This document shows positions 1 to 64,000 of a stretch of 64,000 nucleotides of DNA, one piece after another. The stretch is from Sulfurovum sp. Lineage in GTDB: Bacteria; Campylobacterota; Campylobacteria; Campylobacterales; Sulfurovaceae. The notes under the pieces were generated by a model. That model did no database searches. It saw nothing but the letters and a program-made list of their open reading frames with translations, and was not told the origin of the DNA. Where the stretch lies: NCBI GenBank assembly GCA_027081115.1, contig JALWLD010000112.1, positions 124,001-188,000 of the forward strand, read 5' to 3'. Each line of letters starts with the position of its first letter. Position 1 is the stretch's first letter. Position numbers and translations under genes: made by a program.

Positions 1-922
1 TGTGGATTCTTCTGCACTTTTCTTTTTACTTTTAGAAAAAGGTATCTCATTTGACATTGCTTTGGTCAATTATGGTACACGCCAAAATAGTAACAAAGAA
101 GAAATTCATGCAAAAATATTAGCTGAAAAATATAACCTCATTTGCCATACTGCTCAAGCACCAAATTTTGATGGACATTTTGAAAAAAATGCAAGAGATT
201 TTCGTTATACATTTTTTGAAAAGTTAATCAAGGTACATCATTACGATAATCTGCTTACTGCACACCAACTCAATGATCAATTGGAATGGCTGCTTATGCG
301 TTTAGTAAAAGGTGCAGGAATTTCAGAGTTACTTGGTCTAGAAGCTCTAAGTCAACGTAAAAATTATACACTTGTCCGACCTCTGCTGTCTTATAGTAAA
401 GAAGAACTGTTGGATTATCTCAAAACCAATGACTACCCTTATTTTGTTGATGAAAGTAATAGTGATGAAAAGTATGAGCGTAATCATTTTAGAAAAGTCT
501 TTTCAGACCCTCTTTTATGCCAATATAAAGAAGGTATTAAACGTAGTTTTGACTACCTAAGGAAAGATAAACAGTCACTTGAAAAGAGATTTGAAACCAT
601 TTATTCGGAAAAAAAACTAAGAATCATAAAACTACAGACTCATAGAGTGAAAACAAAAGCTGCAGATCTCGCATTAAAAGAATTAGGCTATCTTCTCTCT
701 GCTGCACAGCGAAAAGAGATAGAAAAAGAAGAAAGTTTGGTTATAGGTGGAGAATGGGCTATAGAAATACAAGGTGATCTACTTTATATTTCTCCCTATT
801 TGACAGTTGACATGCCCAAACAATTTAAAGAGGAATGCAGAGTTTTTAAAATACCAAAAAAAATAAGAGCCTACTATTTTAAAAATGATATCGATCCAAA
901 ACTCTTAATTTCCAATTCCTGA
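1..922 (+). CDS. tilS: tRNA(Ile)-lysidine synthase, 5' truncated by window edge
   Basis: ORF begins inside the PP-loop (VDSSALFFLLLEKG) with downstream HQLNDQLEWLLMRLVKG; TilS-like. Confidence 0.9.
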   Translation, partial: VDSSALFFLLLEKGISFDIALVNYGTRQNSNKEEIHAKILAEKYNLICHTAQAPNFDGHFEKNARDFRYTFFEKLIKVHHYDNLLTAHQLNDQLEWLLMRLVKGAGISELLGLEALSQRKNYTLVRPLLSYSKEELLDYLKTNDYPYFVDESNSDEKYERNHFRKVFSDPLLCQYKEGIKRSFDYLRKDKQSLEKRFETIYSEKKLRIIKLQTHRVKTKAADLALKELGYLLSAAQRKEIEKEESLVIGGEWAIEIQGDLLYISPYLTVDMPKQFKEECRVFKIPKKIRAYYFKNDIDPKLLISNS

Positions 923-924
923 TT

Positions 925-1755
925 TTACTTTGCAAGAGGGTGTGCTTTCATATACTCTTGCATCTTTTTAACAGAACCTAACTTCGTATAGACCTGTGTT
1001 GTTGCCATTGTCTCATGCCCTAACAGTTCACTCACATCTGATATACGTGCACCATGATTGAGTAAATGGGTTGCAAATGAATGGCGTAACTGATGTGGTG
1101 TCACTTTCAATCCTGCATCTTTAAAAAGTTTTGTCAACTTGTATCGTAGTTGTGCAGCATTCAACGGGGCATTGCCTTTTTCAAAGAGATACTTCTTGGG
1201 ATGATAATTCTCAAGATAGTGACGAATCAATATTTGTAACTCTGACAAAAGAGGAAGTTCCCGTACCTTTGAACCTTTCCCGTGTACCTGTACCCACTCT
1301 GCTTTGATATCTGTAAGTTTTAGCTCACTCAACTCAGAGATACGAAGTCCCAAACCATACAACATAGAAATTAGAAGTCTCTCTTGCAGATTTGCTCCCT
1401 CCAATACTTCTGTAATATATTTTTCTTCTATGGGCTTAGGAAGGCTCTGAGGTACCTTTATGGACTCATCTGCAATCAACTTCAAAGAAAATTGACATTG
1501 ATCTTCAAGATACTTTGCAAATGAACGTACTGCAGAGAGTTTTTTAACAATAGTCTTTTTGGAATTTTTTACAATATTAAAACGAAATGGAGTAATATCG
1601 AGAATTGTTACACTATCTTCTTCATAAAAATGACTTACTTCAGCCATTTGGCGAAGTGCAGTCTCATAAGTCGTTATTGTAGTATCGGAATAGCCACGTA
1701 CATTGTAAAGATAATCAAGAAACTCTTCTACATAATTCTGAAGATTCTCTTTCAT
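925..1755 (-). CDS. xerH: Tyrosine recombinase, XerH/XerD-like
   Basis: Catalytic motifs GLGLRISELSEL, HQLRHSFATHLL, LGHETMATTQVYTKL; ~276 aa, single Xer type typical of Campylobacterota. Confidence 0.75.
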   Translation of the reverse strand: MKENLQNYVEEFLDYLYNVRGYSDTTITTYETALRQMAEVSHFYEEDSVTILDITPFRFNIVKNSKKTIVKKLSAVRSFAKYLEDQCQFSLKLIADESIKVPQSLPKPIEEKYITEVLEGANLQERLLISMLYGLGLRISELSELKLTDIKAEWVQVHGKGSKVRELPLLSELQILIRHYLENYHPKKYLFEKGNAPLNAAQLRYKLTKLFKDAGLKVTPHQLRHSFATHLLNHGARISDVSELLGHETMATTQVYTKLGSVKKMQEYMKAHPLAK

Positions 1756-1765
1756 ATCTGCCTCC

Positions 1766-2386
1766 CTACAAAATCGTATTTTCTAACATTTTCTCGCGTA
1801 AATATACTTTTGCTGTTTCCAACTCCATACCTTCAAGAGAGAGACTCTGTATGTAAAAATCAATTTGAGTAAATGGTTTGGGTATCACAAAACGATCCCA
1901 ACTTTTCAATTCCCAATACTTTTGGGCTTTATAGTTCATCACAAAAATAGGTAATTTACTTTTTAATGCTATACCTATGGCACCATCACTCATTGAGTGT
2001 CTAGGACCTCTTGGACCATCTGGGGTAATTAACACCTCTTCTCCACTCTTAATACTCTTAAATGCCTGAAGCAAGACCTGTCTGGCACCTTTTTTTGTAG
2101 AGCCTCTAAGTGGTCTGATCTTCAATATATTAAGCGTTCCAGCAATTAGTGAGCCATCAGAATGAGAAGAGATAATAGCTGAAGCTGGATGATTTTTATG
2201 AATCTTTCTATAAGCTTGCGGGCTCATGAGCAATTCATTGTGCCAACAGACACAGACATGCTGTTCTTCCCCAATATCTGTAATATAATGAAATTTTTTA
2301 GATGCCGTGTACCAGAGGAGACGCATAAGGATGTAAATGACCGGAGGGATAATAACCTCACCTATACCTCTGAAAAATACTTTCAT
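1766..2386 (-). CDS. DUF374-type lysophospholipid acyltransferase-like protein
   Basis: CWHNELLM...SSHSDGSLIAGTL...RGSTKKGARQVL...TPDGPRGP motifs. Confidence 0.8.
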   Translation of the reverse strand: MKVFFRGIGEVIIPPVIYILMRLLWYTASKKFHYITDIGEEQHVCVCWHNELLMSPQAYRKIHKNHPASAIISSHSDGSLIAGTLNILKIRPLRGSTKKGARQVLLQAFKSIKSGEEVLITPDGPRGPRHSMSDGAIGIALKSKLPIFVMNYKAQKYWELKSWDRFVIPKPFTQIDFYIQSLSLEGMELETAKVYLREKMLENTIL

Positions 2387-2395
2387 TTTCCCCCA

Positions 2396-3691
2396 CTAAA
2401 CAAGTACACCATCAAGTGCACCTCTGGATGTTTTTACGATCTTCACATCCACAATTTTACCAAGTAACTCTTCACTGCCTTCAACAAAGATCAGTTTACC
2501 ATCATCAGAACGACCGGAAACTCTTCCATTGGCTTTCAACTCATCAAAGTAAACCTTATGTACTTTGCCTAACTGGGCATCCATGATCTCATCTAAAATT
2601 TCAGTGTGTCTTTTTTGTAATCTGGTTAGACGTTCTCCTGAGAGCACATTATCAATTTGTGCTTCAAATTCGGCAGCTTCTGTATGTGGTCGTGGAGAGT
2701 ATTTAAACGAAAAAAGCTGTTCAAAACGTACTCTCTCAAGTACATCCATTGTATCTTCAAAATCAGCATCACTCTCACCAGGGAAACCAACAATAATATC
2801 AGTTGAGATAGTTGCTTCAGGGCAAAGTGTACGTATCTTTTCACAGCGATTGATGAAATTCTCTTTACTATACCCACGTTTCATGGCTTTAAGCAGTTTT
2901 GTTGAACCACTCTGCAAAGGTACATGTATCTGCTTACATATCTTCGGATTGGAAGCAAACTCTTCAATAAAGGCATCATCCATATGCAAAGGATGTGGAG
3001 AGGTAAATCTAATACGCTCAAGCCCTTCTATTTTAGAAATTTTTTGTAATAGTTGGGTAAAGTCACAACGCTCTTCACTGCTACCAAAACGTCTACCATA
3101 ATTGTTAACATTTTGTCCAAGCAGCATAACTTCTTTGGCACCTGTATTCACTGCCTTTGTAATTTCCTGTACCAAAAGATCCGAAGGGATCGATATCTCA
3201 TCTCCGCGTGTTGCGGGGACAATACAAAAAGTACATGACTTGTCACAACCTATAGAGATATTCACCATTGCCTTAAAAGGGTTACTTCTGTATTCACCAA
3301 AAGCATAGGTACTTTCATCAAAGTCCGTATCTATTTCTACAGCATGTTTTTTGTCAACCACTTGTGTGATTTTAGAAACATTTCTCGCTCCAATAACAAA
3401 ATCTACGGAAGGTGCACGTTTAATAATATCTTTACCAAGATGACTTGCTGTACATCCTGCCACACCGATCTTTGCACCTTCTTTTTTATGTTTATTAAAG
3501 ACTCCGATTTCTGAGAAAAGTTTTGCTACAGGTTTTTCTCTAACAGAACATGTATTAATAATAATAAGGTCAGCTTGGGAAAGTTCTTCGGTAAGTTCGT
3601 AAGGTTCTTTTTGGTTTAACTCGGCGATCATGTGCTCTGAGTCTCGCACATTCATCGCACAACCAAGTGTTTCAATAAATAATTTTTTCAT
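2396..3691 (-). CDS. miaB: tRNA-2-methylthio-N6-dimethylallyladenosine synthase
   Basis: [16 protein letters not shown]-terminus, radical [18 protein letters not shown]-like C-terminus. Confidence 0.95.
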
Positions 3692-3714
3692 TTTACTCCG
3701 CTACACTTGCCTCC

Positions 3715-3960
3715 TTAGGCAATAATGTGTACTTCGTAGATATATTCGTTATCATCAAGTCCATATTTGACTTCACGCATATAAACAGAGTAACCTTTCT
3801 CTTCGAAATGCTCAATCAACTCTTTAAGCTCTTTATGTGAGTTGTCTTTATCGAAATAAAAAATAGATCTGTTTGCTAGTTCATCTTCGAGTTTTTTCAA
3901 CTCTATAGTTTTTGGTTTTGCTTTGAGTGTTGTTCTAGCAAGTTTTAGTTTCATGTACAT
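3715..3960 (-). CDS. HP0268 family protein (putative small nuclease)
   Basis: 81 aa resembling H. pylori HP0268 (RSIFYFDKDNSHKELKELIEHFEEKGY...EYIYEVHII). Confidence 0.7.
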   Translation of the reverse strand: MYMKLKLARTTLKAKPKTIELKKLEDELANRSIFYFDKDNSHKELKELIEHFEEKGYSVYMREVKYGLDDNEYIYEVHIIA

Positions 3961-4116
3961 TTCCTTGAATATTAGTTACACAGAACCCCTGCAGCTCCCG
4001 TAATTGCTTAGATTATACTTTATTTTCAGTAAAGGTTTGATTAGCTATAATGCTATTCTTCGAAAACAGCACCTCCTTGACGTTCTTAACACTGTTATGT
4101 TACCTCTTGTAGCGGG

Positions 4117-5310
4117 TTGAAATTGAATTTAATTAAGGAATACACTATGGAAAAAATATTAGATATTATTGAGGCAATTGCACACGAAAAAAACATCAGT
4201 AAAGAGCATGCCCTCGAAGCATTTACTGAAGCATTGACAAAAACAGCACAAAAGCTTACAACATTTACTTCTGCATTTGAAGTAAATATTGACCATGATA
4301 CAAAAACCCATTCTGTTAACAAAGTCATCACTGTTGTAGCAGACGGTGACCCTCAGCTTATGGTTGAAGTAGGAAGAGAAGACAACAAAGAAACCATCGA
4401 ATCTGATGCATTCATGGCACTTTCTGAAGCCAAAGAGTATGATGATTCTATTGAAGTAGGCGATCAGCTCAAAGAAGAGTTCATCCTCGAGGATCATGGC
4501 CGTACAGCTTCTGCAAACCTCTTTAGAGAACTTGAATACCACATCCAAAGACGTATAGAACAAGATCTTTTTGAGAAGTACAGAGAAAAAGTCGGTTCTG
4601 TCATGTTGGGTACGGTAAACCGTATCGATGCTGAAGACAACACTCATGTTGAAATTGGTGAGTTGAAAGGTATTATGACACTTAGAAACCGTATTAAGGG
4701 TGAAAAATTCAAGCGGGGAGACAGTATTAGAGCTCTACTAAGATACGTCTCTGTAGACCCACAGTTTGGTCTTTTTCTTGAGCTTACACGTACCTCTCCA
4801 AAATTTTTAGAAGCACTTATGGCTTCAGAAGTGCCTGAAATTTCAGATGGTATCGTTGAAATTGTTGCAGCAGCAAGAATCCCTGGAGAAAGAGCAAAAA
4901 TCGCACTTAAAACAGAACAGATGAATGTAGATCCTATTGGTGCTGCGGTTGGTGTAAAAGGAGTAAGGATCAATGCGGTAAGTGAAGAGCTTAATGGTGA
5001 GAATATTGACTGTATCGAGTACTCGGCAATTCCTGAAATTTTCATTACCAGAGCATTAAGCCCTGCTATTACACAAAGTATTAAAGTAGATCAAGATGAG
5101 AAAAAAGCGATCATCTCTATTACTGGCGATCAAAAAGCCAAAGCCATTGGTAAATCCGGTATCAATATCCGTTTGGCATCTATGTTGACGGGGTATACTA
5201 TTGAGTTAAATGAAGTAGAAGGTGTAACAGAGAGACAGGTTGACTCTTCAGATACTACTGAAACCAATAAGACTACAGATACTACCGCATTGGCTGATCT
5301 ATTTAAATAA
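4117..5310 (+). CDS. nusA: Transcription termination/antitermination protein NusA
   Basis: NusA N-terminus, S1 and KH domains (AARIPGERAKIALKT..DPIGAAVGVKGVRI); true start likely the ATG at 4147 (MEKILDIIEAIAHEK). Confidence 0.95.
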   Translation: MKLNLIKEYTMEKILDIIEAIAHEKNISKEHALEAFTEALTKTAQKLTTFTSAFEVNIDHDTKTHSVNKVITVVADGDPQLMVEVGREDNKETIESDAFMALSEAKEYDDSIEVGDQLKEEFILEDHGRTASANLFRELEYHIQRRIEQDLFEKYREKVGSVMLGTVNRIDAEDNTHVEIGELKGIMTLRNRIKGEKFKRGDSIRALLRYVSVDPQFGLFLELTRTSPKFLEALMASEVPEISDGIVEIVAAARIPGERAKIALKTEQMNVDPIGAAVGVKGVRINAVSEELNGENIDCIEYSAIPEIFITRALSPAITQSIKVDQDEKKAIISITGDQKAKAIGKSGINIRLASMLTGYTIELNEVEGVTERQVDSSDTTETNKTTDTTALADLFK

Positions 5311-5315
5311 AGCTT

Positions 5316-5350
5316 GGTGTTATGGAAGCATAATACCCTACTATCGTAGG
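5316..5350 (+). terminator. Two adjacent hairpins downstream of nusA
   Basis: GGTGTTATG-GAAG-CATAATACC (one G.U) immediately followed by CCTAC-TATC-GTAGG; no long U-tract. Confidence 0.5.
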
Positions 5351-5568
5351 CTACTGTCTCTCGACGGTACCCTTTAATATGTTTGTTTTAAGTTCGTCTT
5401 ATTTACATTGTGGTAGTGTTTTTTCTCTTACTTTTCCAGAAAAGTAGACAAAAGCCGTCATGACTCTCAATATAATCCCGAAGGTACGAGGAGATTTCAC
5501 TTTCAAGGGCGTTCTTACCATGACAAGGCACACTTCGTGTGATTAATGGGGGGGGGGAAAAGAGAGCT

Positions 5569-6261
5569 TTACGCTAAAAACATTTCAGAAAATGATTCTA
5601 CACTTAATGATGCAGATCCTACCAGTACTCCATCTACACCGGCTATAGAGATGATCTCTTTGATGTTTGCAGGTTTGGCAGATCCACCGTAAAGAAGAGG
5701 TTTGTTGTTGATAGCTTTTTTTAGTGCTCTGTGTGTGGTAGATATCTCATCTACTGTCGCAGAGCGTCCTGTTCCAATAGCCCAGATCGGTTCATAGGCT
5801 ACGATCACTTTGTCATAAGAGATATCGATACCTTCAAACTGTGCTAACAGGTATTGCATAACTGATTCAAACCCTTTCTCACGGATGTGAAGTGGTTCTC
5901 CTATACAGTAGATGATCTCAAATCCCTGCTCTTTGAAAAAATCAAATTTCTCTGCCACCTTTGTCTGGGTTTCATCCATATATTCACGTCGTTCACTATG
6001 CCCAATAAGAATGGCTTTGATACCAAACTCTTCAAGCTGCTCTACCCCGATCTCTCCGGTATACGCACCATTTTGTGTAGCGTATGCATTTTGTGTACCC
6101 ACAGTAAAATCACCGTCAAACCTGTCTAACGCAGTTGAAGGTGGGAAGATATACACCTTATCTTCAGGTTTTTTTGAAACCAATTTTACTTTCAAGTCTT
6201 CCATATACGTTTTTGTTGACGCTCTAGTATGGTTGGTTTTAAAATTGGCTGCAAATATCAT
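5569..6261 (-). CDS. tpiA: Triosephosphate isomerase
   Basis: AANFKTNHTRA, LIGHSERREY, AYEPIWAIGTG, LYGGSAKPAN motifs. Confidence 0.95.
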   Translation of the reverse strand: MIFAANFKTNHTRASTKTYMEDLKVKLVSKKPEDKVYIFPPSTALDRFDGDFTVGTQNAYATQNGAYTGEIGVEQLEEFGIKAILIGHSERREYMDETQTKVAEKFDFFKEQGFEIIYCIGEPLHIREKGFESVMQYLLAQFEGIDISYDKVIVAYEPIWAIGTGRSATVDEISTTHRALKKAINNKPLLYGGSAKPANIKEIISIAGVDGVLVGSASLSVESFSEMFLA

Positions 6262-6272
6262 ATTTTTCCTTC

Positions 6273-7466
6273 TTACTTTTCCAAGGCTTCAAGGCCAGGT
6301 AGTTTTACACCTTCAATAAGCTTCAAACTTGCACCACCGCCGGTACTTACAAAAGTCATCTCATCTACATCGCCTGCCCTTTGTGCAACATCTGCGGTAT
6401 CTCCACCACCTACAATGGTTGTAGCATGTGTCTCAGCAATGTGGTGTGACATTCTCAAACTTCCTTTTGAAAATTTATCCATCTCATACACACCCATTGG
6501 ACCATTCCAAATGATCGTTTGCGCATCATTGAGGACTTCACGGAAAAGTCTTGAAGAAGCAGGACCGGTATCTAGTCCCATCCAACCTACAGGGATCTCC
6601 TGTGATGGCAAGTATTTGACTGCTGTATTCTCAGAGAACTCAGGAGCAACCACAAAATCAACAGGCAAATAAAATTTTACACCCAAAGAGTGTGCTTTGT
6701 CCATAATGGTTCTGGCTTCATCCAGAAGATCATCTTCACATAAAGAGTTACCTATCTCATACCCTTGTGCTTTCAAGAAGGTAAAGGCCATACCTCCCCC
6801 GATGATCACTTTGTCAACCTTGTTAAGTAAGTTATTCAAAGCCTGAAGTTTACCTGAAACTTTAGACCCTCCCACCACAGCGATAAAAGGACGGATTGGG
6901 TTTTCAAGTACTTTACCAAAGAAGTTTACCTCTTTACCCATAAGAAATCCTGCTGCTTTATGGTCTACGTCAAACTGCTCTGCAATAGCGTAAATAGAAG
7001 CATGTTTTCTATGACAGGCACCAAATGCATCATTAACATAAATGTCTGCAAAAGAGGCTAACTCTTTTGCAAAAGCTTCATCATTTTCTGTTTCGCCAGC
7101 TTCATAACGTAAATTTTCAAGAAGAAGAACATCCCCCGGCTGCATATTGGCAGCTTTCTCTTTAGCATCTGGTCCCACTACATCATTGGCCATATAAAAT
7201 TCATTTTTTATTTTTAAAAGTGTATTCAATCTTTTTGCCACAGGCTTTAAAGAGTATTTCTCTTCATATTTACCAGGCTCTGGTCTCTCATAGTGTGAAG
7301 CAAGAATCACTTTACAGTCTCTGTCAATACAGTAACGAATTGTCTGTAAAGCCGAACGTATACGTCTGTCATCTGTAATATTCCCAAATTCATCTTTTGG
7401 GACATTAAAATCACATCTTATAAATACTCTTTTACCATCTATCTCTATATCTTTTAGTGTTCTCAT
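6273..7466 (-). CDS. pgk: Phosphoglycerate kinase
   Basis: [40 protein letters not shown] motifs. Confidence 0.97.
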
Positions 7467-7474
7467 CGTTTACC

Positions 7475-8470
7475 CTATTTTTTACTTATGTGTATCGCCA
7501 TATCTACCAAACGACAAGAATATCCCCACTCGTTGTCATACCAGGAAAGTACCTTGACCATATTGTCGCCAATCACTTGAATCGTATCCATCGCAACAAC
7601 GGTACTAAGCTCTTCTCCTACAAAGTCTTGAGAGACTCTATACTCTTCATCCACACCTAAGATTCCCTTGTGTGAACCCTTACTTGCTGCTGTAAATGCA
7701 GCTTTTACTTCATCCAATGTTGTATTTTTACTCAATGTCACAGTCAGGTCAACCATAGAAACATCAGGGGTTGGTACTCTGAGTGCCTGTCCATTTAATT
7801 TACCGGCAAGCTCAGGAAGTACTTTTGAAATGGCTTTAGCCGCACCTGTAGTTGTAGGTACAATGTTGGTCGCACCAGATCTTCCTTTTCTTGGATCTTT
7901 TTTATGTTTTGTATCCAGAATCGGCTGGGAAGCTGTGTAAGAGTGGATCGTTGTCATCAATCCATTTTCAATGCCAAAAGCATCATTCAATACTTTAGCA
8001 ACAGGTGCCAGACCATTAGTAGTACATGAAGCATTTGAGACAATACACTCTCCTGCATAGGTATCTTCATTGGCTCCTATTACAAATGTAGCCGTATCAT
8101 CTTTGGCAGGTGCCGAGAAAAGTACTTTTTTCACACCATTACCCAAATAAGGCTGTACAGATTCTGCTGTTAAAAATGCACCTGTACACTCAAGTACGAT
8201 CTCCGCACCCGTAGAAGCAAAATCAATTTTTGAAAGTTCACGCTCGGCAAAGATCTTTGCTTTTGTGTCGGCAATATTCAAATATCCGTCCTTCACAGAA
8301 ACATCACTGCGACGACCATGTACAGAATCATACTTGAGGTTATACTCAATCATCTCATCTGTTCCGCTTGCATTTACTGCTACAAGCTCAATATCATCTC
8401 TATCCGCAATAATACGTGTGACACACCTACCGATTCTACCCAAACCATTGATTGCTACTTTTACAGCCAT
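7475..8470 (-). CDS. gap: Glyceraldehyde-3-phosphate dehydrogenase, type I
   Basis: NGLGRIGR N-terminus, SNASCTTN active site, WYDNEWGYS. Confidence 0.97.
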   Translation of the reverse strand: MAVKVAINGLGRIGRCVTRIIADRDDIELVAVNASGTDEMIEYNLKYDSVHGRRSDVSVKDGYLNIADTKAKIFAERELSKIDFASTGAEIVLECTGAFLTAESVQPYLGNGVKKVLFSAPAKDDTATFVIGANEDTYAGECIVSNASCTTNGLAPVAKVLNDAFGIENGLMTTIHSYTASQPILDTKHKKDPRKGRSGATNIVPTTTGAAKAISKVLPELAGKLNGQALRVPTPDVSMVDLTVTLSKNTTLDEVKAAFTAASKGSHKGILGVDEEYRVSQDFVGEELSTVVAMDTIQVIGDNMVKVLSWYDNEWGYSCRLVDMAIHISKK

Positions 8471-8528
8471 TTTCTATCCTTAGAGGTTTTTATTAGGACG
8501 CTTCTAAATATTCCTATATTCATAACAG

Positions 8529-8620
8529 GTTTTGCAAATGTAAGCTTGCACAAGAACTTTTCAAGTCCTAGCCGTAGCCAAGGCAAAGTAAATATCTTGT
8601 GCAAGATTGCGTTTGCAAAG
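8529..8620. repeat. Imperfect long inverted repeat between gap and nadD
   Basis: gttttgcaaatgtaagcttgcacaagaac versus reverse complement of atcttgtgcaagattgcgtttgcaaag. Confidence 0.55.
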
Positions 8621-8812
8621 CCCACCTCTGGGGCATCACCAGCTTTCACCTATGCATTGCTACTCTATCTCAACTTAGCAATGCCAGGTTTTCAAAAGAG
8701 TGCCTAGTCTAGACAAAAGCTAGTGATGTTATGAACATATAGGAGTATTAGAGGTGTCCTTATGTAAAACTATGTTAAAATTGCGTAATTTTACAGTAAA
8801 TGAGGTTAGCAT

Positions 8813-9370
8813 TTGGTTAATAGGTCTAAGCCTGTGGTCGCGATTTTTGGAGGGTCATTTGATCCGCCCCATAAAGCACATCAACGTATTGTTGAGAAAG
8901 CACTTGCTTCACTTGATATAGACAAACTAATTGTTGTACCTGCCTACTTAAACCCTTTTAAAACATCATCGCTTGCCTCTGCCAAGCAACGTCTTGCATG
9001 GTGTCATACACTTTTTGATGAGATTCCCAATGTCATCGTTGATGATTATGAGATACAAGAGGGTAAAAGTACCAGAACATCACAGTCTGTAAAACACTTT
9101 AACAAAACATATGATGTCAAGTATCTTATTATCGGTTCTGACAACCTGTCAACATTAACAAAATGGCATGAATTCAACTGGCTCAATAAAACCATTCAAT
9201 GGGTTATATTTACCAGAGAAGGGCATGAAGTACAGACAGATGAGCTTTTATCATGGGAAATAATCCCACTCAATGAGAGCGTCAGTTCCACAAAGATAAG
9301 AGAAAAGCAGACTATAGAACACATTGACAAAAAAATAGAAAAATCTGTAAAACAGATACTCAAAGGATAA
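8813..9370 (+). CDS. nadD: Nicotinate-nucleotide adenylyltransferase
   Basis: VAIFGGSFDPPHKAH nucleotidyltransferase motif, IIGSDNL, SSTKIRE; TTG start. Confidence 0.93.
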   Translation: MVNRSKPVVAIFGGSFDPPHKAHQRIVEKALASLDIDKLIVVPAYLNPFKTSSLASAKQRLAWCHTLFDEIPNVIVDDYEIQEGKSTRTSQSVKHFNKTYDVKYLIIGSDNLSTLTKWHEFNWLNKTIQWVIFTREGHEVQTDELLSWEIIPLNESVSSTKIREKQTIEHIDKKIEKSVKQILKG

Positions 9371-9376
9371 CACTTA

Positions 9377-9730
9377 ATGACAATAGATGAGAGAATAGAA
9401 AATATCGTAAAAACACTGGATGAGAAAAAAGCTGAAGAGATCGAGGTTTTTAATCTTGATAATGCAGACTACATTGCTGATCGCGTAGTCATAGCAAACT
9501 CACTCAACCTTAAACATACACAGGCACTTTTTGTACACCTCAAAGATGCATTAAAACCAACAGGAGAAACCTTTCTTCATGCCGATATGAGTGATGAATG
9601 GGTTGTTGCAGACCTGGGAGATATTCTTGTTCATATTATGATCCCAGAATACAGACAACGATATTCACTTGAAACATTTTTAGCTGAATTGGTTGAAAAC
9701 CAAAAAAATAAAGATATCGACCCTGCATAG
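9377..9730 (+). CDS. rsfS: Ribosomal silencing factor RsfS
   Basis: DUF143 features (ADYIADRVVIANSLNLKHTQAL, DEWVVADLGDILVHIM); follows nadD. Confidence 0.93.
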   Translation: MTIDERIENIVKTLDEKKAEEIEVFNLDNADYIADRVVIANSLNLKHTQALFVHLKDALKPTGETFLHADMSDEWVVADLGDILVHIMIPEYRQRYSLETFLAELVENQKNKDIDPA

Positions 9731-9770
9731 ATTAAGTTCGGTTACCAAGCCGAACTTACTGTTTTGATCC

Positions 9771-10100
9771 CTATAGAGGTAATTCATGACCAGAACCGGT
9801 CAAAAACTCTAGGATCAAAAACAATCCTATCGTCACTAAAGGCGAAAAGATCAACCACCAATAATATCGGTCACGTACAATATACCATATCAAACCACCC
9901 CACGCACCAATGACTAACACTATATGTGCTAAAAAAAGCGGAATAACCTGTCGAGTGATATTTCCCATAATCCCCAGTGAAACAATCAATAAAAAAGAGC
10001 CTAAAGCAATAAAAAGTTTTTTAATATCTCTATTTCTACTGTAGGAGAAGAAGATAATACCTAACGTAACAAGTATGGCTAAAATGATCAGGGCTTTCAT
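9771..10100 (-). CDS. Small integral membrane protein, unknown function
   Basis: 109 aa with about four hydrophobic segments. Confidence 0.6.
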   Translation of the reverse strand: MKALIILAILVTLGIIFFSYSRNRDIKKLFIALGSFLLIVSLGIMGNITRQVIPLFLAHIVLVIGAWGGLIWYIVRDRYYWWLIFSPLVTIGLFLILEFLTGSGHELPL

Positions 10101-10148
10101 GAAATGTACCTTTTAAGGGGTCAAAAAACCGACCCTAAGTTGTATTTA

Positions 10149-11846
10149 TTAGAGTTTGTCTACAACCTGAATGCCAAGTATATCCAAACCTTGTTTAATG
10201 GTTTTTGCTGTTAAGTCAGCCAAAAGAAGACGTGATATTTTTATTTCCTCGGGAACACCCTCTTTAAGTATAGGATTTTGTTCATAAAAACGCATAAAAA
10301 GTGTTGCCAACTCGTACAAATACGTTGTAATCTGATTTGGAGAGGCATCTTCTGCTGTACGTTCAAGAATATCTTCAAAACGAAGTAACATAACTGCCAA
10401 ACGATGTTCAAGTACATCCCCAATAATAATTTCCCCCTTTAACTCACCATCAAAACGTCTAAAGATACTCTGTATTCTTGCATAAGCATACTGCATGTAT
10501 AACGAGGTATTTCCTTCAAAAGATAACATTTTATCCCAGTTAAAAATATAATTGGATTCACGGTTGATGGCAAGATCTGCATATTTCACTGCACCAATAC
10601 CAATGATCTTTGCCAGTGCCTCTACCTCTTCTTCTGAATATGACTCTTTATCTTTTATTGCTGCTTTTGCTTTGATCACTGCCTCATCTAAAAGATCTAT
10701 GAGCTTTACGGTACCACCATCACGTGTCTTAAACGGCTTACCGCCTTTGTCCATCATCGTACCAAAAGCAATATGCTCAAGTTTTACATCTTCGGGGACA
10801 AACCCAGCTTCTTTGGCTACTCTGAACACCTGTTTAAAGTGTCCCCCCTGTCTAGCATCTACCACATACGAGATACGCTTTGCACCAAGTACCTGTGCTC
10901 TATACCAGAGTGCTGCTAGATCCGTTGTTGCATAAAGATAGCCACCATCTCCTTTTTGTACAAGAACAGGTATCTCATCACCTTCAAGAAATACGCACTG
11001 TGCACCATTACTCTCTTTGAGTGATCCTCTTTCATTCAATGCGTCAATAACCTTAGGCAGTTCATCATTATAAAAACTTTCTGCACGTACATCATCTCTT
11101 GTCAAGTTCACATTGAGTTTTTCATACACTTCTTCACAATGCCCCAAAGAGATATCAATGAACTTCTGCCAGAGTTCCAAACAGTATGCATCGCCAGACT
11201 GTATTTTGACTACATACTCTCTTGCTTTATCTGCAAATTCGGCATCTGCATCAAAACGCCCTTTGGCATCTTTGTAAAACTGCTCTAAATCTTTTAGAGA
11301 CACCGAACCATCTTCCCCCATCTCTTCAAGGTAGGCAATGAGCATACCAAACTGTGTACCCCAATCACCAATATGGTTTTGGCGGATCACCTCATCTCCA
11401 AGAAAAGTCAAAAGATTGGCAAGTGTATCTCCTATGATCGTGGAACGGAGGTGTCCCACATGCATCTGTTTTGCCATATTTGGACCTGAATAATCAACGA
11501 CAACTTTTATAGGGTTTTCATGCTTTTCTACACCTACTCGCTCATCTACACGAGATCTTTCACAGTTTGTCGCGATAAATAACGGATTTAACCATAAATT
11601 TATGAAGCCGGGACCTGCAATTTCTGCCTTTGCAATAATACCGTCAATATCAAGGTTCTCAATAATACTTGCAGCGATATCTCTTGGATTTTTACCCAGT
11701 TTTTTAGAAAGTGCCATAGCACCGTTAAACTGATAATCCCCGAAATCAGGTTTAGTAGCTTCAGAAACAGACATCGGCTGTTCAGAGATATTTGCTTTGT
11801 CAAATGCTTTTTGAATCGTTTGGTTGATTGTTTGTTTTAATTTCAT
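10149..11846 (-). CDS. argS: Arginyl-tRNA synthetase
   Basis: VVDYSGPNMAKQMHVGHLRSTIIGD class I HIGH-type motif and ArgS C-terminal domain. Confidence 0.97.
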   Translation of the reverse strand: MKLKQTINQTIQKAFDKANISEQPMSVSEATKPDFGDYQFNGAMALSKKLGKNPRDIAASIIENLDIDGIIAKAEIAGPGFINLWLNPLFIATNCERSRVDERVGVEKHENPIKVVVDYSGPNMAKQMHVGHLRSTIIGDTLANLLTFLGDEVIRQNHIGDWGTQFGMLIAYLEEMGEDGSVSLKDLEQFYKDAKGRFDADAEFADKAREYVVKIQSGDAYCLELWQKFIDISLGHCEEVYEKLNVNLTRDDVRAESFYNDELPKVIDALNERGSLKESNGAQCVFLEGDEIPVLVQKGDGGYLYATTDLAALWYRAQVLGAKRISYVVDARQGGHFKQVFRVAKEAGFVPEDVKLEHIAFGTMMDKGGKPFKTRDGGTVKLIDLLDEAVIKAKAAIKDKESYSEEEVEALAKIIGIGAVKYADLAINRESNYIFNWDKMLSFEGNTSLYMQYAYARIQSIFRRFDGELKGEIIIGDVLEHRLAVMLLRFEDILERTAEDASPNQITTYLYELATLFMRFYEQNPILKEGVPEEIKISRLLLADLTAKTIKQGLDILGIQVVDKL

Positions 11847-11936
11847 ATGTTTTCCGTATTTGAATGGAATAATGCAGGAACAGCGACGCTGTAAGGAGTA
11901 CTGAACGCCCAGCGCTGAACACTGAACGCTAGATTT

Positions 11937-12179
11937 TTACGCTTTTGTCTCTTCTTTGACTTCTTCTTTAACTTCAGTCACTTTTTCTTCGATCTTTGCT
12001 TCTTCTTTTTTAGCTACTTCAACAACTTCATCTTCATCTTCTTTGATGGCTTTCTTGAAATCTTTGATCCCTTTACCCATACCTTTTGCAAGATCTGGAA
12101 TCTTCTTTGCTCCAAAAAGTAGTACTACGATCGCAAGAACGATCAATAATTCTGGCATACTTGGCATACCCATAGTCAA
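11937..12179 (-). CDS. tatA: Sec-independent protein translocase subunit TatA
   Basis: [39 protein letters not shown]. Confidence 0.93.
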
Positions 12180-12253
12180 TCCTTTTTACTCAGTTTTGAG
12201 TATTGTTTTAAAATTTTAACAATTATACATAAAAATGTTTAACATCACCCAAA

Positions 12254-12874
12254 CTAATGCAGCCATTGCTCAATAAATTTATCTTCGGTCTCTTTACTAA
12301 ACTTTAACCTTGCTGCTTTAGCCACAATAATGAACTCTTCAGCTGCTTCCGCAACAACATCATTAATAATCGTAAAATCATACTCATGCACTGCTTCTAT
12401 CTCATCTCTGGCATTCTTCAAACGATTGAGTATTACCTCTTCTACATCGGTACACCGTGTACGAAGTCTACTTTCGAGCTCTTTTAAACTTGGTGGTGTA
12501 ATGAATGCTGATGTCGTAATATCATTCATCTTGGCACGTACCAGTCTGTGTCCTTGCACATCTATATCAAAAATTACAAGTTTCCCTGCCTCCAAGGCTT
12601 CATTAACAGGTTTTAACGAAGTACCATAATAATTTCCATGTACTTCTGCATACTCCAAGAAATTCCCTGCTTTAATATCTTCTTCAAAACTCTCTTTGCT
12701 TACAAAAAAATAGTCTCTACCATCCTTCTCCCCTGTTCTTGGATGACGTGTTGTTGTAGAAATTGAGAAATAGTACTCACCTATTTCTCCCGATGCGGCA
12801 TTGATAATAGTACTCTTCCCTGCACCACTTGGACCAGACAGAACAAGAATGGCACCTTTTTGTCTCTTTAACAT
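12254..12874 (-). CDS. gmk: Guanylate kinase
   Basis: LVLSGPSGAGKSTI Walker A, TTTRHPRTGEKDGRDYFFV. Confidence 0.97.
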   Translation of the reverse strand: MLKRQKGAILVLSGPSGAGKSTIINAASGEIGEYYFSISTTTRHPRTGEKDGRDYFFVSKESFEEDIKAGNFLEYAEVHGNYYGTSLKPVNEALEAGKLVIFDIDVQGHRLVRAKMNDITTSAFITPPSLKELESRLRTRCTDVEEVILNRLKNARDEIEAVHEYDFTIINDVVAEAAEEFIIVAKAARLKFSKETEDKFIEQWLH

Positions 12875-13785
12875 TATTTTTTATCCTTAAGCGTAATGGT
12901 TATATCGACCTTTTTGTCTTTAAGCAGTTTTTTGATCTTCTTGAGCTTCATACCTTCAATTGCAGCAATAAGTGTCTCTTCAAAACTATAAGTCTCGTCA
13001 GATTTTTTTTCTTTTTTCTTTTTTGAGTTCTTTTCACTTTTTTCTTTTTTCATTCTCTTTTTACTAAGCTTTTCTTCTACACTTTTATTACTCAAAATAT
13101 CAACAATTTCATCTTCAGAGATGATCTCCAAACCATCTGCTTCCAAATGTTCTGTGATCACTTCAACTTTACGGGATTCATAGTCTTCATCCACACTTAA
13201 AAGATCTATCTCATTGTCATCATCATTTAACAATGCTTTAATTCGTTCAATCTCTTTGCTGTCAAGAACCTCTGCTTCTCTGCTTGGTTCAAGTTCAACT
13301 TCAGACTCCTCTTCAAGTATTTCCTCTACATCCACTTTTGTATCTTCCTCTTCTAGAGGTTCATTCTCTATTTTGTCGGCACTTAAAGGAAAAATAAAAG
13401 GTGTCGTAGCCCCCTCTTCATCAAGTTTCTCTACTTCATTATCCAACATATCTACAAAGATTTCATCCATCTGCTTGACGCGTTCTATGACCGTAGTGAT
13501 TTGTGAAGGTAAAAATGGCTTTTTAATCACTTCGTCAAAGTTTTCAAGTTTATTAGCAACTTCATTGTCACTACTTAAGTAAACTCTGCTTTTCACCATA
13601 AGATTTTCAAGTGCAGTTTCTACTTCCTCTCTATAAGAGAGATCATCTACAAATACAATGTCATATTTTTTTTGCTCTGCCAGTGTAATATCACTAATCT
13701 CCTCAAGAACACTCTTCTCATCACGAAGACAAAGATCAATGAGTCGGGAGACCACAGGATTGGTATTGATAAGCAAAATATTCAT
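12874..13785 (-). CDS. Receiver-like domain protein with acidic middle and basic tail
   Basis: N-terminus has receiver-like FVDD and VIKKPF motifs; then Glu/Asp-rich and Lys-rich tracts; abuts gmk. Confidence 0.6.
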   Translation of the reverse strand: MNILLINTNPVVSRLIDLCLRDEKSVLEEISDITLAEQKKYDIVFVDDLSYREEVETALENLMVKSRVYLSSDNEVANKLENFDEVIKKPFLPSQITTVIERVKQMDEIFVDMLDNEVEKLDEEGATTPFIFPLSADKIENEPLEEEDTKVDVEEILEEESEVELEPSREAEVLDSKEIERIKALLNDDDNEIDLLSVDEDYESRKVEVITEHLEADGLEIISEDEIVDILSNKSVEEKLSKKRMKKEKSEKNSKKKKEKKSDETYSFEETLIAAIEGMKLKKIKKLLKDKKVDITITLKDKK

Positions 13786-13965
13786 AAAGAGACTCCAGAA
13801 AGTAATTGTTATTATTATAGTGTAATTTGGGGAAAAAGTTATCTAACATGCAACTAGAAAACTAACTTTATCTTAGTTGTGTTCAGATTTTACATGATTT
13901 GATTGAGTTGTACATTAGGTACCTCGAGTGAAAATACATGAAATATGGATACAAATAAGATAAAG

Positions 13966-14042
13966 TGGTACACCCATCAGGATTCGAACCTGAGACCTTC
14001 GGTACCGCAAACCGATGCTCTATCCAGCTGAGCTATGAGTGC
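13966..14042 (-). tRNA. tRNA-Arg (anticodon GCG)
   Basis: GCACTCATAGCTCAGCTGGATAGAGCATCGGTTTGCGGTACCGAAGGTCTCAGGTTCGAATCCTGATGGGTGTACCA; anticodon loop TTGCGGT; CCA encoded. Confidence 0.92.
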
Positions 14043-14094
14043 ACATTTAAAATGTAGTAGCGATATTTAGAGCGCAATTGTACCTAAATATACT

Positions 14095-14790
14095 TTATTT
14101 TTCAAGTAGTTTCATTGGAGTAAAGAGTTTTAATACCTCTTCATTTTTGATAAAGGTATGATTGTAAGGGTGTTCTACCTCTATAGTCTTAAAGTTTTCA
14201 AGCGGAAGCTTCTTTTTCAGTGTTTTGGCATGCGTACCAAAAAGGATGAGTGTTGGGTCATCTTCTTCTAACTCTTGAAGTAAAGTTTTCATAAAGGGGT
14301 TCCATGCTTTCACATGTCTGTTGGAAGATTTTTTATCGGTAAAGACAAGTGCTGTGTTTAAAAGTAATACGCCGTTTTTTTCAAAGTTTTTACGTAACTC
14401 TTCGATGGAATTAATGAAACCATCTTTATCAATGCCTGCTATAGCTTCTTGAGAGAGATCAGAAGTACAGAGGTCACCTTTGGCTAAAAGAGCCATCTTT
14501 ACAAAATTGCGCAAACTTGTAGCACGGTTTACCTCTTTACTTAGCCCGTTGTCTGAAAAAATAGTTTGTACTTTTTCATCGATAAAGGCATATCCTCCTG
14601 CACTCTCTGCTCTTGGATAGGGGTCTTGTCCAAAAAGAATATATTGTACTTTCTCTCTTGGTAAGGTTTGAAAAGCATTAAAATAATTTAAGGCATCCGG
14701 GAAATAACTTTTGTCATTTTCCAAAAAATCTCTGTATTTTTTATCTAAAGAAAGATAGGCTTTCTCCAGTATCATCTGCCAGGAGTCCAT
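14095..14790 (-). CDS. ung: Uracil-DNA glycosylase
   Basis: ILFGQDPYPRAESAGGYAF, LLLNTALVF, HPYNHTF. Confidence 0.88.
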   Translation of the reverse strand: MDSWQMILEKAYLSLDKKYRDFLENDKSYFPDALNYFNAFQTLPREKVQYILFGQDPYPRAESAGGYAFIDEKVQTIFSDNGLSKEVNRATSLRNFVKMALLAKGDLCTSDLSQEAIAGIDKDGFINSIEELRKNFEKNGVLLLNTALVFTDKKSSNRHVKAWNPFMKTLLQELEEDDPTLILFGTHAKTLKKKLPLENFKTIEVEHPYNHTFIKNEEVLKLFTPMKLLEK

Positions 14791-15116
14791 TACCCTTGTT
14801 TCTCTTTTTTAATCTTATCAAACTTAATGATGAGTTCTATTTTATTTTCAGGGATACCCAGCTTTTTGGAGATAGTGGCTCTACTCTCTCCCTCTTCAAC
14901 CAATGCCATTACTTCATCATGGGATGAGATACTTTCTATTACATCTTTCACTGCCACACGAGAAGCCTCAAAATTGTCAATGGTACTATCTTTAAGCGCA
15001 AGTATCTCCCGAAGTTTTTTGATCTCTGTTTTCAGTCCTCTATTTTTAAATAACAGCACTATAAGTAAAATCAACACTGACACAAACGAACCCATCAAAA
15101 TTTCCAAATAAATCAT
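14790..15116 (-). CDS. Membrane-anchored coiled-coil/HTH-like protein, unknown
   Basis: N-terminal TM, coiled coil, ESRATISKKLGIPENKIELIIKF helix-turn-helix-like tail. Confidence 0.55.
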   Translation of the reverse strand: MIYLEILMGSFVSVLILLIVLLFKNRGLKTEIKKLREILALKDSTIDNFEASRVAVKDVIESISSHDEVMALVEEGESRATISKKLGIPENKIELIIKFDKIKKEKQG

Positions 15117-15967
15117 AACAACTCCAAAATAATAAGAATTAAAAAGACAAACCCTAAATAGCCATTCACTGTAAAGAAAGCTTTGTCTATTTTTGTAAAA
15201 TCTTTGTTGACAAGGTAGTGTTCATAACCCAACATCACTGCAGAAAAAACCACAGAGAGCCATGCCCAATAACCCAAACCGGCATCTACTACAAACCATG
15301 CCCAAAAAACAATCGTCAAAATATGAAACAGTTTGGCAATATGCATCGTATTTGTTGCACCAAAATGTGAGGGGACGGAGTGTAAACCATTCTCTTTGTC
15401 AAACTCTATATCTTGCAAGGAGTATAAAAGATCAAATCCTGCTACCCAGAACATCACACCCATTGCAAGATAAACAGACCAGGATGTCACTTCTCCCAAT
15501 ACAGCTACTACACCTGCAATAGGTGCCAAACCAAGACTTATACCAAGTATGAGGTGTGCTGCAGCAGAAAAACGTTTAAAGACCGTATAAGCACCCAGTA
15601 CAATAAGTATAGGCACAGCAAGTTTCAATGCCATCTCATTAACAAAATAAGCCACAGCAATAAAGAGCAAGGCATTAATAATAATAAATCCAAGCATTTG
15701 AGTATTGGAAACCCTTCCATCTACGGAGGGACGATTTTTAGTTCGTGGGTTCAGTATGTCAATGTCTCTGTCAAGGTATCGGTTAACACCCATAGCAAAG
15801 TTACGTGCGGTAACAGCGGCCAGTGTACCCAAGAAAAGTAACTTCCATCCAAACCAACCATCTGCTGCCACAATCATGGCAATAAAGATAAAAGGCAGAG
15901 AAAACACTGAGTGTTTAAACATGACCAGTTCAGAAAAATCTGCAAGCATTATTTTAAATTTATTCAC
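15113..15967 (-). CDS. UbiA-family polyprenyltransferase (MqnP/UbiA-like)
   Basis: NRYLDRDIDILNPRTKNRP and SLQDIEFDKENGLHSVP aspartate motifs, multiple TM segments. Confidence 0.85.
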   Translation of the reverse strand: MNKFKIMLADFSELVMFKHSVFSLPFIFIAMIVAADGWFGWKLLFLGTLAAVTARNFAMGVNRYLDRDIDILNPRTKNRPSVDGRVSNTQMLGFIIINALLFIAVAYFVNEMALKLAVPILIVLGAYTVFKRFSAAAHLILGISLGLAPIAGVVAVLGEVTSWSVYLAMGVMFWVAGFDLLYSLQDIEFDKENGLHSVPSHFGATNTMHIAKLFHILTIVFWAWFVVDAGLGYWAWLSVVFSAVMLGYEHYLVNKDFTKIDKAFFTVNGYLGFVFLILIILELL

Positions 15968-15998
15968 TTCTAATTTCTACTTTATAATTTCTAATTTT

Positions 15999-16553
15999 TT
16001 ATGGATGTCGTATTTTCAGTTTACTGTTCAATGACCAGGCAATAACCAATACAAGAACAGCAATGACATAAGGGTTTGGTATAAGACCGTAAGCATAAAC
16101 TAAATAGAGTATCCATAACAGTATTGCTCCCAAAGGTGTAGGTACACCAACAAAATATTTGGCAGCCTCACCCACTTCCATACCAATATTAAATTCAATC
16201 AAACGTCTTAATCCAGAGATAATATAAAAAATAAATACCATGCCAACTGCTATCTGCGTCATGCCTGTTGTATTTTCTGTAATAGCATAGTAGAGTAAAA
16301 AGGAAGGCATGACCACAAAAGAGATAAAGTCAGCAAAACTGTCTACCTGTATACCAAACTCTGTTGAAAGGTTGTATTTTCTTGCTACTTTACCATCTGC
16401 AATATCCAGACCACCAGCGATCCAAGCCAAGATTATAGCGGTAAAATAATCACCATGCACAATAAAATGTATAGCTATCAAACCAGCTGCTATATTTCCA
16501 AAAGTAATAAGATTGGCAATGTTAAAACGATTGTCTTTGTCATATAAATTCAT
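15999..16553 (-). CDS. pssA: CDP-alcohol phosphatidyltransferase, PssA-like
   Basis: AGGLDIADGKVARKYNLSTEFGIQVDSFADFISF = DG(x)2AR(x)8G(x)3D(x)3D variant. Confidence 0.85.
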   Translation of the reverse strand: MNLYDKDNRFNIANLITFGNIAAGLIAIHFIVHGDYFTAIILAWIAGGLDIADGKVARKYNLSTEFGIQVDSFADFISFVVMPSFLLYYAITENTTGMTQIAVGMVFIFYIISGLRRLIEFNIGMEVGEAAKYFVGVPTPLGAILLWILYLVYAYGLIPNPYVIAVLVLVIAWSLNSKLKIRHP

Positions 16554-16610
16554 ACCGTATTTTACCCTCTTTGCTCTTAACCCTTAACACTATCTTGTTA
16601 TCATAGTGCT

Positions 16611-17510
16611 ATGGAAAAAGTTAAACAACTAGCAATTATCGGCTCTACTGCATCAGGAAAAACTTCACTTGCTGTACAAGTGGCAAAAGCCTATGATGCA
16701 TATATACTCTCTCTTGATTCTCTCTCTATATACAAAGAGATAGACATTGTTTCTGCCAAACCAACACTAGAAGAGAGAGAAGGTATTGTACATTTTGGTA
16801 TCGACTACATCTACCCTCATGAACTATTTGATGTAACAACATTTATAACACTCTATAAAGAGGTGTATCAAAAATGTTCAACGGAGAATAAAGCACTCGT
16901 TATTGTAGGTGGCACCAGTTTTTATTTGAAGATGTTGATAGAAGGTGTCTCTGATTTACCAACTATTTCAGCACATACAAAAAGAGAAACATTAAAACAC
17001 TTACAGGATCTACCAAAGACACATGCCTTTCTCACAGAATTTGACCCCGAGTATATGTCTAAAATTGAAGTAAATGACACTTACCGCATAGAAAAAGCTT
17101 TACACATTTACCTAGAGACAAACACCACACCCTCAGTCTATTTCAAAACACATCCTCCCATTCCAACAATACAATCACACCTACCCATCTATCAAATAGA
17201 GTGGGAGAGAGAAATATTACGTCAACGTATAGCCCTTAGAACAAAAATGATGGTCAAAGAAGGTCTCATCGATGAGATCTGTACGTTGGAAAAAAAATAT
17301 GGGAGAATACCCAACTGTATGAAAGCCATTGGGATTAAAGAAACTTTAGCCTATTTGGATGGTCTCTATACAAAAGAAGAAATGATAGAAAAGATTACTA
17401 CAAATACCTCACGTTTGGCAAAACGACAAAAGACATTTAACAATTCTCAATTTAATAATGTAACCAAAGGGAGTGTCGCAGAGCTGGAAAGAATTTTATT
17501 GGATTTATAG
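16611..17510 (+). CDS. miaA: tRNA dimethylallyltransferase
   Basis: AIIGSTASGKTSLAVQVA P-loop, SLDSLSIYKEIDI, VGGTSFYLKMLIEG. Confidence 0.93.
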   Translation: MEKVKQLAIIGSTASGKTSLAVQVAKAYDAYILSLDSLSIYKEIDIVSAKPTLEEREGIVHFGIDYIYPHELFDVTTFITLYKEVYQKCSTENKALVIVGGTSFYLKMLIEGVSDLPTISAHTKRETLKHLQDLPKTHAFLTEFDPEYMSKIEVNDTYRIEKALHIYLETNTTPSVYFKTHPPIPTIQSHLPIYQIEWEREILRQRIALRTKMMVKEGLIDEICTLEKKYGRIPNCMKAIGIKETLAYLDGLYTKEEMIEKITTNTSRLAKRQKTFNNSQFNNVTKGSVAELERILLDL

Positions 17511-17516
17511 TTAATT

Positions 17517-17584
17517 GGTACTGTCAGAAGACAGTACCATGCAGAAATAGTCTGCACTGCAGGGTGTTGTACATTTACAACACC
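17517..17584. terminator. Three consecutive hairpins between convergent miaA and nuoN
   Basis: GGTACTGTC-AGAA-GACAGTACC; GCAGA-AATAG-TCTGC; GGTGTTGT-ACATTT-ACAACACC. Confidence 0.65.
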
Positions 17585-17599
17585 AAATAGCATACGATA

Positions 17600-19090
17600 T
17601 TAATATCCTGAAGCAGATATCATATAATAAAGGTAGGATACCAACGGCTGCACGTAGAAGATAGCACCAACTGTTGCCAGCGTTGCCATACCAATTACAA
17701 CAACCAATGGTTTAGAGAAGTTATAGTAGACAGTATCTACATCTTTTACCGGATCTTTCAAGAACATATAGACAATCAACTTTAGGTAGTAGTATGCTGC
17801 AATAGCGGCATTCAGACCCATAACGATCGCCAACCATACATAGCCAGAGTTTACTGCTGCCTGCATAATATAAATTTTTCCCCAGAAGACTGAGAATGGT
17901 GGCACACCTGCAAGTGATAACATAAAAATTGCCATAATCACAGCGCCCATTGGCATGATCTTGATTAAACCTGCAAACTTCTCAAACGGATGGTCATATC
18001 TCGCATTAAATCTTCTGTTCTTATGTCTTGATATCCATAACATTGAGAATGCCCCAAGGTTTGTGAACATAAAGAGTGCATAATATAAGAAGATACCCGT
18101 CGTACCTTCTGTTGTACTCAATGCCAAAGCTGCAATAACAAAACCAGCATGTGAGATAGAAGAGTATGCCAACATACGTTTAACATCATCTTGTACCAAA
18201 GCCATGATATTTGCAAGTGTCATTGTAATGACGGCTATTGCAAGCAAAATGATTCTTACCCATTCAACACCAAGGTCAATGTACATACCGAAGATTCTAA
18301 TCGTTACAACGATCGCTGCAATCTTTGGAACAATGGACATATATCCTGCCAACGGTGCAGATGCACCCTCATAAACATCCGGTGCCCATGTATGGAACGG
18401 AAAGAGTGAGAGTTTAAATGCAAAGGCAACCAAAAGAAGGATAGACGCACCAAAGATTGTGATCATGATACCTATTTCACCAAGTCTTGCTGCCATCACT
18501 TCTGCAATTTTATATAGCTCTACTGAACCTGTGATTGCATAAAGTGCTGCTGAACCCATCGCATAAAATGCTGCTGCCAATGCACCCATAGTAAAGTACT
18601 TTACTGCTGCCTCATAAGAGTTACTTCTGTTGTGAAGCGCGATGAGTGTATAGAGTGCCAATGATGCTGTCTCAATCCCTACAAAGATCAAGATCAGGTT
18701 GTCTGAAGTGACCATAAACTGGAAACCAGCTACCATAAAAAGGAACATAGCAAAGAATTCCGGGTAAGAGTACTCATGAAATCTTTTTGAAGTCAATGCC
18801 AACGGTGTAAAGATCATTGAACCAATAATGATCATAAGCTGTGAAATGATGGAGATACCATCAATAAGCATCACATCAAAGAAACCACGTTCATTCACAT
18901 TCAGACCCAATACTGCACCAAAATCGATAAAGAGTATCAAAAGGGTTAACATTACATAAAGTGACTTATGTAGTTTATCATTGATCAGGTCAAGTACCAA
19001 AATAATCAAAGCACCGGCAATTGCAATCAGCATTGGCGCCAGCGTGATGAGATTAAGACTTTCCATACTTACATTTATAGGTTGTAACAT
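17600..19090 (-). CDS. nuoN: NADH-quinone oxidoreductase subunit N
   Basis: Mrp antiporter-type membrane subunit; last in nuo order. Confidence 0.93.
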   Translation of the reverse strand: MLQPINVSMESLNLITLAPMLIAIAGALIILVLDLINDKLHKSLYVMLTLLILFIDFGAVLGLNVNERGFFDVMLIDGISIISQLMIIIGSMIFTPLALTSKRFHEYSYPEFFAMFLFMVAGFQFMVTSDNLILIFVGIETASLALYTLIALHNRSNSYEAAVKYFTMGALAAAFYAMGSAALYAITGSVELYKIAEVMAARLGEIGIMITIFGASILLLVAFAFKLSLFPFHTWAPDVYEGASAPLAGYMSIVPKIAAIVVTIRIFGMYIDLGVEWVRIILLAIAVITMTLANIMALVQDDVKRMLAYSSISHAGFVIAALALSTTEGTTGIFLYYALFMFTNLGAFSMLWISRHKNRRFNARYDHPFEKFAGLIKIMPMGAVIMAIFMLSLAGVPPFSVFWGKIYIMQAAVNSGYVWLAIVMGLNAAIAAYYYLKLIVYMFLKDPVKDVDTVYYNFSKPLVVVIGMATLATVGAIFYVQPLVSYLYYMISASGY

Positions 19091-20625
19091 TACTTAACCT
19101 CCTCTATTATGATTTTTGTTTTGGCAGTTCTGATAATATCTTTTGCCTCAACGGTAATGGCTTTTTCATCCATAAATGTCAACATTGCTTTGACTGAATT
19201 ATCGATCGGTTCAAGGATCGGTTTAGGGTAGATACCCAACCAGATAACAATCAGTACCAACGGCACCAAAGACATAGTCTCTTTTGCATCAAGGTCTTTA
19301 AGTGTTTTATTTGCTTCATTGGTTACCGGACCAAAGAAAGACTTCTTAAATACTGACAACATATAGATAGCACCAATAATGATAGATGTACCAGCCAAGA
19401 TTGTCATAATTGGAGAAATCTGATAGAATCCAAGGAGTACAAGGAACTCACCGACAAATCCAATTGTCAATGGTAGACCGACCGATGCCATAAGCATGAT
19501 CCCGAAGATCACTGCATATTTTGGCATGACTGAAGCCAATCCACCAAACTCATCCATCATTTTTGTATGTCTTCTGTCATAAATAACACCTACAAGCATA
19601 AAGAGTGCTCCTGAGACGATACCGTGAGATAACATCTGAAACACAGATCCTGAAATACCTTCTGCATTCATTGCAAAGATACCAAGCATAATAATACCCA
19701 TGTGAGATACAGATGAATAGGCAATAACCTGTTTCATATCTTTCTGTGCATAGGCTACCATTGCTGTATAAATGATCATAATGATCGAAATAATGGCGAT
19801 TGGCGTGATAGCCATTACAGATGCATCAGGGAACATTGGAAGTGAAAATCTTACAAAACCGTATGTACCCATTTTAAGGAGTACCGCTGCTAGTATGACT
19901 GAACCGATTGTTGGTGCCTGCCCGTGAGCATATGGTAACCATGTGTGGAACGGGAACATTGGAACTTTGATCGCAAATCCAACAAAGAATGCTGCAAAGA
20001 GCCATAGCTGATAATCAACCGGAAGGACCAATGTGTACCAATCCGTAATCGCAAAACTCCATACACCTGTAAGGTTATGATATACATATGCAACAAATAA
20101 CATACCTACCAGCATAATGAGTGAACCCGTAAATGTATAAAGGAAGAATTTGATCGATGCATAAACACGAAGAGGTCCACCCCATGCTCCAATGATATAT
20201 AACATTGGGACAAGAGAGAGTTCCCAGAATACATAGAAAATGATCGCATCAAGAGAAACAAAGACACCTACCATAGTCATCTCAAGGAATAACAAGGTAA
20301 TGACCATGTTTTTCATATTCTCTTTGATGGTCATAGACATCATACCGATCAGTGTCATCAATGTTGCCATGATGATAATGAATAGTGAGATACCATCTAC
20401 ACCTAAATAATACCCGATACCAAAATCAGGGATCAACGGGATCATTTCAACGAATTGCATACCTGCATTTACAGAGTCAAAACTAAACCATAACCATAAA
20501 GAGAGGAAAAACTCAATCGCTGCAACAGTGATACCGTACGCTCTTGCACTCTCTTTATTTACTACAAATCCTAACAATCCTGCGATTGCTGGGAAAAATA
20601 CTAATATACTTAAAATATTATCCAT
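19090..20625 (-). CDS. nuoM: NADH-quinone oxidoreductase subunit M
   Basis: YYLGVDGISLF, FFVGFAIKVPMFPFHTWLPYAHGQAPT. Confidence 0.95.
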   Translation of the reverse strand: MDNILSILVFFPAIAGLLGFVVNKESARAYGITVAAIEFFLSLWLWFSFDSVNAGMQFVEMIPLIPDFGIGYYLGVDGISLFIIIMATLMTLIGMMSMTIKENMKNMVITLLFLEMTMVGVFVSLDAIIFYVFWELSLVPMLYIIGAWGGPLRVYASIKFFLYTFTGSLIMLVGMLFVAYVYHNLTGVWSFAITDWYTLVLPVDYQLWLFAAFFVGFAIKVPMFPFHTWLPYAHGQAPTIGSVILAAVLLKMGTYGFVRFSLPMFPDASVMAITPIAIISIIMIIYTAMVAYAQKDMKQVIAYSSVSHMGIIMLGIFAMNAEGISGSVFQMLSHGIVSGALFMLVGVIYDRRHTKMMDEFGGLASVMPKYAVIFGIMLMASVGLPLTIGFVGEFLVLLGFYQISPIMTILAGTSIIIGAIYMLSVFKKSFFGPVTNEANKTLKDLDAKETMSLVPLVLIVIWLGIYPKPILEPIDNSVKAMLTFMDEKAITVEAKDIIRTAKTKIIIEEVK

Positions 20626-20634
20626 CTCGACCCC

Positions 20635-22533
20635 TTACACAAACATCGCAGAGATAGCTGCGATCACTAGAAGTATTACTGAACCAACAGCCATCCAATT
20701 TAGATAGTTTGAAAGGTTACCTGTTTGCATTTTTCTTGCACCATCACCAGAGCTGTAAAGGAATTTCGCAATTCCGTCAACTGTGGCATCTACGATCTTC
20801 ATATCTACATCTTTCCACATATGCTCTGAGATCATTGCATATGGTTTTGTAATCACTTCTTCATACAATTTTGGAATATAGTACTGATTTGCCAATAGTT
20901 TATAGATAAATGAATTTTCACACTTTTCATCTCTCTTAAGACCATTTCCATACTTTTTATATGCTAAAGCAATACCACCTACTGCCACTACAAGAACAAC
21001 CAGTCCAAGTATCCATGCAATATGGTGTGTATGCTCAGACATATGATATGCAGGAAGCAATTTGGTAATGAAATGCTCAAAACTGCTCATTCCAAAACCT
21101 GCTACTACTGCCAACAATGCCAATGGAGACATAGCAATGAGTACAAATTTGTACATCTCATGCGGATGTAGTGAGGATTCATCATATCTTGCTTTTCCAT
21201 GGAATGTCAGGAATACCTGTCTGAAGCTGTAGAATGCTGTCATTCCGGCAGTCACAACCAAGATAGCCCAAAGTACGATTGTACCTTCATTCCATGCTGT
21301 CTCAATAATGGCATCTTTTGAAAAGAAACCTGCAAAGAAAGGAATACCTGCAAGTGCCAATGAAGCCAGACCCATATAGATATAAGTCCCTCTCATTGCT
21401 TTTTTCAATCCACCCATTTTAAAGATGTCAAGTTCATCATGCATTGCGTGCATTACGTTACCTGCACCCAGGAAAAGCAGTGCTTTAAAGAAAGCGTGTG
21501 CTGCAAGGTGGAAAAGTGCGATCCAATACGCACCAAGTCCGGCCGCTGCAAACATATACCCTAACTGAGAGAGTGTTGAGAATGCGATGATTCTCTTTAA
21601 ATCTCTGTTGACCAGTGCCATCGATGCAGCAAAAAATGCTACAAAAGTACCAAGCGCTGCAATAAAGTAAGATACTTCAGGTGTCACTGAGAAAAGAGGG
21701 TTTGCTCTAATTACCAAGAATACACCTGCCGTTACCATCGTTGCTGCGTGGATCAATGCCGATACCGGAGTAGGACCTTCCATTGCATCTGTCAACCATG
21801 TATGTAACGGGAACTGAGCTGATTTACCCATTGCACCGATAAAGAGTGCAATTGCTGCTGCATTCAATACTGTACCACTCAAGTTTGGCAGTTCAGCAAA
21901 TACGACGTCATACTGAAGGCTTCCTGTATTCCAGTAGATAATAAAGATACCAACCAACATACCAAGGTCAGCGATACGGTTCATAATAAACGCTTCATTC
22001 GCTGCCCATGAAGGAGAGATAGAAGGATTCTCTTCTCTACTTACATCTTCTTTATGGTACCAGAATCCAATGAGTAGCCATGAACAGACACCCACACCTT
22101 CCCAACCAATAAATAGGCCGGCAAAGTTATCAGACATAACCAAAATCATCATTGAGAAAACAAATGCTGACAAGTATGAGAAGAATCTGTTAAAACTCTT
22201 ATCGTGATCCATATATCCAATTGAATAGATGTGTACAATCGTTGATACAAGTGTTACCACTGTCATCATTGTTACAGAAACCTGATCGACCAAGAAACCA
22301 AACGGAATAGTAAGGTCTCCAGCAGAGATCCATTCCATCATTGTTACATGTACAGTACTGCCCGTTGTCCAAACATAAAATGCCAACAATGCAGAAGCTA
22401 AGAATGATGTAAATAGGAACAGTGATGCTATCACACCTACAAAGATCTTTCTCTCACTCATTCCAAACAATGCTGCAAACATAGAACTTGCAAACGGAGC
22501 AAATAGTGCTATATATACTAAATTTTCCATCAT
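20635..22533 (-). CDS. nuoL: NADH-quinone oxidoreductase subunit L
   Basis: AMGKSAQFPLHTWLTDAMEGPTPVSALIHAATMVTAGVFL. Confidence 0.96.
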   Translation of the reverse strand: MMENLVYIALFAPFASSMFAALFGMSERKIFVGVIASLFLFTSFLASALLAFYVWTTGSTVHVTMMEWISAGDLTIPFGFLVDQVSVTMMTVVTLVSTIVHIYSIGYMDHDKSFNRFFSYLSAFVFSMMILVMSDNFAGLFIGWEGVGVCSWLLIGFWYHKEDVSREENPSISPSWAANEAFIMNRIADLGMLVGIFIIYWNTGSLQYDVVFAELPNLSGTVLNAAAIALFIGAMGKSAQFPLHTWLTDAMEGPTPVSALIHAATMVTAGVFLVIRANPLFSVTPEVSYFIAALGTFVAFFAASMALVNRDLKRIIAFSTLSQLGYMFAAAGLGAYWIALFHLAAHAFFKALLFLGAGNVMHAMHDELDIFKMGGLKKAMRGTYIYMGLASLALAGIPFFAGFFSKDAIIETAWNEGTIVLWAILVVTAGMTAFYSFRQVFLTFHGKARYDESSLHPHEMYKFVLIAMSPLALLAVVAGFGMSSFEHFITKLLPAYHMSEHTHHIAWILGLVVLVVAVGGIALAYKKYGNGLKRDEKCENSFIYKLLANQYYIPKLYEEVITKPYAMISEHMWKDVDMKIVDATVDGIAKFLYSSGDGARKMQTGNLSNYLNWMAVGSVILLVIAAISAMFV

Positions 22534-22835
22534 TACCCCTTCATACTTGCAAGATCATCAAGATCGAGACTACCATATTTTTTATACAACACGATCAGAA
22601 GACCGAGTCCAACTGCTACTTCAGATGCTGCGATCGCAATAATGAAGAAGGCAAACATTTGACCGGTTAAATCATTGTAATAGTGTGAAATGGCAGCAAA
22701 TGCAATGTTCACTGCATTGAGCATCACTTCTGTTGCGAAGAAGAGCATCAATAGGTTTCTTCTTCTAAGCACACCGACCAATCCGATTGAGAAGATGATC
22801 GCTGAGACGATTAGGTAGTGAGATAAACCTATCAT
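22533..22835 (-). CDS. nuoK: NADH-quinone oxidoreductase subunit K
   Basis: 100 aa, GVLRRRNLLMLFFATEVMLNAVNIAF. Confidence 0.95.
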   Translation of the reverse strand: MIGLSHYLIVSAIIFSIGLVGVLRRRNLLMLFFATEVMLNAVNIAFAAISHYYNDLTGQMFAFFIIAIAASEVAVGLGLLIVLYKKYGSLDLDDLASMKG

Positions 22836-23395
22836 TTTTCATCCTTTTGTGTCAAAATTTCATCATCTGCACTGATATCTTCAGTGAGTGAATCATCCAT
22901 TTTTTTACCTGCAAGGATAATTCCTGCAATCATAGCTACAAGCAACATTACCGCTGCTACTTCAAATGGTACAAGATACTTTGTGAAAAGTACAATACCT
23001 ACATCCTGTGCATTACCTACACCTTCATGCATAGGGTAAAGTGCCTGGATCGCATCTGAGTGTATCGGTGCGGCAAACATCAATACCAATACCAATGCAG
23101 AGAACCCGCCCAGTACAAAAACCAGTGCTGAGCTTGTATTTTTCTCTTTAATATCTCTTGTTGCATCAAAAAACATCATCGCAAATGAGTACAATGCCAT
23201 AATGGCACCTACATAAACGATGAGTTGCACTACACCAAGGAAGTCTGCCCCCAGGATAAAAAAGAATCCTGAGATAAGCACCATTCCTGCTGCAAGTGAT
23301 GTCATGGCATATAGAACATTCTTACTCATGACTGTCACAAGAAAAAGTCCTATTGTCAATACCGAAAATAGGTAAAAGGCTACTACTTCATACAT
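22832..23395 (-). CDS. nuoJ: NADH-quinone oxidoreductase subunit J
   Basis: ADFLGVVQLIVYVGAIMALYSFAMMF. Confidence 0.93.
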   Translation of the reverse strand: MYEVVAFYLFSVLTIGLFLVTVMSKNVLYAMTSLAAGMVLISGFFFILGADFLGVVQLIVYVGAIMALYSFAMMFFDATRDIKEKNTSSALVFVLGGFSALVLVLMFAAPIHSDAIQALYPMHEGVGNAQDVGIVLFTKYLVPFEVAAVMLLVAMIAGIILAGKKMDDSLTEDISADDEILTQKDEK

Positions 23396-23406
23396 ATTCT
23401 CTCCTC

Positions 23407-24030
23407 CTAGTACGCTAAAGGCGTTTGTTTAATGTTGTCATCAGCATTTGGTGATACTGCACCAAATCCGTCATACTCTTGCTGTAAATTCAGCTTGTCG
23501 ATTGGTGTCAACATATCTTCAAAGAGAGAGAATGATGCTCTCTGCTCTGATGCTGTTTCATATCTCGGTCCATGTACGATCGCTAGCTCTGGACATACTT
23601 CTGCACAATATCCACAGAAGATACATCGTCCAAAATTGATCGTATATTCACTTACCTCTTTACGCTGATTCTCATCATATCTTGTATCCATTGTTATACA
23701 GTTGGAGATACAGATCTTTTCACACAGTCCACATCCAATACATCTGTAGTGACCACTCTCAAGCAATCTAAGCATATCATGGATCGCTCTGTATCGTGGT
23801 GAGATAGGCAATTTTTCAAATGGATACTTGATCGTATGCAACTGCTTACCAAAAAGTGTACCACCCATCTCTCTCATGGTAACCCAAAGTCCGACAAAAA
23901 GTTCAAGCTTTACTGATCTTGTCATCACCTGCTTAAATTTGTCTTGCCAAGTCTTTGGAGACTCACCATCATCTACCAACGTATAGTTTTGTGTCCCTAC
24001 GTTTCTATTTTTAAATTGTTCTAAACCCAT
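23407..24030 (-). CDS. nuoI: NADH-quinone oxidoreductase subunit I
   Basis: Two 4Fe-4S motifs: CIGCGLCEKICISNCI and CIFCGYCAEVCPELAI. Confidence 0.95.
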   Translation of the reverse strand: MGLEQFKNRNVGTQNYTLVDDGESPKTWQDKFKQVMTRSVKLELFVGLWVTMREMGGTLFGKQLHTIKYPFEKLPISPRYRAIHDMLRLLESGHYRCIGCGLCEKICISNCITMDTRYDENQRKEVSEYTINFGRCIFCGYCAEVCPELAIVHGPRYETASEQRASFSLFEDMLTPIDKLNLQQEYDGFGAVSPNADDNIKQTPLAY

Positions 24031-24039
24031 AATCTCTCC

Positions 24040-25071
24040 TTACACCATCATCACAATACCAGTGATCACAATATTGATCACTGCAATTGGCATTAAGACT
24101 TTCCAACATAGCCACATCAATTGATCCGGTCTTACGTGTGGCCAAGCTGCTCTTACCCATAACATCAAGAAGAAGAAAAATGCCACTTTCAAGATGATAG
24201 TTAACCAACCGATACCTTCAACACTGTATCCACCAAGGAATACGACTGCCGCGATAATAGATACGGTAATCATATTGGCATACTCTCCAATAAAGAACAT
24301 ACCCCATCTCATTCCTGAATACTCTGTGGCATACCCTGAAACAACCTCTGCTTCATGCTCAAGAAGGTCGAACGGTGTTCTGTTGGTCTCTGCAAATCCT
24401 GCAATCAGGAAAAGTACAAAAGCTACTGGCTGTTGCCAAATAAGCCAATTAGTGATCCCCCCTTGTTGATAGGCATTGAAATCGACAAACGACAAAGAAC
24501 CAACCAACATAATAGGAGCCAAAATAGAGAGTCCTGTTACCACTTCATAAGAGAGGAACTGAACTGCTGTTCTGGCAGATCCGATGATACCCCATTTATT
24601 CGCCTGTGCCATACCTGCAAGTAGTGGTCCATAAAGACCTGCTGCCATCATACCAAGTACAAAAAGAATACCAATGTTAATATCTGCTGCAATTGAAGGA
24701 ACAAACACACCACCTAACAAAGGTATCCAATCAGGGATCGTGAAGTCAGGGAAAACAGGTACCGCTGCCAGTGCAATAAATGCCGTTGCCGCAGTAATTG
24801 ACGGTGCAATCTTAAAGATTAGAGGATTTGCATTCTGAGGTACAATATCTTCTTTGGTAAAAAGCTTGATACCATCTGCAACCAGCTGCAAAAGTCCATA
24901 AGGCCCTACGTGCATTGGCCCCAGTCTTCTTTGCATAAATGCAAGTACTTTTCTTTCAATAAATGTACCGAAACCTGCAATAGCAGCAATAACAGCCAAG
25001 ATAATGATCGCTTTAATGATCACACCTGCTGCTGTCACTTCCGGTAGATTATGTACGAGTGTTGTTTCCAT
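24040..25071 (-). CDS. nuoH: NADH-quinone oxidoreductase subunit H
   Basis: ERKVLAFMQRRLGPMHVGPYGLLQLVADGIKL, AFAETNRTPFDLLEHEAEVVSGY. Confidence 0.96.
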   Translation of the reverse strand: METTLVHNLPEVTAAGVIIKAIIILAVIAAIAGFGTFIERKVLAFMQRRLGPMHVGPYGLLQLVADGIKLFTKEDIVPQNANPLIFKIAPSITAATAFIALAAVPVFPDFTIPDWIPLLGGVFVPSIAADINIGILFVLGMMAAGLYGPLLAGMAQANKWGIIGSARTAVQFLSYEVVTGLSILAPIMLVGSLSFVDFNAYQQGGITNWLIWQQPVAFVLFLIAGFAETNRTPFDLLEHEAEVVSGYATEYSGMRWGMFFIGEYANMITVSIIAAVVFLGGYSVEGIGWLTIILKVAFFFFLMLWVRAAWPHVRPDQLMWLCWKVLMPIAVINIVITGIVMMV

Positions 25072-25072
25072 A

Positions 25073-27529
25073 TTACACCTTTCTCATTGTTACTGTTTTA
25101 TATCTTGATGCACCAAAGAGGCCATAAACATCTTCTGCTGCTTTAAAGTCTGAAAGTGCCATGATGTCACCTTCCATTCTATCATCAACAATTACATCAA
25201 CTGTAATGCTTTTTGAATCAAATGTTACTTCTACTTTCTCGCCAAGTGTTTCCGCTTTTTCCGGAGATGCATAAAGTCCAAAGGCTTCAAAGATCTCATG
25301 TGACTTATCTGAGAAGTCTGAGAATTGTCTTTGTGGGTTACATCTGTAAACGATATCGCCATCAAGCACTTTAGATTCATCCAATTTATCTACTGAAATG
25401 TCTGAAACATCTGTTGTGCTTATACTCAAGGTATAGCCTCTGTTCTCTGTACCGTCATTCAAGTACCCGTTTGGCAGTGAGTCAAATTCTACTGCTTGGA
25501 ATCCTTTAGCTACAGGTAACTCTCTTGTCCAGTCAATCGTTTCAGCCGGTGCATCAACAAGTGCTTTCATAAGATCATTCAGTTCATATCCGTCAAACTC
25601 AAGTGCTGCGTTTGTCGGTGTTACTCTTTTATGCATATTTGTCAATGTACCTTCTTGCTGGTTCATTGCCGGCATATCAAGGTCTCCATCACCCAATGCA
25701 GAGAGTTTAAAGTCTCCATTTTCATTATACCCTACAGTATAACCGCTTGCATCATCATCAAGGTCACAGATAAGTGCTACACCCAAAGAGTTTGTCTTAG
25801 GTGGGATCATCGCTACTTTCACTGAAGATGTTTTTTCAATAAGTGCAATCAACTTCGCAATATTTTCTGCTTTATCATGGAAATAAAGATCTTCTCCCAC
25901 AATAAGAGAGAAAGTTTCTTTCTTTTTCATCATTTTTTCAAATGTGTCTGCAAAGGTGTCTGCATCTTTACCAAGAAGTTCAACCAGACCGTTCTTTTCA
26001 ACAGTGATCTCTTTTTCTACCATTTCAGGTACTTTTTTACTCACTTGTTTCTCTTCACCAGTCTCTTCATCGATCACTGTTTCAGTCACTTCTTTCATGA
26101 CTTTTTCTTTGATCATTTTTGTACTGCTAGACTTAAAACTCTCAAGGTACTCTTTGACATCAGCAGGAAGTTGTGCTTTGTCAGAAAAAAGATCAAGAAT
26201 CAAATACAAAGCTGCTTCTTCAAGCCCCACTTTGTGAGTAAATACTTCAACACTTTTACCAAATGTTGGTACAAGATTGTCACCTACAGGGTGGAAGTAA
26301 AGACCGGCACCTTTATTCATCTTCTGTACATTGTTAAACGCGTAACGTGCATTAGGATTATCATTTCTAAGAGATGATCCCACAGACATCACGAAATCTG
26401 TTGCCATAACCTCTTTAAAGTCAAAGCTGTAAAGAGACTGACCTGCCGCAACTGAATACGCTCCCAAGAATTTCTGGAATGCTCTTGCTTCAGGGTTGAT
26501 GAGTTTAAGACCCATTTTTTCTTTTAACGTTTGAAGCATCAATGCCTCTTCATTGGTAATGACAGAGTTAAATCTTACAGTTTCTGCTTTTTTGAATGCT
26601 TCAACAGCAGCAGCAAAGGCTTTTTCATCTTTACCTTCTACATTGTTCTCAAAATCATATCCGTAACGTCCTGCACCACAAAGCGATACATAGTTCCACT
26701 CATTGGTTACACGATAGATCTTTTCAGATCTGTCCGATACAGACGTATGTTTTGTTTCATAATAAATCTGGCATCCAGATGAGCAGTGTGCACAGGTTGC
26801 AGGTGTACGCTTAAGTTCCCAGGCATTGGAAGTATAAACAAAGTCTCTTCCTGTCAATGCACCAACAGGACATACTGCCGTACACTCACCACAATCAGAA
26901 CAGTCTGTAAAGTCTGTATCATTACTTGGTGCAATGACAGACTTCTGAAGTTTATTCCACATAGAGTATGCATCTTTGGGCATGGTCTCTTTAAGTGCTT
27001 TATCCAGTGGTTCTCCACCTCTTTTGACTGTAGTAATCGCTGCATCACCGATCATATCTTTACACACAGTAGTACATCTTTCACATACAATACAGAGTCC
27101 GGCATCATAGTGTAAAACGGAAGACCAGTTGATCGTCTCTCTTTTTGTATCTTGAATCATATAAGACTGAGAGTCTACACCCAGTTCAAGAGTATAGTTC
27201 TGAAGTTCACACTCCCCACTCTTATCACATACACCACATTGTAGCGGATGATTGACATCATATACTTCCATAATAGCACGACGCTCTTCAAGAATGTTTG
27301 GTGTATCTACAGTAACCTCCATTCCCTCTTTGACTTTTGCATTACATGCATATACCTGTTTTCCATCTGCTTCTACAAGACAGATACGACACGCCAGTGT
27401 TGGCGAACATCGTGTCAAGTAACAGATAGCGGGTATAAAAATATCATTGGCACGTGCAGCATTAAGGATATATTCACCCTCTTTTACTGCAATTTCTTTG
27501 CCATCAATTTTAATATTGACTATGCTCAT
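25073..27529 (-). CDS. nuoG: NuoG-like subunit, paralogue proximal to nuoH
   Basis: 2Fe-2S CYLTRCSPTLACRICLVE, CGVCDKSGECELQ, two 4Fe-4S motifs, molybdopterin-type C-terminal region. Confidence 0.88.
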   Translation of the reverse strand: MSIVNIKIDGKEIAVKEGEYILNAARANDIFIPAICYLTRCSPTLACRICLVEADGKQVYACNAKVKEGMEVTVDTPNILEERRAIMEVYDVNHPLQCGVCDKSGECELQNYTLELGVDSQSYMIQDTKRETINWSSVLHYDAGLCIVCERCTTVCKDMIGDAAITTVKRGGEPLDKALKETMPKDAYSMWNKLQKSVIAPSNDTDFTDCSDCGECTAVCPVGALTGRDFVYTSNAWELKRTPATCAHCSSGCQIYYETKHTSVSDRSEKIYRVTNEWNYVSLCGAGRYGYDFENNVEGKDEKAFAAAVEAFKKAETVRFNSVITNEEALMLQTLKEKMGLKLINPEARAFQKFLGAYSVAAGQSLYSFDFKEVMATDFVMSVGSSLRNDNPNARYAFNNVQKMNKGAGLYFHPVGDNLVPTFGKSVEVFTHKVGLEEAALYLILDLFSDKAQLPADVKEYLESFKSSSTKMIKEKVMKEVTETVIDEETGEEKQVSKKVPEMVEKEITVEKNGLVELLGKDADTFADTFEKMMKKKETFSLIVGEDLYFHDKAENIAKLIALIEKTSSVKVAMIPPKTNSLGVALICDLDDDASGYTVGYNENGDFKLSALGDGDLDMPAMNQQEGTLTNMHKRVTPTNAALEFDGYELNDLMKALVDAPAETIDWTRELPVAKGFQAVEFDSLPNGYLNDGTENRGYTLSISTTDVSDISVDKLDESKVLDGDIVYRCNPQRQFSDFSDKSHEIFEAFGLYASPEKAETLGEKVEVTFDSKSITVDVIVDDRMEGDIMALSDFKAAEDVYGLFGASRYKTVTMRKV

Positions 27530-27530
27530 A

Positions 27531-29789
27531 TTAACTTCCTAACCTTTCAAAATCTAACCTGCTAAATCTATAAGAGGATAGCAAAGCAGTACTTAAGCCC
27601 ATGTCAAACGTAGGGTTAACTGCAATGGTTCCTTTCATAGTTGTATCAATCGTAAACACACGATTGAACTGAATATCATCTATTGTAAACGTGATCTTCT
27701 CTCCATCTTTTAATTTGGTTGCTGTAGCAAACTGCTGAGAACCTAAAAGTACTGCCTCTTCTTGCAAAAGTCTTGACTTCGCTGTAAAAGGAGAAAATTG
27801 CTCCACAGGATTACAGTTATAGACCACTGCACCATCGAAACACTCTATCTCTTCTACCTCTTCAATTTTTCTGCTGACAGATACTTTCTGAGGTTTTAAC
27901 ATATATCCTCTATTTTCAGTTCCTACAGCATCAAAATAGTTTGGAAGGTCATCAAATGCGATATTTTCAAACCCTTTGTCTGCTGGCAATACTTGTGTAT
28001 AATCAATCGTATATTCTGCATTGAGGCCCAGAGCATTGGCAATATCATTAAGCACATATCCACCATATTCTAAAGCAACATTCATCGGTACAACACGCTT
28101 ATCTACCGTTGTCAAAGTACCTTCCTGCTGATTCATTGCCGGCATATCAAGATCACCATCTCCCAGAGCAGAGAGTACAAAATCCGCTTTGGCATTGTAA
28201 CCAACACTGTTGCCTTCTACTGCATCATCAAGATCACAAATAAGCGAAATACCCATGGCATTTCCTGCTGGTGGAACACAGATCACATTAAAGTCTGCAT
28301 ACTGTTCAAGCAGTGCCAGAAGTTTTGCTATCTGGGAAGCTCGCGGATGTGCATAGAGATCAGAACCTATAACCAAAGAGAAACCTGACTTTTTAATCAG
28401 TGATTTTCTCAACGCTTCAAGCTCTTCTTCTCCAATGTTACTTTCTGCAGAGAGGTTACCAATATCAAGATCATCAAAAAACTCTCTAATCGTTTTAGGT
28501 AATTCTACTTCTCGTAGTAATTCATCTGCCAAAAGTGCTGCTGCACCCTCTTCGGAGCCGGCTTCATACTTGATGAACTGTGTGACGATATTTTTCATCT
28601 CAAGATCTTCAATCGGATGCATATAGGCAACTCTTGCGCTATGCCACTTACTCGCCATATTGATATGATACTTCACTGTTGGGGAATCATTGTTGATCTT
28701 AGCCCCCATCACGATCACAGCTTTTGACTCAGAAAGACGCTTTAAACTTCCGTTACTCACATGTTTACCCGTGATCTCTGAATAGTCCTGCATAAACTTC
28801 TGATAGGCTCTTGCTTCATGAGATACCAGTTTGAAACCCAACTTCTCCTTGAGGTTTTGCAAAATCAATGCTTCCTCATTTGAAGTTTGAGATGAGAAGA
28901 TGACAGAATCTGCATTTTTAAAAGCTTCTACTGCTTTATCAAATGCCTCTTTGTCTTTACTTACACCCTCATTGGCATAATCAAACCCATATCGTCCTGC
29001 ACCACAAAGATTGGCAAATTCAAAGGTATTGCTTACACGGTAAATTTTTCCATTTTTCACTTCATATGCCATGTCACATCCTCCACCACAATGAGGGCAG
29101 GAAGATGGGATCTTTGTAAGTTCCCATGCATTGGCTGTATATTTGAAGTCTGTACTGACCAAGGCACCTACAGGGCAAACTGCTGCTGCCTCGCCAAGAG
29201 AAGCATAATTCTTCTCCTGTTTGGTGTTAACGATCGTTGAACCGTATCCGCCAAACTGCACTTTAAGTGCTTCATCTCCAGTAATCTCCATAGAGACACG
29301 TACACACTTTTCACACATAATACATAGTGCAGGGTCATACGATACATGTCCCCAGTTCTCTACAGGTCTGTGCTGATCTCTGGCAGTAAATGCCTGCTCT
29401 TCAAGATCAAACTCCATTGTTTTGTTCTGAAGATCACACTCACCACTCTTGTCACAAACACCACATTCAAGCGGATGGTTGACATTATAGAGTTTCATAA
29501 TACTTTGACGTTCCTGGTAGATCTCATCATTATTCGTATTGATCACGGCACCATCAGTTGCTTTTTCCTGACAAGAGAGGATCATCCCATCTACGCCTTC
29601 TACCTCTACAATACACATACGGCATGAAGCGATTGGCTGTACCTTGGTAAGATAACACATGGTCGGGACATAGATGTCATTTTCTCTTGCAATCTCTAAA
29701 ATGGTCTTTCCAAAGGTACTTTTACACACTTTACCATCGATGGTGACAGTGATCTCTTTTCCAATATTTAGTGAATTATGTATGCTCAT
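27531..29789 (-). CDS. nuoG: NuoG-like subunit, second tandem paralogue
   Basis: CYLTKVQPIASCRMCIVE, CGVCDKSGECDLQ, CIMCEKCVRV; start set to ATG at 29789 (MSIHNSLNIG), not the ORF-track start at 29858, which runs into the upstream gene. Confidence 0.88.
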   Translation of the reverse strand: MSIHNSLNIGKEITVTIDGKVCKSTFGKTILEIARENDIYVPTMCYLTKVQPIASCRMCIVEVEGVDGMILSCQEKATDGAVINTNNDEIYQERQSIMKLYNVNHPLECGVCDKSGECDLQNKTMEFDLEEQAFTARDQHRPVENWGHVSYDPALCIMCEKCVRVSMEITGDEALKVQFGGYGSTIVNTKQEKNYASLGEAAAVCPVGALVSTDFKYTANAWELTKIPSSCPHCGGGCDMAYEVKNGKIYRVSNTFEFANLCGAGRYGFDYANEGVSKDKEAFDKAVEAFKNADSVIFSSQTSNEEALILQNLKEKLGFKLVSHEARAYQKFMQDYSEITGKHVSNGSLKRLSESKAVIVMGAKINNDSPTVKYHINMASKWHSARVAYMHPIEDLEMKNIVTQFIKYEAGSEEGAAALLADELLREVELPKTIREFFDDLDIGNLSAESNIGEEELEALRKSLIKKSGFSLVIGSDLYAHPRASQIAKLLALLEQYADFNVICVPPAGNAMGISLICDLDDAVEGNSVGYNAKADFVLSALGDGDLDMPAMNQQEGTLTTVDKRVVPMNVALEYGGYVLNDIANALGLNAEYTIDYTQVLPADKGFENIAFDDLPNYFDAVGTENRGYMLKPQKVSVSRKIEEVEEIECFDGAVVYNCNPVEQFSPFTAKSRLLQEEAVLLGSQQFATATKLKDGEKITFTIDDIQFNRVFTIDTTMKGTIAVNPTFDMGLSTALLSSYRFSRLDFERLGS

Positions 29790-29790
29790 A

Positions 29791-31800
29791 TTACACCGCC
29801 ACCATAGAGATATAGTAACAACGCATACATCTCTCTGCTTCAGAAATAGCTTCTTCACCTGTAAAGCCGAGATTTACCTCTTTGTTGTTTGTCTTACGCT
29901 CATCTACACCGAGTTTTTCACTCTCTGCGCGTGGAATACCAGGCATCCAACCGGTGATCTTCTCTTTTTTGTCATAAACTCTAAGTCTGTTTAAATGGTC
30001 TTCCATGATCTCATCATCTAACAATGTACATTTTCCATCATAGATATAACGAGAAATAACAGAGGCTGCTCTTCTTGCCTGTCCTACAGCATTTACAATG
30101 GTCATTGGACCATATTCACAGTCACCAGCAGCAAAAAGCCCATCTTTAGAAGTCATAAAATCTTTACCATTTGTTAGAATCGAGTTCCATGAAGTCATCT
30201 CAAGGTTCCACTCTTCTGGCAATATCTGTGTATCCAAAGCTTGCGAAACCGCAGGGATCAGATAATCACACTCAATCTCAAAGTCCCCGCCTTCTATTTT
30301 CACCAACTGTGCTCTACCGCCATTAGGATCAGGTACCAATTCAAAACGGTTTACTTTGAGTTTGGTAATGTTTTCACCATCATCAAAGATCTCTTCGATC
30401 GCCGAATGGAAGATAAATTCTACGCCCTCTTCAACTGCTTCATGGTACTCTTCATAGGTTGTATTGCGAATGATCGTCTTTTCATCACGACGATACAGCA
30501 TTACTACCTTTTTCGCACCTTCACGTATGGAGCATCTAACCACGTCCATAGAGGTAAATCCACCACCAACACAGACAACAGTTTTACCTTTAAGTTCATT
30601 GGAAGCCGGAGAACCGATCTTATATTTGTGCCACAAGTTTACCTTGTCAAGCATCTCTATTGCACCCCAGTAACCGCCCATTTTGGTATTTTCATTGGCA
30701 GCACGTACTTTTTTCGAAAGTCTTGCGCCAAATCCAAGCATCACCGCATCATACTCAGCATGTAACTCTTTGAGTCTTTGGGCATCTACTCTATGGTTGT
30801 TGGTAATACTTACAGCTTCCATTTCAAGGACAAGGTCAATATCTTTGTTGTATTTGTCTATAGGCATTCTGTATTCAGGTACACCCACAGCTACTTCTCC
30901 ACCATTTACCGGCAGCTCTTCAAAGATATCTACTTTAATACCCTCCAGTGCCAAATAGTACGCCGCTGTCAATCCCGCAGGTCCTGCACCGATAATGGCT
31001 ACTTTTTTGCCATCGTTTCTTAGAGGTTTGGGTTCAACAGGGTGTAACCAAGGTACTTCATGGTCTGTCTCGTAGTCTGCACCCAAACGCTTCAATTCCA
31101 TAATAGAAATTGGTTCATCCAGGTTGGCACGACGACATGCATCTTCACATGGATGAGGACAAACACGTCCACAAGTATGTGCCAATGGCATCGTTTGACG
31201 TGTCGCAGCCAGTGAGTCAGTAAAGACCATATCTCTTACACCTTCTATATAGGCAGGAATATCAACATGTGCAGGACACATATCTGTACACGGTGCTGTC
31301 ACCTTTGCTATATAAGAGGTCTCTCCGTTATAGTGTTTAGATGGTACTTGTGCATCAATACAGGTATTGAACTGCTCACTATAGTGTTCCATCAGATCTA
31401 AAATAGGTTTAGGTACGGTTTTACCGATCTCACATTTAGAAGTGGTCATCATTGTTTTGGCGATCTCTTTTAAATGCGCGGTATCATCGTGTGTCCCTTC
31501 CCCACGTGCAATTTTGTCGAGTAAATCGTAGAGGATTCTTCCTCCCCATCTACCTGGAGCACAACGTCCACAGGCTTCTGAGTATTCCTGGTACTGCGCA
31601 GCATACTGTGAAGCCAACTCTACGGCATCTATATCTTCATCGAAGATGGCAACACCATCCCAACCTATAAATGCTTTAGAGTTCGTATCTCCATGATATG
31701 TTTCGGGCAGCTTGAACCCAGATTCACCCCACTCTAGGGCTGGTTTACCGCGGTTGTCGATAAACTCGTCCCTCCAAGTAGAGAATACAATGCCTGACAT
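29791..31800 (-). CDS. Chimeric NuoF-type Fe-S domain + GltD-like FAD/NAD(P) oxidoreductase in the NuoF position
   Basis: N-terminal ACGRCAPGRWGGRILYDLLDKIARGEG..IAKTMMTTSKCEIGKTVPKPILDLMEHYSEQF resembles NuoF 4Fe-4S domain; then CTDMCPAHVDIPAYI..CGRVCPHPCEDACRR and GKKVAIIGAGPAGLTAAYYLA. Confidence 0.85.
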   Translation of the reverse strand: MSGIVFSTWRDEFIDNRGKPALEWGESGFKLPETYHGDTNSKAFIGWDGVAIFDEDIDAVELASQYAAQYQEYSEACGRCAPGRWGGRILYDLLDKIARGEGTHDDTAHLKEIAKTMMTTSKCEIGKTVPKPILDLMEHYSEQFNTCIDAQVPSKHYNGETSYIAKVTAPCTDMCPAHVDIPAYIEGVRDMVFTDSLAATRQTMPLAHTCGRVCPHPCEDACRRANLDEPISIMELKRLGADYETDHEVPWLHPVEPKPLRNDGKKVAIIGAGPAGLTAAYYLALEGIKVDIFEELPVNGGEVAVGVPEYRMPIDKYNKDIDLVLEMEAVSITNNHRVDAQRLKELHAEYDAVMLGFGARLSKKVRAANENTKMGGYWGAIEMLDKVNLWHKYKIGSPASNELKGKTVVCVGGGFTSMDVVRCSIREGAKKVVMLYRRDEKTIIRNTTYEEYHEAVEEGVEFIFHSAIEEIFDDGENITKLKVNRFELVPDPNGGRAQLVKIEGGDFEIECDYLIPAVSQALDTQILPEEWNLEMTSWNSILTNGKDFMTSKDGLFAAGDCEYGPMTIVNAVGQARRAASVISRYIYDGKCTLLDDEIMEDHLNRLRVYDKKEKITGWMPGIPRAESEKLGVDERKTNNKEVNLGFTGEEAISEAERCMRCYYISMVAV

Positions 31801-32528
31801 TATTTAGCCTTTGCTTCTAAAAAATTTTTAGCATCGTTAACGGAATCTTTAAAATCACCTTTAAAAGAGTATTTTTCTTCCATCATTTGAATCTGTGCAT
31901 CACTCATATTTGCAACATCTGCATACGTAAAAATACCTTCACTGTTCAGTGTTTTCATATATGCTTTTCCTATACCCTTAACTTTAGTCAGGTCATCACT
32001 TTTCGTACTGTTTGATGTCTTCTTTTTAGTTTTATTTTTAGCTTCTGCAGCTGCTTTTTCAGCCTCTTCTTTTTCTGCTTTGGCTTTTGCCTTCGCTTCT
32101 GCTTCTGCCTTTTGGGCTTCTTCTTTGGCTGCTTTGGCTTCTGCAGCCGCTTTTTCAGCCTCTTCTTTGGCTTTTGCTTCAGCTGCTATACGGTCTGATT
32201 CTTCTTTTTCTTCAGCAGCGATTCTCTCTTCTTCTGCTTTTTTCTCCGCTTCAAGTCTTGCAGCTTCGATCTTTTCGGCACGCTCTTTTTGTGTAGCTTC
32301 ATCTACTTTCTTAACCACTACAGTCCAGTCTACTTCATTGAACTTCAATGAGTTCATAAGATCATGTCCTGTTGCTCTGATCACGTCAGCCGACTTTTGG
32401 ATAGAAGAGAAATCTCCTACTTCAAAAAGGAATATCCCTACTTCGCCAACTTTAATACCTTTATCGATAAGCTCAACCATTCTGTCATAAAAATCATCTT
32501 TTAAATGTCTTAAATCATATCTTTGCAT
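31800..32528 (-). CDS. NuoE-position protein: HP1264-like N-terminus, Ala/Glu/Lys coiled coil, HhH-like C-terminus
   Basis: Position between nuoD and the NuoF-like gene; [17 protein letters not shown]... repeats; [30 protein letters not shown] tail. Confidence 0.7.
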
Positions 32529-32536
32529 AGTCTCTC

Positions 32537-33766
32537 CTATCTGTCAACTTCACCGAATACGATGTTGGTAGTACCAATGATCGTAACGACGTCTGCTATA
32601 TATGTGCCTACAAGAATATCTTGAAGCAATCCTGTGTGGAAGAAACTCGGTGCTCTACATTTCAGTCTGTAAGCATATGGCTCACCTTCTGATTTGATAT
32701 AGAAGCCCAGCTCACCTTTTGGCGATTCTGTTGGTACATACACTTCACCTTTTGGCGGTCTCATACCCTGTGTAACCAATACAAAGTGCTGCATCAATGC
32801 ATAGTTTTGTGTCATGATCTCTTCTTTAGGAGCAGAGATGTACTGTGGCGCATGTGCCATGAGCTGAGGCTCAGTATCTTTATACATAGGTATAAGTTGT
32901 CTAATGATTCTTGTTGACTGTCTTATCTCTTCCATATAAAGTCTATAACGTCCGTAAGAATCACATCTGTCTGAGACAGGTACATCAAAGTCAAGCTCAC
33001 CATACAATTCGTACGGCTCCTCTTTTCTGATATCCCACTTTACGTTTGACCCTCTAAGCATTGGACCTGTACATCCCCAAGAGAGTGCATCTTCTGCAGA
33101 GATAACCCCTACATCTTCCAGACGCATCTTCCAGATTCTGTTCTCTGTAAGCAATGCTTCATACGTATGTTCCACTTCATGATCTACTTTTGCACAGAAT
33201 GTCGCCATATTTTCCAACCAACCAGCAGGAAGATCCAAAGGAACTCCACCGATACGTACAGAAGAGTGTGTCAATCTCGCGCCACAATAGTCTTCCATCA
33301 AATCCATTGCAAATTCACGCTCACGGAATGCATACAGGAATACTGACATTGCACCAACATCCAGTGCGTGTGTAGCAACAAAGAAGAGGTGTGAGATAAC
33401 TCTGTTGAGTTCAAGTAACATCGTTCTGATCACCTGTGCTCTTCTTGGTGCTTCTATACCAAGCAGTTTTTCTACTGCTAATGCATAAGCATAGTTGTTC
33501 GATGTAGAAGCAATATAGTCAAGTCTGTCCGTAGTTGGCAAAAACTCGTTATAGGTCATATTTTCTGCCATTTTTTCGATACCTCTGTGAAGGTAACCGA
33601 TATCCGGATAGGCTTTAACCACCTGTTCACCGTCCAGTTCAAGAACCAGTCTTAACTGACCGTGAGCAGAAGGGTGCTGAGGACCGAAGTTGATGACCAT
33701 GGTATTGTCATCACGCTCAAAATTGAGGTTTTCAAAAAATGGCGTTAATTTATTTGGTTGTTGCAT
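32537..33766 (-). CDS. nuoD: NADH-quinone oxidoreductase subunit D
   Basis: [64 protein letters not shown]. Confidence 0.97.
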
Positions 33767-33775
33767 GCTCTCCCC

Positions 33776-34558
33776 TTACTTTCTCTCATCTAATGTCTTA
33801 GATGAAGTGGTATAGTCAACTAAAACTGTTTCACTGTATTCAATCGCTTGTTCTTTCTCTCCTTGAGAGATATCTGCATCAAATGGTACTTCATATCCTA
33901 CTCTTGAGAAACGTTTTGTGTCATATCTGTCGATACGTGCAGCATCTCTGTTCTCAGGTCCGATCACATCTCTGTACTCTTTACCAAAGATCTTGTCTAC
34001 TTCATACCATGAAGCAAATTCATCTCCATGCAGTGGGTAGGTCTTAAGCAGTGGATGCCCTTCCCAGTCATCTGGCATAAGAATACGCTTAAGGAATGGA
34101 TGGTTGTTGACTTTAATACCGAACATATCGAACATTTCACGCTCAGCAAAGTTTGCCGACTTGTAAAGAGAAGTGATTGACTCGATCGCTTCTCCTTTTT
34201 TAATACGACAAACTACTCTGACTCTTTTTGCTTCTGTAATATTAAGCAGCTGATAAAAGAGTTCAAACTCTCCATCCTGTGCCAAATAATCTACAGCCGA
34301 CTGCTCGGAGCACTGTGTATAACCACACTTCTCTTTAAGCACGCGCATCACTTCAACATTTTTTGTTGCATCAATATGTACAACCAACTGTCCGATCTCA
34401 ACATAAGACTCTTTTGAGAGTTTTCCCAACGCTTTTAGCACAGCTGCAAAATGCGATTCTGCTTCTACTTCTACTCTAGGTACACGTGGTGCCACCCAGT
34501 ATCTGTCCGTATAATACGATTTGGCCTGAACATTATCTTTGGGTACGTATTTTCTCAT
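33776..34558 (-). CDS. nuoC: NADH-quinone oxidoreductase subunit C
   Basis: SANFAEREMFDMFGIKVNNHPFLKRILMPDDWEGHPLLKTYPLHG. Confidence 0.96.
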   Translation of the reverse strand: MRKYVPKDNVQAKSYYTDRYWVAPRVPRVEVEAESHFAAVLKALGKLSKESYVEIGQLVVHIDATKNVEVMRVLKEKCGYTQCSEQSAVDYLAQDGEFELFYQLLNITEAKRVRVVCRIKKGEAIESITSLYKSANFAEREMFDMFGIKVNNHPFLKRILMPDDWEGHPLLKTYPLHGDEFASWYEVDKIFGKEYRDVIGPENRDAARIDRYDTKRFSRVGYEVPFDADISQGEKEQAIEYSETVLVDYTTSSKTLDERK

Positions 34559-35076
34559 TACACTAACCTCAAATTTTGTTTTGTATTGTTATTCATATTC
34601 GCAGACTCTCTTCTAATCTTCTTCTGAAGCATCATCAATGCGTACTGAAGGGTCTCAGGTCTTGGTGCACACCCCGGAAGATAGATGTCAACAGGAATGA
34701 TTCTGTCTACACCCTGTACTGTTGCATACGTGTTGAACATACCACCTGTGTTTGCACAAGATCCCATAGAGATGACCCATTTAGGTTCTGTCATCTGGTC
34801 ATACAGTCTTCTTGCGAACTCTGAGTGCTTTTTAGAGAGTGTTCCTGCAAGGATCATCACATCTGCCTGTCTCGGAGATGCTCTAAAGATCGTACCCATT
34901 CTGTCAAAGTCATAACGGGATGCTCCCGATGCCATCATTTCAATCGCACAACATGCGAGTCCATAAGTAAGCGGCCAAAGTGAGTTTGAACGCCCCCAGT
35001 TTACGAGTTTGTCTACCGAAGTCAGTGCTATCGGCAAGCCTGCTGATGAGGCGTAATTTACTTGATGCTGTGCCAT
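34558..35076 (-). CDS. nuoB: NADH-quinone oxidoreductase subunit B
   Basis: [27 protein letters not shown]-like, [10 protein letters not shown]. Confidence 0.97.
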
Positions 35077-35447
35077 TCAAGTGCTCCTTTTTTCCATGCA
35101 TATACGAATCCGATCGTAAGTAGTAGTATAAATAGTATCATCTCTGCAAAACCGAACCAACCGAGCAATTTAAAGTCGATCGCCCATGGGAACATAAAGA
35201 TGATCTCCACATCAAACAAAATAAATAGAAGTGCTATCAGGTAGAACTGTACCGAAATTGTGTTTGGCTGTTTTGTTACTTCAGGTCCACACTCGTAGAT
35301 GGTAAGTTTTAGCTTCTCTGTGTCGAGTTTAGCCATCTTTCTACTAACGAATCTTGCCAAAGCCAGTGTTGCCGGAAAGGCTATTACTGTCAATGCAAAC
35401 AGTACAAATACACCGAAATACGGATGCTCTGTAATTACATGAGTCAT
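35058..35447 (-). CDS. nuoA: NADH-quinone oxidoreductase subunit A
   Basis: [39 protein letters not shown]. Confidence 0.96.
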
Positions 35448-35655
35448 ATTAATCCCTTAACTATATTAATTCTTCTCTTCACTGACGTACTATTTGCGAC
35501 AACGAGAGTATTCTCAGAATATTGCTTTATACTAACCAAAAGATGATTAAAGTTGTTTGCTAAGATAAGAACAAGCCCTCCTTACTTTTCTACAATGTAA
35601 CTATGTGAAACAAAAAAATATTGATACAATACGGGAAAAATTATAAGACTATTTT

Positions 35656-36108
35656 ATGAACAATATAAATATGAGTAGTCAAAACGGAGAAAAGATGAAA
35701 GAGAACAAAAAAGTAACCAATATCCTTTACTGGATCGCTATGGCAGGTATTGCCCTCTATTTTTCCTATACCAAAGGATGGATACTTGCAGATTTTGAAT
35801 TCATAACACCAAAACAGGCACAGGTCCTCATAGAAAAAGACCAAAACGTAACACTTTTGGATGTCAGAACAGTAGATGAGTTCAAAGAGGGTCACATACG
35901 AGGGGCCACACTCATTCCTCTTGGCAAACTTGAAGCAAACCTTCTGAAGTTAAAAGATTCCAAAAACAAACAGATAGTAGTTTACTGCCGTTCTGGAAGT
36001 AGATCTGTTGCTGCATCACGTATCTTGAAAGCTCACGGGTTTACCCCTCTCAATGTAAAAACAGGGATGATCGGATTGCTGGGTACGGATTTGGAGATTG
36101 TGAAATAG
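35656..36108 (+). CDS. Membrane-anchored rhodanese-domain protein
   Basis: N-terminal TM; LLDVRTVDEFKEGHIRGATLIPLG, VVYCRSGSRSVAASRILKAHGF; start could be 35695. Confidence 0.9.
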   Translation: MNNINMSSQNGEKMKENKKVTNILYWIAMAGIALYFSYTKGWILADFEFITPKQAQVLIEKDQNVTLLDVRTVDEFKEGHIRGATLIPLGKLEANLLKLKDSKNKQIVVYCRSGSRSVAASRILKAHGFTPLNVKTGMIGLLGTDLEIVK

Positions 36109-36346
36109 ATATATTGTTCACTGTACAAAAAGCACAGTCTGAAAGGTAAGTATTGATAAAATTTCGATAAGAGACACCTTCTTTTTTTTACCAATATTTT
36201 ACAATACACTATCATATTTACTTTACTGTTTTGACTTTTTCAAAGATCACTTTTTTATGACCATAAGGACACAGGGGAGTACCTCCTCTTAATCCGAGTC
36301 TGTCCCCTGACGGCACTGCCCCACAACGATGAAGAACAAAGTAAAA

Positions 36347-38080
36347 TTAAACTTTAAAGCCCATACTCTTTGCTCCATCAAAACTGGAGCCTAACTCTTT
36401 TTCGATCTCTTCCAAAAAGTCTTGGTTTCCAAAAACAGACTCTTCACGTACTGCTACTTTATAGGCTGTATTTTTGATGATGAGATTGATCTGACCACCG
36501 GTAAGTTCATATTTTGACAACGTTTCTACATCAAAATCTTCTGTATAATCCGCTTTTTCAGGCAACATAAACTGCCAAAGTCTCAAACGCTGTTTTTTAC
36601 CCGGTTTTTTAAACTCTATCTTGTAGTTGAAACGTCTTGAGAAGGCTTTGTCTATGTTTCCAAGCAGGTTGGTAGTTGCAATAAGAATACCTTCGAATTT
36701 TTCTATCTGTTCGAGAAAAATATTTTGCATCTGGTTGTGCATTTTGTCTGCTGAAGAGCCGTGGCCTTCAGAACGGGAACTCAAAAACTGGTCTGCCTCA
36801 TTGAGTAGCAGGATCGGTTCTACTTTGGCCTTCGCAGAGAGGTCTTTAAAGTCATCAAATATCTTACGTACATTCTTTTCACTCTCTCCTACATACATAG
36901 AAAGGATCTTTGAACAGTCAAAAGAGAGGATGGGTTTTTTAAGTGTTTTTGCCAAAGATACAGCAGTCATAGTCTTTCCTGTTCCGGCTGAACCATAAAA
37001 GATGATACGTGCATCAATACTTTTACGTTTGTCTTTGATACCCCACTCTCTGAGTTTTTTAAAGACATTTTTGTCAACCTGTTTGACAACATTGTTCAGA
37101 GTTTCTCTTGTTTTAGGGTGAAGTACCACATCATCTAGTGTAGTAGCAGGCTTAATGTATTCAAACAGCTCCTGCTCCTGTACCAGAGCATCCAATTTTA
37201 GTTTGGTTACCTTTTTCTTTTTGGAAGGATGAATAATGCGCTGCATAACTTCTTCTTGAAGGTAAAAAGCACGGCTTACTCCACCAAACATATTGAGTAT
37301 CTCTTCATAATCGATGATCTCTTCGGTAATGAGTTTGGCACCATCTTCAAGCAAGGCACGGTTTTTGATCTTTTCATACTCATCAAATGAGATAAGTTCA
37401 ATGAGGGTATTCATGTCTCTGAACTGCCCTTCTCCTCCAGAGTATTCCTCTTTAAGCAGTGCCAAAAAGATACGCTTCTCTTTCTCATCCAATGCTTTCT
37501 CTTTAAAGAACTCCTCCACCACAATAGGTTTTTCAGTCATCTTCACACGCTCTTCAATACGTGTTGTCAAAAGTGTCAACTTGTTCTTCAAACGTCCGAT
37601 ACTCAGAGAGTTGTCTGCAAAACCCTGTTTAAAAGTAGAGATCTTGTGCAGGAGAGAAACCATATCAAACTGATCTTGCAGATACTCCAAATGGTCAGTA
37701 TAGGGTTTTACTTCGGGTAGGAAAATCTCCAATGAACCCTCTTCAAGCAGACGAAGTAGTGAGATACTCGGCGTCACTGAAGTGTTCAGGAGCTCAAGTC
37801 TTGATGCTTCATGGGCTTTGACCTGACCAAAACTCATTTGGATGAACCAGCCCAGATCAAGTAGATTTTTTACCAGATCCAGCTTTGCAATATACGCGTA
37901 GCCTTCTTCTGAAAAAAGATCACGCAGCATGTCAAGTACAGGAACCTCTTCAAGCCCTTTGACATAGCGTTTACAGACATATCGAACAAGTTCTGCTTCC
38001 TGTTTTGTACATTTTAAATGTGTATAAACAGCACTTTTAGCAACATCTTTGGCTTCTATAAAATCAATTAGGTATTTCAA
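36347..38080 (-). CDS. AAA+ ATPase with novel N-terminal region
   Basis: Walker A FYGSAGTGKTMTAVSLAK, Walker B-like ILLLNEADQFL, IATTNLLGNIDKAFSRRF. Confidence 0.85.
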   Translation of the reverse strand: MKYLIDFIEAKDVAKSAVYTHLKCTKQEAELVRYVCKRYVKGLEEVPVLDMLRDLFSEEGYAYIAKLDLVKNLLDLGWFIQMSFGQVKAHEASRLELLNTSVTPSISLLRLLEEGSLEIFLPEVKPYTDHLEYLQDQFDMVSLLHKISTFKQGFADNSLSIGRLKNKLTLLTTRIEERVKMTEKPIVVEEFFKEKALDEKEKRIFLALLKEEYSGGEGQFRDMNTLIELISFDEYEKIKNRALLEDGAKLITEEIIDYEEILNMFGGVSRAFYLQEEVMQRIIHPSKKKKVTKLKLDALVQEQELFEYIKPATTLDDVVLHPKTRETLNNVVKQVDKNVFKKLREWGIKDKRKSIDARIIFYGSAGTGKTMTAVSLAKTLKKPILSFDCSKILSMYVGESEKNVRKIFDDFKDLSAKAKVEPILLLNEADQFLSSRSEGHGSSADKMHNQMQNIFLEQIEKFEGILIATTNLLGNIDKAFSRRFNYKIEFKKPGKKQRLRLWQFMLPEKADYTEDFDVETLSKYELTGGQINLIIKNTAYKVAVREESVFGNQDFLEEIEKELGSSFDGAKSMGFKV

Positions 38081-38167
38081 TCATTTTCCTGGATATTTTC
38101 TTTGAGTATAACAAATCTTTGCTATACTTACTATTATGAGTATTTAAATTTTACAAAGGGGTTTATT

Positions 38168-38578
38168 ATGCGTTATCTGTTACTGCTTTCTTTACTTTTT
38201 TCATTTGCTGCTGCTGAGATCACGATGATCAAGGACACACGTACCAATCTTTTATGGGAAGATACTCCTCATGTAAGAGAAGCAAAGATCACACAGCCCA
38301 GAGCAAAGATCTACTGCTCAGAATTACGGCTTGGAGACTTTCAGGACTGGAGACTGCCAACCATTCAAGAACTTTTGACCATTGTAGATTATGAACGGAC
38401 TTCTCCTGCCCTGCTCAAAGTATTCAACTATGTGGAGGATGAGTCTTTCTACTGGACACAAACCGTTGTGGCAGACGAGTCAGATGCCTACTGGGGTGTG
38501 AACTTCAAACGTGGTGCCAGCTCCAAAGCTTCTGAATATTATGACCGTTATGTACGCTGTGTCAGGAGTATCAAATAG
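38168..38578 (+). CDS. Secreted DUF1566/Lcl-domain-like protein
   Basis: Signal peptide MRYLLLLSLLFSFAAAE; LLWEDTP, FQDWRLPTIQELLTIVDY, FYWTQTVV, YVRCVR; start set to 38168 after upstream AAAGGGG. Confidence 0.75.
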   Translation: MRYLLLLSLLFSFAAAEITMIKDTRTNLLWEDTPHVREAKITQPRAKIYCSELRLGDFQDWRLPTIQELLTIVDYERTSPALLKVFNYVEDESFYWTQTVVADESDAYWGVNFKRGASSKASEYYDRYVRCVRSIK

Positions 38579-38580
38579 AT

Positions 38581-40407
38581 ATGGGGTTTTTCAGTCTCTT
38601 CTCTTCCAAACCATCTACACACACTTTGACGGTCACATCTGCTAACGGGTTTCATTTGAGACCTGTAGCAAAATTTGTCACTGTCGCAAAAGCATATAAA
38701 GCAGAGATCACAGCTACTTTTAACGGACGTACTGTCAATGCAAAAGGGGTAAACAGCCTGCTCTCCCTCTCTTTGGAAAAAGAAGACAGCTTTTTACTAA
38801 CCTGTAAAGGAAAAGATGCCAACGAAGCAAAAGAGGCATTGATAGATACATTTTTTACACTCATGGAAGATGACCCGGAAATACAACTTCTTGAAAAAGA
38901 AAAGAGCACTTATGACGGGACAAGCCTTGAAGCCGATATCATCACTTCAGGTATAGCCATTGCTCCTCCATATATCTTTAGAGAACACTATGTGGAAGAG
39001 AAAAAAATGCAACCTTTTCATGAATCTGCAGTACTCAGTCTTCAACAACTCCAATCTCTCTACGAAGCGAAAAAAAATGAGCCCAATGCAGAGATATATC
39101 TTGCACAAAGAGAGTTACTCTCTTCTCTAACGCAGGACCTTGTCACATTGGAAAGTTTTGAAAAAAGGCTCAATGCTGTCTCTGAAGAGCTCAAAGGCAC
39201 GAAGATGGAAGCCAAGATCATTGACTATAAAGATATTCTGCATCGCATTAAAACCAATATGGGGTTTAGACTGGATGTTGATTTTCCCAAAGAGCCCTTT
39301 ATTTTACTCGCAAATGATCTTTTGCCCAGCCAGATAGAAACCCTGCAAAAGGTTTCAGTACAGGCAGTAGTTCTAAAAGAGACCGCTATAAATTCACATA
39401 CTGCCATCTTACTTCGTGGGGCAGGTATTCCTTCTCTCATAGCAGATACATCACAGGTGGGAACCAACAATACGATCATTGTAGATGCCCACGCAGGTCT
39501 GGTAGTAATAAAACCAAGCCAGGAAGATCTGCAGAAAGCACAAAGGCGCAAGCATGAAGATCTTACACAGCAACAAGAAGCACGGGAAAAACGCTTTGAG
39601 CCTGCACTGAATACAAAGGGGAAACAGATACATGTTTTGGCTAACGTCACAGATGTCAACTCTGCAATAGCTGCCAAAGAAGAAGGTGCTGAGGGCATTG
39701 GACTCTTTCGTACAGAGTTTCTCTTTAAAGAGAAAAAGCCAAGTTTTTCACTACAGGTTGATGCATACAAAAAGATCTTTGATCTCTTTAGGAACACTAC
39801 TGTACGTACACTGGATGTTGGAGGAGACAAAGCACTGCCTTATATTGAACTTCAAAAAGAAGAAAACCCTTTTTTGGGAGTTCGTGGTGTCAGGCTTTTT
39901 AAAAGTCATCCCCAGATTATGGAAGAGCAGTTACATGCTATGTTTGTTGCTGCACAAAATAGTGAGATCAAAATCATGTTCCCTATGGTCTCCTCTGTTG
40001 AAGAGTTTGTTGATGCCAAAGCTTTTGCACACAAAGTTGCGAAAAAAAATCAACTTGATATTGACAATATCAAGTTTGGCATCATGATAGAGGTACCTTC
40101 TGTACTTTTTTTACTTGAAGAGTTCAATAAAGTAGTCGACTTTTATTCCATTGGTACGAACGATCTTACCCAATACCTTTTTGCCATTGAACGCACACAC
40201 CCTACACTCAAAACAGATGACCTTTCTCCTGCAGTATTTCGTGCCATTGAGACCATTGTAGAAAAAGCGGACAAACCCGTCAGCATTTGTGGAGAATTAG
40301 CAGCTAAAAACAAAGCTATCCCCACACTCATCAACCTAGGCATTGAAACCCTGAGCGTTTCAGGAAAAACGATAGCAAAAACAAAGGAACTCATCAGACA
40401 TGTTTAA
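38581..40407 (+). CDS. HPr-Enzyme I fusion, phosphoenolpyruvate-protein phosphotransferase
   Basis: HPr domain GFHLRPVAKFV..GRTVNAKGVNSLLSLSL; EI: INSHTAILLRGAGIPSLI, GIGLFRTEFLF, LDVGGDKALPY, EVPSVLF, GTNDLTQYLFA, SICGELA. Confidence 0.93.
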   Translation: MGFFSLFSSKPSTHTLTVTSANGFHLRPVAKFVTVAKAYKAEITATFNGRTVNAKGVNSLLSLSLEKEDSFLLTCKGKDANEAKEALIDTFFTLMEDDPEIQLLEKEKSTYDGTSLEADIITSGIAIAPPYIFREHYVEEKKMQPFHESAVLSLQQLQSLYEAKKNEPNAEIYLAQRELLSSLTQDLVTLESFEKRLNAVSEELKGTKMEAKIIDYKDILHRIKTNMGFRLDVDFPKEPFILLANDLLPSQIETLQKVSVQAVVLKETAINSHTAILLRGAGIPSLIADTSQVGTNNTIIVDAHAGLVVIKPSQEDLQKAQRRKHEDLTQQQEAREKRFEPALNTKGKQIHVLANVTDVNSAIAAKEEGAEGIGLFRTEFLFKEKKPSFSLQVDAYKKIFDLFRNTTVRTLDVGGDKALPYIELQKEENPFLGVRGVRLFKSHPQIMEEQLHAMFVAAQNSEIKIMFPMVSSVEEFVDAKAFAHKVAKKNQLDIDNIKFGIMIEVPSVLFLLEEFNKVVDFYSIGTNDLTQYLFAIERTHPTLKTDDLSPAVFRAIETIVEKADKPVSICGELAAKNKAIPTLINLGIETLSVSGKTIAKTKELIRHV

Positions 40408-41788
40408 CTTACTACAACGTATCGGTAAAGCGCTCATGACCCCCATTGCAGTACTTCCTGTAGCCGCACTGCTTCTTCGTTTAGGTTTTGGAGACATTTT
40501 TGACGGACAGATAGCTCTCATTATGAAGTCTGCAGGAGATGCCGTCTTTTCAAACCTCGATATGCTCTTTGGTATCGGTATTGCTTACGGTCTGGCAAAG
40601 AACAATGACGGTGCTGCTGCACTTTCAGGTGCCATCGGCGTATTCATTGCTAAAGCCGTATATCTTTCTATTGACAAAGATGTCAACATGGGTGTCTTTG
40701 TCGGTATCATCATCGGTGTGCTTGCAGGGACACTCTACAACCGCTTTCATGACATCAAAGTCCCTGAGTTTCTGGGCTTCTTTGGCGGTAAACGTTTTGT
40801 ACCGATAATCACGGCATTGGCTGCCATTGTCGTGGGTATACTTGCAGGATATTTCTGGCACTATGCACAAGGTGCCATCGATGCTTTCTCCAATATGATC
40901 ATTGGTCTAGGAGAGCTTGGTACCTTTATCTACGGGACCTTGAACCGTCTACTCATCCCACTGGGATTACACCATATACTAAACTCTGTCTTCTGGTTCC
41001 AACTGGGTGAGTATACATACTTAAAAGATGGGGTGGAAGTTGTAGCCAATGGTGACCTGCATAGATTCTTTGCAGGAGATCCACGTGCAGGTATCTATAT
41101 GTCAGGATTTTATCTTGTAATGATGTTTGGCTTGCCTGCAATGACCTATGCGATCTATCTTAATACACCTAAAGCATATCGTAAAAAGGCCGGTGCTATT
41201 TTGGCAGGTGTTGCCTTTACCTCTTTTCTCACAGGGATTACCGAGCCTTTAGAGTTTTTATTCCTCTTTGTAGCACCACCCCTGTTTATACTGCATGCAC
41301 TATTGACAGGATTGGCACTTGCCACTGCTCAACTCTTTAACATTCATGCAGGTTTTGGTTTCTCTGCAGGTTTCATTGACTACGTCATCAACTATAAACT
41401 GGCTACCAACCCACTCCTGATCCTGCCTTTAGGTGCTCTGTTTGCTCTTATTTACTTTGTATCCAGTTACTACCTCATCAAAATACTCAAACTAAACATA
41501 CTGGAGACTGAACTGAAAGAAGATTCAGACAAAGGAGAAGTTTCCAATGAAGCTTTGGCTTTCATCACGGCATTGGGAGGTGACGATAATATCGTCAATA
41601 CCGATGCCTGCATCACGAGACTTAGAATGTCAGTGAAAGATAGTACAGCGTTAAAAGATGAAGCTTTTATAAAACTGGGAGCCAAAGGGATCATACGTCC
41701 AGATAAAAAGAGTATTCAAGTAGTACTGGGAGCTAAAGCTGAGGGTGTTGCTGAAGGGATCAAAGAAGCACTTAAACAAAAAAGCTAA
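40400..41788 (+). CDS. nagE: PTS transporter subunit IICB, glucose/N-acetylglucosamine family
   Basis: IIC TM domain (PIAVLPVAALLLRLG, GITEPLEFLFLFVAP) and IIB domain with TDACITRLRM phosphocysteine site. Confidence 0.9.
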   Translation: MFNLLQRIGKALMTPIAVLPVAALLLRLGFGDIFDGQIALIMKSAGDAVFSNLDMLFGIGIAYGLAKNNDGAAALSGAIGVFIAKAVYLSIDKDVNMGVFVGIIIGVLAGTLYNRFHDIKVPEFLGFFGGKRFVPIITALAAIVVGILAGYFWHYAQGAIDAFSNMIIGLGELGTFIYGTLNRLLIPLGLHHILNSVFWFQLGEYTYLKDGVEVVANGDLHRFFAGDPRAGIYMSGFYLVMMFGLPAMTYAIYLNTPKAYRKKAGAILAGVAFTSFLTGITEPLEFLFLFVAPPLFILHALLTGLALATAQLFNIHAGFGFSAGFIDYVINYKLATNPLLILPLGALFALIYFVSSYYLIKILKLNILETELKEDSDKGEVSNEALAFITALGGDDNIVNTDACITRLRMSVKDSTALKDEAFIKLGAKGIIRPDKKSIQVVLGAKAEGVAEGIKEALKQKS

Positions 41789-41860
41789 AGCATGCAACGT
41801 AAAAGTAAAGGGTAGGCAGGGACTGATCTTTCCTACCCTTATATTACAAGAGAGTCTCTC

Positions 41861-43789
41861 TTATGGATTTGGTCCATTATGACAGTCATAACAGCTTACC
41901 TGATGTCCTTTAGGGAAAGATTTTATTTTTCCTTCAACATCAAATGATCTATCTGTCCATGTTTTAGCAAGGGCTGAACCTCTATAGTCTTGACCATGAC
42001 ATGCTTTACAGTCAGTACTGTTCTTTTCAGCAGCACTTTTATGGTCTTTAACCCAAGTTTGCCCTACTGTGTGCATACCGTGCGGTCCTTCATTTACTGT
42101 TTTTGGTACCGTAGTGTGACACGCCGTACATTCACCGATAGTTCCGGCATGACCTTGTACCCCTTCACTTAGCAGGTTATCTGCATTATGTGCAGGGTAG
42201 ATAGCATGGGTTGCACCGTGACATGCTTCACACTGTAATTTACCATGACCTGTACTAAATCTGAAAAGACTGATACCCGTTGTCGGTGTATCCATGTTTG
42301 TTGCAAATCTTGTATCAATTACATGTCTAAGGGTATTGGTTGCAGGATCAATCGCAGATGTCTCTTGCATTCCGTTGTGGTGACATGCTTGACAGTTTGG
42401 TTCATCCAACCATCCTTCTCTGTTTTTATCTCCTACCGCATGCATGGTACCGTGACAGCTTTGACACTGCATCGTATTGTTACCGTTAGCATCTTTTGCA
42501 TCACCCATCGCACCTCTTAGACACTCAGTCTGTGCCCCCGGGTGACAAGCATAACATGAACCTCTATTGTTGATATCACCTAATTTCATTCCTGAAAATG
42601 GATCTGTCACACCCGCATGTTTAGAGTGGATAGCATTGGTAAATGCCTTAAGTCCTATCCCTACACCGGGGAGTGCATTTGATTTGTGACATGCTACACA
42701 GAGCACGGCGGTTCCACCCATTGCGGTAGCCTCCAATCCTTGTGCATCATAGGTGTATCCGGCAGCTTGAAGAGCAGACATATTTTTTGTGACAGCATCA
42801 GGATGTGATTCATCATGAAGGCGTAAAATATTGTATTTAAAATCTTTTTCAATATCAGCATCGTTTACCCAACCACCGTTTGGTTTTGCATCATTACCTG
42901 CAGTACTTGCATGACAACGTTTACAATCCATCTCATCACTTACGGGAAGTACTGTTTTTACTTCAGCAAGTATAGTACCCGTACTGTCTTTTGCCACTAC
43001 TTTTACAAGAGGGTAGTAATTTTTTGAGCCATTATCATTGTATGGTGTAAGAGGGATACCTTCTGCTTCCCACCATTGGTGTGTTGCATTGAATATCATC
43101 AGTGTAGGTGTTGTACTAGCCATTGGATTACCGGTAAGTCCAACATCAGGAGAAAGCGTAGCACCAAAAAGATCAGTGACATGATCCCAGAAATTTGTTT
43201 TATCACTACTTGTAGTATTGATCTGTCCATCTGTTCCTATTGTTGATTCGTAAGTAATCGTAATACCTGAAGTGACAAGGTCACCACTTTTATCTTTAAT
43301 TTGTGCATGCAAATTATTATATGGAGGCAATACGGAAAAGACTGAGAAATCATTCCCATCCATACAGTGCATACCTAGATCATTCCATGCAGTAAGCATA
43401 TAGTCACCATTCATAGGTGGTGTTGTATTCGTATCGGGAGGTGTTGTTGGTGGTGTTGTATCATCACATGGTATTTCATAGAACTCTTTCAAGTCTATCT
43501 CTTTTTCACCATCAAGAATGATATTCATATGTCTATAACACGGATCATCCAATGTTATATCAAGATTACAAATTGTATCGGTAGGTATTTTAAATTTTAC
43601 CTCATCTTTGTCTTCTTTTATTTCTTCTTTTTTGTAGAAACCATTGTCACACTCTACAACAAGTGTACTATTTGGTTCTACATGTTTTACTTTTAGTTTA
43701 TAACTGTCTTTCTTTTTATCATCTGCCGTAAGGCTTGTTCCTAAAAATGATAAAAGTAAAAGCGTTGTTACTATGTACTTAAGTTTCAT
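41861..43789 (-). CDS. Secreted nonaheme c-type cytochrome
   Basis: Signal peptide plus nine CXXCH motifs (CKRCH, CVACH, CYACH, CQSCH, CQACH, CEACH, CTACH, CKACH, CYDCH); LGMHCMDGNDFSVF N-terminal domain. Confidence 0.93.
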   Translation of the reverse strand: MKLKYIVTTLLLLSFLGTSLTADDKKKDSYKLKVKHVEPNSTLVVECDNGFYKKEEIKEDKDEVKFKIPTDTICNLDITLDDPCYRHMNIILDGEKEIDLKEFYEIPCDDTTPPTTPPDTNTTPPMNGDYMLTAWNDLGMHCMDGNDFSVFSVLPPYNNLHAQIKDKSGDLVTSGITITYESTIGTDGQINTTSSDKTNFWDHVTDLFGATLSPDVGLTGNPMASTTPTLMIFNATHQWWEAEGIPLTPYNDNGSKNYYPLVKVVAKDSTGTILAEVKTVLPVSDEMDCKRCHASTAGNDAKPNGGWVNDADIEKDFKYNILRLHDESHPDAVTKNMSALQAAGYTYDAQGLEATAMGGTAVLCVACHKSNALPGVGIGLKAFTNAIHSKHAGVTDPFSGMKLGDINNRGSCYACHPGAQTECLRGAMGDAKDANGNNTMQCQSCHGTMHAVGDKNREGWLDEPNCQACHHNGMQETSAIDPATNTLRHVIDTRFATNMDTPTTGISLFRFSTGHGKLQCEACHGATHAIYPAHNADNLLSEGVQGHAGTIGECTACHTTVPKTVNEGPHGMHTVGQTWVKDHKSAAEKNSTDCKACHGQDYRGSALAKTWTDRSFDVEGKIKSFPKGHQVSCYDCHNGPNP

Positions 43790-44109
43790 TATATCTCCTT
43801 TTTATTACATAATGTGTTGGATACTATCTATGATATACATCAGTAAATAGCCATCAAAGTCTACCTGTACCAGTAAAATACATTGTATAAAAAGTGCATT
43901 ACTCAAGTATTACCCAAGTAACAAAATAGTTTTTTAAAAATACATTGCTGTTTTTTATCCAAGTAACCCCATTTTTGGTAGTATAATCCAGATTTATCAA
44001 TCTATATTTTAAGATTTGGGTACAATATGAACTAATGATCTATATCTTTTTTATTGGAGGATTCCGGTGAATGGATCGATCAGAGAACGAGAAAGGTACA
44101 TAATACGTT

Positions 44110-45078
44110 ATGCGAAAATTTCTGATAACCTTATCCATATTGTTCATAAGTGGATGTTCCATTGACGGTCTTATAGTATGGGGTGAAGTCAATAAGGTAC
44201 AGATCGTAAAACAAAATGCTTATATCAAACATTACAGGGCATATTTCCACAGAAGCCCTTTACATACCATCAGACATGGCAAAAAATATCTCTTCTTTTA
44301 TAATCGAAAAACCAAAGACCTGGCTATTCTGCTGCACCCAAAAAACAAATATATACTTTACAGTTTCTCTCACCCTGACCTAGTCATGAAGATCCGTTCA
44401 GACCGGAAACACAGTTATGCACATATGATGAAAACATTGAGACAAAAAGGTTACAGGATCACTTCCCCACATACAGTAGGTTACACAACAAATATCTCTT
44501 TACGCAGATATAAGAAGGTTAAAACCTATCTTGTAGAAGTAAAAAATTACCAGCATCTTCAGCATCTGTATAAAAAAGCTATTAAAACCTATAATGCCAA
44601 AGGGATCAAAAAAATTAAAACAAAGCTGCCAAAAGTGCTTATTGATACATATTATCAAACCTACAAAGCAAAGGCTACTACCACAGAACAATTCAAAGCA
44701 CTTAAGATCATTGCTAACAAACTCGATCTAGAGACATTTCATCCATCAAAAAAACATACCAGCCAGGAAAAAAGTCGAGCTGAAACCCTCATCGATACAA
44801 AAAAAGACAATAGCGCACAACTCTACCGTTATTATCTCAAAGATGCATCTTATACTGAGTTGACTCATTATCTTTCCAGCTCTGATGCAAAATATGCACT
44901 GAGCTATGAACAACATAAGATGTTAAACAAAAGGTACAACCAGATGAAAGAGGAAAGACTTTTGGAGAATGGGTCACTTGAAGAATTGATCAGTGCCTAC
45001 AAAAAAAATAAAAACCCAAAATATAAATTAAAAATCATGCAACGCATAAAAGAGATAGACCAAATGAAAAAAACATAA
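44110..45078 (+). CDS. Putative lipoprotein, unknown function
   Basis: MRKFLITLSILFISGCS lipobox. Confidence 0.6.
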   Translation: MRKFLITLSILFISGCSIDGLIVWGEVNKVQIVKQNAYIKHYRAYFHRSPLHTIRHGKKYLFFYNRKTKDLAILLHPKNKYILYSFSHPDLVMKIRSDRKHSYAHMMKTLRQKGYRITSPHTVGYTTNISLRRYKKVKTYLVEVKNYQHLQHLYKKAIKTYNAKGIKKIKTKLPKVLIDTYYQTYKAKATTTEQFKALKIIANKLDLETFHPSKKHTSQEKSRAETLIDTKKDNSAQLYRYYLKDASYTELTHYLSSSDAKYALSYEQHKMLNKRYNQMKEERLLENGSLEELISAYKKNKNPKYKLKIMQRIKEIDQMKKT

Positions 45079-45082
45079 GACC

Positions 45083-46129
45083 CTAAATTATCAATGCTCT
45101 TAAATTTAAAATGATCGTTGTTCCCTTTCTCTCTTGACTTTTTACTTTTATCGTTATATCCAGTTCATCACAAAGCTTCTTTACTATATGCAACCCGATA
45201 CCTATCCCTCTGTCCTGCTCTTTATAATATCGGTTAAATATGCTTCCCGTATTTTTGATCCCTTTTCCGGTATCTTCAATATAAAGAGAGCTCTCTTTTA
45301 TGAAAATAGATACTTTTCCGTTGGTTTTATTGTATTTACCCGCATTACTCAACAAATTGTCAATGATACGCACAAGTGCATCTTTATTGGTTTGAAGTAA
45401 AACCTTCTCCACAGAAAGACGATAATCGACATCAGGATAAAGAATCTTAAAATATCTGATACGCTTTTCAAGTAACTCTTTTAGCTTGAGAGTTTCAGTC
45501 TGTGCAGGAATCCCTTTTAAAAATATCTGTAGATTGTTTTGAAGAGAGAGGATGGTTTCAATATTGTTTTCAAGTCTTTCAATTTTCTGATTTGCTCCTA
45601 TTTCCCGCTTAAAAAGATTAAAATTGATACGCATGGAGCTGATGGGTGTGTTAAAATCATGTAAAATATCTTTAACAAACTCTTCATTCATACGCAACGC
45701 TTTACGCAGAGGCATAAATGCATATAAAGAGAATAAAAAAGAGACGAACGCAGAAAAAAGCGAATAGACAAAAAATTTATTGTAAATACTGATTCTTAAC
45801 TTTTCAACACGCAAAAGGTATTGGCTCTGAGGATAAATAACCTGCATTAGATACTTCTCAACAGTCGGTACTTTAAAGTAACTATAGAAGTCACCTTTTT
45901 CGTAAAATATGTTCTCTTCTTTATCTTTGTCTTTTTCGACAAAATCTGTTTTAAAACCATTACACTGAGCTGTATAGGCACAGAGTTTCATCTCAATCTG
46001 TATTTTTTCTTTCAACTGTAGTTTATTATTTTGAAACTCATGCCAAAAATTGAGCGCAAGTGCCACTTCCAGTAAAATAAAAAAAAGGACAAAGCTTTTT
46101 AATAATGACTCTAATTCATACGTTCTCAA
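45083..46129 (-). CDS. Sensor histidine kinase
   Basis: HDFNTPISSMRI HisKA box, DNLLSNAGKYN N-box, DTGKGI, GIGIGLHIVKKL. Confidence 0.92.
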   Translation of the reverse strand: MRTYELESLLKSFVLFFILLEVALALNFWHEFQNNKLQLKEKIQIEMKLCAYTAQCNGFKTDFVEKDKDKEENIFYEKGDFYSYFKVPTVEKYLMQVIYPQSQYLLRVEKLRISIYNKFFVYSLFSAFVSFLFSLYAFMPLRKALRMNEEFVKDILHDFNTPISSMRINFNLFKREIGANQKIERLENNIETILSLQNNLQIFLKGIPAQTETLKLKELLEKRIRYFKILYPDVDYRLSVEKVLLQTNKDALVRIIDNLLSNAGKYNKTNGKVSIFIKESSLYIEDTGKGIKNTGSIFNRYYKEQDRGIGIGLHIVKKLCDELDITIKVKSQERKGTTIILNLRALII

Positions 46130-46748
46130 TCATATACCCTTGACCCCGTATATTTCTTATATCTATTCCCAGTTTTCTTTTGAGTTTGGCAATATTCACC
46201 CGCAATGCATTTGCATTTTGCTGTTCTAAAAAATCCATCAGTATATAACTATCAACTACTTTGTTCTGCTGGGTGATCAATGTATGAAACAGGTTCAGCT
46301 GTACTTCTCCCAGACTGATGATCTTGGAGGATTTTTTAATGATTCTATTCACCGGGTCATATACAATGCTATGAGAACATATTAGTGTATTTGCCTGTCT
46401 ATATTTACTTTTGATCCGTACGATCAGCTCTTCAGGGTCAAAAGGTTTTTTAAGATAATCCTCCGCACCGATCTCAAATCCTTTTGCAATAGAATTAATA
46501 TCAGTCAAAGCTGTAATATAGATGGCTGGAGTTTCATCACCAGCCTCTTTAAGGGAAGAAAGGACATCAAACCCATCAACATCGGGTACATTCACATCCA
46601 AAATATAAAAATCATATTTTGTATTGAAGGTAAGATCAAAAACCTCTGGTCCTCTATGGGCTGTATCAACCCTGTAACCTTCCAGTTCCAAAAAATCTTT
46701 TAAAGAAGCGCAGAGGATCTTGTCATCTTCCAAGAGTAGTATTTTCAT
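46116..46748 (-). CDS. OmpR-like two-component response regulator
   Basis: MKILLLEDDKILCASLKDFLELEGY, FYILDVNVPDVDG, KKPFDPEEL, winged-helix C-terminus; start trimmed from 46781. Confidence 0.92.
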   Translation of the reverse strand: MKILLLEDDKILCASLKDFLELEGYRVDTAHRGPEVFDLTFNTKYDFYILDVNVPDVDGFDVLSSLKEAGDETPAIYITALTDINSIAKGFEIGAEDYLKKPFDPEELIVRIKSKYRQANTLICSHSIVYDPVNRIIKKSSKIISLGEVQLNLFHTLITQQNKVVDSYILMDFLEQQNANALRVNIAKLKRKLGIDIRNIRGQGYMIENV

Positions 46749-46793
46749 CATATGAAAGTATAGTGAATGTACCGTTAGCACAGTATTAGCAGA

Positions 46794-46883
46794 TTATTTC
46801 TTCTTTGGTGACTTCAATACTATAAAAAATACCACTAAAATAATTGCATAAACGACATAATAATATATATTATCACTCTGCAT
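46794..46883 (-). CDS. 29-aa single-TM small protein (smORF)
   Basis: Manual translation MQSDNIYYYVVYAIILVVFFIVLKSPKKK*; ATG lies 1 nt after the IIA stop, GGAAGTG upstream as possible RBS. Confidence 0.55.
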   Translation of the reverse strand: MQSDNIYYYVVYAIILVVFFIVLKSPKKK

Positions 46884-46884
46884 A

Positions 46885-47355
46885 CTAGATCACTTCCATG
46901 ATTTCATCACCGGCAATGACTACATTGGTATTTTTGTCTATGGCTTCATATTTACTCTCATCTGTGATCAAAATAGGCGTGATGATATCTTTGGCATGCT
47001 CTTTAATGTAGTTTAGATCCACTTTAATAATAGGATCTCCTACTTTTACTTCATCTCCCTCTTGTGCCAGACGTTCAAAACCTTCGCCTTTAAGTGCTAC
47101 CGTCTCCAGCCCGATGTGTACCAATACTTCCAAGTCTTCTTTACTCTTTACCGAATAGGCATGATTGGTTGAAAATATTTTAGTGATCACACCATCAATA
47201 GGAGCTACAAAAGTATCTCCAATAGGTAAAATAGCTACACCGTCTCCCGCCATTCTTTGTGCAAATACTTCGTCATCAACATTTTCCAAAGCTACCAATT
47301 GACCGTCTATTGGAGAATAGACATCTCTCTTTTTACGTTTTAGGAATCCAAACAT
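46885..47355 (-). CDS. crr: PTS glucose-type EIIA (Crr-like)
   Basis: SPIDGQLVALENVDDEVFAQRMAGDGVAILP, VLVHIGLETVALKGEGFE. Confidence 0.93.
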   Translation of the reverse strand: MFGFLKRKKRDVYSPIDGQLVALENVDDEVFAQRMAGDGVAILPIGDTFVAPIDGVITKIFSTNHAYSVKSKEDLEVLVHIGLETVALKGEGFERLAQEGDEVKVGDPIIKVDLNYIKEHAKDIITPILITDESKYEAIDKNTNVVIAGDEIMEVI

Positions 47356-47356
47356 A

Positions 47357-48487
47357 CTATATTCTCCTGTATTTTACTTCACCAGCAATAATTGTTGATA
47401 TGATACTGAAATCTTCATCAAAGATAACTATATCTGCATCATACCCTTGTTTGAGTACTCCCTTTTTGATCCCCAGTTTCTCAGCAGGTATTTTTGTAAC
47501 TGCATTGATAGCTTCTATGCGTGTCATAGAAGTATGTTTTAACATGGTGTAAAGTGCCTCATTCATCTTCAATACCGAACCTGCCAAGGTACCGTCTTCA
47601 AGTGTTGCTTTACCCTCTTTTACTACTACCTTCTGACCACCAAGGTCATAGCTTCCACACTTCATACATCCTGCCCGCATAGCATCGGTAATCAAAATAA
47701 GCTTCTCTTGTTTTATTTTATGTGTCAATGCCAATAGTGAGGGGTGGGTATGCACAAGGTCTGCAATAATATCACAGCTTACATTTTCTGTATCAAAAAC
47801 AGCACCCACAATACCCGGTTCTCTGTGATGATAAGGAGTCATCGCATTAAAAAGATGTGTAGCATGGTTTACACCCCAGGTAAAACTCTCTTTGCTTTGC
47901 GCATAATTCGCATCTGAGTGTCCAACACTTAATACAATATGCGGGTAGTTTGTTCTCAAGTAACGTATAAACGCTTTGGCACCTTCTACTTCAGGGGCGA
48001 TAGTGATCATTTTAACAGAAGAAATATAATCTTCTATCAGTTCTAAATTTGGTTTTTGTACATACTTTTTATCTTGTGCACCATGTTTGTCAGCATTAAT
48101 AAACGGACCTTCCAAATGTGTACCCAGTATCTTTGCACCTGTCACATTTTGACTGCTGTTTTGAATATTTTGTAAAGCATTGTCAATAGCCTCTGGTGAC
48201 ATGGTCATAGTAGTAGCTAAAAAAGAGGTGGTACCTGTTTGCAGAAGTGTGGTAGAGATGGTTTCCAATGCTTCAAAACTGGCATCCATTACATCTGCAC
48301 CACCTGAGCCATGTATATGCATATCTATGAAACCCGGACTTACATACCTGCCTTTTGCATCAATAACTTCATACTTTGCTATATCGAACGTATCAGAAAT
48401 ATCTATAATATGTTCATTGAAAAAAAGAACTTTACCTTCAATAATATGATTGTCAACAATGAGTTTTGCATTGATAATCGCTTTGAT
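47357..48487 (-). CDS. nagA: N-acetylglucosamine-6-phosphate deacetylase, apparent non-canonical start
   Basis: PGFIDMHIHGSGGADVMD, GTHLEGPFI, SVGHSDA, HLFNAMTPYHHREPG; frame extends upstream of the ORF-track start (48322) to an AUC at 48487 preceded by AAGGAG. Confidence 0.85.
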   Translation of the reverse strand: MKAIINAKLIVDNHIIEGKVLFFNEHIIDISDTFDIAKYEVIDAKGRYVSPGFIDMHIHGSGGADVMDASFEALETISTTLLQTGTTSFLATTMTMSPEAIDNALQNIQNSSQNVTGAKILGTHLEGPFINADKHGAQDKKYVQKPNLELIEDYISSVKMITIAPEVEGAKAFIRYLRTNYPHIVLSVGHSDANYAQSKESFTWGVNHATHLFNAMTPYHHREPGIVGAVFDTENVSCDIIADLVHTHPSLLALTHKIKQEKLILITDAMRAGCMKCGSYDLGGQKVVVKEGKATLEDGTLAGSVLKMNEALYTMLKHTSMTRIEAINAVTKIPAEKLGIKKGVLKQGYDADIVIFDEDFSIISTIIAGEVKYRRI

Positions 48488-48531
48488 TATATCTCCTTTT
48501 TACATAGATATCTTGCGATGGCAATCATACC

Positions 48532-50070
48532 CTACACATTCTTCAGATTTTCCTTGAGTACACGCTTAAGTATTTTTCCTGTGGCATTTTTAGGTAACGC
48601 TTCGATAACATGAATTTGTTTTGGTATTTTATAATTGGCCAATTTTTCACGCATATGCTTTTTAAGCCCTGCTTCATCCAAAGCTTTACACTCTTCTTCA
48701 AGTTCAATGTAAGCCACAGGGATCTCACCACTCTTTTCATCGTAGATACCTATCACTGCTGAGGCTTTGACCCCTTCAAAAATGTCTATCACCTCTTCCA
48801 CTCCACGTGGATAGATGTTGATACCTTTTGAAATAATAAGATCTTTTTTTCTATCAACAATAAATAAAAAGTTCTCATCATCCAGGTAACCCATATCACC
48901 CGTAAGCAACCAGCCATTTACAATGGCCTCTTCTGTCGCTTCGGGACGATTAAGATACCCCATCATGATATTGGGACCTTTTACAATAATATCTCCAATC
49001 TCACCGGTTTTGAGTTCATTCATATCTTTGTCTACGATCTTTACTTCATGCCCGTACATCGCTGCACCCACAGAACCGGCTTTCTGCTTTTTCATAGTGT
49101 TGACACAAACCACCGGGCTGGACTCACTTAAACCATAACCTTCAAGTAGCTTCGCTCTTTTAAATTTCTTAGCCATTGCATCCAAAGTTTTTGGCTGCAG
49201 TGCTGCTGCACCGGAGATAAACGCACGAATATTGTTAAACCACAAAAAATACCAGGGAAGTTTGGCTTTAGCCAAAGCATTATAGACATCGGGAATACCA
49301 AAGAAAAGTGTCACACGTTTCATCAGTGTCTGTTTAAAGACATTTGCAAAAGGTTGTAATGATTTTATAATAACCATAGATCCACCCACATAGAGTGGCA
49401 TGGCAACTCCCACAGTAAAGGTAAAGGTATGAAACATCGGCAAAAAGACAATAACCCTGTCTTTTGATGTAACCTCTATGAGTTGTTTGGAATACTCCAT
49501 GTTGGACAATAGGTTTTGATTGCTCAACATAGCACCTTTGGGTTTACCTGTGGTACCTGAAGTATATATGATTATTGCACAATCATTAAGAGTACGATTT
49601 ACTTGTATAGTATTGTTTTTTCCCAAAGAATTATCAGCAAAAAGGTCATTAAAGGTCTCTAAATTATTATCTGTAACATCACCTTCCCAGATAATATTTT
49701 GACATTTAGTATTTTCATTGACAACTTTTTCGTGTATTTGAGAAGCAACAAGCAGTTTTGCTCCTGAATCATCTAAAATATAGTCCAACTCTTCAGACTT
49801 TAAAAAAGTATTAACAGGTACAGAAATTGCACCTATTTTAGAGACTGCAAAAACAGTATAGATGAATTCGGGAGAATTTCGTAAAAAGAGAGCAACTCTA
49901 TCGCCCTCTTGTATACCTTTTTGGCTTAAGAAAGCAGCAAGTTTATCTACCTTTTCCAAGATCTCAGCATATCTGATCTTCTCATTACCAACAAAAAGCG
50001 CCACCTTACGTTTACGCTTTTTAGCCTGATAAGAAATGATCTCGTATAAAGTAGTAAACTGTTCTGCCAT
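48532..50070 (-). CDS. fadD: Long-chain acyl-CoA synthetase-like AMP-binding enzyme
   Basis: IIYTSGTTGKPKGAMLSNQNL, EGYGLSESSPVV, GWLLTGDMGYLDDE, PKNATGKILKRVL; start at MAEQF (50070). Confidence 0.88.
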   Translation of the reverse strand: MAEQFTTLYEIISYQAKKRKRKVALFVGNEKIRYAEILEKVDKLAAFLSQKGIQEGDRVALFLRNSPEFIYTVFAVSKIGAISVPVNTFLKSEELDYILDDSGAKLLVASQIHEKVVNENTKCQNIIWEGDVTDNNLETFNDLFADNSLGKNNTIQVNRTLNDCAIIIYTSGTTGKPKGAMLSNQNLLSNMEYSKQLIEVTSKDRVIVFLPMFHTFTFTVGVAMPLYVGGSMVIIKSLQPFANVFKQTLMKRVTLFFGIPDVYNALAKAKLPWYFLWFNNIRAFISGAAALQPKTLDAMAKKFKRAKLLEGYGLSESSPVVCVNTMKKQKAGSVGAAMYGHEVKIVDKDMNELKTGEIGDIIVKGPNIMMGYLNRPEATEEAIVNGWLLTGDMGYLDDENFLFIVDRKKDLIISKGINIYPRGVEEVIDIFEGVKASAVIGIYDEKSGEIPVAYIELEEECKALDEAGLKKHMREKLANYKIPKQIHVIEALPKNATGKILKRVLKENLKNV

Positions 50071-50071
50071 C

Positions 50072-51322
50072 TTAGAACTCGTAAGATGCACCGATCGTTG
50101 TCAAGTATGCACCACCACCAGAGAAACTACCACCGCTATAAAGTAGTGAAGTCGGATCATTATATGTACCTGCTGTTACAGTAACTGGATCCTTACTGTC
50201 ATATAAGAACGCTGCACCCCATGAAAGCGCTTCTGTTTGCTGATAACGGAATCCCATAGAGAAGATTTTTGCATCAGAATCCGGCAATTCAAATCCAATA
50301 TATTCTACTGGAACTGGTGTTTCGTCGATTGCAAAACCCATCATCATAGTAATCTTGTCAAGTACAACTGTTGCACCAATTCTAAAGGTATTTGTATCTT
50401 CCCAGTTTTTCGCAATAGGCGTACCAAAAACAGACTGAAGTACTGGGTTTATTGTACTGTCATAGCCAAACTCTAATGTTTCATATGCAGACCAGTATGT
50501 TCTCTCATACACTAATTCTAGTGTAAATGTATTGTTCCATGTTTTTGAAACAGCTAAATTCAGTGCAGCCGGAAGAGGTACAGAGACACTTGCATCACCA
50601 CTGTATGTAAGACCAAAGCCAGTAAGATCAGCTGTTCCTTCTTCATCTAAATCTATCTTTGAACGATATGTAGCAGCCATAATAATATCATCTGTAGGTT
50701 TATATGTTATCGCAAGGTTATATCCAAACTCAACAGTATCACCGTCCATATCTCTGGAAACACTTGGTATAGCACCACCTGTTGCAGCTGATGCAGCAGA
50801 AGAATCACTTTTTACAACACCTTTACTATATACCAATCTCAATCCACCACCAATACTTAAATTATCCATTACTTTATATGAAATTGTGGGGTTCAACTCT
50901 ATGTTTTCAAGTGTGAACTCTTCTGCATACGCTTTTTGAAATGGTGTTTCCCATCTTTTTGTCAAGCCTGCCGGTGCAGTCAAAGAGACACCCCATCTAA
51001 AATCGCCCATTGGAGCAGATACATAATGCATATTAGGAATTAAAATATTCTCTTTTTCTGATTGACCAGAAGCAGATCCTAAAGAGTATGTATTTGAAGG
51101 AAGATGTGCCAAAGTCACTGCGCCTTCTATGTACTGTTTTTCACCCATAAATACCATATTTGCCGGGTTGAAATATGATGTATCTGCACCTGTAGTGTGT
51201 GCTACATAAGCTGCACCTAATGCCATAGAATTAAGTGATTGCTCCGGAATTTTATATCCTCCTGCCATAACGACTGAAGATGCGATAGCACTCAGTGCTA
51301 AACCTTTTACGATTGTTTTCAT
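50072..51322 (-). CDS. fadL: FadL/OmpP1/TodX family outer membrane protein
   Basis: Signal peptide, GGYKIPEQSLNSMALGAAYVAHTTGADTSYFNPANMVF, C-terminal GASYEF. Confidence 0.9.
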   Translation of the reverse strand: MKTIVKGLALSAIASSVVMAGGYKIPEQSLNSMALGAAYVAHTTGADTSYFNPANMVFMGEKQYIEGAVTLAHLPSNTYSLGSASGQSEKENILIPNMHYVSAPMGDFRWGVSLTAPAGLTKRWETPFQKAYAEEFTLENIELNPTISYKVMDNLSIGGGLRLVYSKGVVKSDSSAASAATGGAIPSVSRDMDGDTVEFGYNLAITYKPTDDIIMAATYRSKIDLDEEGTADLTGFGLTYSGDASVSVPLPAALNLAVSKTWNNTFTLELVYERTYWSAYETLEFGYDSTINPVLQSVFGTPIAKNWEDTNTFRIGATVVLDKITMMMGFAIDETPVPVEYIGFELPDSDAKIFSMGFRYQQTEALSWGAAFLYDSKDPVTVTAGTYNDPTSLLYSGGSFSGGGAYLTTIGASYEF

Positions 51323-51363
51323 GATTTTCTCCTTGTTTTTTTAAAAAGTCCTTGTCATTTGAA

Positions 51364-51397
51364 CTTGATCTAGATGCCCACTGGCATCTAGATCAAG
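51364..51397. promoter_or_regulatory. Perfect 15-bp stem, 4-nt loop hairpin between nfo and fadL
   Basis: CTTGATCTAGATGCC-CACT-GGCATCTAGATCAAG; no adjacent U-tract. Confidence 0.6.
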
Positions 51398-51411
51398 CCC
51401 AAGTACAATAT

Positions 51412-52302
51412 TTATGCCTCTATAAGCGCATACAGCTCTTGAATCTCTTTTGCCCAGATACTTTCATCTATGGTTTCCAGTACCAAAGGGATGTCATCCA
51501 TGCGTGAATCATTCATAATGAATTTAAAAGCATCCCAACCTATCTCTCCTTGACCTAAAGAGTGGTGTCTGTCCACTCTAGAACCCAGTTTAGGTTTGGA
51601 ATCGTTAATATGCATACCCATAAGGTACTCTCTACCTACGATCTTGTCAAAACTCTCCCAGGTTAAGTCATACGCTTCTCGAGTGCGAATGTCATATCCC
51701 GCTGTAAACATATGACAGGTATCTATACAGACACCTACACGGCTTTTATTTTCTACCTTATCAATAATATGAGCCAGATGTTCAAATTTGTAACCAAGGT
51801 TGGAACCTTGTCCCGCAGTATTTTCTATGACCAGTTTTACATCTGAATCTTTTGTTGCATCTATAGCTCTGTTAAGTGATTCTGCTATGACATCCAGACA
51901 TCCTAGCTCTGCCTGCATCAGCTTATCCATATACTCCGGGTCTTTTTTAGGGATTTTCACCAAGTGGGAACCAGGATGAAAATTCAATCTGTCAAGTCCT
52001 AAAATACGGCACCGCTCCAATTCATCTACAAAAGCATCTCTTGATTTTTCAAGTTTTTCCACTTCAGGATGTCCCAGGTTTATGAGGTAAGAATCATGTG
52101 GAAGCACATGTTTTGGAAGAATACCTGAGGCTTCAAGGTTTTTATGAAAAGCATCTATGGTTTTTGTCTCAAGCGGCTTAGCTACCCATTGCCTCTGGTT
52201 TTTTGTAAACAAGGCAAAGGCTTTTGCTCCAATTGCCATAGCATTGAGCGGTGCATTGTCAACACCACCACTCGCAGAAACATGTGCCCCGACAAATTTC
52301 AT
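51412..52302 (-). CDS. nfo: Deoxyribonuclease IV (endonuclease IV)
   Basis: [43 protein letters not shown]. Confidence 0.95.
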
Positions 52303-52318
52303 AAACTTCCCTCTTCCT

Positions 52319-52804
52319 TTACTGTTTCTTCACTTTTATAAGTATGTGATTGATTGTATCACGAAAAACAATACCATTATTTAAAACAGTATATTCTATA
52401 TTATATTTATTTTGACTTATAATTTTTTGTGTAAAGCCGTTACGAACCTTCTTAAGATGTAAACTATTATAGATTGGATTACCTCTAAAGATATTCTGAA
52501 GTATCTCTTCTGGATATGCTTCAGAAAGTACTTTTTCATTAAAAGCTTTGCCTGACATACATGAAAAAAGACTCATACACACGGTATCTTGCTTGATGAT
52601 CAAAGACATCAGTGCCTGTCCTGAACCGTAAATTTCTACTTTAATCTCTGTATTGTTTTCATACACAAATCCCATATCGGCATACTTGAAGGTAGGTGTT
52701 TTAAAGACAATAAGTGCACTGTTCTCTTTCTTGTACTGTGGGGCTCCACAGGCCGCAAAAAAAAGAGTCAAACCCATGAGGGCAATAATGATTTTACGAT
52801 TCAT
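52319..52804 (-). CDS. Putative lipoprotein
   Basis: [22 protein letters not shown] lipobox; 161 aa. Confidence 0.65.
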
Positions 52805-52895
52805 TGTAGACTCACTTTATTTTTTAGTAAATTATACCCTCTTTAAGAGTAAATTAAGCACCCTGTCACTATAATTTCGTCCACAAGTTGTGAAT

Positions 52896-52970
52896 GGCCC
52901 CATCGTCTAGCGGTTAGGATCCATGGTTTTCATCCATGTTACCGGAGTTCGAGTCTCCGTGGGGTCACCA
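52896..52970 (+). tRNA. tRNA-Glu (anticodon UUC), copy 1
   Basis: ggccccatcgtctagcggttaggatccatggttttcatccatgttaccggagttcgagtctccgtggggtcacca; loop TTTTCAT. Confidence 0.95.
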
Positions 52971-53002
52971 TTTGTACCTTGTAAACTTTTTAAAATTTTG
53001 TT

Positions 53003-53077
53003 GGCCCCATCGTCTAGCGGTTAGGATCCATGGTTTTCATCCATGTTACCGGAGTTCGAGTCTCCGTGGGGTCACCA
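53003..53077 (+). tRNA. tRNA-Glu (anticodon UUC), copy 2, identical to copy 1
   Basis: 75-nt identical sequence 32 nt downstream of copy 1. Confidence 0.95.
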
Positions 53078-53130
53078 ACAAAACAATATCTCCCATCTTT
53101 TTTTATTATTTAGGTATTAATCTGTAACTT

Positions 53131-53535
53131 TTATTTCTTTTTTATCTCAATACTGTTTTTTGTTTTAACAGAGCTTTTTCGATTCTCAAATTTTTCCAAC
53201 TCTTTTTGATGCTTGGCTTTGAGATCTTTTTGTAAACGTTCATACTCTTTGGCTTTCAGTTCAGAAAGTTCTCTTTCAACCTGGTCAATATAGGCATTCA
53301 GCTCATTGATCTGATCCATATAATTTTGACAATTGTTGACAACAGTAGTACTGTAATAGTTGTCTTGATAAACAACACCGGGATTTACAACAACAGGTAC
53401 ATGTGGTGGGCGTACTATTGGATATTCTGGTTTTTCAATAGGCAAAGGGGGTCTAGGAATAGTCTGTTGCATTGTCACTTCAGCAAAAAGTATAGAGGTA
53501 TATAGAGTAAGAAGTATGATCAAAAAAAATCGCAT
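53131..53535 (-). CDS. Secreted Pro-rich/coiled-coil protein, unknown
   Basis: Signal peptide, Pro-rich segment, charged coiled coil. Confidence 0.55.
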   Translation of the reverse strand: MRFFLIILLTLYTSILFAEVTMQQTIPRPPLPIEKPEYPIVRPPHVPVVVNPGVVYQDNYYSTTVVNNCQNYMDQINELNAYIDQVERELSELKAKEYERLQKDLKAKHQKELEKFENRKSSVKTKNSIEIKKK

Positions 53536-53699
53536 AGAGTCTCTCCTTGGAAAGTAAGTATTGATTTAAGAAAGTATAACATAGATAGTAAGAACTGTAT
53601 TGGGTTTCTATCTCATATAACATTGACACAATAGTCTATAGTGATTTTTTAAAAAGTGGGACTTGCATTAATGCTTAAGTGGTGAAGATTTTAAAATTA

Positions 53700-53714
53700 T
53701 TGGTGGAGCATAAC
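53700..53714. repeat. Element-distal att direct repeat
   Basis: TTGGTGGAGCATAAC identical to 58292-58306. Confidence 0.88.
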
Positions 53715-54148
53715 TCCACCTAACTATTACAATAGGTAACGTTATTACAGTTCATAATTAAATTCTAGTCATTAAATAACTACTTAAATGACTACTAATG
53801 TGTAAAAGTAAGGGAGGTCTTATTTAAGGGTATAGCTCTTACATTAAATATTTTATTTCTTTATTTTCCAATGGATTTTTTATGGATTTTTTCACATGAT
53901 CTACTGTCTAATTTGTGTAAAGTTTTTCTTGCGTTCATTCTTGTGTTCATTTGTTCATCGGACAACACGTTCAAAGCCGTGTATATCTTTATTTACGCGT
54001 GAATTAAGTGTTCACTTTACCCTGCAAGTTCCGAGTGTGCCTTTAATACACTATTCACTTTGTTGGGAGTTGCATTTTCTAAAGTAACGCCCACTACATC
54101 ATCTTTTTGGGGTTGCGTTTACTGTTCCTTTTTGTATAACTACACTCT

Positions 54149-54472
54149 CTATTGTTTCGATGCCACAGGTCTTACGGCTGTTCTCTTGCTGTTCCCTTTT
54201 ATTCTGTCTTTATGTGCTTTAAATACATCATCAGGCATTGACAGTATAAAAAAAGTTTCTCTTTCTATCTTCTCGTATTCGGCTCTTTCAATCTGTCGTT
54301 TGGTGATGCTTCTTTTTTGTGTTGGTTTTGTCCATGTACCGTTTTTTCGGCTGTATGAAACCCTGCATAAATTGTGCATCATGTCGCAGATCAAATCAAT
54401 GTCATCATCTAACTTTGCACTCAATTCATAAAATTCTGTAAAAATTTGGTTTCGTTTGTGGGATAACATCAT
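54149..54472 (-). CDS. Hypothetical element protein
   Basis: 107-aa ORF, same strand as other element genes. Confidence 0.5.
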   Translation of the reverse strand: MMLSHKRNQIFTEFYELSAKLDDDIDLICDMMHNLCRVSYSRKNGTWTKPTQKRSITKRQIERAEYEKIERETFFILSMPDDVFKAHKDRIKGNSKRTAVRPVASKQ

Positions 54473-54604
54473 TACACCATTACCTCGTTAGTTTATGGTT
54501 GTTTGTTCACTTCCTTTCTACTTTTAAAAGTGAATTATAAGCAAAGTGCGATACTGACGCTCTCACCGTGCTTATTTGAGGTTTTGTGTAAAATTCTTTG
54601 CCTA

Positions 54605-55294
54605 TTAACTTACGCGTGTGAACATAGACTCTATTTTTACACTTAACCCTGTAGCTTTTTTGATAGTTTTTTCCATCTTTTTATGGACGGTTTCAATATC
54701 TTTTAAAAGTACACCACTTAGGTACTTTGATTTAAAGACAAACTCCAGTCTATAAAGTGGATAATCTAATTTTGCATGAAGTGCTTTATCATAGATTTTA
54801 ATATCCATAAATGGATTAGTCTTTTTCTCTTTGGCTGTTTTGTAGTAAGTAGTGTTCTTCCATGGAAGTGGCGTTCTAATCCTACATAATGCCTTAATAA
54901 TACTCTTGGGTATGTTCCCCTTAAAATCAATGGCTACATCTAACCTTGTTACTTTGGTATATTGTAATCGACTCTCTAACTCCTGCAAGTGTTGCACCAG
55001 TAGCCGTGACCTCTCATTGTAGCCTTGCAGTCCTGCAAACTCTAAAGTTTGGCTCTTGGGAGTGGGTGCAAGGGTTTTGAGTGGTAGCGTTAATCCTAAA
55101 TATGTGTGAATGATCTTGGCTTCAATGATGTTTTTAGTCAATGCTTTACCAAAGGCTGCACTCCATACTTTGGGCTTAAATACGCTTCTACTCTTCACGG
55201 CTTCTATGCTATAATCTTGATGATGAATAAAGACTGCTTCCATAGTTTCACTGGAGAGATTAAGAGAGTCGATATTAACTCTCTTGCCCCTCAT
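54605..55294 (-). CDS. Rep_trans/RstA-like replication initiator (putative)
   Basis: VTRLDVAIDF, DIKIYDKA (YxK), YPLYRLEFVFK (RxE) ordering as in Rep_trans-type proteins. Confidence 0.55.
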   Translation of the reverse strand: MRGKRVNIDSLNLSSETMEAVFIHHQDYSIEAVKSRSVFKPKVWSAAFGKALTKNIIEAKIIHTYLGLTLPLKTLAPTPKSQTLEFAGLQGYNERSRLLVQHLQELESRLQYTKVTRLDVAIDFKGNIPKSIIKALCRIRTPLPWKNTTYYKTAKEKKTNPFMDIKIYDKALHAKLDYPLYRLEFVFKSKYLSGVLLKDIETVHKKMEKTIKKATGLSVKIESMFTRVS

Positions 55295-55589
55295 CTTTAA
55301 ACCACTCTCTTACTTCACGTTTCCATTCAGTAGTTAGTCTAAAAATACCTATTTTTGCTTTTTTACCATTCTCTTTGATCACGGTTCTAGGTTCTGTATA
55401 AAGATTGTCTTTTACTTCCTCATGTGTGACCTTGAAATGCCTTTTAAGCTTCTTTCGTAGGTGTTGTATAATGTCAGGTAAATAGTGACAGTTAAAGATG
55501 TATGCGTGGTGCTGTTGCACTCTGTCATCATCTACCAAACACATCTTTAATATCTTTTCTTCTGTTGGTGTGAGTAGTGGCTTTTTCAT
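55275..55589 (-). CDS. Hypothetical element protein, possible winged-helix regulator
   Basis: LLTPTEEKILKMCLVDDDRVQQHHAYIF... overlaps start of Rep-like gene by 20 nt. Confidence 0.5.
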   Translation of the reverse strand: MKKPLLTPTEEKILKMCLVDDDRVQQHHAYIFNCHYLPDIIQHLRKKLKRHFKVTHEEVKDNLYTEPRTVIKENGKKAKIGIFRLTTEWKREVREWFKDEGQES

Positions 55590-55814
55590 TTAAGCCACCT
55601 CTACACTTGCATTGATAAACGCTTCAAGTTCTGAACGTTTGAAGATTGTTACTCTATCACTTAGCTTGTACGCTTTGAGTTTTCCTTGATTTACCCATAA
55701 CCATACTGTACTAAGTCCACACCCTAAAAACTTGGCTGTTTCCTTTGCTCTCATATTCTCTACTATTGCTGTTTCACTTTGTTTATTGCGACGTTCTGTT
55801 TCTGTATTTGTCAT
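55590..55814 (-). CDS. AlpA/Xis-like MerR-type excisionase
   Basis: MRAKETAKFLGCGLSTVWLWVNQGKLKAYKLSDRVTIFKRSELEAFI. Confidence 0.75.
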   Translation of the reverse strand: MTNTETERRNKQSETAIVENMRAKETAKFLGCGLSTVWLWVNQGKLKAYKLSDRVTIFKRSELEAFINASVEVA

Positions 55815-55821
55815 TTTTGAC

Positions 55822-55918
55822 TTCCTTAATCTATAAGGAACTCAACGCGTTTCGTTCTGGTTTAGTAGGCTATCCCCAATGGATAGTTTGCAACACCTTA
55901 TAATGCATTATAAGGTGT
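55822..55918. promoter_or_regulatory. Cluster of three inverted repeats upstream of the excisionase gene
   Basis: TTCCTTA-ATCTA-TAAGGAA; CTATCC-CCAAT-GGATAG; 26-bp perfect palindrome ACACCTTATAATGCATTATAAGGTGT. Confidence 0.65.
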
Positions 55919-55997
55919 GAAACACTACCTAAAACAGGAAAGTTAAGTCTATGCTATTACACAGTAAAAAAAGTAGGGTAAATCGTGGGAGTCCGTA

Positions 55998-56909
55998 TTA
56001 ATTGGGTTTACTCGTTAGTATTGGCTTAAAATTTTCTTCTATTGCTGTTTGTGTTGTCCATACATTTTTGATTTCTTTTATATGTGCAGGGATATTTTTT
56101 TCAAATTCGACTGAATAATAATCATTTACTTTTTGAAAAAGTGCGTCATGATTATTTTTAATAAAAGAGATAGCCTGTTTACTAAAACTATGTTCTGTCT
56201 TTATCTCTTCTAATGTTATATCGAAAAAAATATCAATTATGGCTAGAGATTGTTTTTTAGTCATCTCTGGAAAATAATACAACAGGTCAAAATGTAAGCA
56301 TTTTAAATAAGCTCTCTCCCCTAATGGTTTTAAGTATGCTTTTGTTTTAGGTCTCAATATTAAATTATTTGTACGTTCTGTATTGTTTACTGTTATCGCA
56401 TCATGTCGTATTTTCTTTGTATTTAAAAATCTTTCTAATATCTCAATAGCAAATTTAAAATTGTTCTTGAGATAATACTTTATAACTCCAGTGTAGTTAT
56501 CTACTATTCTTAAACCTTGCACATTATTAATACTTTTATCTAAATATAAATAGTTATCTAAAAAATCTAAAAAATCATCATCAGAAAGAATATCTTTTAA
56601 TTTTTTTAATTTCTTCCTATGCCCTGTTTCAACTTTGCATAATTCATTATTCATTTTTATATAATATTGGTACTTATTAATAATATCCAACATGTATTTT
56701 ATATTCTTTTCTGCAAACCCCTCAAATACACACTTTTTTTCTTTAAACTCTTGAATAGTACAATCTAAGTGTAAGTACCCATTAATACTCTGATTTTTTA
56801 GTATTGGTAAAGACTTATCTTTCGTCAGTGTTTTAAGTGCTTCTGCATAATCAAAATCAGGTTCTACTTTTGAAGCCGCCCATTCTATAATTACTTCTTC
56901 TATTGTCAT
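55998..56909 (-). CDS. Unknown protein translationally coupled to integrase
   Basis: 303 aa; start overlaps integrase stop by 4 nt (56906-56909). Confidence 0.65.
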   Translation of the reverse strand: MTIEEVIIEWAASKVEPDFDYAEALKTLTKDKSLPILKNQSINGYLHLDCTIQEFKEKKCVFEGFAEKNIKYMLDIINKYQYYIKMNNELCKVETGHRKKLKKLKDILSDDDFLDFLDNYLYLDKSINNVQGLRIVDNYTGVIKYYLKNNFKFAIEILERFLNTKKIRHDAITVNNTERTNNLILRPKTKAYLKPLGERAYLKCLHFDLLYYFPEMTKKQSLAIIDIFFDITLEEIKTEHSFSKQAISFIKNNHDALFQKVNDYYSVEFEKNIPAHIKEIKNVWTTQTAIEENFKPILTSKPN

Positions 56910-58111
56910 TTCTTTACCCCCTCCAAAAAATCAGCGTACCATTGAACAAGCTCTCTCTTCTTCTCTGTATATTCTGCTCTATTGTATGCACCTCTCACTT
57001 TATCTTTTTCAACGTGAGCCAATAACGCTTCTATTACATCACTATCTTTACCGTGTTCATTTGCTATGGTAGAAAACATTGCTCTAAAGCCGTGAGGTAC
57101 TATCTCATCTCCAAAGTCTAAGCGTTTTAGTGCAGAACTTATCGCTACATCTGTAAGAGGTCTTGTCCTACTTAGTGGAGAGTGAAACACATATTTAGCA
57201 TCGTGTGTGTATTGTCCTACCTCTTCGAGTATGGCTATGGCTTGATCACTTAGTGGTAATTTATGCTCTTTGCCTGACTTCATTTTACTTGCAGGGATAG
57301 TCCAAAGTTTTTTCTTTAAATCAAACTCACTCCAAACAGCTTTACGGATATTTGCAGAACGTACAAAAACATAGGGTAAAAAGCGTAAAAGATGTCTTGT
57401 AGTAAATGAACCCTTGTATCCGTCAATTGCTCTCAATAGCTCTCCTATACGCTTAGGCTCGGTAATAGTCTTGTACTCTTCATTTGTAAACTTCTTTAGT
57501 GCTATGGTCTTATCAATGTCCGCTACGATGTTATGCTCCACCTTATCAAACTGTAGGGCATATTTCCATATTTGATTGGCTAAGTTGAGGTAACGGTGTG
57601 CAGTTTCCAACGCTCCACGCTGTTGTACATAAGTAGCGATAGATACCAAATCCCCTTTTGTAACTTTATCAATAGGCATTGCACCTATAAAGGGGTAAAA
57701 ATCTCTCTTTAATGCTCTCTCATATCTCACATAGGTACTTGGTGCTAATTCATCTTTTCGCATCTTTAGATAATCTTCTGCTACATCTTGAAAAGTGTTT
57801 CTAATATCTTTTCGTTTTGCTATCTTTTTCTCTTGCTTCTCCCGTGAGGGGTTTATCCCTTTAGCAACTTTACTTTTAAGCCCTCGATGTATCTCTCTTG
57901 CATCTTTTAGACTTATCGCTGGGTACTTACCAATAGAGTACAAATACTTTTTATTATGAAGTGAAAAGTTATATCTCCATAACTTACCACCCTTTGCAGT
58001 AGCCAGCAAATAAAGTCCTCCACCATCGGGGTATCTTTTATCTTTTAATATGCCGTTATCGTTATTTGGTTTTGCATTTTTGATTGTACGCTCTGTAAGA
58101 GTTCCCATCAT
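56906..58111 (-). CDS. int: P4-type tyrosine integrase
   Basis: LTERTIKNAKPNNDNGILKDKRYPDGGGLYLLATAKGGKLWRYNFSL arm-binding domain; VPHGFRAMFSTIANE, LLAHVEKDKVRGAYNRAEY. Confidence 0.93.
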   Translation of the reverse strand: MMGTLTERTIKNAKPNNDNGILKDKRYPDGGGLYLLATAKGGKLWRYNFSLHNKKYLYSIGKYPAISLKDAREIHRGLKSKVAKGINPSREKQEKKIAKRKDIRNTFQDVAEDYLKMRKDELAPSTYVRYERALKRDFYPFIGAMPIDKVTKGDLVSIATYVQQRGALETAHRYLNLANQIWKYALQFDKVEHNIVADIDKTIALKKFTNEEYKTITEPKRIGELLRAIDGYKGSFTTRHLLRFLPYVFVRSANIRKAVWSEFDLKKKLWTIPASKMKSGKEHKLPLSDQAIAILEEVGQYTHDAKYVFHSPLSRTRPLTDVAISSALKRLDFGDEIVPHGFRAMFSTIANEHGKDSDVIEALLAHVEKDKVRGAYNRAEYTEKKRELVQWYADFLEGVKK

Positions 58112-58291
58112 ATCCCCTAAGTAGTCATTTAGTAGTATGTAAAGTCTAAAATTACTTTATTACTACTCATATTACTACTATTGAGCTTAGATTACTACCA
58201 TACACATTAAACTATGTTAGACTATAAAAGTGGTACAATGTTCGTATATAAGGGGTTTATGTAGATTATATTGAGTAAGTTGGATTGTAGG

Positions 58292-58306
58292 TTGGTGGAG
58301 CATAAC
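58292..58306. repeat. Integrase-proximal att direct repeat within the tRNA-Ala 3' end
   Basis: TTGGTGGAGCATAAC identical to 53700-53714. Confidence 0.88.
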
Positions 58307-58368
58307 GGGATCGAACCGATGACCTCTTCGCTGCCAGCGAAGCGCTCTCCCAGCTGAGCTAATGCCCC
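58293..58368 (-). tRNA. tRNA-Ala (anticodon GGC)
   Basis: GGGGCATTAGCTCAGCTGGGAGAGCGCTTCGCTGGCAGCGAAGAGGTCATCGGTTCGATCCCGTTATGCTCCACCA; loop CTGGCAG. Confidence 0.95.
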
Positions 58369-58432
58369 AATGTTGTTATTGGGTTAGGATTGTATCAAAA
58401 GGCAGGTTAAATATCCTACCTTTTTAAAAAAT

Positions 58433-58714
58433 TTATGAACGTTCTGTCACTTCAAGAAGGTGGTAACCAAACTGTGTTTGTACAGGACCATGTACTACAC
58501 CTACTTCATCGTTGAAAACCACTTTGTCAAATTCTGGTACCATTTGCCCTTGTGAGAATGTACCAAGATCACCACCACTTGCACCTGATGGACAAGTTGA
58601 GTTCTCTTTTGCTGCCTGTTCAAATGTGATCTCTCCAGAGTTGATCTGCTCTTTAAGTTCATTACATTTTGCTTCACTGTCTACTAAAATATGTCTTGCA
58701 CTTGCTGTTGCCAT
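58433..58714 (-). CDS. Parvulin-type peptidyl-prolyl isomerase
   Basis: ARHILVDSEAKCNELKEQINSGEITFEQAAKENSTCPSGASGGDLGTFSQGQMVPEFDKVVF; start trimmed to MATASARH. Confidence 0.93.
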   Translation of the reverse strand: MATASARHILVDSEAKCNELKEQINSGEITFEQAAKENSTCPSGASGGDLGTFSQGQMVPEFDKVVFNDEVGVVHGPVQTQFGYHLLEVTERS

Positions 58715-58724
58715 AATTGATTCC

Positions 58725-60383
58725 TTAAATATTGGTATCAAAAGAGACGAGTTCACCTCTTTTGAGTCGTGGTATTATATCGGTTTTTATTTTACGTATC
58801 ATAAACATCTTTTTGTCTAAAGGTATATTTCCATTTCCTTTGATACTTTTCAACTTTCCATCATAATGTTTAATGAGAAAATTACGCAATACGTTTTGTA
58901 ATTCCTCTTCATTCATAACTTCAAAGGTGTCATCTACTGCCAGCCCCATAAGATGAGGATGCTCTTTCTCTCCAGCTATCAGTGCAGAAAAAAGTTCCGC
59001 ATAGCCACCAAACATATTGACATCTATGACATCCAAAACAGAGTCAATAAGGTTTGGTTTTTCCAGCAATGTTTTCAATATACTCAACTGTGCCACATCA
59101 TCACGTTTTTGTGAAAAATTTTCACGTGTATTGCCCAGATTGACCTGTTTCCCAAAAAGTGCAGGAGAGACACCTAAAAGAGTTGCTGCCATGGGAATGT
59201 ATGCATCTTTTATAATAGGGGTTAACGTATCTAAAAACTGTTTGGCATTACCAAAAGCAGCTTCTTTGGCTCTTGGATCATTCAGGTCAAAAGCTTCAAT
59301 GGTCTGCTCCAACACAAAAGGAATGAGTGCTTTGGCACCGCGAAGCAGTTTTGCAACCTCTTCACTCTGCCCCTTGGCAATAAGATCTGCAGGGTCCTGC
59401 CCATCAGGAAAAAGCACTACGCCACCATCAAAACCGGCATGAGAAAGCATCTGTGCTGCCTTCATAGCAGCGGCTTGTCCTGCCTTGTCTCCATCATAGG
59501 CCAAGATGATCCGGGGATCACCCTTTCTAAGAAGTGGCAAATGTTCAGGAGTTAATGCAGTTCCCATTGAAGCTACTGCTTCTGTAAAACCGGCCTGATG
59601 AAACATGATCACATCCAAATATCCTTCACACACAATCAATTTTTTATTTTTATAAATACTCTCTTTTGCCAGATCATACCCGTAAAGGAGTCTTGATTTG
59701 TTAAAGAGTTTGGTTTGTGGCGAGTTGATGTATTTGGCAGGATGGTTGGTAATAGTTCTCCCTCCAAATCCTACAGCTGCTCCAGATGCAGAAAAAATAG
59801 GAAAAGTGATACGTTCAACCAGTCTGGCATAAAACCTCCCTCCTCCTTCTCCTTGGGCAATAACACCAGCATCTACCGCTTTAGGTAGAGGCAGCAGTGT
59901 TGTATTTAAAAAGTTTATCACGGAGTTACCATCAGGCACATAACCAATACCAAACTTTTGAATGGAACTTTCGGCTACCCCTCTGTCTAAAAGATACTGT
60001 CGCGCTGTTTGGTTGTGTTCCAGGTTCTTCACATACCAGGTCTGTATGGCTTCAAGTACTCTTTTTGCATCTGAGTAGTCAGAGGATCCTTTCGTGTAGT
60101 TTAGGGAAAAGTTAAACATGGATGCCAGTTTTTCAATGGCTTCAGGGTAGGTCAACTTCTCCAGTTCCATCACAAACTTAATGCTGTCTCCACCCACACC
60201 ACAACCAAAACAATGGTAAATCTGTTTGGAAGGGCTCACTACAAAAGAGGGTGTTTTTTCTCCATGGAAGGGGCAGTTTGCTTTGTAGTTTGCACCAGCT
60301 TTTCGTAACTCTACAAAATTACCGATGACATCAACAATATCAATACTGTTTTTAAGGGATTCAATGGAGGCATTATCTATCAT
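58725..60383 (-). CDS. dnaG: DNA primase
   Basis: CPFHGEKTPSFVVSPSKQIYHCFGCGVGGD zinc motif, YGYDLAKESIYKNKKLIVCEGYLDVI, AYDGDKAGQAAA; start at MIDNASIESLK. Confidence 0.96.
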   Translation of the reverse strand: MIDNASIESLKNSIDIVDVIGNFVELRKAGANYKANCPFHGEKTPSFVVSPSKQIYHCFGCGVGGDSIKFVMELEKLTYPEAIEKLASMFNFSLNYTKGSSDYSDAKRVLEAIQTWYVKNLEHNQTARQYLLDRGVAESSIQKFGIGYVPDGNSVINFLNTTLLPLPKAVDAGVIAQGEGGGRFYARLVERITFPIFSASGAAVGFGGRTITNHPAKYINSPQTKLFNKSRLLYGYDLAKESIYKNKKLIVCEGYLDVIMFHQAGFTEAVASMGTALTPEHLPLLRKGDPRIILAYDGDKAGQAAAMKAAQMLSHAGFDGGVVLFPDGQDPADLIAKGQSEEVAKLLRGAKALIPFVLEQTIEAFDLNDPRAKEAAFGNAKQFLDTLTPIIKDAYIPMAATLLGVSPALFGKQVNLGNTRENFSQKRDDVAQLSILKTLLEKPNLIDSVLDVIDVNMFGGYAELFSALIAGEKEHPHLMGLAVDDTFEVMNEEELQNVLRNFLIKHYDGKLKSIKGNGNIPLDKKMFMIRKIKTDIIPRLKRGELVSFDTNI

Positions 60384-60460
60384 ATAGGAATTATATCTAA
60401 TTAGGTATAATAATACCCTCAGAATAGACAAAGATACAATTCATCTTGTAAAGGCAGCAC

Positions 60461-61507
60461 GTGGAAAACTTTTTACCCGGATACAAAGACCCTTTGTTCA
60501 GTATTTTACTCATTGTTGTTGTCTCTTTGATTATTGCTGTTGCTACCTATGGGTGGGGGCTTTATAAACAGCAAAAGGAGCAGGGAAATCTCTTAAAGTT
60601 TTTAGACAAATTTGACTCCGCAGAGTGTGCACTTGATACTTCGGACATGCCTTTTGAAGCACATCTCTTAAAGCCTCTCTCCCTGCTTGCAAAAGCCTTT
60701 GAAAACTCAGGAGAGTACCATAAATCCATCTCTATTTACCTCTATCTGATCAAGCATATCAGCCATGACCAGGGGAAACTCGAACTCATGGAGAGACTGG
60801 GAAAAACCTACCTGCATGCTGGATTTTTGGAAAGGTCACGAAGTATTTATGTAGAAGTATTACGTAAAAAACCTCGCAGTGTAAAAGTACTGTATGAACT
60901 GGGTGTAGTTTATGAAATGATGCATCAGTACGACAAAGCCAAAGAAGTCATAGAACCCTTGGAACTTCTGGGGGAAAATACATATAACCTCAAAAAGTTT
61001 CTTGAACTCTCACAGATCACTTCGTCAAAAGGTATGTCTATCGAAGAGAAGATAAGCAAACTCAAACAGCTACTTCACGATGAGCCAAACCTTTACCGTC
61101 AAGTCATCTCCGTATTATTGCAATTAGATACACAAATTGCCTGGGAGACCATCGATGTAGAGCGTATTGAGGAGATTTTGGATATCTTCTGGTTCTTACC
61201 AAATTCACAAGTCGATTTAGATATAATTTCGTCAAATAATGCGCTGCATACACTCTATTATGCTAAAGGGTATCTGCAAAAACCACCAAAAGAAAAAAGT
61301 AATATCTTTACGCTAGATATGTTGGCTACGGCCAGAAAAGGTGGCTTTGAGGAAGGAGAACTGCTCTTCTCCTATTTGTGTAAAAAATGTAAGCAGAGCT
61401 ACCCTGTCTCTTTTAAACGCTGTCCAAACTGTATGGCCATAAACTCTGTAAAGGTAGAAGAAGAAATTGCAAAATCAAGCCCGAAAACAAATTACTCTCT
61501 ACTCTGA
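60461..61507 (+). CDS. LapB-like protein: TM + TPR + C-terminal zinc ribbon
   Basis: N-terminal TM; TPR-like repeats; CKKCKQSYPVSFKRCPNCMA at C-terminus. Confidence 0.75.
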   Translation: MENFLPGYKDPLFSILLIVVVSLIIAVATYGWGLYKQQKEQGNLLKFLDKFDSAECALDTSDMPFEAHLLKPLSLLAKAFENSGEYHKSISIYLYLIKHISHDQGKLELMERLGKTYLHAGFLERSRSIYVEVLRKKPRSVKVLYELGVVYEMMHQYDKAKEVIEPLELLGENTYNLKKFLELSQITSSKGMSIEEKISKLKQLLHDEPNLYRQVISVLLQLDTQIAWETIDVERIEEILDIFWFLPNSQVDLDIISSNNALHTLYYAKGYLQKPPKEKSNIFTLDMLATARKGGFEEGELLFSYLCKKCKQSYPVSFKRCPNCMAINSVKVEEEIAKSSPKTNYSLL

Positions 61508-61910
61508 TGGTTCAAGCCTGGGTAACCCCGGTCCAGGAGGCTACGGAGGCATACTGGAATTTAAAGGAAATCGTAAAGAGTACTTTGGCGGAGAAGCACA
61601 TACTACGAACAACCGTATGGAACTCCAGGGGGTTATTGAAGGCTTAAAGCTCTTAAAAGAGCCTTGTGATGTCGAAGTCATCTCAGACAGTTCTTATGTA
61701 ACCAAAGCCATTAATGAGTGGTTGGATGGCTGGGTACGAAAAAACTTTACCAAAGTAAAAAATGTAGATCTCTGGAAAGCATACCTTGAAGCTGCAAAGC
61801 CACACAATGTTCGTGGTACATGGGTACGTGGACATAATGGACACCCAGAAAATGAACGCTGCGATGAATTGGCACGTAATGAAGCTGAACGCATTAAAGC
61901 AACACAATAA
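61467..61910 (+). CDS. rnhA: Ribonuclease HI
   Basis: LYSDGSSLGNPGPGGYGGIL, TNNRMELQGVIEGL, SDSSYV, WVRGHNGHPENERCDELA; TTG start overlapping upstream gene by 41 nt. Confidence 0.95.
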   Translation: MQNQARKQITLYSDGSSLGNPGPGGYGGILEFKGNRKEYFGGEAHTTNNRMELQGVIEGLKLLKEPCDVEVISDSSYVTKAINEWLDGWVRKNFTKVKNVDLWKAYLEAAKPHNVRGTWVRGHNGHPENERCDELARNEAERIKATQ

Positions 61911-61925
61911 CATAAAGGAAAAACA

Positions 61926-62597
61926 ATGAACAATTACAGTCAACTTGAAAAAAGACTGAACTATACATTTGAAAACAAGCAATTGATTATTGAGGCTTTG
62001 ACACATAAAAGTTACAAAAAGCCTTACAATAATGAGCGGCTTGAATTTTTGGGAGATGCTGTACTGGATCTCATAGTCGGAGAATACCTCTTTGCAAAGT
62101 TCCCTAGCTCTAACGAAGGAATACTCTCAAAGATACGTGCCTCCTTGGTCAATGAAAGTGGCTTTACCCTGCTTGCCAAAGAGATTGACCTCGGAGAGTA
62201 TATCTACCTCTCTATGGCCGAAGAAAACAATAACGGAAGAAATAAACCTTCGTTACTTTCCAATGCATTTGAAGCCATTATCGGGGCTGTGTATCTTGAA
62301 GCCGGCTTGGTAAAAGCCAAAGAGATCTCCATAAAACTGCTTGAAGAGTGCCACCCGAAGATAGACTTGAAATCCCTGTCAAAAGATTATAAAACAGCAC
62401 TTCAGGAGTTGACACAGGCCACACATGGTGTAACACCTCACTATGAGATGCTTGGTTCTTCAGGGCCAGATCATAAAAAAGAGTTTGAGATTGCCATCAT
62501 TCTTAATGAAAAGACCATTGCCACAGCAAAAGGCAAAAGCAAAAAAGATGCGCAGCAAAAAGCAGCACAGATCGCATTAGAAAAATTAAAGGGCTAA
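61926..62597 (+). CDS. rnc: Ribonuclease III
   Basis: [14 protein letters not shown] signature and C-terminal dsRNA-binding domain. Confidence 0.96.
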
Positions 62598-62598
62598 G

Positions 62599-63675
62599 AT
62601 GAATACCTTTGGAAAAAAACTGACGCTGACTACATTTGGAGAGTCTCACGGAAAAGCACTGGGATGTATACTTGATGGTGTCCCTGCCGGTCTGAAGATA
62701 GATGAAGCATTCATCCAATCTGAACTTGACAGAAGAAAACCAGGGAAAAGCAAACTGGAGACCGGACGTAAAGAGGATGACAAATTTGAAATACTCTCCG
62801 GTACCTTTGAAGGTCTAAGCACGGGTACACCCATTGCCATGATCATTTTCAATACCAATCAAAAATCCAAAGACTATGAGAATGTCAAAGACCTTTTCCG
62901 TCCCGGACATGCCGACTTCACCTACTTTCACAAGTATGGGCTAAGAGACTACCGAGGTGGCGGACGCTCCTCTGCAAGAGAGACAGCGGCAAGAGTTGCA
63001 GGTGGAGCCATTGCCAAACTTATACTCAAAGAACTTGGTATTTCTGTCCAAAGTGGTCTGTGTGAAGTAGATGGTATCAAAGGAGAAATACAAAACTTTG
63101 ACTATGCAAAAACATCTAAGATGTACGCACTTGACCCAAACAAAGAGGCTGAACAGGAAGCAGCTATCTTGAGAGCCAAAGAGAACCATGACTCGGTTGG
63201 TGGCGTAGTATTGACCACGGCAACAGGAGTACCCATTGGACTGGGAGAACCACTCTACTACAAACTTGATGCCATACTTGCTGAAGCGATGATGGGCATC
63301 AATGCTGCTAAAGCAGTAGAGATCGGTGACGGTATTGCAAGTACTCATCTTAAAGGTTCCCAAAACAATGATGCCATTACACTTGAAGGCTTTAGAAGCA
63401 ACCATGCCGGAGGTATCTTAGGTGGTATTTCAAATGGAGATACCATCATTGTAAAGACACACTTTAAACCTACACCTTCCATCTTTCAAGAACAAGACAC
63501 TATAACAACCTACAATGAAGAGGTAAAGTGTAACTTGAAGGGGAGACATGACCCTTGTGTTGCTTTGCGTGGTGCAGTAGTGTGTGAAGCAATGATGGCA
63601 TTAACACTGGCCGACATGACCCTGCTTAATATGGGTAAGAAAATGGAACACTTAACTTCCATCTACAGTAACTAA
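62599..63675 (+). CDS. aroC: Chorismate synthase
   Basis: TFGESHGKALGCILDGVPAG, DYRGGGRSSARETAARVAGG. Confidence 0.97.
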   Translation: MNTFGKKLTLTTFGESHGKALGCILDGVPAGLKIDEAFIQSELDRRKPGKSKLETGRKEDDKFEILSGTFEGLSTGTPIAMIIFNTNQKSKDYENVKDLFRPGHADFTYFHKYGLRDYRGGGRSSARETAARVAGGAIAKLILKELGISVQSGLCEVDGIKGEIQNFDYAKTSKMYALDPNKEAEQEAAILRAKENHDSVGGVVLTTATGVPIGLGEPLYYKLDAILAEAMMGINAAKAVEIGDGIASTHLKGSQNNDAITLEGFRSNHAGGILGGISNGDTIIVKTHFKPTPSIFQEQDTITTYNEEVKCNLKGRHDPCVALRGAVVCEAMMALTLADMTLLNMGKKMEHLTSIYSN

Positions 63676-63686
63676 GGAATTTTATA

Positions 63687-64000
63687 ATGAAAAAATTTGG
63701 ATTTGGTCTTATTGGGCTTGTGATTGTTGCAGCTATCTACTACTTTACTGCGGGATCTGAAAAACTTACCAATGAAATGAAGGTTCGTGTCAACAATGAG
63801 TTGACAGCAATCCAACAAAAAGGTTTTTCTGTAAAAGAGAGAGAAGTAAAAGCAAAAAAAGAACATTTTGTTCTCTCATTTGATGACCCAAAAAAAATTG
63901 TTGCGTTTTTTAAACAGCAGGGTTCAGAACTAAGCATAGAAGATGCAGAAGCATTGATTGGACTCAAGATTGGTGTTGACCTCAAATACCTCGACAGCAG
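63687..64000 (+). CDS. Membrane-anchored hypothetical protein, 3' truncated by window edge
   Basis: Open frame MKKFGFGLIGLVIVAAIYYFTAGSEKLTNEMKVRVNNEL... to window end. Confidence 0.6.
   Translation, partial: MKKFGFGLIGLVIVAAIYYFTAGSEKLTNEMKVRVNNELTAIQQKGFSVKEREVKAKKEHFVLSFDDPKKIVAFFKQQGSELSIEDAEALIGLKIGVDLKYLDS

Follow-up and report, generated by a model that had tools for sequence, protein, structure and literature searches.

Phage-inducible chromosomal minimalist islands (PICMI) are known from Vibrionaceae, in which they span about 5-6 kb and comprise int, a gene that shares ATGA with it, alpA, a further small gene, one replication gene and cargo, with capsid genes absent and with exact flanking repeats (PMC10803314). 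Gram-negative PICIs likewise combine an integrase, an AlpA-type regulator and a replication gene with a specific attachment site, and some members carry TerS (PMC6092414). In both families the replication genes are of the primase type (PMC10803314, PMC6092414). Initiators of the Rep_trans type, such as pT181 RepD and RepSTK1, are marked by their fold, a Y-x-K nucleophile strand and a D/D/E metal site spread over three strands (PMC4797284). The same catalytic core is found in the MOBT relaxases, which serve ICEs and IMEs (PMC6499999, PMC11389934).

The window considered here is a 64-kb stretch of a Sulfurovum genome. Sulfurovum belongs to the phylum Campylobacterota together with Sulfurimonas, Arcobacter, Campylobacter and Helicobacter. 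The window contains a 4,592-bp mobile element inserted at a tRNA-Ala(GGC) gene and bounded by exact 15-bp repeats at 53700-53714 and 58292-58306. The repeat, TTGGTGGAGCATAAC, occurs exactly twice in the 64 kb, where no further copy was found at one mismatch. The left copy marks the far end of the element. The right copy, on the side of int, is the 3' end of the tRNA-Ala, since the gene delimited by ARAGORN spans 58293-58368 on the minus strand; this integration target is left intact, and relatives have the same tRNA without the element. Both the terminal direct repeats and their overlap with an intact tRNA had been read from the DNA in a first-pass annotation, and they stand. Empty tRNA-Ala sites and relatives, for which it had proposed a search, were both found: three relatives (G444, G447 and G407) share the neighbourhood and lack the genes lying between 53.7 and 58.3 kb. 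A related element occupies the same tRNA in L017, and its repeat follows the tRNA sequence of L017 itself. In G460, the same insertion site bears the scar left by a relative since lost. Within int lies a 13-bp sequence (57530-57542) that repeats the attachment core in inverted orientation; it is most likely a coincidence, because L017 codes the same residues with different bases.

The six credible genes of the element are all on the minus strand, as had been proposed, in the order int, a 303-aa gene, an AlpA-like gene, a small gene, rep and ORF107. Two of their products pass the Pfam cut-offs. The first is a tyrosine integrase of the P4/CP4-57 type (56906-58111, 401 aa), with Arm-DNA-bind_3, Phage_int_M and Phage_integrase above their cut-offs and a match to PHROG 1 integrase; the second is an AlpA-like HTH_17 protein of the excisionase family (55590-55814, 74 aa), with 44.5 bits to PF12728 against a cut-off of 27 and a match to TIGR01764 (excise) at its cut-off. 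The integrase and the AlpA-like regulator or excisionase of the first-pass annotation are thus supported. The 303-aa and 104-aa ORFs, Rep and ORF107 had no significant family match in Pfam, PHROG or NCBIfam. The 303-aa gene (55998-56909) shares 4 bp (ATGA) with the stop end of int and takes the position of iolg in PICMI, by analogy with which it is predicted to aid excision. The 104-aa gene (55275-55589) occupies the position of PICMI up1 and overlaps rep by 20 bp; its product, 72% identical to the protein at the same position of a second element in G219, is possibly a DNA-binding protein. The 890 bp beyond rep hold a single ORF unique to this genome, ORF107 (54149-54472, 107 aa), at the cargo end; a search of 78 genomes from the genus returned no relative of it. 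A search of the element for structural genes of tailed or filamentous phages found none, in agreement with the earlier statement that capsid and portal genes are absent. The element also contains no terminase or other packaging gene, and none of its ORFs matched a DUF3987/DUF5906 primase.

The place of the primase is taken by Rep (54605-55294, minus strand, 229 aa). Its identity rests on its fold, because sequence searches against Pfam, PHROG, NCBIfam and PDB sequences identified nothing; sequence searches of INPHARED, PLSDB and IMG/VR gave no match either. The AlphaFold model is confident (pLDDT 94.9), and its top PDB match is RepSTK1 (4cij_B, E 6.3e-7, probability 1.00, TM-score to query 0.48). 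The motif residues, matched by motif and not by superposition, are D9, R117/D119/A121/D123, Y150, Y168/K170 and R182/E184; they include the R-x-D-x-A-x-D and R-x-E motifs of Rep_trans initiators, for which the residue roles were taken from the literature (PMC4797284). The window Rep has both the nucleophile and the metal-binding residues described for these initiators, and they do not vary across the Rep alignment, from which one relative, L029, was left out as a false match. Y168 is the predicted nucleophile, and D9, D119 and E184 are the predicted metal ligands. Fold and active-site signature together support the view that Rep is a Rep_trans-type rolling-circle initiator, and the fold search led to replication proteins, as the first-pass annotation had anticipated with its Rep_trans/RstA-like initiator. 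The protein is termed Rep_trans-type and divergent because neither the Rep of the window nor those of 16 relatives matched PF02486, the Pfam model of Rep_trans. It also differs from the described initiators in residing on an integrative element rather than a plasmid.

The same module is found across Campylobacterota, in 14 of 397 genomes by sequence search and in 30 of 399 by profile search. Many genomes keep the order int, overlapping gene, alpA, small gene and rep at different tRNA or tmRNA genes; closed copies measure 4.6-11.2 kb, and their insertion sites are genes for tRNA-Ala, -Leu, -Ser, -Met and -Phe and for tmRNA. What follows rep varies. TerS genes above the Pfam cut-off lie behind it in L107, L116 and L124, and a further TerS-like family, present only in rep-bearing genomes, is found in the same place; its predicted structure is of low confidence (pLDDT 65.7) and was kept out of fold comparisons. 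A closed 10-kb element in L137 contains TerL. In L117, a head and packaging module of TerL, portal, capsid, connector and TerS-like genes stands behind rep, and since this copy is cut at both contig ends, its lack of tail genes is unproven. Phage-type anti-repressors are found in L112 and L124, and other relatives carry defence genes as cargo. The family is widespread in the phylum and apparently undescribed; no satellite in Campylobacterota was described in the open-licence literature searched, which is weak evidence of absence.

PICMI115 has the same layout as the window element (PMC10803314), except that a Rep_trans-type initiator replaces the DUF3987/DUF5906 primase of PICMI. PICMIs also differ in their Vibrionaceae hosts and in their fis site, whereas the Campylobacterota family uses tRNA and tmRNA genes and several of its members carry terminase genes. 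Compared with Gram-negative PICIs, the window element is smaller, has a Rep_trans-type protein instead of a primase and lacks TerS. L117 resembles capsid-forming PICIs (cf-PICIs) in that connector, capsid, TerS-like, TerL and portal genes adjoin its alpA-rep core, but the window element has no capsid, portal or terminase genes of its own.

The element is quite probably a minimal member of a phage-satellite-like integrative family of Campylobacterota, with Rep-initiated replication and packaging by a helper. The earlier suggestion of a phage satellite is supported by the relatives in which this module is followed by terminase or head genes, and helper dependence and packaging are inferred by analogy with those bearing TerS, TerL or a head module. 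Empty sites and repeats show that the integrase inserts the element at the 3' end of tRNA-Ala. Upon induction, as in PICMI and PICI, the AlpA-like protein and Int, probably with the product of the int-overlapping gene, would release an excised circle, whose junction, the 58.29-kb end joined to the 53.71-kb end, would read through GTTATGCTCCACCAA. Rep may then use Tyr168 to nick the circle, a metal ion being bound by D9, D119 and E184, and would start rolling-circle replication with host helicase and polymerase. The replicated DNA could be packaged by a helper tailed phage. As the element has no terminase gene of its own, it would use that of the helper, like PICMI115 and cos-type PICIs, or it represents a reduced form. 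Against the satellite reading count the missing packaging genes and the lack of any Rep match in INPHARED, PLSDB or IMG/VR. It is also a point against it that the host assembly holds no evident helper, since neither a portal nor a Zot gene was found in the whole of it. A helper phage need not reside in the host genome.

The absence of a packaging gene would also suit an integrative mobilizable element, in which Rep would nick an oriT as a MOBT-like relaxase and conjugation machinery resident in the same cell would transfer the circle. This is unlikely, although MOBT relaxases share the catalytic core and its setting on an integrative element. In MOBT proteins an HTH is fused N-terminally (PMC6499999), whereas the catalytic strand with D9 stands at the very start of the window Rep. 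Moreover, in several relatives the module is followed by terminase, head or anti-repressor genes, and no conjugation genes were recognised in the flanks read. Slightly less likely still is a formerly active element, now immobile, that has lost its terminase and cargo and retains integrase and Rep; the missing TerS, the single genome-specific ORF beyond rep and the scar in G460 agree with it, but the reading frames of int, alpA, the small gene and rep are uninterrupted, both repeats match exactly and no catalytic residue has been lost. That the element is a filamentous-phage satellite or remnant is very improbable, and this reading was rejected: inovirus Reps are among the viral fold matches and one relative has a weak Phage_CRI match (E 0.005), but no Zot gene is present in the assembly, and the terminase and capsid genes found in relatives are of the tailed-phage kind.

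For the satellite family as a whole, the balance tips somewhat towards a distinct, phylum-wide clade defined by a Rep_trans-type rolling-circle initiator coupled with int and alpA. One replication core would be common to its minimal, TerS-bearing, TerL-bearing and capsid-forming members, and its origin would lie in rolling-circle replicons, separate from that of the primase-based PICI, PICMI and P4 satellites. If true, satellites with a Rep_trans-type nickase would connect phage piracy with rolling-circle replication of the plasmid kind. Such elements would escape model-based searches of this sort because no model in Pfam, PHROG or NCBIfam recognises Rep and the detection of PICMI needs a primase; the invariant Rep signature offers a handle for finding members of the family and their defence cargo.

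Upstream of alpA lies a perfect 26-bp palindrome, ACACCTTATAATGCATTATAAGGTGT (55893-55918), which is likely the operator of the alpA-rep operon and less probably an origin. Neither this palindrome nor the ATGA overlap of int had been noted in the first-pass annotation. Among the palindromes searched for a shared origin, the dyads upstream of alpA vary between lineages, which suggests operators rather than a shared nick site.

Integration at a tRNA-Ala gene is established by the ends of the element. The left repeat, TTGGTGGAGCATAAC (53700-53714), is an exact 15-bp match to the right repeat, TTGGTGGAGCATAAC (58292-58306), which forms the 3' end of an intact tRNA-Ala(GGC) gene on the minus strand (58293-58368). 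No third copy occurs in the 64-kb window, even allowing one mismatch. The element spans 4,592 bp, and the six credible genes between the repeats all lie on the minus strand. A related element occupies the same tRNA-Ala in genome G219 (locus L017), with an integrase 85% identical to that of the window. Both repeats of L017 are GATAGTCTCCACCAA, the same as in its own tRNA, where the window equivalent is GTTATGCTCCACCAA; the repeat co-varies with the tRNA, and the left repeat is therefore derived from it. Inside int, 13 bp of the attachment core recur in inverted orientation (57530-57542), most likely by coincidence, because L017 encodes the same residues with different bases.

For empty sites, 78 same-genus genomes were searched for the chromosomal flank, comprising tRNA-Ala, the PpiC-like gene and what lies past it. 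In G444 (L066), the region equivalent to the window beyond the left repeat begins about 20 bp past tRNA-Ala and includes a homologue of the window gene 53131-53535. This homologue likewise comes after tRNA-Ala in G447 (L068), and two tRNA-Glu genes do so in G407 (L070). The first-pass annotation had reported the repeats, the tRNA-Ala(GGC) 3' end and the minus-strand genes, all of which were found in place, and had called for a search for empty sites, which these three genomes now provide. The precise point of joining at the empty site is deduced from the repeats, because the approximately 110 bp adjoining the left one (53588-53699) have no counterpart in G444. In G460, about 100 bp past tRNA-Ala (L069, approximately 1168-1265) resemble the int-proximal end of the element (58194-58292), with neither int nor rep at the site; this stretch is the scar of a lost relative.

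The integrase (56906-58111) is of the P4/CP4-57 type, with Arm-DNA-bind_3, Phage_int_M and Phage_integrase domains. The start of the 303-aa gene (55998-56909) lies within the end of int (ATGA overlap), and the 104-aa gene (55275-55589) overlaps rep (54605-55294) by 20 bp. The 74-aa protein (55590-55814) belongs to the HTH_17/excisionase family; it falls below the cut-off of the Pfam model for AlpA proper and is therefore best called AlpA-like. No significant family match was obtained for the 303-aa gene, the 104-aa gene, Rep or ORF107 (54149-54472).

Sequence searches with Rep against phages, plasmids, IMG/VR and PDB gave no match, and it was identified by its predicted fold. The AlphaFold model, built from a 29-sequence alignment, has a pLDDT of 94.9. 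Its top PDB match is RepSTK1 (4cij_B; E 6.3e-7, probability 1.00, query TM-score 0.48), followed by TATA-binding proteins with much weaker E-values; inovirus Reps are among its viral fold matches. RepSTK1 uses nucleophile Y179 with K181, metal ligands D9, D116 and E196, and conserved residues R114, A118, D120, Y166 and R194 (PMC4797284). The window Rep has D9, R117-x-D119-x-A121-x-D123, Y150, Y168-x-K170 and R182-x-E184, paired with RepSTK1 by motif and order rather than by residue superposition. D9, D119, D123, Y150, Y168, K170, R182 and E184 are invariant among the 29 sequences, at identities down to 14%. The fold and active site are thus those of an initiator, and the Rep_trans-like assignment made at first reading holds. 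Neither the window Rep nor 16 relatives match Pfam PF02486; the family is therefore a divergent Rep_trans-type.

Counting the host each time, sequence searches found Rep relatives in 14 of 397 genomes of a phylum-wide sample and in 8/78 of the genus, and a profile search found them in 30 of 399 genomes of the order. A scan of 85,462 prokaryote species, one genome each, yielded 22 Rep loci, all labelled Campylobacterota or genera within it. Most relatives are metagenome-assembled. Around 27 Rep loci, a conserved module recurs across elements: integrase, a variable gene that often overlaps int, AlpA-like gene, small gene, rep and further variable genes. The integrase belongs to one linked family at 24 loci, the other three (L111, L116, L117) being short contigs; in L074 it lies on the opposite side of rep. 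Among 12 further loci of a distant Rep branch, int, alpA and rep are kept together in nine (L133-L138, L142-L144). At L139-L141, where Rep is about 305 aa long, rep adjoins DUF932-type genes, and there are AlpA-like genes but no nearby integrase of the linked family; this branch is perhaps another kind of element. Type I restriction-modification genes also adjoin L139 and L140.

Like the window element, 11 others are bounded by exact repeats, at tRNA-Ala, -Leu, -Ser, -Met, -Phe or tmRNA; these closed elements measure 4.6-11.2 kb. Some elements (L116, L023, L125, L126) are flanked on one side by a dGTPase-like gene and on the other by an S21-like gene and then dnaG, and no tRNA was found in the vicinity; this interval is a non-tRNA integration site. 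The L018 Rep is about 70% identical to that of the window, and the L018 integrase is missed by BLASTP with the window integrase. The window 104-aa protein is 72% identical to its counterpart in a second G219 element, which has a different site and a distant Rep. By these comparisons, modules are shuffled among elements.

Relatives carry terminase and head genes. Small terminase subunits are encoded behind rep in L107, L116 and L124 (above the Pfam cut-off). One protein family is common to six elements (L017, L018, L020, L021, L073, L112), some with a second locus number; five members match PHROG 309 (terminase small subunit; E <=0.01, best 9e-13). This family occurs in only 4 genomes of the 397-genome sample, with rep in 4/4, and a member lies beside the distant rep of L144. 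On a single Sulfurimonas MAG contig cut at both ends (L117, 1035-8150), alpA, a small gene and rep are followed by genes for a gp6-like connector, head completion protein, capsid, HNH, TerS-like, TerL and portal; this arrangement resembles a capsid-forming satellite, or else a prophage truncated where the contig stops. L137 (G032) is a closed 10.0-kb element at tRNA-Ala with TerL and an overlapping small HTH protein (2576-4490), and no head gene is evident among its ORFs. Phage-type anti-repressor genes occur in L112 and L124, and L017 carries a Sel1/trypsin protein as cargo. Downstream of rep, L019 has polyvalent-protein domains and a SoFic match and L024 an AbiD match, the far end being located in neither. 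A terminase gene is absent from the window element, whose reading as a satellite therefore rests on its relatives.

The closest functional model is PICMI115, a phage-inducible chromosomal minimalist island of 6,110 bp comprising int, iolg (ATGA overlap with int), alpA, up1, prim and up2; excision requires int, iolg and alpA, replication is of the rolling-circle type, and the packaged form is a concatemer (PMC10803314). This layout is shared by the window element, except that a Rep_trans-type nickase stands in place of the primase. Lacking a DUF3987/DUF5906 primase and a fis site, it is not a PICMI by definition and, without a primase, it is not a standard PICI. It plausibly works like one of these: AlpA would drive excision, replication would proceed by rolling circle and a helper would package the product. 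In the host assembly (133 contigs, 6.2% contamination), no helper prophage was seen, as judged by a search with one portal family, which found no portal.

A perfect 26-bp palindrome (55893-55918) lies 78 bp upstream of the window alpA. Within 220 bp upstream of alpA, 11 of 25 elements have a dyad at or above the top 5% of Markov shuffles, against about 1 expected. The dyad sequences vary between lineages, which fits putative operators of element-specific regulators; a role as origin is also possible. The Sulfurimonas loci L116, L117 and L122 have a common dyad upstream of alpA, ATACAGTAA-spacer-TTACTGTAT, which is likely an operator for a common regulator.
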